Positions 1 to 64,000 of a stretch of 64,000 nucleotides of DNA are shown one piece after another. The notes beneath the pieces were generated by a model. It saw only the letters and a program-made list of their open reading frames with translations. It searched no databases and was not told the DNA's origin. The DNA is taken from the NCBI GenBank assembly GCA_947492825.1, contig CANLNT010000001.1, forward strand, positions 2,108,001 through 2,172,000, read 5' to 3'. The position numbers and the translations under genes were made by a program. The DNA comes from an uncultured Paracoccaceae bacterium (GTDB taxonomy: Bacteria; Pseudomonadota; Alphaproteobacteria; Rhodobacterales; Rhodobacteraceae). Positions within the stretch are counted from its first letter, which is position 1, and the number at the start of each line of letters is the position of its first letter.

Positions 1-53
1 GCCGCCGCTGCCAGCCCTGCAGGTCCGGCGCCTATCACAATCGCATCTGGCAT
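1..53 (-). CDS. Flavoprotein / NAD(P)-FAD oxidoreductase, N-terminal fragment
   Basis: Only the first 17 codons are inside the window; the gene runs off the left edge. The start is an ATG at 51-53 (minus strand) with the sequence GGAGGGCCC directly in front as ribosome binding site. The visible protein begins MPDAIVIGAGPAGLAAA, a short beta strand followed by GxGxxG, the ADP-binding Rossmann fingerprint of FAD or NAD(P) oxidoreductases. The substrate cannot be judged from this fragment. It is divergent from the stress protein at 135. Confidence 0.75.
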   Translation of the reverse strand, partial: MPDAIVIGAGPAGLAAA

Positions 54-134
54 GGGCCCTCCATTGACCTGCATCAAGGTTCTGATGCGCCGTTCCAGTT
101 AGAATGAAGTCATAACAGAAGGAAAGGAAAGCCG

Positions 135-581
135 ATGTTTTCGAAAATCCTGATTGGTGTAGACGGGTCTGACCCCGCACTTCATGCGCTGAATGCCGCC
201 TGCGATCTGGCTAAGGCCTGCGATGCGGCGATCTATCTGGTGCATGTGCCGCACCCTGACACTGTGGCCTTCGCCACCGGTGCTGTGGCGGGCTATCATA
301 TGGTCACGACCATGCCCGACGACAAAACCGTGCAGGCCGCTGCTGCCAAGATCATCGCATCGGCCACCGACATTGTGACAAAGGCAGGCTGCACAGTTGC
401 GGAAAGCTATACACAGCGCGGCGACCCCGGCGACATGGTCATCGCCACGGCCAAAGAAATGGATGCCGATCTGATCGTCACTGGACGGCGCGGGCTTGGC
501 AATATCGCGGGGCTGATCCTTGGCAGTACCTCGCAGCGGATCAGCCACCACGCACCCTGTGCCGTTTTGACCGTGCCCTAG
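135..581 (+). CDS. Universal stress protein, UspA family
   Basis: A single-domain cytoplasmic Usp protein of 148 residues, the usual length of the family. The N-terminal strand KILIGVDGS carries the nucleotide-contacting aspartate near residue 10. The C-terminal half has the ATP-binding pattern G-x2-G-x9-G-S (G117, G120, G130, S131), so this is likely an ATP-binding Usp. It should act in general stress tolerance as a dimer; the specific role cannot be read from the sequence. A purine-rich ribosome binding site (GGAAAGGAAAG) precedes the ATG. Its 3' end overlaps the end of the convergent radical SAM gene by 4 bases. Confidence 0.9.
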   Translation: MFSKILIGVDGSDPALHALNAACDLAKACDAAIYLVHVPHPDTVAFATGAVAGYHMVTTMPDDKTVQAAAAKIIASATDIVTKAGCTVAESYTQRGDPGDMVIATAKEMDADLIVTGRRGLGNIAGLILGSTSQRISHHAPCAVLTVP

Positions 582-1519
582 CCGGGCACCAACGTCTGGC
601 TGAGCCGGGTCAAATCAGGATAGAAGGCGGTCGCTTCTCGCGTGGCGGCCGCGTCCCAACACCTGTCGATCAGATCGACCAGTTCGGGCGCATATACCGT
701 CGGCGACAGCCCATCCCGGACATTGCCAAAGCTGAAATGTTCGGCCAGCCCATAGGCCACGGGAAAGACCTTGCCATCGGCGCCGATCACCACCGGTGAG
801 ACCAAATCACCCACTTTTGGCCGGGGCTTGGCTTGCAGCAGCTCGCCCGTCAGCGCATCACAGATGATCCGGCAATCGGGGTGAATGACGTCCAGAAGCT
901 GGCTGAGGACCATCGCCCGCAAAAGCGTTTCGTCGCTGGGTTCTTTCACAATGGCAGAGGTCAGCCCTCGCCCCAGTTCCGACACCGGATGCAGTTGCAC
1001 GTGTCGCGCGCCTGCCGCGGTGATTTGCGCGACAAGGGCTGGAATATCCTCCATCCCGTCTTCACCAAGCGAGACCACAGCACCGCAGGCATGACCTTTG
1101 TCCGCCAGCGTTTTCAGCGTTTCCATCGCACGATCAAAACTGCCTTGCTTGCGCCGGATCAGGTCGTGGCGCGGGGCCAACCCGTCAAAACTGACCGAGA
1201 TCAGGTCAGGCTGATGCTGATCGGCAAAACCCGCAATCCGACGCGGTTGCAGGCCGTTGGTGATGACCGACACCGCAAAGCCCTGTTCGCGCAGGCCGCC
1301 GCACAGGCGGTCCAGACCAAAGTAGATCGTCGGCTCGCCCCCCGACAGGCTGGCGCTGTCATAGCCATCCGCGGCCATCTTGGCGGTTGCTTGCAGGATG
1401 TGTTCAGGGTCCAGCCCGCGTGGCATCTGCGGGCTGGAGGTCGAATAACAATGGGCACATGTCAGATTGCACAATAGTGTCGGGTGGATGTGCACCACCC
1501 GACGGGCCATCAAGGCCAT
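578..1519 (-). CDS. Radical SAM protein with degenerate SPASM-like tail
   Basis: 313 residues. The radical SAM signature CxxxCxxC is at C17, C21 and C24 and would bind the 4Fe-4S cluster that cleaves S-adenosylmethionine. SGGEPT at residues 59-64 is the second SAM-binding motif. The C-terminal part contains the phrase GADGKVFPVA...FSFGN, the layout of a SPASM/Twitch domain but without its usual cysteines. The ATG overlaps the stop codon of the upstream 105-residue protein (TGATG), so the two are translationally coupled and probably work together. SPASM-type enzymes often modify peptides or proteins, but no known modified peptide is recognised here. Substrate unknown. Confidence 0.8.
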   Translation of the reverse strand: MALMARRVVHIHPTLLCNLTCAHCYSTSSPQMPRGLDPEHILQATAKMAADGYDSASLSGGEPTIYFGLDRLCGGLREQGFAVSVITNGLQPRRIAGFADQHQPDLISVSFDGLAPRHDLIRRKQGSFDRAMETLKTLADKGHACGAVVSLGEDGMEDIPALVAQITAAGARHVQLHPVSELGRGLTSAIVKEPSDETLLRAMVLSQLLDVIHPDCRIICDALTGELLQAKPRPKVGDLVSPVVIGADGKVFPVAYGLAEHFSFGNVRDGLSPTVYAPELVDLIDRCWDAAATREATAFYPDLTRLSQTLVPG

Positions 1520-1836
1520 CAGCCCAGCTCTTGGCCGACGCGCACGCGCAGGCGTTCGGGGTCTGTGATCCCGTCGATCATGATGTCGACGTTGCGCACC
1601 CGGCCCGGGACCAGTTCCATCAGGCGTTGCAGGTCAAATTTGACCAGCGGCCCCTTGAATTCAAAGTCCCAGCAGGTGCCGTATTTACAGACGTCAAAGC
1701 CGATGACCGGGAATTCGTCGTTAAAGATCGCCTTGGAAATTGCGCCAAGGCTATCGCGGCTGATCTTGTTTGACGCGACCCGATTGGCCATCAGTTCAAG
1801 CGTTTGCTCGGTACTGAGCTTTTCAACATTAAGCAT
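1519..1836 (-). CDS. Small protein coupled to radical SAM enzyme, unknown function
   Basis: The reading frame is open from 1881, but the start is placed at 1836 because AAGGAGATTTTAGA sits right before that ATG. The 105-residue product has a helical N-terminus and a central segment with two cysteines (C50, C55) in FDVCKYGTCWDF, and no signal peptide. It resembles no family I recognise. Its stop codon overlaps the start of the radical SAM gene, so it may be the substrate, a recognition partner or a subunit of that enzyme. It is longer than most RiPP precursors and the cysteine motif is central rather than C-terminal, so a precursor role is only one possibility. Confidence 0.65.
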   Translation of the reverse strand: MLNVEKLSTEQTLELMANRVASNKISRDSLGAISKAIFNDEFPVIGFDVCKYGTCWDFEFKGPLVKFDLQRLMELVPGRVRNVDIMIDGITDPERLRVRVGQELG

Positions 1837-2148
1837 TCTAAAATCTCCTTTTTTGAAATTGCCGAAATATGGCGTTTTCAACCTATCAGGGTGCTGAGCC
1901 GCCCGCAGGTCAGGAAAACCAGAGTGTAAGCGTTTTTGGTGGGCGTTATCTACCGGAGGGCCGCTTTGCGGACGAAGCGGACAGATGCAGGCGCTGCCAT
2001 CGCTGACGCAGCATTCATTCGCCTTTTACAGCACAACCGTCGCTGCAGTGCAGCCAAAGTCATGAGAGCGGTCATTGAAGACTGGCCGAAACAACCAGGC
2101 TAACAGTAAAAAGTGGTCCCGGAACCTGAGACAGGCATGCTGGTCGGT
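1837..2148. other. Intergenic region without recognised gene
   Basis: 312 bases upstream of the small-protein/radical SAM pair (minus) and downstream of the DUF2306 gene (minus). It must hold the promoter of the radical SAM pair. No open frame of substance, tRNA or terminator with a T-run was found. A short imperfect inverted repeat (CGCTT...AAGCG) lies near 1967-1985. The part from about 2040 to 2130 may be remnant coding sequence, but I could not identify it. Confidence 0.5.
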
Positions 2149-2793
2149 TCAAGCAGATTTCCTATCTGACTTCGAAAGCCGTTCAGCCACAAAGAGATTG
2201 AGCGCTAAGGCGAGCCATACTGACATGCCTTCACTTGTGGGCGTTTCGTAGCCAAAGATTGGAATGAGGATCAGATCAAAGAGTATGCGACTTGCGCCGA
2301 GAAGACCGAATGCGATGGCCCGTCGCATCCATTGTCGGTGATAGACTATGTCTCCGCGCCGAATTGCCAAAAAGGACAAACAGAGGGAAAGACCGGCACC
2401 AAGGCCGCCAAAATTCATCGCGGCATAGTGTAGCCACAGTTCTGGTGCCGCGGGCGGGCGCCCCATGAGCAAAACGGCCGTGAGCGCAAAGAGAAGTCCC
2501 GCTATCATTGCAACCCGCCCGGCAACCCGATGCAATTTGCGGTACCGCATCCGCAGGCGCGACGAAAACTGAAGAGGTGCAAGAACACAGAACAAGATGC
2601 CTGATGCAATATGCAGTGCGATTGGTTCGGGGGAAGCAAAGTAGTGCAGCTGAACCATATCATGCAAAAAGCCCTTGGTGTCTGGGCCTTGGAGTATACC
2701 TGCCAGGACAAACGCCCCCGGTAGGGCGGGCACCGCACCCAAGAGTGCGATTCCCAAGGGGCCTCGAAGTGCTAGTCTCGAAGACTTTGTCAT
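2149..2793 (-). CDS. DUF2306 family multi-pass membrane protein
   Basis: 214 residues with about six hydrophobic segments. The motif RKLHRVAGR (about 85-93) after a short loop, the earlier histidine near 61 and the later YHRQWMRR are typical of the DUF2306 family of predicted integral membrane proteins, whose function is not established. The ATG is preceded by GGAG at good distance. The four minus-strand genes from 5138 down to 2149 lie close together and may be one transcript, this being the last. Confidence 0.75.
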   Translation of the reverse strand: MTKSSRLALRGPLGIALLGAVPALPGAFVLAGILQGPDTKGFLHDMVQLHYFASPEPIALHIASGILFCVLAPLQFSSRLRMRYRKLHRVAGRVAMIAGLLFALTAVLLMGRPPAAPELWLHYAAMNFGGLGAGLSLCLSFLAIRRGDIVYHRQWMRRAIAFGLLGASRILFDLILIPIFGYETPTSEGMSVWLALALNLFVAERLSKSDRKSA

Positions 2794-2918
2794 GTGCCCG
2801 CTCCTTCGCGTCCGATGTTCTTACAGGTCTACAGTGTTCTGATAGTTCACTAATTCTGGGCGGGTTCGGACATGACGACGTCACGATGTGAACCGTGCCG
2901 GGTTCGCCGGGTGGCTGA

Positions 2919-3947
2919 TCATTCCTCAAGGTTCATCAGGTACTCGGCAGCTGCAGCACTCATCGCTCGGTAGTCATGTCCTTTCCCGTCGATGATCTGG
3001 AACTGCCATTGGAAAGCAGCCCCGACCCGCTCAGCTTCCTGACGAGAATGCGCATAGAAGCGTTGTCCGCGATCTAGTCGCCCCAAGCCCTGTGATTGAT
3101 CGATGTGAGGTGTGTGCAGCAACGTCCCGCCAGATTGGTTGCTATTGTCGAGTGCACCCAGCATCAGGACAAGATGTGCGCCAAAGGCGTGCGTTAAATC
3201 TGTCTCTGTCAGACCCACACCCTCCAACCCAGTTGGCATTGCCTGTGAAAGATCAGGAAATGTGTAGAACCCCGAATTTGCGGCGATGATAATGCGTGCC
3301 TTCGATCGCGGTGCGAAAATTGCGAAGCGGTGCAGGATTTGCCCGCCGGCAGAATGCCCAAAAATATCGTATGTGTCTGCCTCAGAACCCGTGATCTGGA
3401 CCAGTTGCTCAAAGACGCGATCAAAATCATCGAAAATCCAGTCCGGGCGGCTCGTCACCACATCAAACCGAATATCAGCATCGTCGAGCGTAATTGTCGT
3501 AGCGGTTTCGGACACCCGGGCAGAACTCGGGTTATCGAAGTGCAAGTTCGAGATTGTGCCGCCCATATTATATGCGGCGAAGTCATAGTCCTCTTCCGAA
3601 TACCCTAGGGCTGCCACGAATGTCCCAGAGGCACAGGCCGCGTCGATCCAAGCGTCGCTGTAGCCGTCGCTGTTGCGTCCGGCACCAGGAAGGACGAGCA
3701 GGATTGGAGAAGAGGGAGTAAAGCTCTGCGGGCGCACGTAGTGCACGGTCAAACCAGCCGATCCAAGGTCTGGCAACTGGAAAGAACCTAAGCCTTCAGG
3801 CAGGGTCACGGGGTTTTCACCCAATTCCTGGTTGACCGGTTCAGTGCCGTCAAAGCAAGAAATGTCGCTCTGTCCAAATGCAAGGCTTGGCGTAAGCAGC
3901 GCGAAAACGACGGTCAGCCCAGCCGCGCAACGAACAAGGTATTTCAT
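2919..3947 (-). CDS. Secreted alpha/beta hydrolase (esterase/depolymerase-like)
   Basis: 342 residues beginning with a Sec signal peptide (about 1-25, ending SLAFG). LLVLPGAGRNSDGY (about 84-96) resembles the oxyanion-hole strand of poly(3-hydroxybutyrate) depolymerase-like esterases, and GHSAGGQ (197-203) supplies the nucleophilic serine S199. GKGHDY near the C-terminus is a plausible catalytic histidine. This should be a periplasmic or extracellular serine esterase of unknown substrate. GAGG precedes the ATG. It lies 28 bases after the preceding membrane-protein gene. Confidence 0.7.
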   Translation of the reverse strand: MKYLVRCAAGLTVVFALLTPSLAFGQSDISCFDGTEPVNQELGENPVTLPEGLGSFQLPDLGSAGLTVHYVRPQSFTPSSPILLVLPGAGRNSDGYSDAWIDAACASGTFVAALGYSEEDYDFAAYNMGGTISNLHFDNPSSARVSETATTITLDDADIRFDVVTSRPDWIFDDFDRVFEQLVQITGSEADTYDIFGHSAGGQILHRFAIFAPRSKARIIIAANSGFYTFPDLSQAMPTGLEGVGLTETDLTHAFGAHLVLMLGALDNSNQSGGTLLHTPHIDQSQGLGRLDRGQRFYAHSRQEAERVGAAFQWQFQIIDGKGHDYRAMSAAAAEYLMNLEE

Positions 3948-3975
3948 GATAGAAACCTCTTCTAAACAGGTTCTT

Positions 3976-4659
3976 TTACGAAACCGCTGCTTCCATGGCT
4001 ACGGCATTGCGCTGGAACACGAGCGTCAAACCGACGGCGATGAACCATGCAATTGCCCCAAGTCCAAACACAGCGCCTGCGATTTCACCGAAGGGCGGGA
4101 AGATGGTGAGCAATCCACCAATTCCTGTGAGCAGTCCCAGAGCGATGACGATCTTGCCAAAGGCACGGTGCAATAAGGCAGCAAGACTGACACATAGAAT
4201 CCAGACCCCGCCTGCGATTTCGTTTCCGCCACCAAGACCGAGTTCCACTGCGTGCAGTGCTTCCCAAGTCTGAACAGCGGCTTCGAAGTCGTTCGGCGCC
4301 ATCGCAGCCATCGTTTCAGTTGTGACATTGCCGATCATGCCTGCACCCAACACAAGGGTCGTCCAGACCAGTCCGAAGGCCATGGTCATCGTGCCCCAGT
4401 CGGGTGATTTGTCTCGCAAGCGACCTGCCAAAGCGACAACCAGCACAGCCAGCGCCAACGCGTTGAGCACGTAGATCACTGTGAACCACGTGATCATAAG
4501 CGCTTGATTGTCGACGGTGAACCGCACCACGCCGGCGGCGTCGATTGCATTCGTGCCAAAGCCAGACTCTGAAAATACAGTCACAAGTAGTGTAAAACCA
4601 AAGATATAGGTGGCGGCACAGATCAGGGCAGCAAGGCCCCCAATACGTTGCATAGTCAT
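3976..4659 (-). CDS. Multi-pass membrane protein, DUF4386-like
   Basis: The frame is open from 4716, but the likely start is the ATG at 4657-4659, which follows AAAGGGAAAAATC and overlaps the stop of the upstream dehydrogenase remnant (ATGA). The 227-residue product has about six membrane-spanning helices and no catalytic motif. Its overall layout resembles the DUF4386 protein at 9765 (first helix at the N-terminus, long loop, paired helices), but the match is loose. Function unknown. Confidence 0.6.
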   Translation of the reverse strand: MTMQRIGGLAALICAATYIFGFTLLVTVFSESGFGTNAIDAAGVVRFTVDNQALMITWFTVIYVLNALALAVLVVALAGRLRDKSPDWGTMTMAFGLVWTTLVLGAGMIGNVTTETMAAMAPNDFEAAVQTWEALHAVELGLGGGNEIAGGVWILCVSLAALLHRAFGKIVIALGLLTGIGGLLTIFPPFGEIAGAVFGLGAIAWFIAVGLTLVFQRNAVAMEAAVS

Positions 4660-5138
4660 GATTTTTCCCTTTCGGTAATGAGTTGATGAATCTGCGCCGT
4701 GGGTATGTTGGCGCACGTGTTTTCGAATTGGTCTTGTTGTCTTTGCGGTCCTGCGACTGCGTCGAGGTCAAGCGCGTCCATAACCTGCATTTTGCTAAGA
4801 CCATGCAGCTGGTCGACGCATATGAACTGTTCGACAGATGCGCGCTTTGCCTCCTGCAGGAGGTTGAGTTTGCTTGGATAGTCGATGTGCCACCCATCTA
4901 CGGCATCGGCTTCACGCTTAGTGCCGAGGCAGGACACGACCAGTGTCACACCAGTCATGACCCCGCTCAAAGCGTCCGGATCGGCAAAACGCGCCTCAAC
5001 AAGTTGGTCAGCCGCGAGTAACTTGGCGCGGGAGGTCTTGCGAACGAGGGCAATCACATACCACCCCTGTCGCTGGAACTCCGAACACAACATGTGCCCA
5101 AGCGGACTGCTGGCTCCGATGAGGAGGACACGTTTCAT
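4656..5138 (-). pseudogene. NAD(P)-binding SDR/NmrA-like protein, truncated
   Basis: The product starts as a normal atypical short-chain dehydrogenase: KRVLLIGASSPLGHML has the GxxxxxG Rossmann fingerprint (8-14), followed by a VVSCLGTKRE segment and a strand FICVDQLHG. Relatives continue for another 120 or more residues, but here the frame turns into an unrelated glutamine-rich tail and stops at 160 residues, overlapping the next gene. It lacks the substrate domain and is best read as a decayed gene, though the N-terminal nucleotide-binding half may still be made. Confidence 0.6.
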
Positions 5139-5171
5139 TGCTTAGATCCTTTTTGAGAGCAAGTACTAGGG

Positions 5172-5366
5172 TCAGATCGGGTGGCAGCAGAGATTCAGAT
5201 GGCCCATAGGTCGGTCGTGTGGCCCGCTTTCCGGCAATCCTATGTCCCGCAACAAGTAGTCGGGAAGATCGGCGGTCAGGTGCCGAACTGCGCCGCTGTC
5301 ACCCACAAGAAGGGAATAGAGCGCGTTAAATCTGCGGGCGCGGTAGCGGAGAACATGTGTCATAGC
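5172..5366 (-). CDS. DUF1127 domain small protein
   Basis: A 64-residue protein starting at the ATG at 5364-5366 behind GAGGG. A longer open frame to 5672 exists, but its upstream part is out-of-frame shadow of the lipoprotein gene. Its C-terminal part contains LPDYLLRDIGLPE, the hallmark of DUF1127 proteins, which are short basic proteins common in alphaproteobacteria; some members act in phosphate or RNA-related regulation. It lies 7 bases after the lipoprotein gene and is probably cotranscribed with it. Confidence 0.7.
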   Translation of the reverse strand, partial: AMTHVLRYRARRFNALYSLLVGDSGAVRHLTADLPDYLLRDIGLPESGPHDRPMGHLNLCCHPI

Positions 5367-5373
5367 GCGGCCC

Positions 5374-5736
5374 TCAACCGACAACTCTGTGGCCACGGCC
5401 CCGCAGGCATTCAATGACGATCGCTTCGCGCTTTTCGCTTGCATCAACAGCAGTCGAAATGCCGCCAACGAGCGCACCTGCAATTGCGCCCTCCAATGCA
5501 TCGCCACTGTCAGCTTCACCGAGTGCAGCACCCACACCAGCGCCCAGAACAGTTGCAGCGATCGTGTCTTCATCAAATTGGGTCTGGTTGTGGGCCAAGG
5601 CCTGACACGCATCCAGGTCGGCCTGATAGGCAGGCGTCGGTGTGCCATCGAGAATAGGTTGATAATTTGCACCGCTGTCTGCGCATGCGGCCATCAGGAC
5701 CAATCCAGCAGCGGTAAGAGTGAATTGTGTTTTCAT
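5374..5736 (-). CDS. Glycine-zipper lipoprotein
   Basis: 120 residues. The N-terminus is a lipoprotein signal ending LMAAC, with C18 the predicted lipidated residue. After a spacer the protein has a hydrophobic glycine/alanine-rich hairpin, VLGAGVGAALGEA...GAIAGALVGG (about 64-92), characteristic of glycine-zipper outer-membrane proteins such as the YmgG/OmpA-like zipper families. It probably inserts in or contacts the outer membrane. First gene of a possible minus-strand operon continuing through DUF1127 and the dehydrogenase remnant. Confidence 0.75.
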   Translation of the reverse strand: MKTQFTLTAAGLVLMAACADSGANYQPILDGTPTPAYQADLDACQALAHNQTQFDEDTIAATVLGAGVGAALGEADSGDALEGAIAGALVGGISTAVDASEKREAIVIECLRGRGHRVVG

Positions 5737-5842
5737 CGTCTGATCTTTCTCGTTTCAGTATTGAGAAAGCAGATAGCCAGTCCTGGACGGTCAGGGCATG
5801 ACCGCAGGCATCATCGAATTGACACTTCGTAACAGAGTGACT

Positions 5843-6868
5843 TCAGGCTGCCTGATTGAGGTAGGCAGTTGGGCTGAGACCGGTCCATCGTTTGAAAGCA
5901 CGGACGAATGATGACGCTTCAGAAAACCCTAATAGGTACGCGGTTTCGTTGACCGTCACCTTTTGGCCTTCTAGGTACTCCAGCGCCATCCGCTTGCGCA
6001 AATCGTCGTGGACTTCGGCGAAGGTGACGCCTTCTTCCTTTAAGCGGCGATACAGTGTTTGGCGGCTCATCGCGAGGTCTCTGGCAACCTTGTCCATTGA
6101 GATCGCCCCTTCATGCATCTTGGGCAAGATCTGAGCCTCGATCTCGGCCCGGATCGACGTATCGACCCGCAGATTTTCTAACAATTCATCGGCATGACGG
6201 GTGAAGACGCCAAAAGCATAGGTGTTTCCGGGCTCGAACTGCGTCTCCGGGCTGTCCCAGATTGGATCAATCTGAAGCGCATTCCGACGCGCATTGAATT
6301 TCACGGGGATACGGAAGAGTTCCGGATATTGGTCTACGTGAGGCGGTGGCGGATATGTGACCTCCAACCCGATCTCGAATGTTGCGTCCGGGAACGACCT
6401 GCGGAACTCGCTGATGAACCGGGCAAATGATGCTTCGGTCGCAAGGTGCGCATCAGGTGAAACTTCCAGATGATCGACGATCCAAAGGCCGCCGCCTTCA
6501 TGCAGCAGTTCAAAGCGGTTCGTCCCCGCCCGCAGCTTCCCGCTCGCCATAAGATGCAGATAGCGGTTTAGCTGTTCAATCGAATGCCGAAACGAGGCCG
6601 AGGTGTGAACAATTTGGCCAACAACCGAAATCGTTTCGAGCCGCGATTCAAGAGTGTGGCGCAGCAGCAGCGACGTATCCCCGGTTTGCGCGATCGCCGC
6701 ACCAATCATTGTCCGATAGGCGGCCTCTGGGATGCGATTGTCCTGATCTGACAGGTCTTTCTCTGTCAGACCGCCAGCGGCGAGCAATGCGTCGCGTATT
6801 GCGCCCTTCTTGCAAGCATAGTCCGCAAAGCTTGATGCGAACCCCGCCGCCATCGTCTGTTCTGTCAT
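5843..6868 (-). CDS. AraC-family transcriptional regulator
   Basis: 341 residues from the ATG at 6866-6868, chosen because AGGAG lies 8 bases upstream; an in-frame ATG at 6901 and a longer frame exist without such a site. The N-terminal two thirds match the arabinose-binding-type sensor domain used by OruR/ArgR-like AraC proteins. The C-terminal 90 residues hold two helix-turn-helix motifs (AMSRQTLYRRLKEEG and ETAYLLGFSEASSFVRAFKRWTG, the latter the AraC signature). It likely controls a neighbouring gene such as the epoxide-hydrolase-like gene 89 bases upstream on the same strand. Confidence 0.85.
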   Translation of the reverse strand: MTEQTMAAGFASSFADYACKKGAIRDALLAAGGLTEKDLSDQDNRIPEAAYRTMIGAAIAQTGDTSLLLRHTLESRLETISVVGQIVHTSASFRHSIEQLNRYLHLMASGKLRAGTNRFELLHEGGGLWIVDHLEVSPDAHLATEASFARFISEFRRSFPDATFEIGLEVTYPPPPHVDQYPELFRIPVKFNARRNALQIDPIWDSPETQFEPGNTYAFGVFTRHADELLENLRVDTSIRAEIEAQILPKMHEGAISMDKVARDLAMSRQTLYRRLKEEGVTFAEVHDDLRKRMALEYLEGQKVTVNETAYLLGFSEASSFVRAFKRWTGLSPTAYLNQAA

Positions 6869-6957
6869 CAATCGGACTCCTATCACGAGGCCGTCTAACA
6901 TTATGTCTATGAGCCGGCCTTGATCAAGAAGGCCGGTCAAATTGGCGCTTACCTATT

Positions 6958-7893
6958 TCATTGTCCTGCGAGCCAGTCCAAAATGGCCTTTGTCGTCTCA
7001 TCGGGCAATTCCTGCTGGATCCAATGCCCGCAATCGAGGCTGACGACGTCAATACCCGGCACAAATTCCGAAAGGGTCTTTGATTGTGGGATCATGTCCC
7101 GTTCGCCATAGATCATCAGCGCAGGTTTGCGGATGATCGGGTCAACATCCGCAAGGATGTGCCAGTTGCGATCCATGTTCCTGTACCAGTTGATACTGCT
7201 CGTAAATCCATTCTGGTCGAAAGCTGCCCTAAAGATCGCGCGGTCCGCATCTGACATCACCGGCTCGCCAACCGCGTCCGGGGTCAGTGCAAGATTGATC
7301 ATCATCATGCCCGGCTCTGGCGGTGTCAGAGGGGCATTTTTGCGAAACAGATTGCGTAAGAACCGATCTGCGTTTGCATCCAGAATTGCATCCGCAACGC
7401 CTGGCTGCCGATTGAAGTGCACAAAGTAATTATCGGGACCAAAGTAGGTCTCCATCATTTCAATCCACGGCATATCACCGCGCAGCTGATAGGGAAGCGC
7501 CAGATTGATGACCTTCGCCACGCGTGAGGGGTGCAAAAGCGCCATGCTCCAGACGACATTTGCCCCCCAGTCGTGGCCAACAAAGATCGCGTTGTCATAA
7601 CCGAAATGATCCAGAAGCGCGGCAAGATCACCTGTCAGCTTTGAGATATCGTAATCCGTCACATCTGCAGGGCAGGACGAATTCCCGTAGCCGCGCTGGT
7701 TAGGAACGATGACGTGATAGCCTGCAGCCGCCAATGCTGGCATCTGATGACGCCAGGAAAAGGCATGTTCCGGCCAGCCGTGGCACAGGACAATCGGATT
7801 GCCTTTGTTTTCTTGACCGGTTTCGAAAACTTCGAGGGTTACGCCATTGACCTCAACGAATGAGGGCGCTGGGAAATTGGTGGTATCGAACAT
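6958..7893 (-). CDS. Alpha/beta hydrolase, epoxide-hydrolase type
   Basis: 311 residues. HGWPE (38-42) is the HGxP oxyanion motif of soluble epoxide hydrolases, and GHDWGA (106-111) places the nucleophile as aspartate D108 rather than serine, as in epoxide hydrolases and haloalkane dehalogenases. H290 in DCGHW completes the triad. It probably opens an epoxide; a dehalogenase is less likely given HGWP. AAGGAG sits before the ATG. It is divergent from the WYL regulator, with a perfect palindrome between them. Confidence 0.85.
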   Translation of the reverse strand: MFDTTNFPAPSFVEVNGVTLEVFETGQENKGNPIVLCHGWPEHAFSWRHQMPALAAAGYHVIVPNQRGYGNSSCPADVTDYDISKLTGDLAALLDHFGYDNAIFVGHDWGANVVWSMALLHPSRVAKVINLALPYQLRGDMPWIEMMETYFGPDNYFVHFNRQPGVADAILDANADRFLRNLFRKNAPLTPPEPGMMMINLALTPDAVGEPVMSDADRAIFRAAFDQNGFTSSINWYRNMDRNWHILADVDPIIRKPALMIYGERDMIPQSKTLSEFVPGIDVVSLDCGHWIQQELPDETTKAILDWLAGQ

Positions 7894-7928
7894 CGCTTTG
7901 TCTCCTTGAATTGGTGTCTAGCAACGTC

Positions 7929-7945
7929 GTACCTTTGAAAGGTAC
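7929..7945. promoter_or_regulatory. Palindromic operator candidate, hydrolase/WYL regulator
   Basis: GTACCTTTGAAAGGTAC is a perfect 8+1+8 palindrome in the 86-base divergent intergenic region. A further half-site GATACCTTTT follows at 7954-7963. The position, upstream of both the epoxide-hydrolase gene and the HTH-WYL regulator, suits autoregulation plus control of the hydrolase. Confidence 0.6.
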
Positions 7946-7979
7946 CATAATTTGATACCTTTTATGATAGAGTGTCCCA

Positions 7980-8693
7980 ATGAACGGCAGAGCACGACAA
8001 GACGCGATTGTCCGCACCCTGCGTCGGTCCGGGTCAGCGACACTCAAGGGCCTGGCCCAAGAGGTCGGAGCATCAAGGAGCACCATTCTGCGGGATATCG
8101 CAGAGCTGCGGGATGAAGGATTCGTTATTGATACCGAACAGGGGCGCGGTGGCGGGGTGTCGATGGATACCCGTTCCGTGCAGACCGCAGCGCGCCTGAC
8201 TGTGACCGAAGTTTTCGCACTGGTGATCAGCGTGGCAAGTATGCAGGCTGCGGGACAACTACCGTTTTCAGGACTGGCCGATGCGGGACTTGCCAAGATT
8301 GAGAAGGCCCTGCCGCCCGATAAGCTGCGCGATTTGCGGCGTCTTCTTGATTGCCTCTATGTTGGGCCACTGGCCCCACAGGTTGATGTTTCAGATGTCA
8401 CGGGGGTCGATCCTGCGCTACTTTCTGGGTTCGAGGACGCATTCCTGAACAGGAACTGCCTGCGCTTTCAGTATTCCGATGCCCGCGGTGCCTGCTCTGT
8501 ACGCGAGGTTGAACCGCAGGCAATGCTCATTCTTCCGCCACTTTGGTACCTGGTTGCGTGGGATCCAGATCGGCAGGATTTTCGCCATTTCAGAATGGAC
8601 CGGATCACAGGGCCGGAACAGGTGGCGGGATCAACGTTTCGGAAAAGACATTTCACGTTCAGTGACGGTGTTCACCGTGTTCGCTATGCATAG
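7980..8693 (+). CDS. HTH-WYL domain transcriptional regulator
   Basis: 237 residues. An N-terminal winged helix (about 1-60: RQDAIVRTLRRSGSATLKGLAQEVGASRSTILRDIAELRDEG) of the DeoR/HTH-11 type is followed by a C-terminal WYL ligand-sensing domain with PLWYLVAWDPDRQDFRHFR. WYL regulators respond to small molecules or nucleic acid and are often autoregulated. The divergent neighbour is the epoxide-hydrolase-like gene, its probable target through the palindrome at 7929-7945. Confidence 0.85.
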   Translation: MNGRARQDAIVRTLRRSGSATLKGLAQEVGASRSTILRDIAELRDEGFVIDTEQGRGGGVSMDTRSVQTAARLTVTEVFALVISVASMQAAGQLPFSGLADAGLAKIEKALPPDKLRDLRRLLDCLYVGPLAPQVDVSDVTGVDPALLSGFEDAFLNRNCLRFQYSDARGACSVREVEPQAMLILPPLWYLVAWDPDRQDFRHFRMDRITGPEQVAGSTFRKRHFTFSDGVHRVRYA

Positions 8694-8729
8694 CCGTGGC
8701 CGCGACGCCCACCTGATAGCTTAGTTTGC

Positions 8730-9617
8730 TTATCTCTCGAGTTCTTCGATCAGGAAGTCAAAGACCCGACGAATGCGACGGCTTGTGGTCAGCTCTCGGT
8801 GTGCCACCAGCCAGATCGGAAAACGCAGCGGTTCCAGATCAGGCAGGACGCGCACTACCGCCGGTTCCGCATCGCCGATCTGGGCATCCAGAACTCCAAT
8901 CGCAGCACCTTGCTTCACCAGTTCCCACATCACCAGATAGCTCTCGGTGAGGAGCGGAAAGTTCGCTTCGGTCAGACCAAGCCCAAGACTGTTGAGCCCT
9001 TTCAACATGCCACCGCTGCGATCCAGATTAATAAAGTCAGCGTGCCGCAGATCATAGGGTGTTTTTGGGTTGCCCAGTTTTGCTAGGTAATCAGGCGCGG
9101 CATAAAGAACTGCATCGGCCATCCCGACCTTTTTGGCGATCAGATCAGGTTCCGTCGGGCGGAAATTGCGGATCGCAATATCGGCTTCCCGGCGCAGCAG
9201 GTCGCTGGCATGGTTCGAGACAACGATCTCAACGTGGATGCCGGGCTCTTCGCGGCGCAGCCTTGTCACAATCGGGGGCAGCAATACGGCCGCGTAAGTT
9301 TCGCTTGCCGAGATGCTGATCAGCCCATCCAGCGCCTGTGCCTGACCCAAAGCAGTGAGCGAGACCCGGCCAGCGGCATGACCCATGTCGCGGACGTGTT
9401 CCAACAGTTCCAGGCCACTTGGCGTCAGAGTCAGCCCCCGACCGACACGTTCAAACAGGACCACGCCAAGCTCTTGCTCTAACCCGTCGACCTGTCGTCC
9501 GAGTGTTGGTTGCGCCATGCCCAAGGCGCGGGCGGCAGCCGACAATGACCCCTCTTCCGCCGTCACCAAAAAGGCACGCGCCTTGTTCCAGTCAAACTTT
9601 ACCGACCGCCAATCCAT
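8730..9617 (-). CDS. LysR-family transcriptional regulator
   Basis: 295 residues from the ATG at 9615-9617 (MDWRSVKFDWNKARAF), which matches where relatives begin; the frame is open to 9680 but has no better ribosome site. The N-terminal winged helix (FLVTAEEGSLSAAARALGMAQPTLGRQVDGLEQEL) is typical, and the remaining two thirds form the periplasmic-binding-like effector domain. It is divergent from the DUF4386 gene at 9765 and is the probable regulator of the three-gene unit 9765-11982. Confidence 0.85.
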   Translation of the reverse strand: MDWRSVKFDWNKARAFLVTAEEGSLSAAARALGMAQPTLGRQVDGLEQELGVVLFERVGRGLTLTPSGLELLEHVRDMGHAAGRVSLTALGQAQALDGLISISASETYAAVLLPPIVTRLRREEPGIHVEIVVSNHASDLLRREADIAIRNFRPTEPDLIAKKVGMADAVLYAAPDYLAKLGNPKTPYDLRHADFINLDRSGGMLKGLNSLGLGLTEANFPLLTESYLVMWELVKQGAAIGVLDAQIGDAEPAVVRVLPDLEPLRFPIWLVAHRELTTSRRIRRVFDFLIEELER

Positions 9618-9660
9618 GCAAATCTGCATATCAAAATTAGAGAATTGGTCAATTCGCATG
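9616..9660. promoter_or_regulatory. Possible LysR binding region
   Basis: Two inverted repeats lie at the start of the divergent intergenic region: ATGCA-N4-TGCAT (about 9616-9629) and GAATTGGTCAATTC (about 9644-9657). The first fits the T-N11-A form of LysR boxes. They overlap the 5' end of the LysR gene, which is compatible with autoregulation. No protection data; prediction only. Confidence 0.35.
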
Positions 9661-9764
9661 GATCTCCGTCCAGCGTACACCCCTTTCCAAGATCAACCCC
9701 AACGCTCTGCCTGTTGCGGACAACCACACTAACCCGGACCGGCGAAACCTTGAAAGGAAAGGAA

Positions 9765-10487
9765 ATGAAAAACGCTACGCAACACTGGGACATTCAAGCG
9801 GCCCGCGCCGCAGGTGGTCTCTATCTGGCTATTGCAGTCTGTGGCGGCTTCAGCATCGGCTATGTGCCAATGCAGATTGTGGCGGGTGACGGTGCCACGT
9901 CGAGTGCGAACCTGATGGCCAACACGGGGCTTTATCAGCTGGGGATCTTGGCTGACAGCGCCGTGATCCTGTTCGAATTGGCGATCACGGCGATCCTTTA
10001 TCAGATGTTCAGGTCAGTGGGCCCCAAAACGGCCATGGCCGCCCTGATTTCCCGGGCTGGTATGATCACGGTTATGGGGATCAACCTGCTGCTTTGGGTG
10101 ATGCCATATATTTTGCTGACGCAAGCCACCGGATGGGACACTGCGCACCTGCATGCAATGGTCCAATTCTGCTTTGATGCACATGAAATTGGCGTCTTTG
10201 TCTGGCAGCTCTTTTTTGGCGTCCATCTTCTCGCACTTGGATGGCTGATACTGAAATCTGACACTGTACCGCATCTGTTGGGATGGGGGCTATTTGTTGG
10301 TGCCTTTGGTTATCTGATCCAAGGTATCGCAAAGCTCACGTTCGTCGATGTCGCAACCATCAATTACACCTACATCGCGCTCCTCGTAGTCGTGAGCATC
10401 TCTGAGATCAGTTTCGGCCTCTGGCTGCTGATCCGGGGTGGCCGCCCGACAATTCAATCCAATCAAACCACGCCGGTTGTGGCGTAA
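9765..10487 (+). CDS. DUF4386 family membrane protein
   Basis: 240 residues from the ATG at 9765, which follows GGAAAGGAA; the frame is open from 9645 but that part lies in the regulatory region. About six transmembrane helices, with the N-terminal AARAAGGLYLAIAVCGG typical of DUF4386 proteins. Function unknown. It is the first gene of a plus-strand unit with a medium-chain dehydrogenase and an ABA4-like protein. Confidence 0.75.
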   Translation: MKNATQHWDIQAARAAGGLYLAIAVCGGFSIGYVPMQIVAGDGATSSANLMANTGLYQLGILADSAVILFELAITAILYQMFRSVGPKTAMAALISRAGMITVMGINLLLWVMPYILLTQATGWDTAHLHAMVQFCFDAHEIGVFVWQLFFGVHLLALGWLILKSDTVPHLLGWGLFVGAFGYLIQGIAKLTFVDVATINYTYIALLVVVSISEISFGLWLLIRGGRPTIQSNQTTPVVA

Positions 10488-10499
10488 GGGAGATATCTC

Positions 10500-11537
10500 A
10501 TGCTTGCATATTCTTACACTCAATATGGGCCTGCCGACGTTGTTTCAAAAGTTGAGGTCCCCACGCCTACAGCAAAGCCAAATGAAGTTCTGATCAGGAT
10601 CGTCGCCACAACAGTCAGCGCAGGTGACTGGCGCGCGCGCAGCCTGACGATGCCGAAAGGCCTCGGGCTGGTAGGTCGGTTGGTTTTTGGCATAACCGGT
10701 CCACGCAAACCGATCCTTGGGACCGAGCTCTCAGGGATCATCGAAAAAGTTGGAACGGACGTTTCAACCTTCCAGCCTGGCGATGCCGTTATCGGTTTTC
10801 CTGGTGCGGGATTCGGAGCGCACGCCGAGTTCATAGCAATGCCAGCGGACGGCAAACTGGTCAGAAAGCCAGACAGTCTGAGTTTTGCAGAAAGCGCTGC
10901 AATCCCGTTTGGGGCAACAACGGCCTATGACTTTCTGGTCAACAAGGCAAAGGTGCAGGCCGGTGACAGGATCCTGATCAATGGTGCGTCCGGTTCCGTC
11001 GGCTCGGCGAGCGTACAAATCGCAAAGCACCTTGGGGCAGAAGTGACCGCTGTTTGCAGTGCCAAGAATGCAGGTCTGATGCGTAAGTTGGGGGCCGACC
11101 GTGTCATCGACTATCGGAACGAGGACATTGTGGAAAACGGCGTTCAATATGACATCGTGGTCGATACTGTCGGAACTCTGCCATGGTCACAGGCCCAACA
11201 GGCCATTCGCCACGGCGGAAAGATGGTCCTCATCGCGGGAAAAACCTCGGATATGTTTTTCGGGGCCATCAAAGCGGCTCTCAAAGGCAAGAAGATGATC
11301 GGTGGTGTCGCGACCGAAAGCCGTGAGGTCCTGCAGGCGGTCGTAAATCTCGCGGCGCAAGGCGCCCTTCTTCCCGTCATCGACAGACGCTACGCATTTG
11401 ACGATATGAGGGTTGCCCATGCACATGTCGATACCGGCAGAAAAAAGGGCAACGTGGTCGTGACCGTCAAGTCTGACGAGAGCGAACGCTCGCGAGGTGA
11501 AGGAAAAATTCTTGCAAGTGAGGTCGTCCATGCCTGA
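10500..11537 (+). CDS. NAD(P)-dependent medium-chain dehydrogenase/quinone oxidoreductase
   Basis: 345 residues of the zinc-independent MDR branch: N-terminal GroES-like domain (PNEVLIRIVATTVSAGDWRAR; GTELSGIIEKVGTDV) and a Rossmann domain with NGASGSVGSASVQIAKHLGA (about 161-180). The zinc ligands of alcohol dehydrogenases are absent, so it is probably an NADPH:quinone or enone reductase. It starts 12 bases after the DUF4386 gene and its last 8 bases overlap the next gene, so the three are one operon. Confidence 0.85.
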   Translation: MLAYSYTQYGPADVVSKVEVPTPTAKPNEVLIRIVATTVSAGDWRARSLTMPKGLGLVGRLVFGITGPRKPILGTELSGIIEKVGTDVSTFQPGDAVIGFPGAGFGAHAEFIAMPADGKLVRKPDSLSFAESAAIPFGATTAYDFLVNKAKVQAGDRILINGASGSVGSASVQIAKHLGAEVTAVCSAKNAGLMRKLGADRVIDYRNEDIVENGVQYDIVVDTVGTLPWSQAQQAIRHGGKMVLIAGKTSDMFFGAIKAALKGKKMIGGVATESREVLQAVVNLAAQGALLPVIDRRYAFDDMRVAHAHVDTGRKKGNVVVTVKSDESERSRGEGKILASEVVHA

Positions 11538-11982
11538 TGCAAATGTGAATCATGAACTTCTGTTCTCACTGTCCAGCATTCTGGCGATCATAGGTTGGAT
11601 AATCTTGCTGGTTTCGCCGCTCATTCCAAGCTGGTCGGATCGGATTTCGGGGGTATTCATTCCGTTGGTCTTGTCAGCTGGATATGTGGTGCTAGCAGTC
11701 TTCTTTCCTTCAGATGGAGATGGTGGTTTTGGCAGCCTTGAAGCCGTCGCGAAGCTCTTTTCGCACCCCAGTGCGATGTTGGCAGGTTGGATACACTTCC
11801 TTGCATTTGATCTTTTGATCGGAGCTTGGATCTGCAGGACAGCGCGTAAAGACTCTGTGTCTTATTGGTTGGCTGCGCCTTGCCTTCCACTCACGTTTCT
11901 TTTTGGCCCAGCAGGTTTCCTCGCATTTTCAATCATCCGTACATCTACAAAGCACAAAACGTCCCAGATCCCTGTGAAGTGA
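11530..11982 (+). CDS. ABA4-like family membrane protein (DUF4281)
   Basis: 150 residues from the ATG at 11530, with GAGG 7 bases upstream inside the end of the dehydrogenase gene. Four hydrophobic segments and the stretch HPSAMLAGWIHFLAFDLLIGAWICR match the ABA4-like family, named after the plant neoxanthin-synthesis protein. Bacterial members have no proven role; an involvement with isoprenoid or lipid chemistry is speculation. Last gene of the LysR-adjacent unit. Confidence 0.75.
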   Translation: MPDANVNHELLFSLSSILAIIGWIILLVSPLIPSWSDRISGVFIPLVLSAGYVVLAVFFPSDGDGGFGSLEAVAKLFSHPSAMLAGWIHFLAFDLLIGAWICRTARKDSVSYWLAAPCLPLTFLFGPAGFLAFSIIRTSTKHKTSQIPVK

Positions 11983-12111
11983 AAAAAGGTACGGCCTATG
12001 GTCGCAGCCAGGCCAATTGCACGAGCGTTTGCACATCTCGACACGCCAATACGCGCGGATCGTGCGCGATTGTATTCGCATCCTCGATCTGAATTTCACC
12101 AATAAATATAG

Positions 12112-12750
12112 TTAGTCTTCGTGTCCCCACGGGTTAGGAATTGTGGGGCTGCTTGGCGCTTCTTTGACATAAGACTCGATAAGGCGGCCAAAGGCGTTTC
12201 GCGCAAGCAAACTATGTTCCCGAGAATAACCGAGGCTCGCCACGAAGCTCCAATGAGCGTGCATCGCAGAAACGAATAGGAACGAGAGTTCTTCGCAGGA
12301 ATGTCCTTTCAGCTCGGGATGCGCGATGGCCAACTCATGGGCCATGACTTTACCCAAAGTCTGGTACTGCAAGCGCATACGTCCCCTCAAAGGCAAAGAG
12401 CCCACCGAAAACGCAATAAGAGCATCATACACTTCCAGGTCGCTCGGCATTGACGTCACTTCGGACAAATCGAAAAAGTAGTCGAGGAACCAGTCAAGCC
12501 GTCTGACTTTCCCTAATTCGACAATGCCAAGGACAAGAGCCTCGCGATATTGATCAGACAGATGATCCGCCAGATCAATCATCAGGCTTTCAGCGTCTTT
12601 ATAGTAATAGCGGACAAGCTGACGAGAAAGATCAGCTTGATTTGCAACGTTCTCAAAGGTCAACGCTTGTAGCCCCTGAGATGCCAGCAGTTTCGTCGCC
12701 GCCTGCAATATCTCGTTTTTCTTTTCCTTGGTTTGATCTTGATTGGACAC
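12112..12750 (-). CDS. TetR-family transcriptional regulator
   Basis: 212 residues starting with GTG (SNQDQTKEKKNEIL). The first 60 residues hold a TetR helix-turn-helix (ATKLLASQGLQALTFENVANQADLSRQLVRYYYKD). The remainder is a helical ligand domain without assignable specificity. The ribosome site is weak. The gene is divergent from the VPLPA-CTERM gene at 13139, with a perfect inverted repeat between them. Confidence 0.85.
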   Translation of the reverse strand: MSNQDQTKEKKNEILQAATKLLASQGLQALTFENVANQADLSRQLVRYYYKDAESLMIDLADHLSDQYREALVLGIVELGKVRRLDWFLDYFFDLSEVTSMPSDLEVYDALIAFSVGSLPLRGRMRLQYQTLGKVMAHELAIAHPELKGHSCEELSFLFVSAMHAHWSFVASLGYSREHSLLARNAFGRLIESYVKEAPSSPTIPNPWGHED

Positions 12751-13138
12751 AGCTTTCTACCAAACACCGTCGTTCATAGGACTTCGTCATCCCAACACGG
12801 TTGGGCCAAGTTCCATTCATCATGGATAAGGCCATAGAATGCCGATTCGCCTTGCGATCTCAAGCGGGAGAGCACCTATACATTTTGTCGGATTTTCAAT
12901 TTGAAAAATTTACCGCGCAGGTCGCGCCAGACAGAGCGACCCACCCACTACCGTATTGAAGTATAAACACAAATATGGCCGCCCATTTGGGCGGCGCCCA
13001 AACCCCCGAATATCGATTTTTCAAAATGCAAAGCCAAGCAGGTTAAGATTGACCCCTGCAACTTCCATCGTGCAGCGTCGCCTGCATGCGGCGCCAAGTC
13101 GCTTCATTGTATGGTTACTTCGGAAGTATGGAACGCTT
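12751..13138. other. Long divergent intergenic region
   Basis: 388 bases between the TetR gene (minus) and the VPLPA-CTERM gene (plus). It holds a 15-nt perfect inverted repeat at 12893-12907 and a strong hairpin GCCGCCC-attt-GGGCGGC at 12978-12995 without a T-run. An open frame from 12956 joins the downstream gene, but its arginine-rich translation precedes a clear signal peptide and is probably untranslated leader. Confidence 0.6.
12893..12907. promoter_or_regulatory. Inverted repeat, TetR operator candidate
   Basis: TTTTCAATTTGAAAA is a perfect 7+1+7 palindrome. It sits about 140 bases upstream of the TetR start and 230 bases upstream of the secreted-protein start. The size and symmetry suit a TetR dimer; the assignment is by position only. 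Confidence 0.4.
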
Positions 13139-13810
13139 ATGACTTTTAGACTCACATTTGGAACGATGCTGCGATCAGCCACCTGCGCCGTCGCTTTATT
13201 CGGGGCCACATCGGTCTCTGCCGCGACGGTTGAATTGGTGACAAACGGAGATTTCTCTGCAGGTTCAGCCGGTTTTACATCGGATTTCACGGATGCCGGG
13301 GGAGGTACTCCAGGGCTTGCGCAGTTTTCGATCCTCAACAGTAACTATTTCGGGCTCCTTCCTCAGGACGGCAACTTTATGGCCATCAATGGTGGAAACC
13401 AGAATGCACTTCCGACAGTGTGGTCGCAGGACATCGCTGTCATATCCGGAACCGAATATTCGTTTTCGTTCTTGCTGGGCGGTACGACGACAGTGCCCAC
13501 TCCCGCAGGGCAGTTGTCGATCCAGTTTGATGGTGCGGAAATCCTGAATGCGACGGCATCCACAGGCAGTCCGGCGACGTTCCAGTCCTTCGGATCAACA
13601 TTTGTGGCCAGCGCCACCGGGACATTTGCCTTGTCGTTTATCGAAACAAGCATCGGGTTCGGCGGGAACGACTATGGCATCGACGATATCTCGCTGACCT
13701 TCGATGACAGCGTCGCTCCACCGGCCGCTGTCCCCTTGCCCGCAACGGGTTGGCTGGTGTTGGCTTGCATGGGCGGCATGGCGGCAATGCGGCGCCGGAA
13801 GACGTCTTAG
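13139..13810 (+). CDS. Secreted VPLPA-CTERM sorting domain protein
   Basis: 223 residues from the ATG at 13139, chosen because a signal peptide starts there (cleavage near VSA/AT) and GGAAC lies just upstream. The mature protein opens with VELVTNGDFSAG, the start of a jelly-roll (CBM/DUF642-like) fold often found in exported PEP-CTERM-type proteins. The C-terminus VPLPATGWLVLACMGGMA plus an RRRK cluster is the VPLPA-CTERM signal of Rhodobacteraceae: motif, membrane helix, basic tail, processed by an exosortase-type enzyme not encoded here. Cargo function unknown; surface or matrix role likely. A terminator follows. Confidence 0.8.
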   Translation: MTFRLTFGTMLRSATCAVALFGATSVSAATVELVTNGDFSAGSAGFTSDFTDAGGGTPGLAQFSILNSNYFGLLPQDGNFMAINGGNQNALPTVWSQDIAVISGTEYSFSFLLGGTTTVPTPAGQLSIQFDGAEILNATASTGSPATFQSFGSTFVASATGTFALSFIETSIGFGGNDYGIDDISLTFDDSVAPPAAVPLPATGWLVLACMGGMAAMRRRKTS

Positions 13811-13833
13811 AAGAACGAATTATTTGTTATGGG

Positions 13834-13861
13834 AAAGGCGGCTCTCGGGCCGTCTTTTTTG
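13834..13861 (+). terminator. Rho-independent terminator
   Basis: AAAGGCGGC, a short loop, then GCCGTCTTTTTT: a stem with one G-U pair followed by a run of Ts, 24 bases after the stop of the VPLPA-CTERM gene. The remaining bases to 14027 show no gene. Confidence 0.7.
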
Positions 13862-14027
13862 TTTCATTGAACAGATTGTTGAACAACTGACGCTTCAAAC
13901 GTCGTCCAAATTGCTTTGCAATGGTCACCAAAAACTCAGGCGGCCAATTTTTCTTCTAATGCCAAAACCGGCACCGAGCAGTTGCAGCATCCGTCACTTT
14001 GGGCTCTCAGCAAACCTTCGCCGCACC

Positions 14028-16220
14028 CTAATAGAAACTCTGCGGATCAATATCGATCGACAGCCGCAGGTTATTGGGTAGGCGAAATTGTCCGGCCCAG
14101 TCGGCCAGCGCCTTTTGCAAGGGGGCGGTCTTTTCGGCCTTCACCAGTAATCGCACCCGGTGCCGCCCTCTGATCCGCGCAATCGGCGCAGGTGCGGGAC
14201 CAAAGACCTGTGCCCCAATCGCGCGCAATGGTCCGTCGCGCCGGGCCATCTCTGATCCCAGATCAAAGACCTCTTGCACATTGGGGCTGCTCAGCACGAT
14301 CCCCGCCATCCGTCCGTAGGGTGGCACGCCCGCCGCCTTGCGCTCCGCCGCTTCGGCCGCCCAGAATTGTTCTTCATCGCCCGCAATGATCGCCCGGATC
14401 ACCGCGTGTTCGGGTTGATAGGTCTGCATCAGCGCCTCACCCGGTGCTTCGGCCCGGCCGGCACGTCCGGCCACCTGCCGCATCAGTTGAAAGGTCCGTT
14501 CAGCGGCCCGCAAATCGGACCCTTGCAACCCCAGATCCGCGTCGATGACACCAACAAGGGTGAGCTTGGGAAAGTTATGCCCTTTGGCGACAAGCTGCGT
14601 GCCGATGATGATATCAGCCCCGCCTTCGGCAATCTCTGCGATATGTGCCTTCATCGCGCGGGCAGAACCATAAAGGTCACTCGAAAGCACGACGACCTTT
14701 GCATCGGGGAAGAGGTCTGTGACCTCCTCGCCCATGCGTTCCACCCCCGGACCAACGGCAGACAACCGGTCCTCTGCCTCGCAATGGGGGCAGATGGTGG
14801 GCATTGGCTTGGTCTCGCCACATTGGTGGCACATCAGCCGCTTGAGGAACCGGTGCTCGACCATGCGCGCGTCACATTGATCGCAACCGATCTGATGCCC
14901 ACAGGCCCGGCACAACGTGATCGGCGCATAACCACGGCGGTTGAGAAAGATCAGCGATTGTTCGTTCTTGTCCAACCGGGCGCGGACAGCACCTTGCAAC
15001 GTGGGCGAGACCCATTTGCCGCCGGGCAGGTCTTCGACACGCATGTCAATCGCGGCCATCTTGGGCATGACCGCCGCGCCAAACCGGCTGGTCAGTTCCA
15101 GCCGCGCGTATTTGCCCGCCTCGACATTGGCCCAACTTTCCAGGCTGGGCGTGGCAGAGGCCAGCACCACTTGCGCACCATTCAGCGAGGCGCGCAGAAC
15201 GGCCATATCGCGGGCGTTATAAAGGACGCCGTCCTCTTGTTTGTAAGATGTGTCGTGTTCTTCATCGACGACGATCAACCCCAGATCGCGATAGGGCAGA
15301 AACAGCGCTGACCGCGCGCCCACGATCAATTGCGCATCCCCCTGCCCGACCATGCGCCAGCAGCGCCGCCGCTCGGTCGCGGTCACGCCGGAATGCCATT
15401 CGGCTGGCTTCATCCCAAACCGCGCCTCGACCCGGTCGATGAATTCCCCGGTCAGTGCGATTTCGGGCAAGAGCACCAGCGCCTGCCGTCCCTTCCGCAG
15501 GCATGCGGCCACCGCTTCGAGGTAGACCTCGGTCTTGCCAGATCCGGTCACGCCTTTCAGCAAGGTGGTGCCATAGGTGCCGGACCCGACCGCCTCACGC
15601 AGGACCTTGGCACCTGCAAGCTGATCCGCCGTCAGGTCCTTGCCGCCATAGTCAGGGTCGAGGCGCGGATAGGCGGTGTCGCGCGGCGCGTCCTCTTCAG
15701 CCACGGCGCCCAGTTTGACCAGCCCCTTGACGACAGAGGTGCCGACGCCAGCCATCTCGGCCACTTCCTTCTGCGTGAACGACAGCCCGCCGTAGTCGCG
15801 CAGGACCTCAAGCACCTTGGTCCGAGCGGCGGTGACACGGTCGGGGTCCTGATCGCCCAGCCGGTAGACCTTGCGCATCGACGGTGGGTCACCCAGCCCC
15901 GGGGCGCGGGTCGCCAGACGCAGCATCGCGGACATCGGCGTCAGCGTGTAATCGGCGGCACGGGCCAGGAATGCCATCATCTCGTCCCGCATCGGTGCGA
16001 CATCCAGCACCCGGTAGGCGCTGCGCACCTTTGAGATGTCCCAATCGCCCTTGCCAGGCCCCCAGACCACGCCCATCACTTTGCGCGGGCCCAGCGGCAC
16101 CTCGACGAAGGCCCCCAAAAAACACCCGCCCTCGGGCGCCTTGTAGTCCAGCACCCGGTCAATCGGCTGGGTCGTCAGCACACCGATCAGGTCGCCTTCG
16201 TTGAAATGGGTCAGGGGCAT
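14028..16220 (-). CDS. priA: Primosomal protein N' (replication restart helicase PriA)
   Basis: 730 residues, full length. The N-terminal 3'-DNA-binding domain is followed by a superfamily 2 helicase core with Walker A GVTGSGKT (223-230), the DEEH box (319-322) and a GRAGR motif VI. An insertion near residues 440-490 carries the paired CxxC zinc ligands (LCRACGHQIGCDQC ... MCHQCG ... CPHC). PriA recognises abandoned forks and reloads the replicative helicase. The ATG at 16218-16220 is the only start giving the N-terminal domain. Confidence 0.95.
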   Translation of the reverse strand: MPLTHFNEGDLIGVLTTQPIDRVLDYKAPEGGCFLGAFVEVPLGPRKVMGVVWGPGKGDWDISKVRSAYRVLDVAPMRDEMMAFLARAADYTLTPMSAMLRLATRAPGLGDPPSMRKVYRLGDQDPDRVTAARTKVLEVLRDYGGLSFTQKEVAEMAGVGTSVVKGLVKLGAVAEEDAPRDTAYPRLDPDYGGKDLTADQLAGAKVLREAVGSGTYGTTLLKGVTGSGKTEVYLEAVAACLRKGRQALVLLPEIALTGEFIDRVEARFGMKPAEWHSGVTATERRRCWRMVGQGDAQLIVGARSALFLPYRDLGLIVVDEEHDTSYKQEDGVLYNARDMAVLRASLNGAQVVLASATPSLESWANVEAGKYARLELTSRFGAAVMPKMAAIDMRVEDLPGGKWVSPTLQGAVRARLDKNEQSLIFLNRRGYAPITLCRACGHQIGCDQCDARMVEHRFLKRLMCHQCGETKPMPTICPHCEAEDRLSAVGPGVERMGEEVTDLFPDAKVVVLSSDLYGSARAMKAHIAEIAEGGADIIIGTQLVAKGHNFPKLTLVGVIDADLGLQGSDLRAAERTFQLMRQVAGRAGRAEAPGEALMQTYQPEHAVIRAIIAGDEEQFWAAEAAERKAAGVPPYGRMAGIVLSSPNVQEVFDLGSEMARRDGPLRAIGAQVFGPAPAPIARIRGRHRVRLLVKAEKTAPLQKALADWAGQFRLPNNLRLSIDIDPQSFY

Positions 16221-16305
16221 GCAAAGTCCGGTCTGGCAGAGTGGTCAGTTAAGGGCAATCACCCCGGACCCGCAAGATCAACCACCCCCGAAACGTAGCG
16301 GGCAT

Positions 16306-16376
16306 CAGACTTTCGACGAAAGTCTGTATGCAAATCCTCTGCGAGGATTTGCTGCCAATTTCTTTGCAAGAAATTG
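16306..16376. repeat. Row of three perfect hairpins
   Basis: Between the divergent priA and transaldolase genes lie three perfect inverted repeats in a row: 16306-16326 (9 bp stem, loop GAC), 16330-16352 (10 bp stem GCAAATCCTC, loop TGC) and 16356-16376 (9 bp stem CAATTTCTT, loop TGC), each separated by 3 bases. The pattern is far too regular to be chance. It may be a mobile palindromic unit, a structured 5' leader of the transaldolase mRNA or a small RNA. There is no tRNA consensus and no CRISPR-like spacer. Confidence 0.75.
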
Positions 16377-16466
16377 ACGCACCGCTGCGCGCCTGCGGGG
16401 CTTTCGGACCGGCGCGTCATGAGGTAAAGCCTGTCGCAACCGCCAACACATGCCCGGGAGAGACCC

Positions 16467-17120
16467 ATGAAATTTTTCGTCGACACGGCCGAAATTGACG
16501 CCATCAAGGAACTGCACGCATTGGGCATGGTCGATGGGGTCACTACCAACCCCTCGCTGATCGCCAAATCGGGCCGCGATATCCTCGAAGTAACGAAGGA
16601 AATTTGCGACATCGTGGACGGCCCCGTCTCGGCCGAGGTTGTGGCCCTTGACGCTGACACCATGCTGGCCGAAGGCCGCAAGCTGGCCAAGATCGCAGAC
16701 AACATCGCGGTCAAAGTGCCGCTCACCTGGGCCGGTCTGCAAACCTGCAAGGCGCTGAGCGACGAAGGCACCATGGTCAATGTCACCCTGTGTTTTTCCG
16801 CCAATCAGGCGCTGCTCGCCGCTAAGGCCGGGGCCACCTTCATCAGCCCCTTCATCGGGCGTCTTGATGATATCAACACCGACGGTCTGGAACTGATCGA
16901 GGACATTCGCACCATCTATGACAACTATGGCTTTGACACCCAGATCCTTGCGGCCTCGATCCGGTCGGCCAACCATATGTCAGAATGCGCCAAGATCGGT
17001 GCAGACGTGGCAACCGCACCTCCGGGCGTGATTAAGGCGATGGCAAACCATGTGCTGACTGACAAAGGTCTAGCAGGCTTCATGGCTGACGTCGAAAAGG
17101 CCGGCATCAAGATCCTCTAA
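16467..17120 (+). CDS. tal: Transaldolase, small (FSA/TalC-type)
   Basis: 217 residues, the short transaldolase type. It opens [10 protein letters not shown] and has [11 protein letters not shown] (24-34) and the Schiff-base lysine K83 in VKVPLT. Such proteins catalyse either dihydroxyacetone transfer between sugar phosphates in the non-oxidative pentose phosphate pathway or fructose-6-phosphate aldol cleavage; the sequence alone does not separate the two. GGGAGAGACCC is the ribosome site. The three-hairpin element lies 90 bases upstream. Confidence 0.9.
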
Positions 17121-17168
17121 CATGCAAAAGCCGCCCGGTCGCCCGCCGCGTAGCGCCGTAGGCGACAC

Positions 17169-19469
17169 CTACCCCTGAGCCACGCAATCAGCGTAATGCT
17201 GGACGACGCCGTCTTCATCCGCCTCTAGCACCAGCCCGTGGATATCCGTCTCGAACCCCGGACATTCGCGGGAAAAGGCACGGTTGAATTTCAGATAGTC
17301 CACGATCCGGGTGTTAAAGACCTCACCGGGGATTAGAAGCGGGATGCCGGGCGGATAGGGAGTGACCAGACTGGTGGTCACTCGGCCTTCCAGATCATCA
17401 ATTGCCACCCGTTCCGTTTTGCGTCCCGCAATGCAGGCAAAAGCATCGCCCGGCGTCATCACCGGTGTCACATCACTCAAGTACATTTCGGTCGACAGGA
17501 TCGCGACATCGTATTTGGCATAAAGTGCGTGCACGTGCTGACACAGGTCACGCAGCCCCATGCCTTCATAGCGCGGCTGTTGCTTGCAGAAATCAGGCAT
17601 GCAGCGCCACATCGGCTGGTTCTTGTCGAAGTCATCCTTGAACTGCTGCAATTCGGTCAGCAGCGAATTCCACCGCCCCTTGGTGATGCCAATCGTGAAC
17701 AGGATGAAAAAGCTGTAAAGCCCGGTCTTTTCGACCACCACGCCGTGTTCGGCCAGGTATTTAGTCACAATAGACGCAGGGATCCCTGTTTCTTCAAACC
17801 GTCCATCGATGTTCAAACCCGGCGTGATCAGCGTGGCCTTGATCGGATCAAGCAGGTTAAACCCGCGTTCCATATCGCCAAAGGCATGCCAGGATTCTTC
17901 GCCGTCAGCCTTTTGCACGCCATCCGCATCGGTCCGTCGCAGCACCCAGTTTTCAGGGCTTTCAACGCCGTCTTCGTCCAGCGCCAGCTCTTCAGGGCCC
18001 CAGACCTTAAACCACCAGTCATCCGCGCCGTATTCGTCATCAACCTTGCGCATGGCCCGGCGGAAATCGAAGGATTCCAGCAGGCTTTCCTCGACCAGCG
18101 CGCGCCCACCCGGCGGCTCCATCATGGCGGCAGCCACATCGCAACTGGCAATGATGCTATACTGCGGACTGGTCGATGTGTGCATCAGATAGGCCTCATT
18201 AAAGAGGTGCCTGTCCAGCTTGGTGTCCTGACTGTCCTGCACCAGAACGTGACTGGCCTGACTGATCCCGGCCAGCAATTTGTGGATGGACTGTGTGGCG
18301 TAGGTCACGGAATGCCGGGGGCGTTCCCGTTTGCGCCCCATTGCGTGATAGGTGCCGTAAAACGGGTGAAAGGCGGCATGCGGCAGCCAGGCTTCGTCAA
18401 AGTGCAGGTTGTCGATATAACCGTCGAGCATGTCCTTGATGACTTCGGTGTTATAAAGCACCCCGTCATACGTCGATTGCGTCAGCGTCAGGATACGCGG
18501 CTTGATCGCCGTTAGATCACGCCCTGCCAGCAGCGGATGTTCGGCCATCTTCGCCTTGATCGCCTCAACCTCGAACTCTGCCTTCTGGATCGGGCCGATA
18601 ATGCCAAAATGATTGCGCGTGGGTTTGAGGAACACCGGGATCGCCCCGGTCATGATGATGCTGTGCAGGATCGACTTGTGGCAATTGCGATCAACGATCA
18701 CCACGTCACCGGGAGCTACAGTATGGTGCCAGACCATCTTGTTAGAGGTGCTGGTGCCATTGGTCACAAAGAAACAATGATCGGCATTGAAAATCCGCGC
18801 CGCATTTCGTTCGGACGCGCCAATCGCGCCGTTGTGGTCCAACAGCTGCCCCAACTCTTCCACCGCATTGCAGACATCCGCCCGCAGCATATTTTCACCG
18901 TAAAACTGATGATACATCTGACCAATGGGACTCTTGAGGAAGGCCACGCCACCGGAATGTCCCGGACAATGCCACGAGTAAGACCCGTCTTCGGCATAGT
19001 CCAAAAGCGCCTTGAAGAACGGCGGTTGGATGCTTTCCAGATAAGCCTTTGCCTCACGCGCGATGTGGCGAGCGACAAATTCGGGCGTATCCTCGAACAT
19101 ATGGATGAAGCCGTGTAATTCGCGCAAGATGTCGTTTGGCAAATGGCGGCTGGTCTTGGTCTCGCCATAGATATAGATCGGCACGTCTTCGTTTTTCCAG
19201 CGTACCTCTTCGATGAAATTGCGCAGGTTCAGTACGGCAGGGTCAAGTTCCGGCCCCGGTGTGAATTCTTCGTCATCAATCGACAGCACAAAGGCGCTGG
19301 CGCGGGATTGCTGCTGGGCAAATTGCGACAGATCGCCGTAGGTCGTGGCCCCGAGCACCTCGAACCCCTCCTTTTCGATCGCTTCGGCGACGGCGCGGAT
19401 GCCAAAGCCTGACGAATTGTCAGACCGAAAATCCTCGTCAATGATCACGATGGGGAAACGGAATTTCAT
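17169..19469 (-). CDS. Orn/Lys/Arg decarboxylase (PLP, fold type I)
   Basis: 766 residues in the large biodegradative family: an N-terminal receiver-like wing domain (1-130), the PLP-binding aspartate-aminotransferase-fold domain with DEAW (358-361) and the PLP lysine K397 in TQSIHK, and a C-terminal domain with PYPPGIPLLIPGE. It removes CO2 from ornithine, lysine or arginine to give a polyamine precursor; which one cannot be settled by eye. With the homospermidine synthase at 30015 it points to putrescine-based polyamine synthesis. CAGGAG precedes the ATG. Confidence 0.85.
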   Translation of the reverse strand: MKFRFPIVIIDEDFRSDNSSGFGIRAVAEAIEKEGFEVLGATTYGDLSQFAQQQSRASAFVLSIDDEEFTPGPELDPAVLNLRNFIEEVRWKNEDVPIYIYGETKTSRHLPNDILRELHGFIHMFEDTPEFVARHIAREAKAYLESIQPPFFKALLDYAEDGSYSWHCPGHSGGVAFLKSPIGQMYHQFYGENMLRADVCNAVEELGQLLDHNGAIGASERNAARIFNADHCFFVTNGTSTSNKMVWHHTVAPGDVVIVDRNCHKSILHSIIMTGAIPVFLKPTRNHFGIIGPIQKAEFEVEAIKAKMAEHPLLAGRDLTAIKPRILTLTQSTYDGVLYNTEVIKDMLDGYIDNLHFDEAWLPHAAFHPFYGTYHAMGRKRERPRHSVTYATQSIHKLLAGISQASHVLVQDSQDTKLDRHLFNEAYLMHTSTSPQYSIIASCDVAAAMMEPPGGRALVEESLLESFDFRRAMRKVDDEYGADDWWFKVWGPEELALDEDGVESPENWVLRRTDADGVQKADGEESWHAFGDMERGFNLLDPIKATLITPGLNIDGRFEETGIPASIVTKYLAEHGVVVEKTGLYSFFILFTIGITKGRWNSLLTELQQFKDDFDKNQPMWRCMPDFCKQQPRYEGMGLRDLCQHVHALYAKYDVAILSTEMYLSDVTPVMTPGDAFACIAGRKTERVAIDDLEGRVTTSLVTPYPPGIPLLIPGEVFNTRIVDYLKFNRAFSRECPGFETDIHGLVLEADEDGVVQHYADCVAQG

Positions 19470-19738
19470 CAGCTGCTCCTGCTGCTGGCAGGCGACGCCG
19501 CGCCCGGGAGTGGGGTTCAGTAGTGTGCTGTGCCAGCGGCGGCGTCAAGTGGGGCGCGGATGTTGGCGACCTCAGGAAAAGGTATGCATAGGATGCAGCT
19601 GCGATGTGCATGGCTTGTGCATCACCCGGAACGCTGCATTTGACTCAAAAGCCGCACCTGACAGTTTTCCACAAAAACGTGCTGACCGGCCCGTTTGGTA
19701 TGGTATGATTTGCAAAACAAATCGCTTGAGCAGGCAAC

Positions 19739-20446
19739 ATGACAAAAACACCCCTAATGGACGGCAACGTCCGTGACCGCATTATTGCTGACCCCGATCT
19801 TTTGCTGGACGACCAGGACATTATGAAGGCCCTTGTCGCCGCAAACGAACAGGCGATGGGCGGCAATATCGTCGATCTGCGCGGCATCGCGATGGAACGG
19901 CTCGAGGCGCGATTGGATCGTCTGGAAGACACGCACCGCTCGGTGATTGCAGCCGCATACGAGAACCTTGCCGGGACCAATCAGGTGCATCGCGCCGTGC
20001 TGCGCCTGCTGGATGCCACGAAATTTGAGGTCTTTTTGCATGACCTGAAAGGCGACGTGGCCGATACCCTGCGGGTTGATGTGATGAAGCTTGTGCTGGA
20101 AAGCCAGGAAGCAGGCGAAGACCCTGCAGTGGCCAAGATGGGCGACGTGCTGTCGGTGGCCGAACCGGGCTACTGCGACGCCTACGTCACCCGTGGCCGT
20201 GATGTGCCCGTGCGGCAGGTGACACTGCGACAGGTCAAACCGCAGGACCAGAAGATCTATTGCGACAAGGCCGATTATATGCGGTCTGAGGCGTGTCTAA
20301 AGCTTGATTTTGGCGCAGGCCGCCTGCCGGGCATGTTGGTCATGGGGTCCGAAGACCCGCATTTGTTCACACCGCAGCAGGGCACCGATTTGCTGACGTT
20401 CTTTGCGGGCGTCTTTGAGCGCACGATGCGGCGCTGGCTGGCGTGA
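19739..20446 (+). CDS. DUF484 family protein
   Basis: 235 residues. A GAF-like C-terminal half (VLRLLDATKFEVFLHDLKG ... LKLDFGAGRLPGMLVMGSEDPHLFTPQQGTDLLTFFAGVFERTM) after an N-terminal helix is the DUF484 layout. These proteins are habitually encoded next to xerC, as here, where the recombinase start follows 4 bases after the stop. Function not established; a role with recombinase or chromosome segregation is inferred only from linkage. Confidence 0.85.
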   Translation: MTKTPLMDGNVRDRIIADPDLLLDDQDIMKALVAANEQAMGGNIVDLRGIAMERLEARLDRLEDTHRSVIAAAYENLAGTNQVHRAVLRLLDATKFEVFLHDLKGDVADTLRVDVMKLVLESQEAGEDPAVAKMGDVLSVAEPGYCDAYVTRGRDVPVRQVTLRQVKPQDQKIYCDKADYMRSEACLKLDFGAGRLPGMLVMGSEDPHLFTPQQGTDLLTFFAGVFERTMRRWLA

Positions 20447-20450
20447 TCCG

Positions 20451-21365
20451 GTGATCGCCCCCGCCCTGACTGATGCACTGTCGAAATGGCTTGACCATGC
20501 GCGCGCCATTGATGGGGCCGCGGAAAACACGCTGAAGGCCTATCAGGCAGATGTGCTTGGGTTTCTGGCCTTCATGGGGGACCACCATGGCGGTGCGCAA
20601 GGGCTTGGCCCGATTGCGAAAATCACTGTCAGTGACATGCGCGCATGGATGGCGCGTGCGCGTGCTGGTGGCGTTGGCGCGCGCAGCCTTGCGCGGCAGC
20701 TCTCGGCGGTGAAATCGTTTTATCGCTGGCTGGCCGAACGCGAAGGGTTTGAACCAACAGCTGTGCTATCCACCCGCGCGCCCAAATTCCAGAAAAAGCT
20801 GCCCCGCCCGCTGGCCGAAGACGCAGCCGTCGCAATGATCGACACAGTGGAATTGCAAGCCACCGAAGGCTGGATCGCGGCACGCGACAGCGCCGTGGTC
20901 ACGCTGATGTATGGTTGCGGGCTGCGGATATCGGAAGCCTTGGGCCTAACCGGTCGAGACTACCCTCTGCCCGACACGCTGCGGATCACCGGCAAGGGTG
21001 GGAAAGAAAGGATCGTGCCGGTCATCGGCCCTGCCCGCGTGGCCGTCGCAGCCTACATCGACCTTGCGCCCTTTGACCCCGTCCCTGACGGCCCGCTGTT
21101 TCGTGGGGCACGTGGCGGTGCGCTGAACCCACGCATGGTCCAAAAGGTGATGGAGCGCGCGCGCCTGCAACTTGGCCTGCCCGCTACCGCAACCCCGCAT
21201 GCGATGCGCCACAGCTTTGCTACCCACCTGCTGACCGCCGGTGGTGATCTTCGCGCCATTCAGGAATTGCTGGGCCACAGTTCATTGTCGACCACACAGG
21301 CCTATACGGCAGTCGACACCGCCCGCCTGATGGAGGTCTACAGCAAGGCCCACCCGCGCGCCTGA
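20451..21365 (+). CDS. xerC: Tyrosine recombinase XerC
   Basis: 304 residues from the GTG at 20451; an ATG at 20403 lies inside the DUF484 gene and would give a non-family extension. The N-terminal SAM-like core-binding domain spans about 5-95. All catalytic residues are present: R159 (GCGLRISE), K182 (GKGGKE), H250 and R253 (HAMRHSF), H276 (LGHSS) and nucleophile Y285. XerC with XerD resolves chromosome dimers at dif. Assignment to XerC rather than XerD rests on the DUF484 neighbour. Confidence 0.9.
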   Translation: MIAPALTDALSKWLDHARAIDGAAENTLKAYQADVLGFLAFMGDHHGGAQGLGPIAKITVSDMRAWMARARAGGVGARSLARQLSAVKSFYRWLAEREGFEPTAVLSTRAPKFQKKLPRPLAEDAAVAMIDTVELQATEGWIAARDSAVVTLMYGCGLRISEALGLTGRDYPLPDTLRITGKGGKERIVPVIGPARVAVAAYIDLAPFDPVPDGPLFRGARGGALNPRMVQKVMERARLQLGLPATATPHAMRHSFATHLLTAGGDLRAIQELLGHSSLSTTQAYTAVDTARLMEVYSKAHPRA

Positions 21366-21403
21366 GGCTTGCCCTTTCCCCTAAAACCGGACATCACGCC
21401 TGA

Positions 21404-22099
21404 ATGACACTTTCCCAAAAAGCCCTACTCGTACACTTTCTGACCGCGTCGGGTGCCGTCTTTGCGATGCTGGCGATGCTGGCCGCAGTCGACAGCAATT
21501 GGTCGCTGATGTTTGTCTGGTTGGTGGTGGCTTTTGCCGTGGACGGTATCGACGGCCCGCTGGCCCGCAAATACGATGTCAAAACCAATGCGCCGATCTT
21601 TGAGGGCGTCTTGCTGGACCTGATCATCGACTACCTGACCTACGTCTTTATCCCGGCCTTTGCGCTTTATGAAAGCGGGCTGATGGATGGCTGGTCGGGC
21701 TGGGTTGCGATCATCATCATCACCTTTGCCAGCGCGCTGTATTTTGCCGACACGCGCATGAAAACAAACGATTATTCGTTTCGCGGATTTCCGGGTTGCT
21801 GGAACATGCTGGTGCTGGTTCTGTTCGCGCTGGAACCGCATTGGTCGATCTGCCTGATCCTTGTTGCTGTGCTGGCGTTGGCGATGTTTCTGCCGGTGAA
21901 GTTCGTGCATCCGGTACGCACCGCGCGGTGGCGGATGATCACGCTGCCGACGGCCTTTGCTTGGGTGATCTTTGCGGGCTGGGCCGCCTGGGTCAACTTT
22001 GCACCTGAAAGCTGGGCGCATTGGGGGCTGATGGTGACGTCCGTTTATCTTGTGGCCGCCGGTGCCGCGCAGCAGGTGCTGCACGGGCCTGACGGCTAA
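21404..22099 (+). CDS. pcs: Phosphatidylcholine synthase
   Basis: 231 residues with about seven membrane helices. The CDP-alcohol phosphotransferase signature reads D50-G51-x2-A54-R55 ... G68-x3-D72-x3-D76, preceded by an extra DG as in bacterial phosphatidylcholine synthases. It condenses CDP-diacylglycerol with choline to phosphatidylcholine in the inner membrane, the choline-dependent route typical of alphaproteobacteria. Its end overlaps the convergent DMT transporter by 4 bases. Confidence 0.85.
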   Translation: MTLSQKALLVHFLTASGAVFAMLAMLAAVDSNWSLMFVWLVVAFAVDGIDGPLARKYDVKTNAPIFEGVLLDLIIDYLTYVFIPAFALYESGLMDGWSGWVAIIIITFASALYFADTRMKTNDYSFRGFPGCWNMLVLVLFALEPHWSICLILVAVLALAMFLPVKFVHPVRTARWRMITLPTAFAWVIFAGWAAWVNFAPESWAHWGLMVTSVYLVAAGAAQQVLHGPDG

Positions 22100-22932
22100 A
22101 GCCGGGTCAACACCACGCCACCGACAATCAGCGCCGCCGCAAGCGCCTTTTGCCGACCCAGTCGTTCGCCAAAGGCCAGCCAACCGATCAACACCGCAAA
22201 GAGGATTGAAGTTTCGCGCAGTGCCGCCACCAGCGCGATCGGTGCCTGGGTCATCGCCCAAACTGCTATGGCATAGGCCCCGTAAGACGCAAAGGCTGCC
22301 ACTGCGCCCAATGTCCAAGCGTTGCGGTCTGCCACAAAAACACCGCGGCCACGCAAGGCAACACACACCGGCGTAAAGAAAAGCGCGTCCAACACAAAAA
22401 GCCATGCGACATACATGGTGGCATCCCCCGCCACCCGCGCGCCCAAACCATCCACCAGTGAATAGCCCGCCGTCATCAAAGCTGAGCCGAGCGCCAGCGG
22501 CACCAGTCTGATCCGTTCCCCCGCGCCCCAGACCCCTTGCGCCATCAACAGGATTCCGGTGCCAAGGACAAGGATGCCTGCGTATTCCCATCCGCCCATA
22601 ATGTCGCTCAGGAACAGGGCCGAGATCGCCAGCACGACCATCGGTGCAGCCCCTCGCGCGATGGGATAGACCCGGCTTAGGTCACCCTGTTCATAAGCGT
22701 AGGCGAGGAACAGTTTATACCCCGAATGAAACACGCCGGACGCCAGCAACCAAAGCCAGACCTCTGCGCTGGGAAAGGCACGGGTCAGTGCGATGCACAG
22801 CCCCAGCACGCCCTGCACCAGCGTCAGGATCAACATCGACGTCATCTTGGATGTGCCCTGTTTGATGATCGCGTTCCAGGTGGCGTGCAAAAGCGCCGCG
22901 AACAGAACCGCCACCAAAACCCAGAAACTCAT
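22096..22932 (-). CDS. EamA/DMT-family transporter
   Basis: 278 residues, ten predicted transmembrane helices in two EamA repeats, the standard drug/metabolite transporter layout. The characteristic ALLHATWNAIIK near the N-terminus and LRETSILFAVLIGWLAFGE near the C-terminus are well kept. Substrate unknown. It is 12 bases from ogt on the same strand and ends the minus-strand group ileS-thioesterase-ogt-DMT. Confidence 0.85.
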   Translation of the reverse strand: MSFWVLVAVLFAALLHATWNAIIKQGTSKMTSMLILTLVQGVLGLCIALTRAFPSAEVWLWLLASGVFHSGYKLFLAYAYEQGDLSRVYPIARGAAPMVVLAISALFLSDIMGGWEYAGILVLGTGILLMAQGVWGAGERIRLVPLALGSALMTAGYSLVDGLGARVAGDATMYVAWLFVLDALFFTPVCVALRGRGVFVADRNAWTLGAVAAFASYGAYAIAVWAMTQAPIALVAALRETSILFAVLIGWLAFGERLGRQKALAAALIVGGVVLTRL

Positions 22933-22944
22933 CGCGCCCCATGC

Positions 22945-23394
22945 TCAGATCAACAGCGACCCGGCCCCTTCCAGACGCAAGAGTGTCACCTTCGCCTCGA
23001 TCCCGCCAGCCCCGGAAAAGCCGCCCAGCCCGTTGGCCGCAAGAACACGGTGGCAAGGGATGAAAATGGCAATCGGATTGGCGCCGCAAGCCTGCCCAAT
23101 GGCCTGAGCCGAGACGTTCAACTCGCCTGCCAGATCGCCATAGGTGCGGGTTTCACCAAAGGGAATGGCGCAAAGGGCAGTATAGAATACCTGCTGAAAC
23201 GCAGACCCTCGTGGTGCCAACGGCAGGGTGAAATTTTGCAAATCACCTGCGAAATAGGCCGCTAACTCTGCGCGCGTCTGATCGAACAAAGGGCCTTCGG
23301 CCAGCGTGCCGCCCTGCCCCCAGATCAGCCGTGTGATCGCCCCGTCCGTGGCATCCGCACCCAGCGGGCCGAGCGGGCTGTCAGTCAGGATCAC
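22945..23394 (-). CDS. ogt: Methylated-DNA-[protein]-cysteine S-methyltransferase
   Basis: 149 residues starting with GTG, which overlaps the stop of the thioesterase gene (GTGA). The DNA-binding C-terminal domain holds the suicide acceptor C114 in IPCHRV, preceded by the helix QAIGQACGANP. It repairs O6-alkylguanine by moving the alkyl group to that cysteine. The N-terminal domain is short, as in stand-alone Ogt rather than Ada. Confidence 0.9.
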   Translation of the reverse strand: MILTDSPLGPLGADATDGAITRLIWGQGGTLAEGPLFDQTRAELAAYFAGDLQNFTLPLAPRGSAFQQVFYTALCAIPFGETRTYGDLAGELNVSAQAIGQACGANPIAIFIPCHRVLAANGLGGFSGAGGIEAKVTLLRLEGAGSLLI

Positions 23395-23840
23395 CGGGTC
23401 ACCCCGGCCTTGTCGGTTACCACCATCATCGTGGCCTGCATGGTCGAGATCAGCGTTTCCACGCCGTCATCCACAGCAAACGCGCGGCCTTGCGTGACCA
23501 TCAAGGTGCGCCCCGCCTTGATCACTTCGCCTTCGCAACGAAAGGTCAGACCTTTGGCGGGGGACAAAAAATTCGACTTGAATTCGACGGTCAACACCTC
23601 GGCGTTGGCCTCCATCAAGGTGAAGGCCGCATAGCCACAGGCACTATCCAACACCGTGGTCACGACGCCTGCATGGATGAACCCATGCTGCTGGATCAGG
23701 TCGGTGCGAAACGGAAACTCCAGCGTCACGCGCCCCGGCGCAAGACGGGTCGGGGTGACGCCGAATGTCGCCATCACCCCTTGGTCATCAAAGCTGGCCG
23801 CGCAACGGGCCTTCCAGTCAGGGTTGCGCGGCTTCATCAT
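23391..23840 (-). CDS. PaaI-type hotdog thioesterase
   Basis: 149 residues. QQHGFIHAGVVTTVLDSACGYAAFTLM is the hotdog-fold motif of PaaI/YdiI acyl-CoA thioesterases, with the conserved HG and the downstream aspartate. It should hydrolyse an acyl- or aryl-CoA thioester; substrate unknown. Its ATG follows immediately after the ileS stop codon, so it is cotranscribed with ileS and ogt. Confidence 0.85.
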   Translation of the reverse strand: MMKPRNPDWKARCAASFDDQGVMATFGVTPTRLAPGRVTLEFPFRTDLIQQHGFIHAGVVTTVLDSACGYAAFTLMEANAEVLTVEFKSNFLSPAKGLTFRCEGEVIKAGRTLMVTQGRAFAVDDGVETLISTMQATMMVVTDKAGVTR

Positions 23841-26762
23841 TTAACCTAGCGCCGCATCGCAGCGGCCGCAGACGCCCGCATGGCTGTGGCTACCCACATC
23901 GGGCAGTATCTTCCAGCAACGTAGACACTTTTCGCCTTCGGCCTTGGCAAAGACAACGCCTACATCACTGCCCTCAACGGCAAACGCATCCGCAGGGGCG
24001 GCGTCTGTCGTGACATAGATGCCAGAGGTGATGCACAGATCGTCGAAGCTGACAGTTTCCAAAACCTTGGCCTGATCTGCGCTGACAAAGACGGTCGGCG
24101 CCGCTTCGAGCGAGGCACCAATCACCTTTTCTGTCCGCTGCACTTCCAGCGCACCGGTTACAACCCGGCGGACACTGCGCACAGTCGCCCATTTTGCCGC
24201 CAGAGCGTCGTCTTTCCAGTCACCCGGCGTCTCTGGAAAGTCCACCAGATGCACAGAGCTGGCATCACCGGGGAAGCGTTCCAGCCAGACCTCTTCCATC
24301 GTAAACACAAGGATCGGCGCCAGCCATGTTGTCAGCCGTTCGAACAGCAGGTTCAGCACGGTCCGCGCCGCCCGCCGCCGCAGAGTGTCACCATCGCAAT
24401 AAAGCGCATCCTTGCGGATATCGAAGTAAAACGCCGACAAATCCAGCGTGGCAAAGTCAAAGACTGTGCGGAATACCCCCTGAAAGTCGTACTTGGCATA
24501 ACCTGCACGGACCTGTTCGTCGATCTCGGCCAGACGGTGCAGAACCCAGCGCTCAAGCTCTGGCATGTCTTTCGCGTCGGTCCGGTCCGCATCAGTGAAA
24601 TCGGCCAGAGATCCGAGCAGGAACCGCATGGTGTTGCGCAATCGGCGATAGCTGTCGGCGACACCTTTCAGGATCTCATCGCCGATACGCTGGTCATTGG
24701 TGTAATCGGTCTGCGCTACCCAAAGCCGCAGGATATCCGCGCCGTATTGCTTAACGATCTGTTCCGGCACGATGGTGTTGCCCAAGGATTTGGACATCTT
24801 CATGCCCTTCTCATCCAGCGTAAAGCCATGGGTCAGCACCCCGCGATAGGGTGCGCGTCCCTTGGTGCCACACGCCTGCAGCATCGACGAATGGAACCAC
24901 CCGCGATGCTGATCGGTGCCTTCCAGATACAAATCGGCCAGCCCGTCCTCGGACCCATCTTCGCGGTCGCGCAGCACAAAGGCGTGGGTCGATCCGCTGT
25001 CAAACCAAACGTCAAGGATGTCGAACACCTGATCATAGGCGTCCACGTCCACCAGCCCATCCAGGAACCGTTCCTTGGCCCCATCCTGATACCAGGCATC
25101 TGCGCCCTCGGCCTCAAACGCCTCTAGCACGCGCGCATTCACATCCGCATTGCGCAACAGGAAATCCGCATCCGTGGGCAGGGCACCCTTCTTGGTAAAG
25201 CAGGTCAGCGGCACACCCCAGGCACGCTGCCGAGACAGCACCCAATCGGGGCGCTGTTCGATCATCGCGTGCAGCCGGTTACGCCCGCGCGGCGGGGTCC
25301 ATGTGACCAGCTCGTCAATGGACCGCAGTGCGCGTTCACGGATTGTGGTGCCGTAATCGTCCTGCCCATCGCCGACCGGACGATCAATCGCTGCAAACCA
25401 CTGTGGCGTGTTGCGATAGAGAACCGGCGCTTTGGACCGCCAGGAATGCGGATAGCTGTGCTTGATGATCCCACGCGCCAGCAGGCCGCCCACCTCGACC
25501 AGCTTCGACATGACAGCCGTATTGGCATCACCTTCCCACGGGTTGGACTTGTTCTTCTTGTTGAGCTTGTCGCGCAGGATTTTCTTGCCACCAAAGAACG
25601 GCAGATCAGCGCGAAATGACCCGTCTTCCAGCACGTTGTAGGTGATCACCTGCTCGAGCATGCCCAGATCGCGGTAAAGCTCAAACTCTTCCATCCCGTG
25701 GGAAGGCGCACAATGGACGAACCCAGTGCCCTCTTCATCCGTCACAAAGTCCGCGGCACGGAAATCGCGAATGTCATCCCATTCGCCGTTGGACCCTTCG
25801 GCACCATAAAGCGGATGTCGTAGGCCATTGATCACACCGGGATCAACATCCCGGACACGCTGCCACATGCCATCTTCCAATCGCGCCTTGCCCAGCACCT
25901 GCGCGGCCAGCTTGTCAGCCAGCACAAAACGATCGCCCACATTGGCCCAGCTTTCCTCTGGCGTGCCGGTGACCTCATACAGGCCATAGTCAATCTCGGC
26001 CCCATACACGACAGCCTTGTTCGACGGGATCGTCCATGGGGTCGTGGTCCAGATCACCACATGTGCGTCTTCCAGATCAGCCTCACTGCCGCCATGGACC
26101 GCGAACTTCACCCAAACGGTAAAGCTCTCCTTGTCGTGGTACTCCACTTCGGCCTCGGCCAGTGCGGTCTTTTCAACCGGTGACCACATCACCGGCTTTG
26201 ACCCCTGATAAAGCGTGCCGTTCATCAGGAAGGTCTGGAATTCTTCGGCAATCACGCGTTCTGCATGGAAATTCATCGTCAGATAAGGCTCTGGCCAATT
26301 GCCCGCCACACCCAAACGCTTGAACTCGTCGCGCTGGATATCCACCCAACCTTCGGCGAACTTGCGGCACTCTTGCCGAAAATCGACGATGTTCACATCG
26401 TCCTTGTCCTGCCCCTTGGCGCGGTACTGTTCCTCGATCTTCCACTCGATCGGCAAACCGTGACAATCCCAACCGGGGATGTAGCGCGCATCGCGACCCA
26501 TCATCTGCTGGCTGCGCACGACCATATCTTTCAGGATCTTGTTCAGCGCATGCCCAATGTGCAAATGCCCGTTGGCGTAGGGCGGGCCATCATGCAGCGT
26601 GAATGGCGTGCGGCCTTTTTTCTCGCGCAGGCGGTCATAGACACCAATCTCATTCCAACGCTCCAGCCATTCTGGTTCACGTTTCGGCAATCCAGCGCGC
26701 ATCGGAAAATCGGTGCGTGGCAGGTTCAGGGTGTCTTTGTATTCGGGCGTATCGGCGCACAT
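23841..26762 (-). CDS. ileS: Isoleucyl-tRNA synthetase
   Basis: 973 residues. Class I signatures HIGH (68-71) in NGHLHIGHALNK and KMSKS in DEKGMKMSKSLGN, separated by the CP1 editing domain (WTTTPWTIPSNKA). The C-terminus has a zinc-binding tail CLRCWKILPDV ... CGRCDAALG. It charges tRNA-Ile and edits valine. First gene of a minus-strand group with the thioesterase, ogt and DMT transporter. Confidence 0.97.
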   Translation of the reverse strand: MCADTPEYKDTLNLPRTDFPMRAGLPKREPEWLERWNEIGVYDRLREKKGRTPFTLHDGPPYANGHLHIGHALNKILKDMVVRSQQMMGRDARYIPGWDCHGLPIEWKIEEQYRAKGQDKDDVNIVDFRQECRKFAEGWVDIQRDEFKRLGVAGNWPEPYLTMNFHAERVIAEEFQTFLMNGTLYQGSKPVMWSPVEKTALAEAEVEYHDKESFTVWVKFAVHGGSEADLEDAHVVIWTTTPWTIPSNKAVVYGAEIDYGLYEVTGTPEESWANVGDRFVLADKLAAQVLGKARLEDGMWQRVRDVDPGVINGLRHPLYGAEGSNGEWDDIRDFRAADFVTDEEGTGFVHCAPSHGMEEFELYRDLGMLEQVITYNVLEDGSFRADLPFFGGKKILRDKLNKKNKSNPWEGDANTAVMSKLVEVGGLLARGIIKHSYPHSWRSKAPVLYRNTPQWFAAIDRPVGDGQDDYGTTIRERALRSIDELVTWTPPRGRNRLHAMIEQRPDWVLSRQRAWGVPLTCFTKKGALPTDADFLLRNADVNARVLEAFEAEGADAWYQDGAKERFLDGLVDVDAYDQVFDILDVWFDSGSTHAFVLRDREDGSEDGLADLYLEGTDQHRGWFHSSMLQACGTKGRAPYRGVLTHGFTLDEKGMKMSKSLGNTIVPEQIVKQYGADILRLWVAQTDYTNDQRIGDEILKGVADSYRRLRNTMRFLLGSLADFTDADRTDAKDMPELERWVLHRLAEIDEQVRAGYAKYDFQGVFRTVFDFATLDLSAFYFDIRKDALYCDGDTLRRRAARTVLNLLFERLTTWLAPILVFTMEEVWLERFPGDASSVHLVDFPETPGDWKDDALAAKWATVRSVRRVVTGALEVQRTEKVIGASLEAAPTVFVSADQAKVLETVSFDDLCITSGIYVTTDAAPADAFAVEGSDVGVVFAKAEGEKCLRCWKILPDVGSHSHAGVCGRCDAALG

Positions 26763-27070
26763 GGGGGGCGTCCTTTGGCAATCTTAAGGAATGTCTCGAC
26801 AGGGGGCGGCGTGATCCTTTCAACACCTTGACCCGGCAACGCTACGCGCGTGCCGGGACACTAATTCGTATGAAAAACCCATGTGTCATTGCCGCCGCTT
26901 ATAAGCAGCGCCGCGCCACGCCACAAGGGCACGTCCCCTGCTTCTTCTGGCCAAAATAATCCCCGCCGGAGGCTCCGACATCACCGCCGCCGCACCGGGT
27001 CGTCAAAAAGGCCGTTCACCCGCAAAACAGCACCAGAATGTCGTGCGCGCGACACGCGCGCCCCTTTTGG
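26763..27070. other. Upstream region of ileS with hairpin and dispersed repeat
   Basis: 308 bases between the extensin-family gene end (27071) and ileS start (26762), both on the minus strand. It contains a perfect 7 bp hairpin (CCCGGCA ... TGCCGGG, 26832-26857) about 70 bases before the ileS start, a palindrome GCTTATAAGC near 26898-26907 that may include the promoter -10, and one copy of the 44-nt dispersed repeat (26933-26976). No T-box-like elements were recognised. Confidence 0.55.
26933..26976 (-). repeat. 44-nt dispersed repeat, copy 1
   Basis: Read on the minus strand it begins GGAGCCTCCGGCGGGGATTA, continues through a TGGCCAGAAGAAGC core and ends GGGGAC. It matches the plus-strand copy at 44373-44416 at 40 of 44 positions with no gap. 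It lies between genes here. Confidence 0.75.
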
Positions 27071-27955
27071 TCACCGGCAATAAGATCCGCTGCGATAACG
27101 CGCGGTGTCAAAGTGAAAATGGTCCCGATGTGCTGCATTGGCATTTGGCCCAAGCACGGTCCCAAAAGGCCCGCAGGCCCCGCGCCACATGCGCCGCAAC
27201 GCCTCACCCTTCTGGCCACGGTTCCAATCCGTCAGTACGGTAATCTCTGACCCGGATTTCAGCCCGATCCCCGCAATATCAATCGCGCGGCCAAAAGCAT
27301 GTTCGCTCAACCGCCCCGTGGAGGACGAATTGCGGTTGCGGCAGGCATAATGCGACACCACCCGCAGTGACTGCATCCCGCCGCCAATCTGACCCACAGC
27401 AGGTTTCGCTGACTGCGCAACCCAGGCCTTCAGCGCGCTGGCAGTACGGCAATCAATCGTGGCACTGGGCGATAAGCGCACACCGGCAACCGAACGGACC
27501 CGCACGGCGCTTTCAATCCCACAAGCGCCGCGCCCCGGCACGCGGCCAATTGTTTCGCCCTGAATGGCGGGATCGCCGCACACCTGCCCACGCTGCCGCG
27601 CGATGCGCTGTTCAACCGCGCGCTGGGTGATTGCAGCAGGTCGCACCGTTGGGCGCAAGGACTGCGCAATGGCGTTGGGGCTAAAGGCAAACATGCCCAC
27701 CTCAGCCCGTTGCTGCGGCTGCGTGGTGGCCCCGCGCGCAAGATCAGGCCGCTCAAATGGGCGCGCGCTCGGGCGCATCTCGACCGTGGGATCACCTGGT
27801 GGCGGCGGAACCAGACTGTCGGGCCGGGTTTGCGGACGCAACGCTACGACCTCGGCTACATCAGGTGCCGGGCGCGCCTCGGGGCGCATTGCACTGGTCT
27901 GGGCCTGCGCGGTCGTGGCACAGATCACAAAGACTGCGACGCAAAGCGCCTTCAT
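27071..27955 (-). CDS. Extensin-family secreted protein
   Basis: 294 residues with a Sec signal peptide (cleavage near AQA/QT). A proline-rich N-terminal linker has four spaced RPxxRP motifs (24-29, 40-45, 61-66, 101-106). The C-terminal 170 residues match the bacterial extensin-like domain (VCGDPAIQGE ... SLRVVSHYACRN ... LSEHAFGRAIDIAGI ... HRDHFHFD), whose conserved His/Asp pattern resembles metal-dependent peptidoglycan peptidases. It probably acts in the cell envelope. Its ATG overlaps the tyrC stop (ATGA). Confidence 0.85.
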   Translation of the reverse strand: MKALCVAVFVICATTAQAQTSAMRPEARPAPDVAEVVALRPQTRPDSLVPPPPGDPTVEMRPSARPFERPDLARGATTQPQQRAEVGMFAFSPNAIAQSLRPTVRPAAITQRAVEQRIARQRGQVCGDPAIQGETIGRVPGRGACGIESAVRVRSVAGVRLSPSATIDCRTASALKAWVAQSAKPAVGQIGGGMQSLRVVSHYACRNRNSSSTGRLSEHAFGRAIDIAGIGLKSGSEITVLTDWNRGQKGEALRRMWRGACGPFGTVLGPNANAAHRDHFHFDTARYRSGSYCR

Positions 27956-28872
27956 GCCTTCTTGGCCGCCACGCGGCCAAAATCGGGCGCATCCGTATCC
28001 TGCCCCGCCTCGATAATGCCACGGCGGATTGCCCGCGTGCGGGTAAAATAGGCATGCAGGTGTTCGCCGTCACCTTTGCGGATGGCCCGCTGCAGGGCGA
28101 AAAGCTCTTCTGTGAACCGCCCCAAAATCTCCAGCGTCGCGTCCTTGTTGGTCAGAAACACATCACGCCACATCGTTGGGTCAGAGGCGGCGATGCGCGT
28201 AAAATCCCGAAAACCGGCAGCAGAGTAATTGATCACCTCACCATCGGTGATCCGGCTGAGATCATCGGCAACACCAACCATCGTATAGGCAATCAGATGC
28301 GGCGCATGGGACACCACAGCGCACACCAGATCATGATGTGCCGGCGCCATCGTGGCGATGTTGGACCCTAGCCCCTCCCAAAAAGCGCAGAGGTCACGCA
28401 CGGCATTAGGTTCCGCGCCTTCGCCCGGCACAATCAGGCACCAGCGATTGTCAAACAATTCTGCAAAGCCAGACCGCGGCCCCGAATGCTCTGTCCCGGC
28501 CATCGGGTGGCCACCGATGAATTGCACGTTCTGCGGCAAGTGAGGCAGCACCGCCTCAAACACCGCTGTCTTGACCGAGCCCACATCTGTGACCACCGCA
28601 CCCGGTTTCAGCACTGGCGCGATATCGGCCATGATGTCGCCCATCACACCAATGGGGACGCACAGCACAATCAGATCGGCGTCGCGCACGGCTTCTTGTG
28701 CCGTGTCATAAACGTCGCAAAGGTCCAATTCGCGTGCGATTGCGCGGGTCTCTGCGGTATGGGCCGTGCCGGTGATCTCCTTGGCCAACCCTGCGCGCTT
28801 GATCGCATGGCACATCGACGACGCGATCAGCCCCAGCCCGATCAGGGCGACCCGCTCATAGATTACGGCCAT
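27952..28872 (-). CDS. tyrC: Prephenate/cyclohexadienyl dehydrogenase
   Basis: 306 residues from the ATG at 28870-28872, which overlaps the hisC stop codon (TGATG); the frame extends 16 codons further only as shadow. VALIGLGLIASS (about 8-19) is the NAD(P)-binding fingerprint. FIGGHPMAGTEHSGP and the following NRWCLIVP are conserved in TyrA/TyrC proteins. It oxidatively decarboxylates prephenate or arogenate in tyrosine synthesis. The upstream aminotransferase can act in the same pathway. Confidence 0.88.
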   Translation of the reverse strand: MAVIYERVALIGLGLIASSMCHAIKRAGLAKEITGTAHTAETRAIARELDLCDVYDTAQEAVRDADLIVLCVPIGVMGDIMADIAPVLKPGAVVTDVGSVKTAVFEAVLPHLPQNVQFIGGHPMAGTEHSGPRSGFAELFDNRWCLIVPGEGAEPNAVRDLCAFWEGLGSNIATMAPAHHDLVCAVVSHAPHLIAYTMVGVADDLSRITDGEVINYSAAGFRDFTRIAASDPTMWRDVFLTNKDATLEILGRFTEELFALQRAIRKGDGEHLHAYFTRTRAIRRGIIEAGQDTDAPDFGRVAAKKA

Positions 28873-29957
28873 CAGCGCTGCCCTTTGAACTGCGCAATCC
28901 CGTGCACAACCCGACGACAAGCGCTTTCATCGCCCACGGTGATCCGCAGGCAATGGGGAAAGCCATAGCCCTTGGGATGGCGCACGATAATGCCCTGGCT
29001 CAGCAGGTATTCATTGCAACCCACGGCCTCTTCCTCATCCGCGAAACGCGCCAGAATGAAGTTAGCGGTTGAAGTATCGGACGGCACACCAATTTCGGCC
29101 AAGGCCGTGGCCAGCCATTCGCGCCAGCGGGCGTTTTCACGCTGGCACCGTTCGAAATAGGCCGTATCGCGCACAGCCGCCTCGGCCGCGGCCAGCGCAG
29201 CAGAGGACATGTTGAACGGCCCCCTGATCCGATTGAGCACGTCAATGATCGCCTGCGGGCCATAGCCCCAGCCGACACGCATCCCGCCCAGGCCATAGAT
29301 CTTCGAAAAGGTCCGGGTCATCACTACATTTTCGCGTTCATTGATCAGTGACAGTCCCGCATCAAACCCTTCGACATATTCGGCATAGGCACCGTCGAGA
29401 ACCAGAATAGCTTGCGGTGGCAGGCCATCGGCCAGCCGCGCCACCTCTGTCGGGCCAATCATCGTGCCTGTGGGATTGGCGGGATTGGCGATATAGACCA
29501 GCTTGGTCTTCTTGTTGCAGGCTGCAAGGATCGCATCCACATCCACCACGCGGTCGCGCTCTTTGACCTCGACCGGTGTGGCGCCAGCGGCAAGCGTCGA
29601 AATCCGGTACAGGGCAAAGCCGTGCTCGGTGTGGATCACTTCGTCCCCGGGCCCGGCAAAGGCCTGACACATAAAGTGCAAAATCTCGTCCGACCCCACA
29701 CCGATAATCACGCGTGCAGGGTCAAGCGACCATACTTCGCCGATTGCGGTACGCAGGGCCATATGATCGGTGGGCGGATAGCGGTGCAGATCGTGGGCCG
29801 CCCGCATGAACGCATCCTTGGCCTTGTCGGACGGCCCCGCGGGGTTTTCATTCGACGACAGCTTCAGGACGTTGGCAATACCGTCCACGTGGCTTGCGCC
29901 ACCCTGATAAAGGGCGATGTCCATGATCCCCGGTTGTGGCTTGATTGCAGCATTCAT
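28872..29957 (-). CDS. hisC: Histidinol-phosphate / aromatic aminotransferase
   Basis: 361 residues, PLP fold type [13 protein letters not shown] near the N-terminus, [13 protein letters not shown], and the PLP lysine in [20 protein letters not shown] are the HisC pattern. It transfers an amino group in histidine synthesis. The translational coupling to tyrC suggests it also, or mainly, makes phenylalanine/tyrosine, as seen for HisC-type enzymes elsewhere. Confidence 0.9.
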
Positions 29958-30014
29958 AGCGCCATTCCCCCCGCTTTCGCCCGTTCTAACGGGGTGTTTC
30001 CGGCATTGCCAGTG

Positions 30015-31430
30015 TCAGGTTGCCAGCACATTGCGGAATTGCCAGGGGTCACTTTCATCAATGTCTTCGGGGAAATGCTCCCACCGGTCCTGCAGCGGGG
30101 TCCAGTCGGTGTAATGCGCCTCGACCGGGCCAAGATAGGGGCGCTGCACCTCAAGGCACCTTGCGTGGTCCATCTCGTCGGTTTCCACGATCCCGGCTTG
30201 AGGGTTTTCCAACGCCCAGACCATGCCCGCCAGCACCGCCGAGGTCACCTGCAACCCCGTGGCATTCTGATAAGGCGCCAGCGTCTTGGTCTCTTCATTC
30301 GACAACCGGGACCCGAACCACAACGCATTCTTTTCGTGGCCATAAAGCAGCACGCCCAACTCATCAATACCGGTCACAATCTCGTCCACGTCCATGATTT
30401 CGTGCACTTTCTGCTGCTTACCGGACCCGAACATCTCGTGCAGGGACAGCACCGCGTCATCGGCGGGGTGATAGGCATAGTGGCAGGTCGGACGATAGTC
30501 AGGCGCACCCGCTGGGCCGACGGTATAATAGTCCGAAATGCTCACCGCCTCATTGTGGGTCACCAGAAACCCGAACTGCGGTCCGGGTGTGGGGCACCAG
30601 GTGTGAACACGGGTGATGGCGCCGGGGCGTTCGAACCAGATCGCCGCCTGACAGCCGACATCATAGCTATGCGCGGTTTCGGGCATCCACTTCTCGTGCG
30701 TGCCCCAACCCAGCTCTGCCGGTTGAAACCCTTCGGCAATGAACCCTTCGACCGACCACGTGTTGACAAATGTATCCCGCGGACGGGGCTTGGCCCTGGC
30801 TTGGGTATCGCGCTCGGCGATATGGACGCCCTTGACCCCAAGCTTTTGCATCAAAGCCGCCCAGCCGTCGCGTGTGTTGGGCACCGCATCACCGGTGTTC
30901 GTGTCCCGCGCAAGCGTCAACAGCGCTTCTTTCACGAACCAGCTGACCATGCCGGGATTGGCCCCGCAGCACGACACCGCCGTTGTGCCGCCGGGATTTG
31001 CGGCCTTTTCGTCGCGGACCTTTTGGCGCAGGGCATAATTGGTGCGGTCGGCGTTGTCGGGGGTTTCGAAATAAAAGCCCTCCCACGGCTCCACCACGGT
31101 ATCGATATAAAGCACACCAATCTCGCGGCAGAACTTCATCAGATCAAGCGACGAAGTATCGACCGACAGGTTCACACAGAACCCTTTGCCATCCGGGAAC
31201 AGCCCGCCAAGCACGTCGCGGTAATTGTCGCGGGTGATCGCGGTTTGAACGTGGCGGACACCTTCATCTGCCAAATGCGCAGCTGCCGCAGGATTGGGTT
31301 CAATCACCACCAGTTTGTCCGCGTCAATATCAAAATGCCGCTGGATCAAGGGCAAGGTTCCCTTACCGATCGACCCAAAGCCGATCATCACAATCGCGCC
31401 GTCAATACGGCCATAGTTAGGGTGTGCCAT
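30015..31430 (-). CDS. hss: Homospermidine synthase
   Basis: 471 residues, saccharopine-dehydrogenase-like fold. GAIVMIGFGSIGKGTLPLI (about 11-29) is the NAD-binding fingerprint, and VNLSVDTSSLDLMKFCRE, DTVVEPWEGFY and CCGANPGMVSWFVKEA are family blocks. The enzyme joins two putrescines to homospermidine with NAD as prosthetic group. It probably uses putrescine from the decarboxylase at 17169. It is a single-gene unit, with a terminator of the upstream gene in front of it. Confidence 0.9.
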   Translation of the reverse strand: MAHPNYGRIDGAIVMIGFGSIGKGTLPLIQRHFDIDADKLVVIEPNPAAAAHLADEGVRHVQTAITRDNYRDVLGGLFPDGKGFCVNLSVDTSSLDLMKFCREIGVLYIDTVVEPWEGFYFETPDNADRTNYALRQKVRDEKAANPGGTTAVSCCGANPGMVSWFVKEALLTLARDTNTGDAVPNTRDGWAALMQKLGVKGVHIAERDTQARAKPRPRDTFVNTWSVEGFIAEGFQPAELGWGTHEKWMPETAHSYDVGCQAAIWFERPGAITRVHTWCPTPGPQFGFLVTHNEAVSISDYYTVGPAGAPDYRPTCHYAYHPADDAVLSLHEMFGSGKQQKVHEIMDVDEIVTGIDELGVLLYGHEKNALWFGSRLSNEETKTLAPYQNATGLQVTSAVLAGMVWALENPQAGIVETDEMDHARCLEVQRPYLGPVEAHYTDWTPLQDRWEHFPEDIDESDPWQFRNVLAT

Positions 31431-31493
31431 GCGAACCTCCGGTTAGTGTGGCACGTGGTTAGCGCAAAGCGGCGCGCATTGAAAAGACACGAT

Positions 31494-31538
31494 CCAAAAA
31501 AGCAAAACCCCCGCCGCAGGGACAGGGGTCTTGTTTTG
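31494..31538 (-). terminator. Terminator of the VPVPA-tail gene
   Basis: On the minus strand: CAAGACCCC, a 12-base loop, GGGGGTTTTG and then a run of Ts. It follows the stop at 31556 and separates that gene from hss. Confidence 0.7.
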
Positions 31539-31555
31539 ATATGTCAGATTGTGTC

Positions 31556-32323
31556 TTAGGCTGCAGGCTTGCGCCGCCGTCGCGCAAAGCCCAGCCCGGC
31601 CAGCGCGCTGCCAAGCATCAGGATCGAGGCCGGCACTGGCACTTCCTGGATCGTGAAATCACTGAAAACCTGCAGTCCATCGACAGAGAACCCGTCGTTC
31701 TTGCGGTTCTTGCTGTCGTCTCTCTGAAAATTCTCAAGCTCGATCCGGGCCGAGGTTACATCCGCGCCCAAATCAATCGTCACCAGCTTAATGTTGCCAT
31801 TTGCAAGCTTCGGGTCCGTGCCCCGTATCCGCATTTCAAAGCTGTCGGTTCCAGTCGTGATCCGCAGGAAGCCGCCCACGTCATTGGCATCCATCAAGCT
31901 GAAGGTCACGTAATCGAACGCAGCGCCACTCATCAGTGACACGTCCCAGCCGATGCCGAAAGTGTCGTTGCTGTCGAGAAACCACTCACCACCTGCAGGT
32001 GTGGTATTGGACCGGCCAAAGACCGTGCCGTTACGCAACGCCACTTCGGTACCTGTATTGCCCGGCAATCCAGTCACGGTGCCACCGGTCCCGGTACCGC
32101 CGAGCGATTCAAAATTGCCCACCGCCGTCGAGATCGACGCGCCCACTTCGCCCTCGCCATTGGTCACACCGAGGGCTTCAAAGTCTTCGGTAGCAGCAGC
32201 GCCGACACCAAAGGTGGGATTGTAGGATGCGGCATCGAAAATCGACACGTTAATCGTTGCAGCATTTGCCATCATCGGCAAAACGGCCATCGTCGTCGCA
32301 ATCATGAGGCCCTTGATACGCAC
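31556..32323 (-). CDS. Secreted protein with VPVPA/PEP-CTERM-type sorting tail
   Basis: 255 residues if started at the GTG at 32321-32323, which has GGAG 6 bases before it; an ATG at 32303-32305 is the alternative. The signal peptide ends near MANA/AT. The mature part is a beta-rich domain without recognised catalytic motif (EDFEALGVTNGEGEVG, later a jelly-roll-like stretch). The C-terminus VPVPASILMLGSALAGLGF followed by ARRRRK is an exosortase-type sorting signal. Probably a surface or matrix protein. Terminator downstream. Confidence 0.75.
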   Translation of the reverse strand: MRIKGLMIATTMAVLPMMANAATINVSIFDAASYNPTFGVGAAATEDFEALGVTNGEGEVGASISTAVGNFESLGGTGTGGTVTGLPGNTGTEVALRNGTVFGRSNTTPAGGEWFLDSNDTFGIGWDVSLMSGAAFDYVTFSLMDANDVGGFLRITTGTDSFEMRIRGTDPKLANGNIKLVTIDLGADVTSARIELENFQRDDSKNRKNDGFSVDGLQVFSDFTIQEVPVPASILMLGSALAGLGFARRRRKPAA

Positions 32324-32345
32324 GGCACTCTCCAACAGAAAAAGG

Positions 32346-32361
32346 TTTAACTTGGGTTAAA
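32346..32361. promoter_or_regulatory. Palindrome TTTAAC-N4-GTTAAA upstream of secreted protein
   Basis: A perfect 6+4+6 inverted repeat 23 bases before the GTG start of the VPVPA-tail gene. The TTAAC half-sites resemble CtrA-type boxes, but the spacing is 6, not 7. A second palindrome TTTCCG-TAA-CGGAAA lies at 32414-32428. Confidence 0.4.
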
Positions 32362-32508
32362 ATATGTCAAAGGCTGGGCGAGGCAAAGGGGAAACGCCTC
32401 ACTTTTTCCCCATTTTCCGTAACGGAAATAAAAAGACCTGATTGTCCGCTCCCGCGAAACAATTAACCTCAAATTTCCATGCGTTTCGGCGGAATAGGTC
32501 CGTCCTGG

Positions 32509-33267
32509 CTACTTGCGCTCGATTCCCACGGCGGCCACTTCGCCGTCATGCAGCAGGATTTCCATCCAAACCGGGCTGGATGTGAAGCGTTCGTAACCAG
32601 TGATGAAGGTCGTGTTGCGGGCGAGCGCATCGATTCTGCGCCCGCAGGGCTTGCCAAATCCGGCCCGGCAAAAGCTGGCTTTGATTGCTTCGTAAGCGTT
32701 GTCGACCTGCGTGTAGGGCCGCCGCGACTGGGCGGTTTCATAGCGCACGACCTCGTGCGTGCCGACATCCCCGGTCAACACCAGTGCGGCCGTGAATTGC
32801 CGGGCGCAGCGATCGTTGAAACCGGTGATGTAATAGGGGCGCGGCGCTGTCGTGTTTGGGGCGGTGTCATAGATCGTATAGCCTGACACGCTGGCGATTT
32901 TAGCCCCCATCTCGCGGGTGGACAGACCACAGGTGGTCCCGACCTCGCCAAAGACTTGATTGGTCAGCGGTGGGATATTGTCTTCCGGCGCGTCAGCCAC
33001 GTCGCCTGGCGCTTCATTGCCCATCAACCGGCCCAGCAGACCGGGGGACGGCGCTTCGGCTTCTTCGGCTGGTGCGCTATCTGCAGCCCCCCCAAAAAGG
33101 CCCGCAAAGAACCCGGGCGCGTCATCGGGGGCCGCAATGGCAACGCCATCCTCACCCACATCGACGGTATCCAGCGTCGGAACTTCGTCCAGCGTGTCCT
33201 GCACACCAAAGCCCGCGCACCCTGCAAGCAGGGCCGCAACCGGCAAGGACATCAGGACAAAACGCAT
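32509..33267 (-). CDS. Conserved lipoprotein, unknown function
   Basis: 252 residues from the ATG at 33265-33267 (GGAGG 6 bases upstream; a GTG one codon earlier is possible). A lipoprotein signal ends LLAGC. An acidic, proline/alanine-rich linker (about 30-95) leads to a C-terminal domain with four or more cysteines (TTCGLST, DRCARQF, SFCRAGFGKPCGRR) that could form disulfides. No family recognised; likely a periplasm-facing lipoprotein found in Rhodobacteraceae. Confidence 0.6.
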   Translation of the reverse strand: MRFVLMSLPVAALLAGCAGFGVQDTLDEVPTLDTVDVGEDGVAIAAPDDAPGFFAGLFGGAADSAPAEEAEAPSPGLLGRLMGNEAPGDVADAPEDNIPPLTNQVFGEVGTTCGLSTREMGAKIASVSGYTIYDTAPNTTAPRPYYITGFNDRCARQFTAALVLTGDVGTHEVVRYETAQSRRPYTQVDNAYEAIKASFCRAGFGKPCGRRIDALARNTTFITGYERFTSSPVWMEILLHDGEVAAVGIERK

Positions 33268-33336
33268 CACGCGCCTCCGCTCAAACAGACGATGACATAG
33301 CGCGCGATGTGGGAGAGGTCTAGCGCAGGGCGCAGT

Positions 33337-36837
<3,501 letters not shown>

Positions 36838-36883
36838 GCAGCGACATTATGTGCCGGGTTTCCGCGCCGCCAGTTGATAATAC

Positions 36884-36899
36884 TTAGCACATCTGCTAA
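36884..36899. promoter_or_regulatory. ArsR operator candidate TTAGCA-N4-TGCTAA
   Basis: Perfect 6+4+6 inverted repeat 31 bases before the ArsR start and 46 bases before dnaE. The position over the likely promoter of the ArsR-SRPBCC pair fits autorepression. A half-site GCTAAG follows at about 36917-36922. Confidence 0.5.
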
Positions 36900-36930
36900 C
36901 TTTATGCGAAACACCCGCTAAGCCCCTGAC

Positions 36931-37257
36931 ATGTCGACACATCTGAACACATTTTTTGCTGCAATGGCCGACCCGACCCGCCGCGCGGTGATCGAACAAC
37001 TGACCGCGGGCCGGGCCACCGTCAGCGAACTGGCCGCGCAACATGACATGGCCCTTCCCAGTTTCATGCGTCATCTCAAGGTGTTAGAGGACGCAGGTCT
37101 GGTCCGTTCGGTCAAAAAGGGCCGCGTGCGGACCTGCGTGATCGAACCCGGACCATTGATCGAGGCACAGGGTTGGCTGGCATGGCAACGCGCAGTCTGG
37201 GAAGGCCGCAATGACAGGCTGACGGCACTTGCCGAAGGATTGGAGGACCCATCATGA
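36931..37257 (+). CDS. ArsR-family transcriptional regulator
   Basis: 108 residues. FFAAMADPTRRAVIEQLTAGRATVSELAAQHDMALPSFMRHLKVLEDAGLVRSVKKGR is a complete winged-helix ArsR/SdpR-type domain. No metal-binding cysteine motif (CxC) is present, so this is likely the SdpR-like class. The stop overlaps the start of the SRPBCC gene (ATGA), the usual pairing of such regulators with an AHSA1-type protein. Confidence 0.88.
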   Translation: MSTHLNTFFAAMADPTRRAVIEQLTAGRATVSELAAQHDMALPSFMRHLKVLEDAGLVRSVKKGRVRTCVIEPGPLIEAQGWLAWQRAVWEGRNDRLTALAEGLEDPS

Positions 37258-37733
37258 CCAACGCAACCACATTGACATTCACCCGCCATATCAAGGCCAG
37301 CCGCGCCGCAATCTGGCGCTGCTGGACGGAACCCGCATTGCTGAAAAAGTGGTTTGCCCCGGCACCTGTCAGCACAACCGAGGCCGAGATGGACGCGCGA
37401 CCGGGAGGTATCTTTCGCACGGTGATGGAGGTTCCGGAACATGGCACTATGGCCGGCAATCCCGGTTGCGTGCTTGTCGCCGATGCGGAGCAACGGTTGG
37501 TCTGGACCAACGCGCTTGGGCCAGAATTCTGCCCCAACGCGATGGGCGACGGCCCCATGGATTTTGCCTTTACCGCCGAAATTCTGATCACACCAGCAGC
37601 AGGCGGAAGCACCTACACCGTTGTCGTTCAACACGCGACCGATGCCGCGCGCGAAGTGCATGAAAACATGGGGTTCTTTGAAGGTTGGGGGGCTGCCGCG
37701 GATCAGATGGCCGAACTTGCGGCATCACTTTGA
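37254..37733 (+). CDS. SRPBCC family protein (AHSA1-type)
   Basis: 159 residues. FTRHIKASRAAIWRCWTEPALLKKWFAP at the start and a C-terminal helix (FFEGWGAAADQMAELAASL) are the START-like/AHSA1 fold, which binds hydrophobic ligands. It is coupled to the ArsR gene by ATGA overlap. Ligand unknown. A 13-base tandem duplication follows its stop. Confidence 0.85.
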   Translation: MTNATTLTFTRHIKASRAAIWRCWTEPALLKKWFAPAPVSTTEAEMDARPGGIFRTVMEVPEHGTMAGNPGCVLVADAEQRLVWTNALGPEFCPNAMGDGPMDFAFTAEILITPAAGGSTYTVVVQHATDAAREVHENMGFFEGWGAAADQMAELAASL

Positions 37734-37755
37734 CCGGCGCTGTTATCCGGCGCTG

Positions 37756-38136
37756 TCATACCAAAGGCCGATCCTGATGAGGCTGCATAACCTCAATTCT
37801 GTTGCCAAAAGGGTCGGCGATATAGAACCGCCGCCAACCGGGCAACGATGAGACTTCGCCGCCTTCCAACGCAGCGCGCGCCTGTTCCAAATCATCCACA
37901 ACAAGCGCCGGATGCGCCTTGCGCGCAGGAGTGAACGGTTCCTCGACCCCCAAATGCAAGTTGACCCCTGCACCAGCAAACCAGCAGCCCCCGCGCCCGG
38001 CCAGGGCGGCGGGCTTTGCTACCTCGCGCAATCCAAGCCGTCCGCAATAAAACGCTCGCGCCACATCTTCCTGCCCAGGCGGCATCGCCAACTGCACATG
38101 ATCAAGGCCGGTAATGGAAAAACTGCTCATATTCAT
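37756..38136 (-). CDS. VOC (glyoxalase/bleomycin resistance) family protein
   Basis: 126 residues, two beta-alpha-beta3 modules. GLDHVQLAMPPGQEDVARAFY (first metal-ligand histidine), VNLHLGVEE and the final GNRIEVMQ (glutamate) are the VOC metal site residues. The reaction is not predictable. It is convergent with the ArsR-SRPBCC pair. Confidence 0.85.
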   Translation of the reverse strand: MNMSSFSITGLDHVQLAMPPGQEDVARAFYCGRLGLREVAKPAALAGRGGCWFAGAGVNLHLGVEEPFTPARKAHPALVVDDLEQARAALEGGEVSSLPGWRRFYIADPFGNRIEVMQPHQDRPLV

Positions 38137-38284
38137 AGCTTAACCCCGCAAACATCGGGCGGAAAGGCTTGCTATTCGCGCATTTGCCCGCTTTTCTGGC
38201 AATCGACCGGGGGGTTCTTGTCTACGCCGCATCGACATCGGACCGCACACCCCAGCACGATCGGTAAGGCGGCTTGAGTTTCAC

Positions 38285-39628
38285 ATGGAGACGACGTTTC
38301 TTCTGAACGGAGAGACCGTGACCGCCCAAACCGGTCCGACAACCACACTGCTGGATTGGTTGCGCGACGGGCAAGGCCTGTGCGGCACCAAGGAAGGCTG
38401 CAACGAAGGTGACTGCGGCGCCTGCACCGTCATGATCACTGATACCGACGGCGCCCGTGCGCTGAACGCTTGCATTCTGTTTGTACCGCAATTGGCAGGC
38501 AAGGCGGCGCGCACGGTCGAAGGCATCGCCGCCCCTGATGGCACCCTGCACCCAGTGCAACAGGCGATGGTGGATCACCACGGATCGCAGTGCGGATTTT
38601 GCACACCGGGGTTTGTGGTCAGCATGGCGACCGCGCATTTCAATGGCCGCGCCGATCACGACGATCAGCTTGCGGGCAACCTGTGCCGCTGCACCGGCTA
38701 TGCGCCCATCGTGCGCGCAGCAGAAGCAGCGGCGGACGCCAAAGTGCCCGCGCATATGACTGATGCGCCGGATGATACGGCCGGGAAGATGTCGCTGGAC
38801 GCCTTTGCCGACTGGTACATGGAAAATCCCGATGCGACCCTGATCGCCGGGGCCACGGACGTGGGCCTTTGGGTCACCAAGCAGTTCCGCGATCTAGGCG
38901 ATGTGCAATTCCTGTCGCGCGTCCAAGGGCTGCGCCACAACGTGGCAACGCCGCAGACTTTCCACATCGGCGCAATGGTCCCGATGACAGAGGTGCTGGA
39001 CACCGTGGCCGCCGACTATCCCAGCTATGCTGCGATGATCCGCCGCTATGGGTCGGTCCAGGTCCGCAACGCGGCGACCATCGGCGGCAATATCGCCAAC
39101 GGCTCGCCCATCGGGGACAACCCGCCAGTGCTGATCGCTTTGGACGCCACGCTGCATCTGCGCTGCGGCGACAAGCCACGTGATCTGGCGATTGCTGATT
39201 TCTTTGTGGATTACGGCAAACAAGACCGCGCCCCGGGGGAATTTGTGACCGGGGTAACGATCCCGCGCGGACAGAATGCGCTGCGGGTCTACAAACTGTC
39301 GAAACGGTTCGATCAGGATATCTCTGCCGTGTGTGGGGCGTTGAATGTGACGGTTGCTGATGGTGTTGTGCAATCTGCCCGCATCGCCTTTGGCGGGATG
39401 GCAGGCATTCCCAAGCGGGCCTCTTCGGTCGAATCCTCCCTCATCGGCCAACCCTGGACGCAGGCAACAATCACGGTCGCGGCAGAGGCGATGGCGCAGG
39501 ATTTTACACCGCTCAGCGATATGCGTGCAAGTGCTGCCTACCGGTTGCAGGCCGCGCAAAACATGCTGCACCGCTATTTTGCGGACCTATCAGGTGTTGC
39601 GGTGCAGGTGCGCGAGGTCTCGGCATGA
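38285..39628 (+). CDS. xdhA: Xanthine dehydrogenase small subunit XdhA
   Basis: 447 residues, fusing the iron-sulphur and FAD domains as in bacterial XdhA. The plant-type 2Fe-2S site uses C39, C44, C47 and C63 ([12 protein letters not shown]); the second cluster is in CGFCTPG and LCRCTGY. The FAD domain contains [12 protein letters not shown] and [18 protein letters not shown]. It passes electrons from the molybdenum subunit to NAD. First gene of the xdh-ABC operon; stop overlaps xdhB. Confidence 0.93.
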
Positions 39629-42036
39629 GCGTCGGAAAACCGCTGGCTCATGATGCCGCCGCCCTGCATGTGACGGGGGCTGCACGTTACACCGATGACA
39701 TTCCCATGCCCGCCGGTGCACTGCATCTGGCCTTTGGCACCAGCGCTGTGGCCCACGGCAAGATCACTGGGATTGACCTGGCATCCGTGCGCGCAGCGCC
39801 CGGCGTTCGCGCCGTGTTGACGGCCCATGACCTGCCCTATGCCAATGACGTCAGCCCGTCTTCCCATGATGAGCCGCTTTTGGCGACAGATATGGTGCAC
39901 TACCTTGGCCAACCAATTTTTCTGGTGGTGGCCGAGAGCCACCTTGCCGCCCGCCACGCCGCACGTTTGGGCCAGATCGACATTGCGCCGGAAACCCCAA
40001 TCCTAACTGTGGATGAAGCGCTCGCAGCCAACGCACGCTTCGAAGACGGCCCGCGCATCTGGACCAAAGGCGACGTTGATGCAGCCTTGTCAGCTGCGCC
40101 GCACCGCCTGCGAGGCCGGATTGAGATGGGCGGGCAAGAACATTTCTATCTAGAAGGCCAAGCCGCCGCCGCCTTGCCGCAAGAGGGCGGCGATATGGTT
40201 GTGCATAGCTCCACCCAGCACCCAACTGAAATTCAGCACAAAGTGGCCGAGGCGCTTGGCGTGCCGATGCATGGCGTCCGAGTCGAAACCCGGCGTATGG
40301 GCGGCGGCTTTGGCGGCAAGGAAAGCCAGGGCAACGCGCTGGCCGTGGCTTGCGCCGTCGCCGCACGATTGACCGGGCGGCCCTGCAAGATGCGGTATGA
40401 CCGCGACGACGATATGATGATCACCGGCAAGCGCCACGATTTTCGTATCGACTATGACGTCGGGTTCGACGATGCGGGCCGTGTGTTGGGTGTTGACTTC
40501 ACCCAAGCCACCCGCTGTGGCTGGGCGATGGACCTGTCCTTGCCCGTGGCCGACCGCGCAATGCTGCATGCCGACAACGCTTATAATCTGCCTAGCTGCC
40601 GGATCACGTCGCACCGACTGCGGACAAACACCCAAAGTGCCACCGCCTATCGCGGGTTTGGCGGACCGCAGGGGGTTTTGGGGATCGAGCGGGTGATGGA
40701 CGAAGTGGCCCATGCCACCGGGTTGGACCCGGTCAAGGTGCGGCAGGCGAACTACTATCCGGCGATGGTGGATGGGGGGCCAGCCCCGTCGCCATTGACG
40801 CATGGACCAATGGCGCATCAAACGGCGACCCCCCGGGATATTTCTGGCCAGAAGAAGACAGGACGCGGCACCCGGTTTGGCGGGGCGCATTCACCAAAGG
40901 CCACGGTGGCGACCACGCCCTATGGCATGGAAGTGACCGACTTCATCCTGCACGAGATGACAGAGGCGCTGTTGGTGACAGCCGACTACGCCAAGCGGTG
41001 TGACGCGATTGCGAGTTGGAACGCGCAGAACGACATCCTCAAAAAGGGCATTGGGTTCAGCCCGGTCAAATTCGGCATTTCTTTTACATTGACCCATCTC
41101 AATCAGGCGGGCGCGTTGGTGCATGTCTATCAGGACGGCTCTGTCCATATGAACCACGGCGGCACCGAGATGGGCCAGGGCCTGTTCCAGAAGGTGGCGC
41201 AGGTCGCCGCGGCGCGCTTTGGGATCGACGTGGCCGCGGTCAAGATCTCTGCCACGGACACTGCAAAGGTGCCCAATACCTCGGCCACCGCGGCCTCTTC
41301 GGGGTCGGATTTGAACGGCATGGCGGTTGCGGCGGCCTGCGACACGATCCGCGACCGGATCGCTGGCTGCCTTGCTAAGCTGCATCAGTCACGGGTTGAG
41401 GAAATCCAGTTTGCCGATGGCATGGTGCGGGTGGGTGTGACCCGGATGACCTTTGCTGAAGCCGCAAAGCTGGCCTATGAAAATCGTGTCAGCCTGTCTG
41501 CAACCGGATTCTATAAGACCCCCGACCTGCAATGGGACCGGATCAAGGGTCAGGGGCGTCCATTCTTCTACTTTGCCCAAGGCGCTGCCCTGACTGAAGT
41601 AGTAATCGACACATTGACCGGCGAAAACCGCATTCTGCGCGCCGACATTCTGCATGACGCCGGGGCCTCACTTAATCCTGCGCTGGATATCGGCCAGGTC
41701 GAGGGCGGCTATGTCCAAGGTGCCGGATGGCTCACCACCGAAGAGCTTGTTTGGGACGAAACGGGCCGTCTGAGGACCCATGCGCCGTCGACCTACAAGA
41801 TCCCCGCCTGCGGCGACCGGCCCGACATCTTCAATGTGGCACTTTGGGACGCCCCCAACCCTGCACAGACGATTTATCGGTCCAAGGCAGTGGGGGAGCC
41901 GCCGTTCATGCTGGGGATTTCGGCCCATCTGGCACTGTCGGATGCTGTCGCGGCCTGTGGCGACAGCTATCCCGATCTGCAGGCCCCCGCCACGGCGGAA
42001 GAAGTCCTTGCTGCGATTGCAAGAGCGCGGCAATGA
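39625..42036 (+). CDS. xdhB: Xanthine dehydrogenase molybdenum subunit XdhB
   Basis: 803 residues. Molybdopterin-binding blocks are present: [43 protein letters not shown] and the C-terminal [15 protein letters not shown] with the catalytic glutamate. It hydroxylates hypoxanthine and xanthine towards urate. Oddity: between NYYPA and TTPYG, adjacent or nearly so in relatives, there is an in-frame insertion of about 49 residues (381-429; 40765-40911) rich in G, P, T and carrying a copy of the dispersed repeat core. ATGA overlaps on both sides tie it to xdhA and xdhC. Confidence 0.93.
40834..40862 (+). repeat. Dispersed repeat core inside xdhB
   Basis: CGGGATATTTCTGGCCAGAA followed by GAAGACAGG matches the core of the repeat copies at 26933 and 44373, without their GGAGCCTC left end. 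It is in frame within xdhB and encodes [10 protein letters not shown], in the middle of a family-atypical insertion (residues 381-429). Confidence 0.6.
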
Positions 42037-42779
42037 GCGCGATCCGCATCACCATCACCCGCACGGTCGGGTCCGCCCCGCGCGATGCTGGCACGCAAAT
42101 GCTGGTCCGGGCGGATCGAACCACCGGCACCATTGGCGGCGGCGCGCTGGAATGGGACGCAATGGCCCGTGCCCGGCAGATGTTGCGAGATGGTCAAACC
42201 CGACATACGGAAACCGTGGCCCTTGGGCCCGCGTTGGGCCAGTGCTGCGGCGGATCAGTCTCACTGCGGTATGAGGTGGCGATAGAACTGACAGATGCAC
42301 CGCGCAAGCCGCTATGGATTTACGGCGCAGGCCATGTGGGCCGGGCGCTGGTCGGCGTCATGGCTCCGCTGCCCGACTGGGCGATCACATGGGTGGATAC
42401 CGCCGCAGACCGGTTCCCTGACCTGCCCCAAGGTGTGACGCAACTGGTTGCGGTCGACCCTGCTCGCAGTGTGGTCCATGCGCCGCGTGATGCCCATCAC
42501 CTGATCTTGACCTACAGCCATCAGATCGACCTTGATCTGTGCCACGCCCTCTTGTCGCACGGCTTTGCCTCTGCGGGCCTGATCGGGTCGGCCACCAAAT
42601 GGGCGCGGTTCAAATCGCGGCTGTCTGCATTGGGCCACGCGCAAGCAGATATCCTGCGCATCGCCTGCCCGATTGGCGACCCGGCAGTGGGCAAACACCC
42701 GCGAGCCCTTGCTATCGGTGTGGCAATGGCGATGCTGACGGGTGGGAAACGGGCAATGTCGGGGGACAAGGCGGGATGA
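42033..42779 (+). CDS. xdhC: XdhC, xanthine dehydrogenase maturation protein
   Basis: 248 residues from the ATG overlapping the xdhB stop. VGSAPRDAGTQMLV, GTIGGGALEW and the CCGGSVSL motif belong to the N-terminal XdhC/CoxI domain; the C-terminal half is a Rossmann-like domain with WIYGAGHVGRALVG and GLIGSATKWARFKSRL. XdhC binds and sulphurates the molybdenum cofactor and inserts it into XdhB. Coupled by ATGA to the ABC ATPase gene downstream. Confidence 0.92.
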   Translation: MSAIRITITRTVGSAPRDAGTQMLVRADRTTGTIGGGALEWDAMARARQMLRDGQTRHTETVALGPALGQCCGGSVSLRYEVAIELTDAPRKPLWIYGAGHVGRALVGVMAPLPDWAITWVDTAADRFPDLPQGVTQLVAVDPARSVVHAPRDAHHLILTYSHQIDLDLCHALLSHGFASAGLIGSATKWARFKSRLSALGHAQADILRIACPIGDPAVGKHPRALAIGVAMAMLTGGKRAMSGDKAG

Positions 42780-44299
42780 GCGACGTGTTGCTGGATTTGC
42801 AAGGCCTGACCAAGGCCTACCCCGGGGTGATTGCCAACAAGGACGTCTCTTTTCAGATTGGGCGCGGCGAGATTCATGCTTTGCTGGGCGAAAATGGTGC
42901 AGGCAAATCTACATTGGTCAAGACCATCTATGGGCTGGTGAAGCCCGACAGCGGTGCCATGTCCATGAACGGTACAGGCTTTACTCCGGCAGAGCCGCGT
43001 GCGGCCCGTGCAGCTGGTGTCGCGATGGTTTTTCAGCATTTTTCGCTTTTTGATGCGCTCAGCGTTGCAGAGAATATCGCCCTTGGCATGGAAAGCCCGC
43101 CCCGGATGCAAGAACTGGCCGCCCGCGTGCGGGCTGTTTCGGATCAATACGGGCTTCCGCTCGACCCCGACCGGACCGTAGGTGATCTGTCTGCGGGCGA
43201 ACGGCAGCGGGTCGAGATCATTCGGTGCCTGCTGCAAGACCCCAAGCTGTTAATTATGGACGAACCCACCAGCGTGCTGACCCCGCAAGAGGTCGATATC
43301 CTGTTTGAAACCCTGCGCAAATTGCGCAGCGAGGGTACCTCGATCCTCTATATATCGCACAAGCTGGAAGAGATCCGCAGCTTGTGTGAAGCCGCGACGA
43401 TCTTGCGATTAGGCGAAGTTGTCGGGTCCTGCGATCCTCGCGCCACTTCGGCCCGTGACATGGCAGAATTGATGGTGGGTCAGGTGTTGCATGTGCCTGA
43501 AAAGGCAAAAAAACCACAAGGGGACGTGGTGCTGGAACTGACCGCACTCAGCGCGCCTGCGCCGCATCAGTTTGGCACCGCATTGCGCGATATCTCGATC
43601 AATGTGCAGGCGGGCGAAGTTCTGGGCATCGGTGGTGTTGCGGGTAACGGTCAGGACGAGTTGGTCGCAGCGTTGTCGGGCGAAATGAAGACCAAAACCG
43701 GCATGATCCGGTTTGCCGGGCAGGACATGGGACTGTTGCCGGTCAACGTCCGGCGCGGCATGGGACTTTTGGCAGCACCCGAGGAACGCATGGGCCATGC
43801 AGCAGCACCCGATATGAGCCTGACTGAGAACGCGCTGATGACAGGTGCGGTGCGCAAAGGGTTGGACCAGCGCGGTTTTATCCGTTGGGACCGGGCCAAG
43901 GCCTTTGCGGCAGAGGTGATTGCCGCATTTGACGTGCGCACACCCAGCACCGAAAACGCGGCGCGGTCATTGTCGGGCGGAAACTTGCAGAAATTCGTCA
44001 TCGGGCGCGAGATCATGCAGGACCCGCGCGTGCTGGTGATCAATCAGCCGACATGGGGCGTCGATGCCTCTGCCGCTGCGGCTATCCGGCAAGCGCTGCT
44101 GGATCTGGCCGCCAAAGGGTCGGCGGTGATCTGCATCAGCCAGGACCTTGATGAGTTGATGGAGATCTCTGACCGGTTTTGTGCGCTGAACGAGGGGCGT
44201 TTGTCACCACCCCGCCCCGCGCAAGGGCTGAGCGTGGAAGAGATTGGGCTGATGCTGGGTGGTGCCCATGATATGGAGGTGGCGCATGTTGATGGCTGA
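42776..44299 (+). CDS. BMP-type ABC importer, ATP-binding protein (two NBDs)
   Basis: 507 residues from the ATG overlapping the xdhC stop. The first nucleotide-binding domain is intact: Walker A GENGAGKST (38-46), signature DLSAGERQ, Walker B LLIMDEPTS. The second is degenerate, with GVAGNGQDEL in place of Walker A and VLVINQPTWGVD in place of the DEP Walker B; SLSGGNLQK is kept. This is the usual arrangement in ribose/nucleoside-type importers (RbsA, YufO). Linkage to xdhABC suggests purine nucleosides or bases as cargo. Confidence 0.9.
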   Translation: MSDVLLDLQGLTKAYPGVIANKDVSFQIGRGEIHALLGENGAGKSTLVKTIYGLVKPDSGAMSMNGTGFTPAEPRAARAAGVAMVFQHFSLFDALSVAENIALGMESPPRMQELAARVRAVSDQYGLPLDPDRTVGDLSAGERQRVEIIRCLLQDPKLLIMDEPTSVLTPQEVDILFETLRKLRSEGTSILYISHKLEEIRSLCEAATILRLGEVVGSCDPRATSARDMAELMVGQVLHVPEKAKKPQGDVVLELTALSAPAPHQFGTALRDISINVQAGEVLGIGGVAGNGQDELVAALSGEMKTKTGMIRFAGQDMGLLPVNVRRGMGLLAAPEERMGHAAAPDMSLTENALMTGAVRKGLDQRGFIRWDRAKAFAAEVIAAFDVRTPSTENAARSLSGGNLQKFVIGREIMQDPRVLVINQPTWGVDASAAAAIRQALLDLAAKGSAVICISQDLDELMEISDRFCALNEGRLSPPRPAQGLSVEEIGLMLGGAHDMEVAHVDG

Positions 44300-44372
44300 G
44301 ATTGCGCGCAAGCGCGCCGCATGCTGCGGGCGGGCCGCCCCGTTGCGAGCGGCGGTTCCGGTTGTTGGCTCA

Positions 44373-44416
44373 GGAGCCTCTGGCGGGGATTCTTCTGGCC
44401 AGAAGAAGCTGGGGAC
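44373..44416 (+). repeat. 44-nt dispersed repeat, copy 2
   Basis: Begins GGAGCCTCTGGCGGGGATTC, holds the TGGCCAGAAGAAGC core and ends GGGGAC, 6 bases before the permease ATG. It is 40/44 identical to the minus-strand copy at 26933-26976. It occupies the only sizeable gap (44300-44422) inside the xdh-ABC operon. Confidence 0.75.
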
Positions 44417-44422
44417 TCGGCC

Positions 44423-45505
44423 ATGATCGCCCTCGAGAAACGCCCGCAACCCAGTCAGCGCTGGATCTTTCTGGCACCACTGCTGGCGGTCATTCTGACG
44501 ATGATTTTTGGCGGCATTCTGTTTGCCGCACTTGGCAAAAACCCATTGGTGGTGATCCGCACGATTTTCTATGACCCGCTGTTTTCGCAGAATGCCTGGT
44601 TCTATCGTCCCGAGATTCTGATTAAGGGCGGCCCCCTTGTGCTGCTGGCCATCGGGCTGAGTTTCGGGTTCCGCGCGGGCATCTGGAACATCGGGGCCGA
44701 GGGGCAGTACATCGTCGGGGCGATCTGCGGGGCGGCAGCGGGACTGGCGCTTTATCCTGCCGAGACGCGGTTAATCTTTCCGCTGATGGTGCTGGCCGGC
44801 GCGCTGGGTGGCTGGGCCTGGGCGATGATCCCTGCGGTATTGCGGGTGCGGTTTGGCACCAATGAAATCCTTGTCAGCCTGATGCTGGTCTATGTGGCCG
44901 AACAATTGCTGGCGACCATGGCGCTGGGGGCCATGCGCAACCCTGAAGGCATGGGATTTCCCGGCAGCCGCAACCTGAGCCAATGGCCTGCGGCCGCCAA
45001 CAAAGAGCTGATCGCAGGTAGCGGCATGCACTGGGGCGTGGTCGCGGCCTTTATCGCGGTGATCTTTGCCTATGTGGTACTGGCGCGGCACAGGTTTGGA
45101 TTTCAGGTTCGGCTATCTGGTCAGGCCCCGCGTGCGGCGCGCTTTGCAGGCGTCAATCCCGGTCAGATGATCCTGATCTGTATGGGGATTTCCGGCGCCT
45201 TGGCGGGACTCGCAGGGCTCTTTGAGGTTGCCGGCCCCTCGGGTCAGATCAGTATTGATTTCAACGTGGGCTATGGCTTTACCGCGATTATCGTGGCGTT
45301 TCTGGGCCGGTTGCATCCGGTTGGCATCCTGCTGGCGGGCGGGCTGATGGCGCTCACTTACGTGGGCGGCGGCATTGCGCAAAGCCAGCTGGGCCTGCCC
45401 GTGGCCGCGATCCAGCTGCTGCAGGGGATGCTGCTGTTTTTCCTGTTGGCGGTGGATGTGCTGACGAACTACCGGCTTCGGGTCGGCGTGGGAGAGGCGG
45501 CATGA
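44423..45505 (+). CDS. BMP-type ABC importer, permease 1
   Basis: 360 residues from the ATG at 44423. The frame is open from 44321, but that extension (arginine-, cysteine- and tryptophan-rich) is the translated dispersed repeat and its surroundings rather than permease sequence. About nine transmembrane helices; NIGAEGQYIVGAI and FLGRLHPVGILLAGGLMALTYVGG are typical of the branched-chain/BPD_transp_2 permeases of nucleoside importers (YufP/NupB). Stop overlaps the small membrane protein gene. Confidence 0.88.
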   Translation: MIALEKRPQPSQRWIFLAPLLAVILTMIFGGILFAALGKNPLVVIRTIFYDPLFSQNAWFYRPEILIKGGPLVLLAIGLSFGFRAGIWNIGAEGQYIVGAICGAAAGLALYPAETRLIFPLMVLAGALGGWAWAMIPAVLRVRFGTNEILVSLMLVYVAEQLLATMALGAMRNPEGMGFPGSRNLSQWPAAANKELIAGSGMHWGVVAAFIAVIFAYVVLARHRFGFQVRLSGQAPRAARFAGVNPGQMILICMGISGALAGLAGLFEVAGPSGQISIDFNVGYGFTAIIVAFLGRLHPVGILLAGGLMALTYVGGGIAQSQLGLPVAAIQLLQGMLLFFLLAVDVLTNYRLRVGVGEAA

Positions 45506-45822
45506 CCGGTCACTTATCTCTGATCCGATGGGCTCTTATGGGGGCTTTCTTGGGATGGGGCGCATCGTTTGCGCTGATGTTCCTGCCTTGGGGGTGGTGG
45601 CTGCTTGCCATCATTCTCGTTCCCTCAATCGCGGTTCATTTGTTCTTTTTCGGGACTGTCTGGGTCTTCCAAAGGCTGGCGCGGGAACACGACCAACCAG
45701 ACCACGAAACTACACAAATGGGTTGGCGAGATGCTGTTGCTTTTTGGTTGTGTTTCGTTTCGGCCGGAGCGTGGAACGGTGGGTTCTCCGAGCTTTCGCG
45801 CATTTACGAGGAATTGACCTGA
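45502..45822 (+). CDS. Small membrane protein within ABC importer operon
   Basis: 106 residues with two strong hydrophobic segments near the N-terminus (ALMGAFLGWGASFALMFL; WWLLAIILVPSIAVHLFFFG) and a weaker one in the C-terminal third. It overlaps permease 1 (ATGA) and permease 2 (TGATG), so it is made with the transporter. No family recognised. Its codon use looks less GC-biased than the permeases, hinting at later insertion. It could be an accessory transporter subunit or an unrelated passenger. Confidence 0.6.
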   Translation: MTGHLSLIRWALMGAFLGWGASFALMFLPWGWWLLAIILVPSIAVHLFFFGTVWVFQRLAREHDQPDHETTQMGWRDAVAFWLCFVSAGAWNGGFSELSRIYEELT

Positions 45823-46736
45823 TGGACCTCTCCGCAATCAACCCGATCCTGCTGCTCGCCTCGCTGATGGTCGCCGCAACTCCGATTCTGCTCGCCGCCG
45901 CCGGAGAACTTGTCGTCGAACGCGCAGGCGTGCTGAACCTTGGTGTCGAGGGCATGATGATCGTTGGTGCAATCAGCGGGTTTAGCATCGCGGTGAGTAC
46001 CGGGTCACCTTGGCTGGGCTTCATCAGCGCCGCCGTGGGGGGCGCGTTGCTCAGCTTGCTCTTTGGCATCCTCACCCAGTATTTCCTGTCCAATCAGGTG
46101 GCGACCGGCCTTGCGCTGACGCTCTTTGGCTTGGGGCTGTCGGCGCTCATGGGGCAAGGCTACATCGGCATCAAAGCGCCCAGCTTTCCCGACTGGCACA
46201 TCCCGCTGTTGGGCGACATCCCCGTTATCGGAGAGATCGTGTTCCAGCATGACCCGATGGTCTATGTCGGGCTGCTGATTGTCGCGGGCGTCTGGGCCTT
46301 TTTGAAATACAGCCGCGCGGGATTGATCCTGCGGGCTGTTGGCGAAAACCACGACGCAGCACATGCGCTGGGCTATCACGTGATCCGCGTGCGGCTGTTG
46401 GCGATCATGTTCGGTGGGGCCTGTGCCGGGCTTGGCGGCGCCTATCTTAGCCTTGTGCGGGTGCCACAATGGACCGAAGGCATGACCGCCGGTGCAGGCT
46501 GGATCGCACTAGCCATCGTGGTCTTTGCAAGCTGGAAACCGGGGAGGCTTTTGCTGGGTGCTTATCTCTTTGGCGGTGTGACTGTTTTACAGTTGAACCT
46601 GCAGGCCGCGGGCCTTGCGATCCCGGTCGAGTACCTTTCCATGTCGCCCTACATTGCCACCATCGTCGTTCTGGTCATTATGTCGGCTGGACGCGCGCCC
46701 GGATCACTGGGGCGAATCTTTCACGCCGCGCGCTAG
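45822..46736 (+). CDS. BMP-type ABC importer, permease 2
   Basis: 304 residues from the ATG that overlaps the stop of the small membrane protein. LAAAGELVVERAGVLNLGVEGMMIVGAI near the N-terminus and the eight to nine helices mark the second permease (YufQ/NupC-like). GGACAGLGGAYLSLVRVPQWTEGMTAGAGWIALAIVVFA is the conserved coupling region. It forms a heterodimer with permease 1. Confidence 0.9.
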   Translation: MDLSAINPILLLASLMVAATPILLAAAGELVVERAGVLNLGVEGMMIVGAISGFSIAVSTGSPWLGFISAAVGGALLSLLFGILTQYFLSNQVATGLALTLFGLGLSALMGQGYIGIKAPSFPDWHIPLLGDIPVIGEIVFQHDPMVYVGLLIVAGVWAFLKYSRAGLILRAVGENHDAAHALGYHVIRVRLLAIMFGGACAGLGGAYLSLVRVPQWTEGMTAGAGWIALAIVVFASWKPGRLLLGAYLFGGVTVLQLNLQAAGLAIPVEYLSMSPYIATIVVLVIMSAGRAPGSLGRIFHAAR

Positions 46737-46782
46737 CGGTCAAAAACCGGGGTGGGACCCGGATCCAACAAACGGGAGAACC

Positions 46783-47871
46783 ATGTTGAAACGTAGAAAT
46801 CTGCTTACCACTGCTGCCCTTGCCAGCGCTCTGGCCGTCACCGGCCTGCCCGCCTTTGCGGACGGCCACGAGCCTCTGAAAGTCGGCTTTGTCTATGTCG
46901 GCCCTGTGGGCGACGGCGGCTGGACCTATGAACACGACCAGGGCCGTCTGGCCGTGGAAGAGGCTTTTGGCGACAAGGTTGAAACCGTCTTTGTCGAGAG
47001 CGTGCCAGAAGGTCCCGATTCAGAGCGTGTGATGACGCAAATGGCGCTCGATGGCGCTGACCTGATCTTTACCACATCCTTTGGCTACATGGACCCGACG
47101 ATCAACGTCGCAGCCAAGTTCCCGGACGTGAAGTTCGAGCACGCCACCGGCTATAAGACCGCCGATAATGTCAGCGTCTATTCTGCTCGCTTCTACGAAG
47201 GCCGCGCCGTGCAGGGCCACATCGCGGGCAAGATGACCGAAAGCAACATCGTGGGCTACATCGCCTCTGTGCCGATCCCCGAAGTGATCCGCGGCATCAA
47301 CTCTGCCTATCTGCACGCCAAAGCCGTCAACCCCGATGTGGAATTCAAGATCGTCTGGGTCTTTGAATGGTTCAACCCAGCCAAAGAAGCAGACGCCGCA
47401 AGCGTGCTGATCGAACAGGGTGCGGACATCATCCTGCAACACACCGATTCCACAGCACCCCTTGCAGCCGCGGAAGAGGCTGGCGTGTTGGGCTTTGGTC
47501 AGGCATCTGACATGGCCGCCTACAAGGACACGTCGCGTATCGGGTCCATTATCGACAACTGGGCGCCCTACTACATTGCACGCACGCAGGCCGTCATGGA
47601 TGGCACATGGGAAAGCGTGAACACATGGGACGGCATGGACACCGGCATGGTGAAAATGGGCGAGATGACCGACAAGATCCCGGCTGACATTCAGGCCGAG
47701 GCCGAGGCCATGGCCGCCGCCATTGCAGCAGGTGAGTACAAGCCCTTTACCGGTCCGATCAACAAGCAAGACGGCAGCGTCTGGCTGGCTGAAGGCGAGA
47801 CCGCCGATGATGGCGCGCTGGCTGGCCTGAACTTTTATGTCGAAGGCATCGTGGGCGACATCCCGCAGTAA
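46783..47871 (+). CDS. BMP-family substrate-binding protein of ABC importer
   Basis: 362 residues from the ATG with GGGAGAACC in front; the longer open frame overlaps permease 2. A signal peptide (MLKRRNLLTTAALASALAV, cleavage near AFA/DG) exports it. LKVGFVYVGPVGDGGWTYEHDQGR is the BMP (basic membrane protein) family start; relatives such as PnrA and TmpC bind purine nucleosides. There is no lipobox, so it is a soluble periplasmic protein. Together with xdhABC it supports purine uptake. Terminator follows. Confidence 0.88.
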   Translation: MLKRRNLLTTAALASALAVTGLPAFADGHEPLKVGFVYVGPVGDGGWTYEHDQGRLAVEEAFGDKVETVFVESVPEGPDSERVMTQMALDGADLIFTTSFGYMDPTINVAAKFPDVKFEHATGYKTADNVSVYSARFYEGRAVQGHIAGKMTESNIVGYIASVPIPEVIRGINSAYLHAKAVNPDVEFKIVWVFEWFNPAKEADAASVLIEQGADIILQHTDSTAPLAAAEEAGVLGFGQASDMAAYKDTSRIGSIIDNWAPYYIARTQAVMDGTWESVNTWDGMDTGMVKMGEMTDKIPADIQAEAEAMAAAIAAGEYKPFTGPINKQDGSVWLAEGETADDGALAGLNFYVEGIVGDIPQ

Positions 47872-47890
47872 GCATTCGCCTCAGCACATC

Positions 47891-47924
47891 AAAGGCCCGC
47901 TTTCGCAGGATGGCGGGCCTTTTT
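47891..47924 (+). terminator. Terminator of the xdh-ABC operon
   Basis: Perfect 9 bp stem AAGGCCCGC ... GCGGGCCTT with a 12-base loop, followed by Ts, 20 bases after the stop of the binding-protein gene. Confidence 0.85.
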
Positions 47925-48010
47925 GCGTTGATTGTCCACGGTGCCGCAACAATCAGCGGTGAAACACTCTTTCCCTTACGTTACGGGTGCAAATCGCGTT
48001 CGTTTCCCCC

Positions 48011-48029
48011 TTGTGGCGAAATTGTGGCG
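48011..48029 (+). promoter_or_regulatory. Direct repeat TTGTGGCG, 11 bp period
   Basis: TTGTGGCG occurs at 48011-48018 and 48022-48029, one helical turn apart, upstream of a possible -10 (TATAGT near 48052) of the gene at 48076. Such phasing suits a regulator binding tandem half-sites. Confidence 0.35.
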
Positions 48030-48075
48030 CATTTATGTTCAGCACGTGTTTTATAGTGTGTGAGTTGGACAGTTT

Positions 48076-48786
48076 ATGAAGAAGATGCTCTCTGCCGCGT
48101 TGCTTGGACTGACGTTTGTTGCGTCACCCGCGCTGGCCGCCCCGATTGATGTGAACAAGCAAACCGGCAGCGTCTTTGGCGCTGAGCAGTGGAAAGTTGT
48201 CACCTCTTTCTATGCCGAGGGCACACCGCCCCGCACTGGCAGCTTTTATGCGGGTGCATTTCAGCTGACCGCTGATGCGCTGGGTGACTTTATGGCCTTC
48301 TGCTTGCAGCCGCTGGAAAACCTCGACCTCAGCAAGGACTACACCGAAGGCACCACCCTGGTGGACCCGGCTTTGGGCGATTTGAACAATCTCGCCGCCA
48401 ACGCGTTCTTTAATGTCAGCGACGCGATCACTGCGGCTGCTTTCCAAATGGCTGTCTGGGAACTGGCACATGACGCAGGCGACTACGACATCGACGACGG
48501 TGACTTCCGCATCACTTCGCTGGCCACTGGCTCGCAGTCGAAGGCGGCTGCTGATCAGGCGCAGACATGGCTTGATCTGGTCAAAAGCGACAGCACATGG
48601 GCCAATAATGCGCAGGGCAAGAATTTCCTGATCATCTCGGCCAATGGTACGCAGGACCTGATCACCAACATCGACAATTCGTCGGTCGTCGGCGAGGTAC
48701 CCGTGCCAGCATCCGGCCTGTTTTTGCTGGCTGGCCTGGCAGGTGCAGGGGCTGTGGCCCGCCGCAAGGCCCGCAAAGCCGCCTAA
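48076..48786 (+). CDS. Secreted VPxPA-tail protein with thioester-domain-like pattern
   Basis: 236 residues. Signal peptide ends ALA/AP. The mature part has C76 in FMAFCLQPLE and Q124 in AAFQMAVWELAHD, the Cys and Gln spacing pattern of thioester (TED/TQxA) domains that crosslink to host or matrix targets in surface proteins; many exported PEP-CTERM-type proteins share it. The C-terminus VPVPASGLFLLAGLAGAGA then RRKARK is a sorting signal. A GAAA-loop hairpin follows. The thioester is inferred, not shown. Confidence 0.75.
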   Translation: MKKMLSAALLGLTFVASPALAAPIDVNKQTGSVFGAEQWKVVTSFYAEGTPPRTGSFYAGAFQLTADALGDFMAFCLQPLENLDLSKDYTEGTTLVDPALGDLNNLAANAFFNVSDAITAAAFQMAVWELAHDAGDYDIDDGDFRITSLATGSQSKAAADQAQTWLDLVKSDSTWANNAQGKNFLIISANGTQDLITNIDNSSVVGEVPVPASGLFLLAGLAGAGAVARRKARKAA

Positions 48787-48806
48787 GCCAACCTACTTTC
48801 ACATAC

Positions 48807-48840
48807 ATCGCGCCGCGCCCGGAAACGGGCGCGGCGCGAT
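48807..48840 (+). terminator. 15 bp perfect hairpin with GAAA loop
   Basis: ATCGCGCCGCGCCCG, loop GAAA, then its exact complement. It begins 21 bases after the stop of the secreted-protein gene and is followed by TGCATTTTG, only a short T-run. It probably terminates or protects the upstream mRNA. Confidence 0.65.
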
Positions 48841-48890
48841 TGCATTTTGGGGGCCTTTCAGCCCGCGATCAGACATGCCAATGTCGCAAC

Positions 48891-49823
48891 ATGACTGATT
48901 TGACACCACAAAATGGCACACCAAGATCTCGCCTGACCTTTGGCACCATGCAGTTTGGCGGCAAGGCCGACGAAGCCGCGGCGCGCGCCATGTATGATGC
49001 GGCCCGCGCGGCTGGCATCAACCACTTTGACACCGCTGTCGGCTACAACGGTGGCGCGTCCGAGACACTGCTGGGCCCGATGGTCGCAACCGAACGCGAC
49101 GCGATATACCTGGCGACGAAAGTGGGCTACATGGGCGGTGCGGGCGTGGGCAATCTGGGCGCTCAATTCGACCGCTGCCGCCAGCAACTTGGGCTGGATG
49201 CGGTTGATCTCCTTTACCTGCACCGCTTTGACAATGACACGCCGCTGGAAGAGACGTTCACTTTCATGGCTGATCTGCAATCCAAGGGATTGATCCGCCA
49301 CATCGGCGTCAGCAATTACGCCGCGTGGCAGGTGATGAAGGCACAGGCGGTCTGCACGACACTTGGCACCCGCATCGACGTGATCCAGCCGATGTACAAC
49401 CTCGTCAAACGCCAGGTCGAGGTAGAGCTGCTGCCGATGGCCGCTGATCAGGACATGCTTGTCTGCCCCTATTCGCCCCTGGGCGGCGGGTTGCTGACGG
49501 GCAAATATGCGCAAGGGGGCACCGGACGGCTGACCGAGGATGACCGCTATGCCGCCCGCTACGGCCCACAATGGATGCACGAAACGGCGGCGGCCCTTTC
49601 CGCATTGGCCGCCGCACACAATACCGATGCCGCCACGCTCGCTGTGGCGTGGGTCGCCGCGCACCGCAACGCCGTGTCCCCCATCATCTCGGCCCGGTCG
49701 GTGGCGCAACTTGCCCCCTCGCTGGCAGCCGAAGGGTTCGCCATGACACCCGCGCTTTACGACCAGATCACCGCCCTGTCGCCAACGCCCGCGCCCGCAA
49801 CGGACCGGCTGGAAGAAGCATGA
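48891..49823 (+). CDS. Aldo/keto reductase
   Basis: 310 residues from the ATG at 48891. The AKR TIM-barrel pattern is clear: INHFDTAVGYNGG (catalytic D and Y), LATKVGY (K), LYLHRFDNDTPLEET (H) and the C-terminal NADPH-binding region near PIISARSVAQL. Substrate unknown. The stop overlaps the start of the flavoprotein gene, so the two are coupled. Confidence 0.88.
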   Translation: MTDLTPQNGTPRSRLTFGTMQFGGKADEAAARAMYDAARAAGINHFDTAVGYNGGASETLLGPMVATERDAIYLATKVGYMGGAGVGNLGAQFDRCRQQLGLDAVDLLYLHRFDNDTPLEETFTFMADLQSKGLIRHIGVSNYAAWQVMKAQAVCTTLGTRIDVIQPMYNLVKRQVEVELLPMAADQDMLVCPYSPLGGGLLTGKYAQGGTGRLTEDDRYAARYGPQWMHETAAALSALAAAHNTDAATLAVAWVAAHRNAVSPIISARSVAQLAPSLAAEGFAMTPALYDQITALSPTPAPATDRLEEA

Positions 49824-50902
49824 CGGATTTCATCATTATCGGCGGTGGCGTGGCGGGCCTGTCGACGGCCGCGCGCCTGTCAGCCTTTGGGCATGTGACC
49901 CTGATCGAGCGTGAACGCAACTTTGGCTATCATGCCTCTGGCCGCTCTGCGGCCTTGTTCGAACCGACTTACGGGCTGCCCTCAACCACCGCCCTCAGCC
50001 GCGCCAGCGCTGATTTCTTGCGGACAGAAGCCGGTGGCGTCCTGTCACCCCGTGGGCTGATGCTGATCGGCGGGCCAGACGATCACGCGGCCTTTGACTC
50101 TGATCGCGACAGTATGGGTCTGGAGGAGGTCGACGTAGACGCAGCGCGCGACACCATCCCGATCCTGAACCTCAAAACCGTCACCCGCGCCGCGACCCAT
50201 GCAGAGGCGTGGGACATCGACACGGACAGATTGCTGAATATCTTCCAGCAGATCCTGCGCAGAAACGGCGGCGTGGCGCATAGCAACTGCATGCCGACCC
50301 TGATCAGCCGCACCCGGCAAGGCTGGACCGTGCAAACCACGACGCAAGGCCCGATTGGTGGCGCAATTCTGGTCGACGCCGCAGGCGCATGGGCTGATGA
50401 GGTGGCGCAGATGGCGCGCATAGCGCCCTTGGGCCTGACACCTTTGCGCCGGTCGATGGGCCGCATCCCGGCCCCCGGCGACCATGATGTCAGCGGCTGG
50501 CCGATGCTATTCGGTCCGGGCGAAACCTGGTACGCAAAACCCGATGCGGGCGCATTGATCGTTTCACCTGCTGACGAAGACCCTTCCGCACCCATAGACG
50601 CCTTTGCCGACGATATGGTGCTGGCCGAAGGATTTGCACGTTACGAAAACTATGTAACCGAACCGGTCAACCGCCTGCTGGCCTCTTGGGCCGGGCTCCG
50701 CACCTTTGCGCCCGACCGCAATCTGGTGCTTGGCCCGGATCCAACTGATCCTGCGTTCGTCTGGTGCGCAGGCCAAGGCGGCTACGGCTTTCAAACCGCA
50801 CCCGCTGCCAGCGCATTGGTGGCCGATCTGGTGATCGGGCGATCGCCCCAGATCGATGCGGACATCGTCGCGCAATTGCGGCCAGATCGCCTGCGATCCT
50901 AG
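49820..50902 (+). CDS. FAD-dependent oxidoreductase, D-amino acid dehydrogenase-like
   Basis: 360 residues from the ATG overlapping the reductase stop. DFIIIGGGVAGLSTAARLSAFG is the FAD-binding fingerprint, and RNFGYHASGRSAALFEPTYG resembles the D-arginine dehydrogenase (DauA) branch of the DAO/DadA family. The C-terminal CAGQGGYGFQTAPAASALVADLV is the second FAD-contact block. It likely oxidises a D-amino acid or related amine to the imino/keto form. 4-base overlap with the convergent Hint gene. Confidence 0.82.
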   Translation: MTDFIIIGGGVAGLSTAARLSAFGHVTLIERERNFGYHASGRSAALFEPTYGLPSTTALSRASADFLRTEAGGVLSPRGLMLIGGPDDHAAFDSDRDSMGLEEVDVDAARDTIPILNLKTVTRAATHAEAWDIDTDRLLNIFQQILRRNGGVAHSNCMPTLISRTRQGWTVQTTTQGPIGGAILVDAAGAWADEVAQMARIAPLGLTPLRRSMGRIPAPGDHDVSGWPMLFGPGETWYAKPDAGALIVSPADEDPSAPIDAFADDMVLAEGFARYENYVTEPVNRLLASWAGLRTFAPDRNLVLGPDPTDPAFVWCAGQGGYGFQTAPAASALVADLVIGRSPQIDADIVAQLRPDRLRS

Positions 50903-51843
50903 CCGACCATTGCCATCAATTCCCAACTGCGTATCTGCGGCATTGCTGCGTCTTCGTCGGTGGCCTGCTGCTGCAGCCGCGCCTGAGGATCGTAAGAGCT
51001 TGTCGCGGCCCCTTCGGCAAAGATCACCTGGGGCGTCTCGAACACCAGATGAAAGCCAGTGATCGCTTTTAGATCGCCGTCGACCCGCACCGAATCGAGC
51101 GTCGCCGCAAGCGACCGCGCCTGCACCAGCACCGCATCCGCGCCCAGCACATGCCGCACCCGGATGTGCCGATAAAGCATCTGCTGCCCTTGGCTGATCC
51201 ACAAATCGCGCTGCGGCAGCCCAAAACCCAATGCGCCCGCCTCAACCCGCACCGGCCACAAACGGCGGTCCGTCCGATAAGGCAGGCCCGCAAATGTCTG
51301 GCTATGCACCGCGACCAAAGGCTGCGGTCCGGCATCCAGCGTGTTGACCCGATCACCCACTGCCAGATCATCAATCAGGCGCGCGCCATCGGGCGTATCA
51401 ATCATTGTCCCACCCAGCAGGCTGGTTTGCATCGTTTCTGCCGTCATCGCGCTATCAAATGGGATCGGCAGGCCACCCGAATTGGGAAAACATCCGCTGG
51501 CCACACCCGCTGCCGGGCCATCAACCGCTGTAAATCCCGGCGCACGGCAATCCAGCGCATAGAACGCGGTCACCAGATGTTGGGCTGCGGTATCCATCAA
51601 CGCGACCGCCGCGGAAACGCTGGGATGGATCAGCTCTGCCGGGATCCGGCACCACATCCAGCCCGTTGCGCGATCCACCCGCGAAGGAAGATCTGCCAGC
51701 GCCTTGGCCGCACACATCGCGCCGTTGGTGGCATAGGTGGCAATGCTGAAATCCTGCATCCGTCCGGCATCTGACGGCGACAGGGTCACGGTCACGTCCG
51801 GCATGGACCTGTGTGGCGGATGGGATGATGAAAGAAAGGCCAT
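50899..51843 (-). CDS. Hint-domain protein (Rhodobacteraceae type)
   Basis: 314 residues from the ATG at 51841-51843 behind AGGAGG; the longer frame to 52287 is shadow of the opposite gene. The Hint region runs from about residue 145: LLGGTMIDTPDGARLIDDLAVGDRVNTLDAGPQPLVAV and later LWISQGQQMLYRH. The N-terminal nucleophilic cysteine of self-cleaving Hint/intein domains (usually CFxxGT) is absent, replaced by SLLGGT. Role unknown; such proteins are frequent in this family and often occur with secreted repeat proteins. Confidence 0.8.
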   Translation of the reverse strand: MAFLSSSHPPHRSMPDVTVTLSPSDAGRMQDFSIATYATNGAMCAAKALADLPSRVDRATGWMWCRIPAELIHPSVSAAVALMDTAAQHLVTAFYALDCRAPGFTAVDGPAAGVASGCFPNSGGLPIPFDSAMTAETMQTSLLGGTMIDTPDGARLIDDLAVGDRVNTLDAGPQPLVAVHSQTFAGLPYRTDRRLWPVRVEAGALGFGLPQRDLWISQGQQMLYRHIRVRHVLGADAVLVQARSLAATLDSVRVDGDLKAITGFHLVFETPQVIFAEGAATSSYDPQARLQQQATDEDAAMPQIRSWELMAMVG

Positions 51844-51976
51844 TCTGACCTCCTGTTGATCCTGATCTTCCGCAATCTGACTGACAGAGACGGCAACAGG
51901 GTGTTTCCGATATGGAAAAAATGGGGCAGTCGTCCGCGCAATTGAAAAAGCGACAAGGCTGACCCATTTATGCGCC

Positions 51977-52297
51977 ATGACAAAACCCTCCCTGCGGGAC
52001 CGCGCACGTAACCGGTTAGACCGGCAATTCAATTCCATCAGCCGCCAGTTCCCCTGGGCTGCGCGGCCCTTGGCGTTCTTGCGGCATCCCTGGCTGTGGC
52101 TGATCCGGGTGCCGATTGCGTTCATGCTGATTTTGGGCGGTTTTCTGGCGATCCTGCCGGTCTTTGGCTTGTGGATGATCCCTGTCGGGTTGCTCTTGCT
52201 GGCCGTCGACGTCCCGCGCCTGCAAAGCCCCGTGGCCGGAGCCATCGTGCGCGGCAGACGGCGCATCGACCTCTGGCGGCACCGCAATCGGCGCTAG
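51977..52297 (+). CDS. Small membrane protein, unknown
   Basis: 106 residues. A basic N-terminus (RDRARNRLDRQFNS) precedes one long or two short hydrophobic segments (RVPIAFMLILGGFLAILPVFGLWMIPVGLLLLAV), then a basic tail (RGRRRIDLWRHRNRR). No family recognised. Probably an inner-membrane protein with both ends cytoplasmic. Confidence 0.65.
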   Translation: MTKPSLRDRARNRLDRQFNSISRQFPWAARPLAFLRHPWLWLIRVPIAFMLILGGFLAILPVFGLWMIPVGLLLLAVDVPRLQSPVAGAIVRGRRRIDLWRHRNRR

Positions 52298-52348
52298 CGG
52301 CTAGGCATTTGGCCCGTTAGGCTGCCGTCATAGCTACAGGAGCCCTTG

Positions 52349-52813
52349 ATGAAACCCATTCTGCCCGCCATTGCCGCGATTTGTCTTTTTCCAACCTTCG
52401 CCATGGCCGATCAAGTGGACCGCCTTGCCGCAGCCACTGATATTCTGACCGGCAAGCTAACCGCGTTTTACGTCAGCCGCGTGCCCGAACTGGCTGATGC
52501 GATGCCAAACTTTACCGTTGACGCAGAAATGCGCGCGGCCCTGGGGTGTACCCTCGACACTTACACGGCCGAGATTGGCCCCAACGCGACAGAGGCCTAC
52601 GTCGCCTCGGTCGAGGCTGAGGCCGCCGCGCTTGAAATCACCAGCCTGTCTAACATGGGCAATATGCTGGGCGACATCGATGAGGCGTTAGCCCTGCGCG
52701 CCATGCAGGAATGCGGGCAGATGGACATCTCCATGCGCCGGATGCAGGAAAGCGGCCTGCTTCAGGCCCTGCAAAAACCCGGCGTGATGGAGGCCTTGTT
52801 GGCAGGCGAATGA
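52349..52813 (+). CDS. Periplasmic small protein, unknown
   Basis: 154 residues from the ATG at 52349, with CAGGAGCC upstream. A signal peptide ends near AMA/DQ. The mature part is acidic and mostly helical with two cysteines (GCTLD, ECGQMD) that may pair. It resembles no characterised family. Confidence 0.65.
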   Translation: MKPILPAIAAICLFPTFAMADQVDRLAAATDILTGKLTAFYVSRVPELADAMPNFTVDAEMRAALGCTLDTYTAEIGPNATEAYVASVEAEAAALEITSLSNMGNMLGDIDEALALRAMQECGQMDISMRRMQESGLLQALQKPGVMEALLAGE

Positions 52814-52831
52814 CCGCGCCTGCCCAAGAGC

Positions 52832-55327
52832 TTAGCCATCCTTGCGGATGGTTTCGTTCTTCGGGTCATAGGGGCTGTCCTGCACGATCTCAGCATTCCA
52901 GAGCTGATCGAACATCTTGACCTGCACTTTTGTGCCGACCTCAGCATGCGCCGGTGTCACGTAGCCCATGCCGATGCTCTTGCCAAAGGCCACCGAATAC
53001 CCGCCAGAGGTCAGCCGCCCGATCCGGGTGCCATCCGTTGCATAAAGGACCTCGCGGCCCCAAGGGTCGGCGTCGTCCGGCCCGTCGATCAACAGCGTGA
53101 CACACTTTGACCGGATGCCCTTGGCGACCATCGCGTCCTTGCCGTGGAAGTCCTTGTTCAGATCAACAAAGCGCGGCAGGTCCGCTTCCAGCGGGGTCGC
53201 ATCGCGGCCCAATTCGGTGCCAAAGGCACGATAGGACTTTTCCTGCCGCAGCCAGTTCTGCGCCCGCGCACCGACCAGCTTCATCCCGTGCGGCTCACCC
53301 GCCTTCTCCAGCAGATCGAACAGATAATTCTGCATCTCGATCGGGTGGTGCAACTCCCAGCCAAGTTCTCCGGTATAGGCCACGCGGATCGCGTTGACCG
53401 GGCACATACCCAGCTCGATCTGCTTGGCGCTCAGCCATGGGAACCGCTTGTTGGACAGCGCCGTTGCGGGGTCTGGGTCTTTGATCACCTCGGCCAGCAC
53501 ATCGCGCGCTTTGGGTCCGGCAATGGCAAAGACGCCCCATTGCGTGGTCACATCCTGTTCGTTGATGCGGCCGAACTCCGCCTCTTTCTCCATGATTGCC
53601 TTGTAAAGATAATCCTGATCATAGGCATGCCATGCCCCAGCAGAGACGAGGTAGTAGTCATCCTCCGCCAACCGCACGATGGTATATTCGGTCCGCGTCG
53701 TGCCGTGGCTGGTCAACGCATAGGTCAGGTTGATCCGGCCCACGCGCGGCAATTTATTCGTCGTGAGCCAATCCAGAAACGCCGTTGCCCCCGGCCCGGA
53801 AATCCGGTGCTTGGTAAAGGCCGTGGAGTCGATCAGGCCCACGCCTTCGCGGATCGCCTTGGCCTCATCATGCGCATATTGCCACCATCCGCCACGGCGG
53901 AAGCTGCGCGATGCGGCATCGTCGAACCCAACGGGCGCAAAATAGTTGGGCCGTTCCCAGCCATTGACCCAGCCAAACTGTGCCCCACGCGCGGCCTGCC
54001 GATCATAGGCGGGCGAGGTGCGCAACGGACGGCAAGCGGGCCGTTCTTCATCCGGGTGGTGCAGGATATAGACGTGTTCGTAGCATTCCTCGTTCTTGCG
54101 CGCGGCGAACTCGGTCGTCATCCAATTGCCATAGCGTTTGGGATCAAGGCTCGCCATGTCGATCTCGGCCTCGCCATCGACCATCATCTGCGCAAGGTAA
54201 TACCCGGTGCCACCGGCAGCCGTGATCCCAAAGGAAAAGCCCTCTGCCAGCCACATGTTGGTCAGCCCCGGTGCCGGTCCGACAAGCGGATTGCCATCAG
54301 GCGTATAGCAGATCGGGCCGTTGAAATCGTCCTTCAGCCCGCTGTCTTCACAGGACGGCACGCGGTGGATCATGGCCATGTACTGGTCCTCGATCCGCTC
54401 CAGATCAAGCTGGAACAGGTCCGCGCGAAAGCTGTCCGGCACACCATATTCGAACCGCGCAGGCGCGCCGTGCTCATAGACGCCCAAGATCCAGCCGCCG
54501 CGCTCTTCGCGGACATATGACTGTGCATCCGCATCGCGGATCACCGGATGCTCGGCCCCGCCGGTCTTGCGGTATTCCACCAGTGCGGGATCCTGATCCA
54601 TCACGATAAACTGGTGTTCCACCGGGATCGCGGGAATTTTGATCCCTAGCATCTGTGCCGTGCGCTGCGCGTGGTTGCCGCTGGCCGTCACCACATGTTC
54701 CGCCGTGATCACGATCTGCTCGTCGCTGGACACAAGGTTGCCACCCTTTTCCACCATCTTGGTGCAGGTGACCTCCCAGGCATCGCCCGTCCAGTGGAAT
54801 GCATCCGCCTGCCACTTGCGTTCGATCATCACACCGCGCTGCCGCGCGCCCTTGGCCATCGCCATCGTCACGTCAGCGGGGTTAATGTAGCCATCGGTCT
54901 GATGATAAAGCGCGCCTTCAAGGTCTTCCGTGCGGATTAGCGGCCAGCGGTCTTTGATCTCATCCGGCGTCAGAAACTCATAAGGCACGCCACAGGTTTC
55001 CGCGGTCGAGGCATAAAGCATGTATTCATCCATGCGTTCCTTGGTCTGCGCCATGCGCAGATTGCCAACAACGGCAAAGCCCGCGTTCAGACCGGTTTCT
55101 TCCTCAAGCGTCTTGTAGAACTTGATGGAATAGTCGTGGATGTGGGTCGTCGCATAAGACATGTTGAAATAGGGCAGCAGACCTGCGGCGTGCCATGTGG
55201 ACCCAGACGTCAGCTCGTCGCGTTCCAGCAGCATCACATCATCCCAGCCCGCGCGCGCCAGATGATAGGCAATCGACGTGCCCACGGCCCCGCCACCGAC
55301 CACTAGCGCTTTGACATTCGTTTTCAT
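52832..55327 (-). CDS. Dimethylglycine/sarcosine dehydrogenase-like GcvT protein
   Basis: 831 residues. The N-terminal DAO-type FAD domain opens VKALVVGGGAVGTSIAYHLA (about 5-24). TSGSTWHAAGL (41-51) contains H46, the residue that binds FAD covalently in dimethylglycine and sarcosine dehydrogenases. The C-terminal half is a GcvT-like tetrahydrofolate-binding domain (TKHRISGPGATAFLDWLTTN ... GELGWELHHPIEMQNYLFDLL). It should demethylate an N-methylglycine or similar amine and hand the one-carbon unit to folate, as in marine glycine-betaine/choline breakdown. Confidence 0.85.
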   Translation of the reverse strand: MKTNVKALVVGGGAVGTSIAYHLARAGWDDVMLLERDELTSGSTWHAAGLLPYFNMSYATTHIHDYSIKFYKTLEEETGLNAGFAVVGNLRMAQTKERMDEYMLYASTAETCGVPYEFLTPDEIKDRWPLIRTEDLEGALYHQTDGYINPADVTMAMAKGARQRGVMIERKWQADAFHWTGDAWEVTCTKMVEKGGNLVSSDEQIVITAEHVVTASGNHAQRTAQMLGIKIPAIPVEHQFIVMDQDPALVEYRKTGGAEHPVIRDADAQSYVREERGGWILGVYEHGAPARFEYGVPDSFRADLFQLDLERIEDQYMAMIHRVPSCEDSGLKDDFNGPICYTPDGNPLVGPAPGLTNMWLAEGFSFGITAAGGTGYYLAQMMVDGEAEIDMASLDPKRYGNWMTTEFAARKNEECYEHVYILHHPDEERPACRPLRTSPAYDRQAARGAQFGWVNGWERPNYFAPVGFDDAASRSFRRGGWWQYAHDEAKAIREGVGLIDSTAFTKHRISGPGATAFLDWLTTNKLPRVGRINLTYALTSHGTTRTEYTIVRLAEDDYYLVSAGAWHAYDQDYLYKAIMEKEAEFGRINEQDVTTQWGVFAIAGPKARDVLAEVIKDPDPATALSNKRFPWLSAKQIELGMCPVNAIRVAYTGELGWELHHPIEMQNYLFDLLEKAGEPHGMKLVGARAQNWLRQEKSYRAFGTELGRDATPLEADLPRFVDLNKDFHGKDAMVAKGIRSKCVTLLIDGPDDADPWGREVLYATDGTRIGRLTSGGYSVAFGKSIGMGYVTPAHAEVGTKVQVKMFDQLWNAEIVQDSPYDPKNETIRKDG

Positions 55328-55489
55328 GACGCGACTCCCCGCTGCAATACCAAGGGCAATCTAGCGCATCACCCACCCCACGTCAGAACCAGCCGACATT
55401 GTTTGTCGCGAAACCGACCTATGCAGCCGGGCCGGCGCAAGCTACGTTGTTGGCAGGGCACCCGGCCCTTCAAACCTTAGGAGCCTTAA

Positions 55490-55963
55490 ATGTTCCGTTT
55501 TCTCAGAATCGCGTTTCCCAGCTTTGTCGTCGGCGTCGCCGTTGGTGCAGTTGGCTGGTATCTGGCGGGGCCTCTGTTCTTTGACACCGTCGTGTCCGAA
55601 GAACTGGCGCAGGCCGAGGTGTCGGCCACAGGCACATTTGTGGACGCCGACAGCGCCCATCGCGGCAGCGGCACCGTGTCGGTCGTCACCCGTGCCGATG
55701 GCATCACAGAACTGCAATTCACCGATTTTGAGGTCACAAACGGCCCCGACCTTGAGGTGTGGCTCACCGCCCACCCCGATCCGCGATCCTCTGCGGATGT
55801 CAAAGGGGCCGACTGGCTGTCACTGGGACAGCTCAAGGGCAACGTTGGCAATCAGGCCTATACCGTGCCCGCAGGCACCGACCTTTCGGCCTATCCCGCC
55901 GTCGTGATCTGGTGCGAACAATTCGGCGTGCTCTTTTCGCCTGCGGTCTTGCGCGGGTCATAG
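55490..55963 (+). CDS. DM13 domain membrane-anchored protein
   Basis: 157 residues. An N-terminal membrane anchor (IAFPSFVVGVAVGAVGWYLAG) leads to a DM13 domain with the repeated features GTFVDADSAHRGSGTV, NGPDLEVWLTAHPDP and YPAVVIWCEQFGVLFSPA, including the conserved cysteine proposed to take part in redox or electron transfer. Probably on the periplasmic face of the inner membrane. TAGGAGCC precedes the ATG. Confidence 0.8.
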   Translation: MFRFLRIAFPSFVVGVAVGAVGWYLAGPLFFDTVVSEELAQAEVSATGTFVDADSAHRGSGTVSVVTRADGITELQFTDFEVTNGPDLEVWLTAHPDPRSSADVKGADWLSLGQLKGNVGNQAYTVPAGTDLSAYPAVVIWCEQFGVLFSPAVLRGS

Positions 55964-55980
55964 ACGACCCACACAGCTTT

Positions 55981-57363
55981 TTATCCGTCGCTTAGCACGC
56001 AGCGACGCACACCCAGTTCGATCGCACAGTCACTGGCGCCCAGGTTGCCGCCATTGGCGCCACGCCGAACGGTGGGTTTGGCAGTCGGTGTTGGTGCTGC
56101 CGTTGGTGCCTCTGCCGCCTGCGGATCAGCGGACCCCACTGGCAACAAGGTAATCAGTTGCCGCGTTTCATCACGGATGGAAGCCGCATCAAAATACCGC
56201 GACCCTTGGGCCGCCGCCTGAGTCAGCAAACGTCCGTCATAGATGTCGTTGACCAACCGGCGCTCACTATCTGTGACCGGGTTGTTGCCGTGCAACAACT
56301 TATGCGCAATCCGCCCAACCTTGATGTAATCAGGCTCAGGACCAAGCAAGCCGGTAAGAATCTCTGATGGGGCAAAGGCGCGGCCATTGCGTTTGACCAG
56401 ACTGTCCCAATCGGTGATGTCCCCTGCGACCATGCGTTCCAGAATGCGCGTGTTCATTGGCGAATGGATACGCCCATCATTCAAGATTTCATGCGCACGC
56501 ATCGCCATGCTGGGACCGGGTGGCTCTTCGGACAAGGTGTCCCTGGCCGTATGCACACCAACGCCCGCGCGAAATTTCGGGTCCGGCGTCGGCAGCAGCG
56601 CATTAAGGGCTGCCATATCAAACTGCCCCAGCAAAGCCGCAACATGAGCGTCAGCTGCATTGGTGATAACTTCGAGCTCTACAAAAGTGCCCAATTTGGC
56701 GGTGAACCGGCGATAATTCACAGGCGTGATCTCACCCGTGGCGGGCCTGCGCGATGTCCGTGGATGCAGGGTCCAGTCGATCCCGTCGACCCGTGCAAAT
56801 AGCGCCTTGCGTGGCCTGCCATCGTCCACGTTCCCACCAAGGTCAGCAAAGGCCGACATGGATGCGTTTATCTCGCCCAATATCTGCCCCTGCACGGTAT
56901 TGGTGTTCACCTGCTCTAGCCGCTGCATCCGCAGCGCCATCAACAGCCCACCGCGCAAATAGGTCTGCGTCTCGCCTCCGGCTCCGGCCTGATCGGCGCG
57001 ACGAAAATCGAGCAGGATGTTGTTGGTTGTGGATTTTGACACCATCGTGGGGATCAGTTCCGCCCCGACAATCGTCTCGCCGTCCTTTTGTTCGTAATAT
57101 TTGGCGTACCAGCCGTCGGGTGCTGGCGGAATATGCCCGCGCAAATCAATGTCCGGTGTCTTTGTGACCTGACCGGTTGCGTTCTCGAACATCATCCGCA
57201 GGGCCGTCCCGCCCGCGCTGACGTTTTCATTGCCACCGTTCAGCGACAGCGTCGTCTCTTTGCCTTGCAATTGCGTATAAAGAAAATAAAGCCCGCCACC
57301 GCCAAGCAGCAGAATACACAATGCAATTGCCGGAAGGATAACTCTGATCATCAGCCGCCTCAT
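55981..57363 (-). CDS. Conserved membrane-anchored protein, unknown
   Basis: 460 residues. One N-terminal transmembrane helix (about 5-30, VILPAIALCILLLGGGGLYFLY) and a long periplasmic part without recognised motif. The last third has a proline/alanine/threonine-rich linker (TAAPTPTAKPTVRRG) and a short C-terminal tail with two cysteines (SDCAIELGVRRCVLSDG). The sequence is even in codon use with its neighbours. Function unknown. Confidence 0.6.
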   Translation of the reverse strand: MRRLMIRVILPAIALCILLLGGGGLYFLYTQLQGKETTLSLNGGNENVSAGGTALRMMFENATGQVTKTPDIDLRGHIPPAPDGWYAKYYEQKDGETIVGAELIPTMVSKSTTNNILLDFRRADQAGAGGETQTYLRGGLLMALRMQRLEQVNTNTVQGQILGEINASMSAFADLGGNVDDGRPRKALFARVDGIDWTLHPRTSRRPATGEITPVNYRRFTAKLGTFVELEVITNAADAHVAALLGQFDMAALNALLPTPDPKFRAGVGVHTARDTLSEEPPGPSMAMRAHEILNDGRIHSPMNTRILERMVAGDITDWDSLVKRNGRAFAPSEILTGLLGPEPDYIKVGRIAHKLLHGNNPVTDSERRLVNDIYDGRLLTQAAAQGSRYFDAASIRDETRQLITLLPVGSADPQAAEAPTAAPTPTAKPTVRRGANGGNLGASDCAIELGVRRCVLSDG

Positions 57364-57500
57364 CTGTCGTCACGTCCGATGTGGCATGGCGGGGCAATCC
57401 GGCATACTCAGGGACCAAACGTGAAGTTTTTGCGGCACCGCTTGCCGCCCTGCCCGCCCCGGCATACAACCGGGTGACGCCAAACCGTGCCGGGACTGCC

Positions 57501-58343
57501 ATGCAAATCTGCCGCTCTATCGCCGACATCCGCGCTGTTATGGCTGATCTGCGCAGCAAGGGCTCTGTCGGGCTTGTGACCACCATGGGCGCTTTGCATG
57601 CGGGTCACATGGCGCTGGTGGCTGCAGCGGCGGCAGATCATCCAGCCGTTGTCGCCACGATCTTTGTGAACCCCACCCAGTTCGGCGATCCCAAGGACCT
57701 CGAAAACTATCCCCGCGATGAAGACGCAGACCTTTCGATGCTGCGCGACGCAGGTGTCGCCGCAGTCTTCATCCCCGACGCCGCCGACATCTACCCGGCA
57801 GGCGAAGAAACCATCGTCGAAACCACCCGTCTGGCCAATATGCTGCACGGCAAAGTGCGCCCCGGTCACTTTCGCGGTGTCGCCACCGTCGTCACCAAGC
57901 TTTTCAACATCATCGGCGCAGATGCGGCCTATTTCGGCGAAAAGGACTATCAGCAGCTTGCCGTCATCCAGCGCATGGTCACCGACCTGCATATGCCCAT
58001 CGCAATCCACGGCGTGCCCACAGTGCGCGAACCCGATGGCCTTGCCATGTCCTCGCGCAATGTGCGTCTGATCGGGGATGAACGCTATGACGCCCGCGTG
58101 CTGAATCTGTCGCTCACCGTTGCAGAGGCGCTGGTGAAAGAGGGCAAAACCGTCGAACAGGTGGCCGAAAGCATCCGGGGCGTCATCGCCTCCAAACGGT
58201 CGGCCAAACTCACCGGCCTCGACATTGTGGACGCCGGCACCTTTGAACCTGTAACCGGCGTGCCCACCCAAACCATCGGCATCATGATTTCCGTGCAATT
58301 CATGATGGTGATGCTCATCGACCAAAGAGAGATCACACCATGA
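57501..58343 (+). CDS. panC: Pantothenate synthetase
   Basis: 280 residues from the ATG at 57501; the open frame begins at 57381 but family members start MQ(I/V)xRSI. The HxGH motif H33-A-G-H36 in [27 protein letters not shown] and the KMSKS-like MSSRNVRL are present. It joins pantoate and beta-alanine with ATP to make pantothenate. The stop overlaps panB (ATGA). Confidence 0.95.
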
Positions 58344-59152
58344 GCAGCCAAAAAGAAGTCATTCGCCGCACCACGGTCCCACAAATTTCGTCCCGCAAGG
58401 GGGGAGAGCCGATCGTCTCGCTCACCAGCTATCATGCGCACACCGCCGCCCTGGTGGACAAATATGCCGACTTCATTCTTGTGGGCGACAGCCTTGGCAT
58501 GGTGATGCACGGGATGGAAAGCACCGTGGGCGTGCCGCTTGACCTAATGATTATGCATGGCAAGGCTGTGGTCCGTGGCACTCAGCGCGCCCTGATCGTG
58601 GTCGACATGCCCTTTGGCACCTACGAAGAATCTCCGCAGATGGCTTTCCGCAACGCCGCCAAGATCATGAAGGAAACCCAGTGTCAGGCGGTCAAGCTTG
58701 AAGGTGGCGCGCGCATGGCAGAAACCATCCGCTATCTGGTCGAACGCGGCATCCCGGTCATGGCGCATATCGGGCTGACACCGCAATCGGTCAACACGAT
58801 GGGCGGTTTCAAGGTACAGGGCCGGGATGAGGCGGCGTGGGCCGTACATATCAACGATGCCAAAGCCGTGGCCGATGCTGGGGCCTTTGCCGTGGTGGTC
58901 GAAGGCGTGGTCGAGGAACTGGCAGACAAGATCACCGCCGCCGTTGACATCCCCACCATCGGCATCGGTGCCTCCGTCAATTGCGATGGCCAAATCCTCG
59001 TGCTCGAGGACATGCTGGGCCTGAACCCTTGGACCCCGAAGTTTGTGAAGGTCTACGGTCAGCTTGGCCCGATGATCGAAGACAGTGTCAAACGTTACGC
59101 CCAAGACGTCCGCGCCCGCGCCTTCCCGACCGAGGACGAGGTTTACCGCTGA
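58340..59152 (+). CDS. panB: 3-methyl-2-oxobutanoate hydroxymethyltransferase
   Basis: 270 residues. [41 protein letters not shown] and the catalytic-glutamate segment [14 protein letters not shown] are PanB signatures. It transfers a hydroxymethyl group from methylene-tetrahydrofolate to 2-oxoisovalerate, the step preceding panE and panC in pantothenate synthesis. Confidence 0.95.
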
Positions 59153-59221
59153 TCTAACCCTGCGCTGACAGCCGTCAGAACGGCGAAGGCTGCGCGAACT
59201 TACGACGCGGACATCGGCATT

Positions 59222-59249
59222 CGCCTTGGCGTATGCTGTCGCCAAGGCG
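59222..59249 (+). terminator. Hairpin downstream of panCB
   Basis: Perfect 10 bp stem CGCCTTGGCG ... CGCCAAGGCG with an 8-base loop, 70 bases after panB. No clean T-run follows, so termination is uncertain. The rest of the gap 59153-59431 shows no gene. Confidence 0.4.
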
Positions 59250-59380
59250 TGTTGCTTTGCGTTTGAAAGTGGTCCGTCGCCGCCAAGCATCTATAAGATA
59301 GATCTGGACCCAAACCCGACAGTCCCTATCGGGCCCCAACCATATGCATGTCGGTACTTTCAGCCTGCATCCCACCAACA

Positions 59381-59409
59381 AAAAACCCGGCCACTTGGAC
59401 CGGGTTTTT
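59381..59409 (-). terminator. Terminator of the atp operon
   Basis: Perfect 10 bp stem AAAAACCCGG ... CCGGGTTTTT around a 9-base loop. It has A/T tracts on both sides, so it can work for the atp operon (minus) and for panCB (plus). It lies 23 bases after the atpF stop. Confidence 0.85.
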
Positions 59410-59431
59410 CAATTCACGATGGCGGTTGAGC

Positions 59432-59992
59432 TTAGTGCAACCGTGTACCCACGGCCTCGATTGCCTCGTCGATCAGGGCACCAGCCGCTTTTGCATCCAT
59501 CTGCTTGGCCATGATGTCCTTGGCCGCGGAAACGGCGACGATGACCGCCTGATCCTTGACCTCTTTCACGGCAGCAGCTTGCGCGCTTGCAATCTGCTCT
59601 TCCGCGCCAGCCAGACGGCGGGCGACAGAGGCTTTGATCTCGTCCTTGGCAGCGGTCGCGGCGTTCTGTGCCTCTTCCTTGGCCGAGGCGACGATGCGAT
59701 CCGCCTGCTCCTGCACCTCTTTCTGCTTGCGCTCGTAAGAGGCCAGCAGCGACTGGGCTTCTTCGCGCAGGGCACGCGCTTCATCCAGATCGGATTTGAT
59801 CGCCTTGGACCGCGCGTCCAGCATTTCGCCGACCTTTGAGGGGACTTTGAAATAGAGCAGGATTCCGATGAAAATCAGGAACGCGATTGAGACAACAAAA
59901 TCGGTGTTCTTGAGCGAAAAGAACGGCTTGTCACCGGCCGCAAACGCAGGTGAGGCGGCAAGAATGAAGAGCGGGGTCAGAAAACGTGTCAT
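59432..59992 (-). CDS. atpF: ATP synthase F0 subunit b
   Basis: 186 residues. A hydrophobic leader resembling a signal peptide (FLTPLFILAASPAFA) precedes a membrane helix (FVVSIAFLIFIGILLYF) and a long charged coiled coil rich in A, E, K, as in subunit b. It forms the peripheral stalk of the F1F0 ATP synthase with b'. Last gene of the operon, 4 bases after b'. Confidence 0.92.
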   Translation of the reverse strand: MTRFLTPLFILAASPAFAAGDKPFFSLKNTDFVVSIAFLIFIGILLYFKVPSKVGEMLDARSKAIKSDLDEARALREEAQSLLASYERKQKEVQEQADRIVASAKEEAQNAATAAKDEIKASVARRLAGAEEQIASAQAAAVKEVKDQAVIVAVSAAKDIMAKQMDAKAAGALIDEAIEAVGTRLH

Positions 59993-59996
59993 CCTC

Positions 59997-60545
59997 TTAT
60001 CCCTTCATCTTTGCAGTGACGGCCGCGGTGACGGCTTTCGCATCCGCGGTGCCGCCCATGGCAGTGACCAGCGATTTGGCCACGTCCTTGGCGACAGTCT
60101 TGATGCTGTCGGTTGCACTGGCGCGGATCTCGGCAATTGCCTTTTCGCTTTCCGCGGTCTGTGCTGAAATCTGTGCGTCTGCCTTGGCAAGCTCTGCATC
60201 CAGATCAGACTGGATCGCGGCGCGCGCTTCGGCGACAATCTTGCTGGCCTCGGCCCGGGCATCAGCAAGCGCCTTTTCATAAGCGGCTTCTGCTTCGGTG
60301 GCCTGCAGCTTGAAGTCTTCGGCCTTGGCCAGATCATTGGTGATCGTGCCTGACCGTTCGGCCAGCACTGCCCCAATGCGCGGCAAAGCGATGCGCGACA
60401 GGACAAAGTAGATCACGATCAGCGAGACGACGAGCCAGAAGATCTGGTTCGGCATCCAGTCCGCGCAAAGCTGCGGCATGCCAATGGCGCTACCACCTGC
60501 GTCAACGCAGGCGCCTGCTGCGGTTTCTGTTGTTTCTGTTGCCAT
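59997..60545 (-). CDS. atpF': ATP synthase F0 subunit b'
   Basis: 182 residues. A short N-terminal extension precedes the membrane helix [29 protein letters not shown], followed by coiled coil. [11 protein letters not shown] is characteristic of the b' (AtpF'/AtpG/AtpX) subunit found in photosynthetic and alphaproteobacterial enzymes. It pairs with b. Confidence 0.9.
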
Positions 60546-60626
60546 GATGGCCCCCGGATAACCTTGGTGTTTCCTGGTCGGGTCGCGCGATGCGTCCCGA
60601 CCAGACGTAAGGATATGGGTGTGTTC

Positions 60627-60851
60627 TTAGACGGCGAACATCAGCAGGAGCGACACGAGGAATGCAAAGATCCCCAAGGCTTCTGCGAAGGCCAGACCGA
60701 TGAACAGGGTTGCTGTCTGCGATGCAGCAGCGGATGGGTTACGCAGGGCACCTGCGAGGTAGTTGCCAGCAACTGTACCAACACCGATTGCGGCAGCGCC
60801 GGAACCGATTGCAGCCAGACCAGCGCCGATGTGTGCGAGTTCGCCTTCCAT
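60627..60851 (-). CDS. atpE: ATP synthase F0 subunit c
   Basis: 74 residues, two transmembrane helices joined by the polar loop RNP (37-39). The proton-carrying acid is E57 in [10 protein letters not shown]. Monomers build the rotor ring. AAGGAG precedes the ATG at ideal distance, in keeping with the high copy number needed. Confidence 0.95.
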
Positions 60852-60912
60852 GATGTATCTCCTTACGATTGGAAGTTGTCTTGTAGGGTGGGCAATCTGC
60901 CCACCAAACCTG

Positions 60913-61665
60913 TTAGTGAGCGGGATGCAGCGCGTCTTTCAGATAGACGCACGTCAAAATGGTGAAAACATAGGCCTGGATACCGGCCACAAGGACCTCT
61001 AGCCCGTAGATGGCAACGATGCCGAAGATGGCGACCGGGCTGACCAGCGTGATCGCGGCAAAGCCTGCGAACACTTTCAGCACGGCGTGACCGGCCATGA
61101 TGTTACCTGCCAGACGAATGGAATGGCTAACCGGGCGCACGAAGTAGGAAATCACTTCGATGACTGCGATGATCGGGCGCAGCACCAGCGGCGCATCTTT
61201 CATCCAGAACAGACCCAGAAACGCTGCACCATTCAGCACGAACCCCAGGATCGTCACGCAGATGAACACGCCAAAGCCCAACACCGCCGTCACCGCGATC
61301 ATCGAGGTGGGCGAATACGATGTGGGGATCAGCGCCAGATAGTTGGCAAACAAGATGAACACGAAAAGCGTCATGATATAGGGGAAATACTTCACCCCAT
61401 CCTTGCCGGTCACATCCTCGACCATCTTGTAGATAAAGCCATAGATCAGCTCTGCGATGGATTGCAGACGCGTCGGGATCGTGGCGCGACCACGGCTACC
61501 AAACACAAAAATGGCAACAATGCACAAGATTGCCGCAGCCATCCAAGCCGTCACGTTGGTGGGCGTGTACCAATGCACCGGCCCGTCACCAAACAGCGGT
61601 TTGACGATGAACTGATCCAGTGGGTGAAAAACAAGTCCGCCTTCGGCTTTCGCATCAGTCGCCAC
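60913..61665 (-). CDS. atpB: ATP synthase F0 subunit a
   Basis: 250 residues from the GTG at 61663-61665, preceded by AAGAGGACG; the longer frame to 61845 is out-of-register with atpI and not family-like. [16 protein letters not shown] near the start and [20 protein letters not shown] contain the essential arginine of the proton channel. Overlaps the end of atpI by 11 bases. Confidence 0.93.
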
Positions 61666-62008
61666 GTGTTTCGTCCTCTTGTTCGCCAGCCTCGCGTGCC
61701 AGCTGCTTTCTCTGCACTTCCTTGGCCGAGCGCAGCATCGTCTGGATGCCAGCCGCGAGGCCGAAGAATATGAACAGCACCAGAAAGATCGGGGTGGTCC
61801 CGAACAGGCGGTCAAGCCCGTATCCAATGCCAAAACCGATCCCAAGACCGGCGACTAATTCGATCACCATCCGCCATGCAAGCTGTGCCTGCGAATAGTG
61901 TTCTTCGCTATGGTGCTTGACCTCTGCCGGTGCGCGGCGTTCGGCCAATTTCGCCTCTAACGCGGCCAGTCGGGCCTTGTCGTCGGCGGGATTTTTGTCG
62001 TCGGACAC
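61655..62008 (-). CDS. atpI: ATP synthase assembly protein AtpI
   Basis: 117 residues starting with GTG ([20 protein letters not shown]). A charged N-terminus with a short coiled coil is followed by two transmembrane helices, [22 protein letters not shown] and [18 protein letters not shown], the AtpI/AtpR pattern. AtpI helps form the c-ring. First gene of the F0 operon. The upstream 210 bases hold the operon promoter and the ArsR operator. Confidence 0.88.
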
Positions 62009-62171
62009 GTCAAAACACCCCTTCGCGAAGTTGGCGCAGGTTTAGGTCCGGGGTGGGACAGAGTCAAGCAAGGCAGCAGTGCCTTTCAACCACTTGATAA
62101 TAAGCCATTTTGTAGCGCGCGCAGCAGCGCGAAACACACCATAAACACGACAGTTGCCGCTATCGCGATAT

Positions 62172-62187
62172 TCAACCAACTGGTTGA
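62172..62187. promoter_or_regulatory. ArsR operator candidate TCAACCA-N2-TGGTTGA
   Basis: Perfect 7+2+7 inverted repeat 31 bases upstream of the ArsR start, with a further half-site TTAACCA at 62207-62213. It matches the form of ArsR/SdpR-type operators and would allow autorepression. Confidence 0.55.
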
Positions 62188-62218
62188 CGTTTCGCACGCA
62201 TCACGCTTAACCAGATCC

Positions 62219-62542
62219 ATGACGCCCAGCCTTGATGCCACCTTTGCAGCCCTTGCCGACCCGACCCGCCGTGCGATCCTTGCGATGCTGCTCGAGGATG
62301 ACATGGCCGTCACAGACGTGGCCGCGCCGTTCGAAATGTCGCTGGCCGCGATCTCAAAGCACCTGGGCGTTCTGACCGCCGCTGGCTTGATCTCTCAGGA
62401 AAAGCGCGGCCGGGTCAAATGGTGCAAGCTTGAACCTGACGCATTGCGCGAGGCCAGCGTCTGGATGCAGGGCTTTGGCCAGATGGAAGGGATTGATCTG
62501 GACGCGTTCGAGCGTTTCCTGGAGAAAGAACTCGACAACTAA
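62219..62542 (+). CDS. ArsR-family transcriptional regulator
   Basis: 107 residues. ATFAALADPTRRAILAMLLEDDMAVTDVAAPFEMSLAAISKHLGVLTAAGLISQEKRGRVKWCKLEPD is a full SdpR-like winged helix. No CxC metal site; one cysteine only. It is divergent from atpI and its 3' end overlaps the EamA transporter gene by 4 bases. Confidence 0.88.
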   Translation: MTPSLDATFAALADPTRRAILAMLLEDDMAVTDVAAPFEMSLAAISKHLGVLTAAGLISQEKRGRVKWCKLEPDALREASVWMQGFGQMEGIDLDAFERFLEKELDN

Positions 62543-63420
62543 CCGTCATCGCGCAACAGCAGATAAAGCGCAACAATGGTCAATCCTACCCCCACCAGAA
62601 TAAGCCCCGGTGGCGCGCCCGCACCCAGTGCCAACTGCCACACGATAACCCAACTGGGCGTCAGATATGTATACGCCATAACCTTGGCACTCGGCAGTCG
62701 CAGCGCCGCGAACTGCAGCAGAGTAAAGGTCGCAGCACTCGCAAAAATCGCGGTATAAAGGATCGTCAGCCAGACCACTCCGGGAAGTGCGCGCCAATCC
62801 GTCGCCCACAGATCGCCCCAGCCAATTGTCGTCAGGATAAGCGCCCCCGCCAACAGGGTACCAAAGGTAAAGACAATCGCAGGCTCGCCCCGGTTCAACC
62901 GCGCGACCAAAGGGGTATAGATCGCATGGGCCACACAGCCCCAGAAATAGATGAACTCGCCACGGCCGACATTCACCCCCAGCAGAGCAGTTATGTCCGC
63001 CCGAAAGATCACCCAAAGCGCACCGGTGCCGCCAATCGCCAACGCCAGCGCCATCCGTCCCGTCAGACGTTGTCGCAGCAGGAACCAGCCAAAGCCAGCC
63101 GCGATGATCGGTGTCAGTGTAAAGACGGCAGCGGCACTGACCGCCGGCGCCGTTTTCAGGCCCTCGAACATCAGCACGAAGTAGGCGGTAAAAAACGCCG
63201 CCAGCACCGGATAACGCCACAGGGCTTGCCGCGCCTTGGCTGGCACACCGGTTGTGGCAAGAACCGCGATCCCCATGATAGCTGTGGCGATCCAGAATCG
63301 CACGGTGTTCAGGGCAATCGGCGAAATTTCGTTGGCAGCCAAAACACCCAGCGCAAAGGATCCCGCCACCAAAAGCGAGAACAAGAGCATCGCCAGATGC
63401 CCCTGAATCGCAGGCTGCAT
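62539..63420 (-). CDS. EamA/DMT-family transporter
   Basis: 293 residues from the ATG at 63418-63420, which overlaps the stop of the LysR gene (TGATG). Ten predicted helices in two EamA repeats; SLLVAGSFALGVLAANEISPIALNTVRF and a C-terminal YTYLTPSWVIVWQLALGAG are family features. Probably an exporter of a small metabolite; the coupled LysR gene is its likely regulator. Confidence 0.85.
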   Translation of the reverse strand: MQPAIQGHLAMLLFSLLVAGSFALGVLAANEISPIALNTVRFWIATAIMGIAVLATTGVPAKARQALWRYPVLAAFFTAYFVLMFEGLKTAPAVSAAAVFTLTPIIAAGFGWFLLRQRLTGRMALALAIGGTGALWVIFRADITALLGVNVGRGEFIYFWGCVAHAIYTPLVARLNRGEPAIVFTFGTLLAGALILTTIGWGDLWATDWRALPGVVWLTILYTAIFASAATFTLLQFAALRLPSAKVMAYTYLTPSWVIVWQLALGAGAPPGLILVGVGLTIVALYLLLRDDG

Positions 63421-64000
63421 CAAATATCCCAGCTTTTGGCGTGTTCCTTGATGAAGCTCAGGAATGACTGGACTTTTGCCGTTCTGTGCAGATCGACATG
63501 TGTGACCAACCACAAAGGGGCCGACCATTCAGACTTTGACGGGATCACCTTCGTGAGGGTCTTGTGGGACGTCAATTCCTTTTCCGGAATAAATCCGATC
63601 CCGGCCCCTGCCAAAATCGCATCACGAACGATACGGCTGTCGGTGGTCCGAAAACGAACCCGGTCGCGTGTTACGGTGTTCCCCAGCCATTGATAGAATG
63701 GCGCGCGGTTTGCATCATCATCTTCACCGACAAACCAATGGTTCTTCAGGTCAGCCTCTGATGCCGGCATCCCGTGCTTCGCGATATAGGCGTCGCTCGC
63801 CACGAGTGCGATCCCGCTAAAGGCAAGCTTTTGCACCACGTTGTCCGGTTGATCAGGCTCGGTTCCCGCTCGGATCGCAACATGCGCCTCGCCATACTCG
63901 AGCCGAAACAGACGCGCCCCGGTCAGAAAGCGCACGCAAACCTCAGGGTGTTCTTCCTGATAGGCCGCCAACACCGGGGTCAACAATGATGACAACGTGG
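63420..64000 (-). CDS. LysR-family regulator, C-terminal part (truncated by window edge)
   Basis: The gene enters from the right edge; the visible 193 codons cover most of the effector-binding domain (RFLTGARLFRLEYGEAHVAIRAG ... VASDAYIAKHGMP ... DAILAGAGIGFIPE). The helix-turn-helix lies outside. Translationally coupled to the EamA transporter, an arrangement usual when the regulator controls the transporter. Confidence 0.8.
   Translation of the reverse strand, partial: TLSSLLTPVLAAYQEEHPEVCVRFLTGARLFRLEYGEAHVAIRAGTEPDQPDNVVQKLAFSGIALVASDAYIAKHGMPASEADLKNHWFVGEDDDANRAPFYQWLGNTVTRDRVRFRTTDSRIVRDAILAGAGIGFIPEKELTSHKTLTKVIPSKSEWSAPLWLVTHVDLHRTAKVQSFLSFIKEHAKSWDI

What the first reader, a model, noticed from the sequence alone, without database searches (positions are those of the whole stretch)
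26933..44416. 44-nt dispersed repeat with GGCCAGAAGAAG core
Two copies (26933-26976 minus; 44373-44416 plus) agree at 40 of 44 positions without gaps although they lie 17 kb apart in unrelated contexts, and a shorter core recurs at 40834-40862. The centre is partly palindromic (TTCTGGCCAGAA). No IS or transposase is near. The placement next to gene starts and inside a gene suggests a small non-autonomous or palindromic element, comparable in behaviour to REP or RPE elements, but I do not recognise a described family.
Basis: seen in the sequence. Interest (0 to 1): 0.7.

Follow-up and report, generated by a model that had tools for sequence, protein, structure and literature searches.

The report
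Species-specific hairpin-and-tag DNA repeat
The two matching stretches belong to a family of about ninety short DNA repeats scattered through this bacterium and found widely in its family Rhodobacteraceae, in which a species tends to carry its own version of the same tag at most copies, as if an unknown partner molecule reads it.

Summary
In detail: the two 44-mers agree at 40/44, and the third place is a full copy inside xdhB. They belong to a dispersed family. GGCCAGAAGAAG occurs 63 times in this genome against 2 for its reversed control; a profile finds 87 copies. Anatomy: hairpin slot, CCTCCGGCGG or C-run, purine triple, TATTT, short spacer, tag ending in GAAG. The type B motif is in 88 of 149 genomes of the family and 0 of 285 other alphaproteobacteria sampled. 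Many genomes have one nearly uniform tag ('dialect'). One holds two, each perfectly linked to its own triple across a nearly free spacer. Dialects change in place: 26 of 32 orthologous sites in two congeners differ by the same base, and in xdhB a change alters amino acids. Copies sit mostly downstream of genes; they are fork-oriented here and in one relative, not in two others. No Y1/RAYT transposase in this genome, not KOPS, no Rfam match. Best reading: a REP/RPE-like family whose bipartite DNA tag is read by an unidentified trans-acting factor.

The parts
26933..26976 (-). Copy 1, type B (GGAG-CCTCCGGCGG-GGA-TTATTTT-GGCCAGAAGAAG-CAGGGGAC); tag 12-mer at 26941-26952
   Evidence: same site occupied in G001 (L076) and G004 (L168) with their own tags, no element there in G002 (L241)
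40774..40857 (+). Copy 2, type A hairpin (GGGGGGCCAGCCCC ... GACCCCCC) plus core, read in frame inside xdhB; tag 12-mer at 40846-40857
   Evidence: G004 and G001 carry it with their own tags, G002 lacks it
39625..42036 (+). xdhB, xanthine dehydrogenase molybdopterin-binding subunit, host gene of copy 2
   Evidence: ORF; TIGR02965, 1188.6 bits over a cut-off of 849.5
44373..44416 (+). Copy 3, type B, between two + strand ORFs (42539-44299 and a start ATG at 44423); tag 12-mer at 44397-44408
   Evidence: orthologous sites occupied in G004 (L164), G001 (L260:15539) and G002 (L254:9649) with their own tags; differs in the same-species genome G169

Best explanation
A REP/RPE-like, non-autonomous dispersed repeat of Rhodobacteraceae, about 45-60 bp long: a hairpin slot followed by a bipartite DNA tag (CCTCCGGCGG or C-run + purine triple + TATTT, a 2-4 nt spacer, then a 6-8 nt genome-typical box ending in GAAG). 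Shown: copy number, anatomy, restriction to this family in the sample, nearly uniform tags in many genomes, perfect triple-tag linkage across a nearly free spacer in one genome, in-place change of the tag at orthologous sites including inside a coding gene, placement mostly at gene 3' ends, and presence/absence at some sites. Inferred: copies arose by insertion (unit roughly from the G-run of the hairpin to GAAG), and the tag is recognised as DNA by an unidentified sequence-specific trans-acting factor. When that factor's specificity drifts, selection retunes the copies, so the tag changes in concert in place; copies that lose recognition decay.
For: Copy number and control. Family spread 88 of 149 against 0 of 285 outside. 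Near-uniform tags in many genomes. In G152 the triple GGA goes with GCAAGATGAAG in 29 of 29 copies and GAG with GCRCARAGAAG in 62 of 62, while spacer positions 1-2 carry about 0.4 bit; 0.5 bit in G162 and 0.1-0.3 bit in G148. A copying process would be expected to homogenise the spacer as well. In-place change: G000 G / G004 A in 26 of 32 orthologous pairs, while the upstream 33 nt are more alike between orthologs than non-orthologs (0.71 against 0.48, p=7e-13; the ortholog is the best match in 17 of 32). In xdhB the G001 tag alters amino acids (DISGQKK to SISDQKK), which points to pressure on DNA, not on protein or a 3' UTR. No element at the xdhB site in G002; 10 of 12 other oxidoreductase models end their best stretch at residues 376-380, just before the insert at about residue 384. 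Within-species absence at C1:92956 and core differences at four other copies.
Against: No reader or mobilising enzyme was found: no Y1_Tnp in this genome, no reverse transcriptase in four high-copy genomes, metabolic and housekeeping-type genes beside the clustered copies, by my reading of the translations. No target-site duplication was shown, and a perfect stem of 7 bp or more is present in only 45% of copies. Tags are not uniform everywhere: the six copies of G093 differ from one another, and G007, G014, G059 and G134 mix tags; similar tags recur in different genera. Retuning some 90 sites by selection needs weak selection at each to be effective, which is not shown. In G000 itself the spacer is mostly TT, so the free-spacer argument rests on other genomes. 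Some copies differ within the species, so not every copy is kept.
Confidence: 0.45

Rival explanations
1. Templated rewriting: the copies are homogenised by ectopic gene conversion or by a templating nucleic acid (ssDNA or cDNA) annealing to the copies, preferentially on the lagging-strand template, so that a new tag spreads by copying rather than by selection.
For: Concerted in-place change at dispersed sites; some copies share 40-60 nt at high identity, long enough for some recombination; fork orientation in G000 (66:17) and G013 (13:2, 4 undetermined) would fit a lagging-strand process.
Against: The spacer between the two linked boxes stays nearly random in G152, G162 and G148, and orthologous upstream sequence is kept while the tag changes, which needs very short tracts. 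Fork orientation is absent in G007 and G148. No reverse transcriptase in the high-copy genomes G152, G108, G148, G162.
Confidence: 0.2
2. A transcription 3'-end element: hairpin plus T-rich stretch acts as intrinsic terminator or mRNA stabiliser, or a bound protein acts as a roadblock between convergent genes; the tag is the protein's site.
For: In G000 73 of 77 intergenic copies, and in the named loci 69 of 70, lie downstream of at least one gene, against 22-30% divergent gaps in the background. Perfect stem of 7 bp or more upstream in 45% of copies against 5% downstream and 6% of shuffles. In the named loci the GAAG end lies within 8 nt of the end of a converging gene in 23 of 52 such cases.
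Against: Copies lie in both orientations relative to genes, including sense tandem positions and inside a gene. An intrinsic terminator needs no species-typical tag, and about half the copies lack a long stem. REPs in general have the same placement (PMC3733652, passages), so insertion tolerance explains it equally.
Confidence: 0.18
3. A polar chromosome-maintenance motif read at or behind the fork (KOPS- or Chi-like).
For: Fork orientation 69:18 of 87 copies in G000 (my sum); of the 83 with gene context 66:17, in each main class (L+R+ 27:6; L+R- 17:4; L-R- 14:5, the last at p=0.06), while genes are 369:305.
Against: The genome's most skewed octamer in 0.73 Mb is GGGCAGGG (81:12; GGGNAGGG 101:18), the recalled KOPS, whereas GAAGAAG is 90:88. 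No orientation bias in G007 (10:9, 3 undetermined) or G148 (13:13 of the 26 copies listed). Only about one copy per 45 kb.
Confidence: 0.05
4. A self-DNA tag for DNA uptake, like the DUS of Neisseriaceae with its dialects.
For: Family-wide motif with lineage-typical dialects, as described for DUS (PMC3630211, title and start of abstract in the listing).
Against: About 90 copies per 4 Mb, too sparse for a short donor fragment to carry one; fixed positions rather than scattered in genes; hairpin plus bipartite structure of about 45 bp. No competence receptor was tested.
Confidence: 0.07

Closest known systems
REP / REPIN elements with RAYT (TnpA_REP) transposases
   Same: Short, many copies, hairpin-forming in part, between tandem and convergent genes and downstream of coding regions (PMC3733652 passages), occupied at orthologous sites with change of some copies
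   Different: Polar rather than palindromic, bipartite tag with spacer, genome-typical tag changing in place, and no Y1_Tnp in this genome
Rickettsia palindromic elements (RPE)
   Same: In-frame insertion inside a protein gene (xdhB copy)
   Different: Only 6 of 83 copies scored as inside a gene by my gene caller; not a long palindrome; other order. RPE features are recalled; only a search listing was seen
DNA uptake sequence dialects of Neisseriaceae
   Same: One motif per family with lineage-typical dialects (listing)
   Different: Copy number, length, hairpin, fixed sites; no link to competence shown
KOPS / architecture-imparting polar motifs
   Same: Fork-oriented in G000 and G013
   Different: GAAGAAG is not skewed as a word, no bias in G007 and G148, and a separate KOPS-like motif GGGNAGGG is present

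Membership tests
REP/REPIN | High-copy short extragenic repeat able to form a hairpin | tested here: met
   87 copies; perfect stem of 7 bp or more in 45% of 83 copies against 6% of shuffles
REP/REPIN | Associated RAYT (Y1_Tnp) in the genome | tested here: not met
   PF01797: 0 matches in G000, control genomes rang in 5 of 14. Other genomes of the family were not tested
REP/REPIN | GTAG/CGTC-type tetranucleotide next to the palindrome | tested here: not met
   No such shared tag beside the hairpins in the listed copies; by inspection, no computed test
RPE | Insertion inside protein genes, kept in frame | tested here: met
   xdhB copy: absent in G002, in frame in G000, G001, G004; one documented case only
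RPE | Long palindromic element of Rickettsiales with sequence relationship to RPE families | not tested
   No RPE sequence was compared
KOPS | Word strongly skewed towards the leading strand genome-wide | tested here: not met
   GAAGAAG 90:88 against GGGNAGGG 101:18 in 0.73 Mb of sampled stretches
DUS | Raises uptake of tagged DNA through a pilin receptor | not testable with these tools
   Needs an uptake experiment
Intrinsic terminators | GC-rich stem followed directly by a T-run at transcript ends | tested here: inconclusive
   Long stem in about half of copies, followed by GGGAT-ATTTTT; no transcript ends available
Known structured RNA family (Rfam) | Match to a covariance model | tested here: not met
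   None in the window at gathering scores; one chance-level lncRNA match in eight loci at E<=0.5

The most novel reading that the evidence does not exclude
A family-wide, rapidly diversifying DNA recognition code: most lineages of Rhodobacteraceae carry one or more of their own reader-tag pairs.
Probability: 0.3. Interest if true: 0.9.

Novelty: new variant of a known kind. Interest (0 to 1): 0.75.

Why it matters
Concerted change of a short tag at dozens of fixed sites, with different tags in many genera and two linked sets inside one genome, looks like a natural record of a DNA reader changing its specificity over and over. It would also explain a widespread feature of an ecologically major bacterial family for which I found no description.

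Tried and rejected
Rejected: KOPS identity. RAYT/IS200-type enzyme in this genome. Reverse transcriptase as general partner: 41 of 149 genomes have RVT_1, but the high-copy G152, G108, G148 and G162 are not among them. Protein-coding explanation: by eye, some strings hold a stop codon in the frame that xdhB uses (no call computed this), and in xdhB the tag follows the genome's DNA dialect even when amino acids change. Recent hopping as the cause of uniformity: the same-species genome G169 holds many of the same sites.

Led nowhere: Rfam at a loose threshold in eight loci; the genes next to clustered copies; phage collection (no match to the 44-mer); plasmid collection (4 weak matches, in Phaeobacter, Tritonibacter, Parasedimentitalea and Leisingera). 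Literature searches for the strings gave no relevant paper, nor did word searches, judged from the listings. Of the papers listed I looked at passages of two, PMC3733652 and PMC12306157; word counts there give 0 for Rhodobacter, Paracoccus, Ruegeria and Roseobacter in both main texts.

Weak points: the core changed at 1 of 667 positions between G000 and G169 against 119 of 7287 other intergenic positions, but those 29 loci were the best-scoring matches (30 taken, one without an orthologous hit), so the figure favours conservation. Of five copies looked at because their scores differed or were missing, four differ in the core and one is absent. The pairing (61 of 69 copies on C1) holds mis-pairs, because its range of coordinate sums was too narrow; its tally of equal scores is not used. 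The gene caller is home-made and its starts and ends are approximate; it left uncalled the ORF at 27071-27955 beside copy 1, so its distance there is wrong. Four of 87 copies had no fetched locus and were dropped from the gene-context counts. Copies near the ends of the named loci were dropped. Letters fixed in a search pattern (CCTCCGGCGG, TATTT, GAAG) are invariant by construction; only the triple and the ten positions between TATTT and GAAG are informative. The lists were cut by the tools, so tags were seen for part of the genomes only. The profile R1 also missed G002, which does hold elements, so a profile miss is no proof of absence.
Full report
Observation. The two 44-mers are present as stated and match at 40 of 44 positions. 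The window is G000:C1:2108001-2172000 of a 4.0 Mb genome in 10 contigs. The 12-mer GGCCAGAAGAAG occurs 63 times in that genome against 2 for the reversed control. Two of the 63 lie in ordinary coding context and were dropped; the other 61 made alignment A1. A sequence-only profile of A1 finds 96 matches at E<=1, of which I used the 87 at E<=0.006.

Anatomy. Two upstream types feed the same core. Type A: G-run, short loop, C-run, often a second small hairpin, then a C-run. Type B: GCCTCCGGCGG, in some copies preceded by an A/T-rich perfect hairpin. Both continue GGGAT(A/T)ATTTT-GGCCAGAAGAAG, with a weaker tail such as CAGGGGAC. Upstream of the core 45% of 83 copies have a perfect stem of at least 7 bp, against 5% downstream and 6% in dinucleotide shuffles.

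Spread. The type B pattern CCTCCGGCGG-N3-TATTT-N10-GAAG is in 88 of 149 genomes of the family (one per genus), 0 to 91 copies each, with 0 reversed-control matches. It is in 0 of 285 genomes of other alphaproteobacterial families; the same call held 4 genomes of this family, of which only G000 matched. That this family is Rhodobacteraceae is inferred: contig G020:C1 has the length of a Pseudothioclava arenosa contig, 459751.

Dialects. Many genomes have one dominant tag: GGCCAGAAGAAG here, GGCCAAAAGAAG in congener G004, GACCAGAAGAAG with triple AAG in G001, (C/T)CAAAGAAAG in G002. AACAGAAGAAG is in 26 of 26 listed copies of G162, CCCAAAGAAG in 24 of 26 of G148, and GAACAATGAAG in 7 of 7 of G154. 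Types A and B share the dialect of their genome in G000, G001, G006 and G010. Against a simple rule: the six copies of G093 differ, G007, G014, G059 and G134 mix tags, and some tags recur in different genera. G003, of the same genus, gave no profile match, and I saw no element in about 120 kb of it. In G152 two sets coexist: GGA with GCAAGATGAAG (29 of 29) and GAG with GCRCARAGAAG (62 of 62). The first two letters after TATTT carry 0.4 bit there, 0.5 bit in G162 and 0.1-0.3 bit in G148. The two boxes are thus linked across a spacer that is nearly free, as in a bipartite recognition site.

In-place change. Of 52 elements in the G004 loci I held, 37 map to a G000 locus that I hold and 32 of those have an element there. 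At the diagnostic position G000/G004 is G/A in 26, G/G in 4, A/G in 1 and G/T in 1. Overall it is G in 82 of 83 G000 copies and A in 45 of 52 G004 copies. The upstream 33 nt remain more similar between orthologs than between non-orthologs, though the ortholog is the best match in only 17 of 32. The G004 loci came partly from a profile that prefers the G000 dialect, which works against the result.

The xdhB copy. It lies in frame in xanthine dehydrogenase subunit B (TIGR02965). G004 and G001 have it and G002 does not; the smallest insert, in G004, runs from the G-run to GAAG, about 57 bp. The peptide reads DISGQKK in G000 and G004 but SISDQKK in G001, because G001 carries its own DNA dialect there. 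This is the clearest sign that recognition is at DNA level, but it is one gene.

Within the species. G169 (same species) gives 83 matches at E<=0.01; an approximate pairing places 61 of the 69 C1 copies at matching sites, with some mis-pairs. One site (C1:92956) has no element in G169, and copies at 1075154, 1176348, 1953479 and the window copy 44373 differ in the core there. So the family looks old, slowly gained and lost, with some copies drifting.

Placement and orientation. In G000, 83 copies fall into L+R+ 33, L+R- 21, L-R- 19, L-R+ 4 and inside 6 (element orientation, home-made gene calls). Divergent gaps make up 94 of 310 in the background. In the named loci 69 of 70 intergenic copies lie downstream of a gene, against 67 of 299 divergent background gaps. 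In G000 66 of 83 copies point with the fork, 17 against, in each main gene class; the replichores were set by GC skew and agree with GGGNAGGG. Replication, by my tally from positions and stretches: G013 13 with, 2 against, 4 undetermined (two of the 13 lie near a stretch where skew and GGGNAGGG disagree); G007 10 with, 9 against, 3 undetermined; G148 13:13 among the 26 of 42 copies listed. The bias is therefore not general.

Mechanism. The best-supported reading is a REP/RPE-like repeat whose bipartite tag is read in trans. The free spacer and the kept upstream sequence argue for selection by a reader over plain copying. Y1 transposase (tested in this genome only) and reverse transcriptase do not fit. 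KOPS does not fit. A 3'-end role remains open.

Novelty. No string match or relevant description was found in the paper library; most subscription papers and all preprints are outside it, so absence from print is not shown. I file it as a new variant of interspersed hairpin repeat, not as a member of REP or RPE.

Noticed in passing
G000 sampled stretches (0.73 Mb): GGGCAGGG is the most leading-strand-skewed octamer (81:12), a likely KOPS of this genome; it marks the replichore switch of C1 near 1.36-1.40 Mb.
   Followed up: partly
window 27026-27064: Another short stretch beside copy 1 has 35-39 nt matches at 89-90% elsewhere in G003 and G001; possibly a second, unrelated repeat.
   Followed up: no
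G000 C1:1943719, 339323, 487856, 810344; C2:876363, 667293: In six copies the tag reads AGCC instead of GGCC and, by the gene calls, thereby supplies the stop codon of the converging gene on the other strand.
   Followed up: no
G007 (C1:1559744, 3223302, 3250041) and L275: A further sub-family with tag CCATTTGGAAG occurs in two genomes beside other tags.
   Followed up: no
G000 C1:1211566/1211608, C2:304673/304829; G152 C30:43230/43280, C146:21292/21342; L204; L325: Some copies form inverted pairs with their GAAG ends facing each other, as in BIME-like arrangements.
   Followed up: no
L206, L208, L211, L220, L287, L338, L119: A similar A/T-rich hairpin (GATTTTTCG..CGAAAAATC) stands before the core in several genomes, so the hairpin slot also has recurrent forms.
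   Followed up: no
G000:C1:550472-551101: One reverse transcriptase domain (RVT_1, 440-aa open frame) in this genome, about 11 kb from the copy at C1:562435.
   Followed up: no
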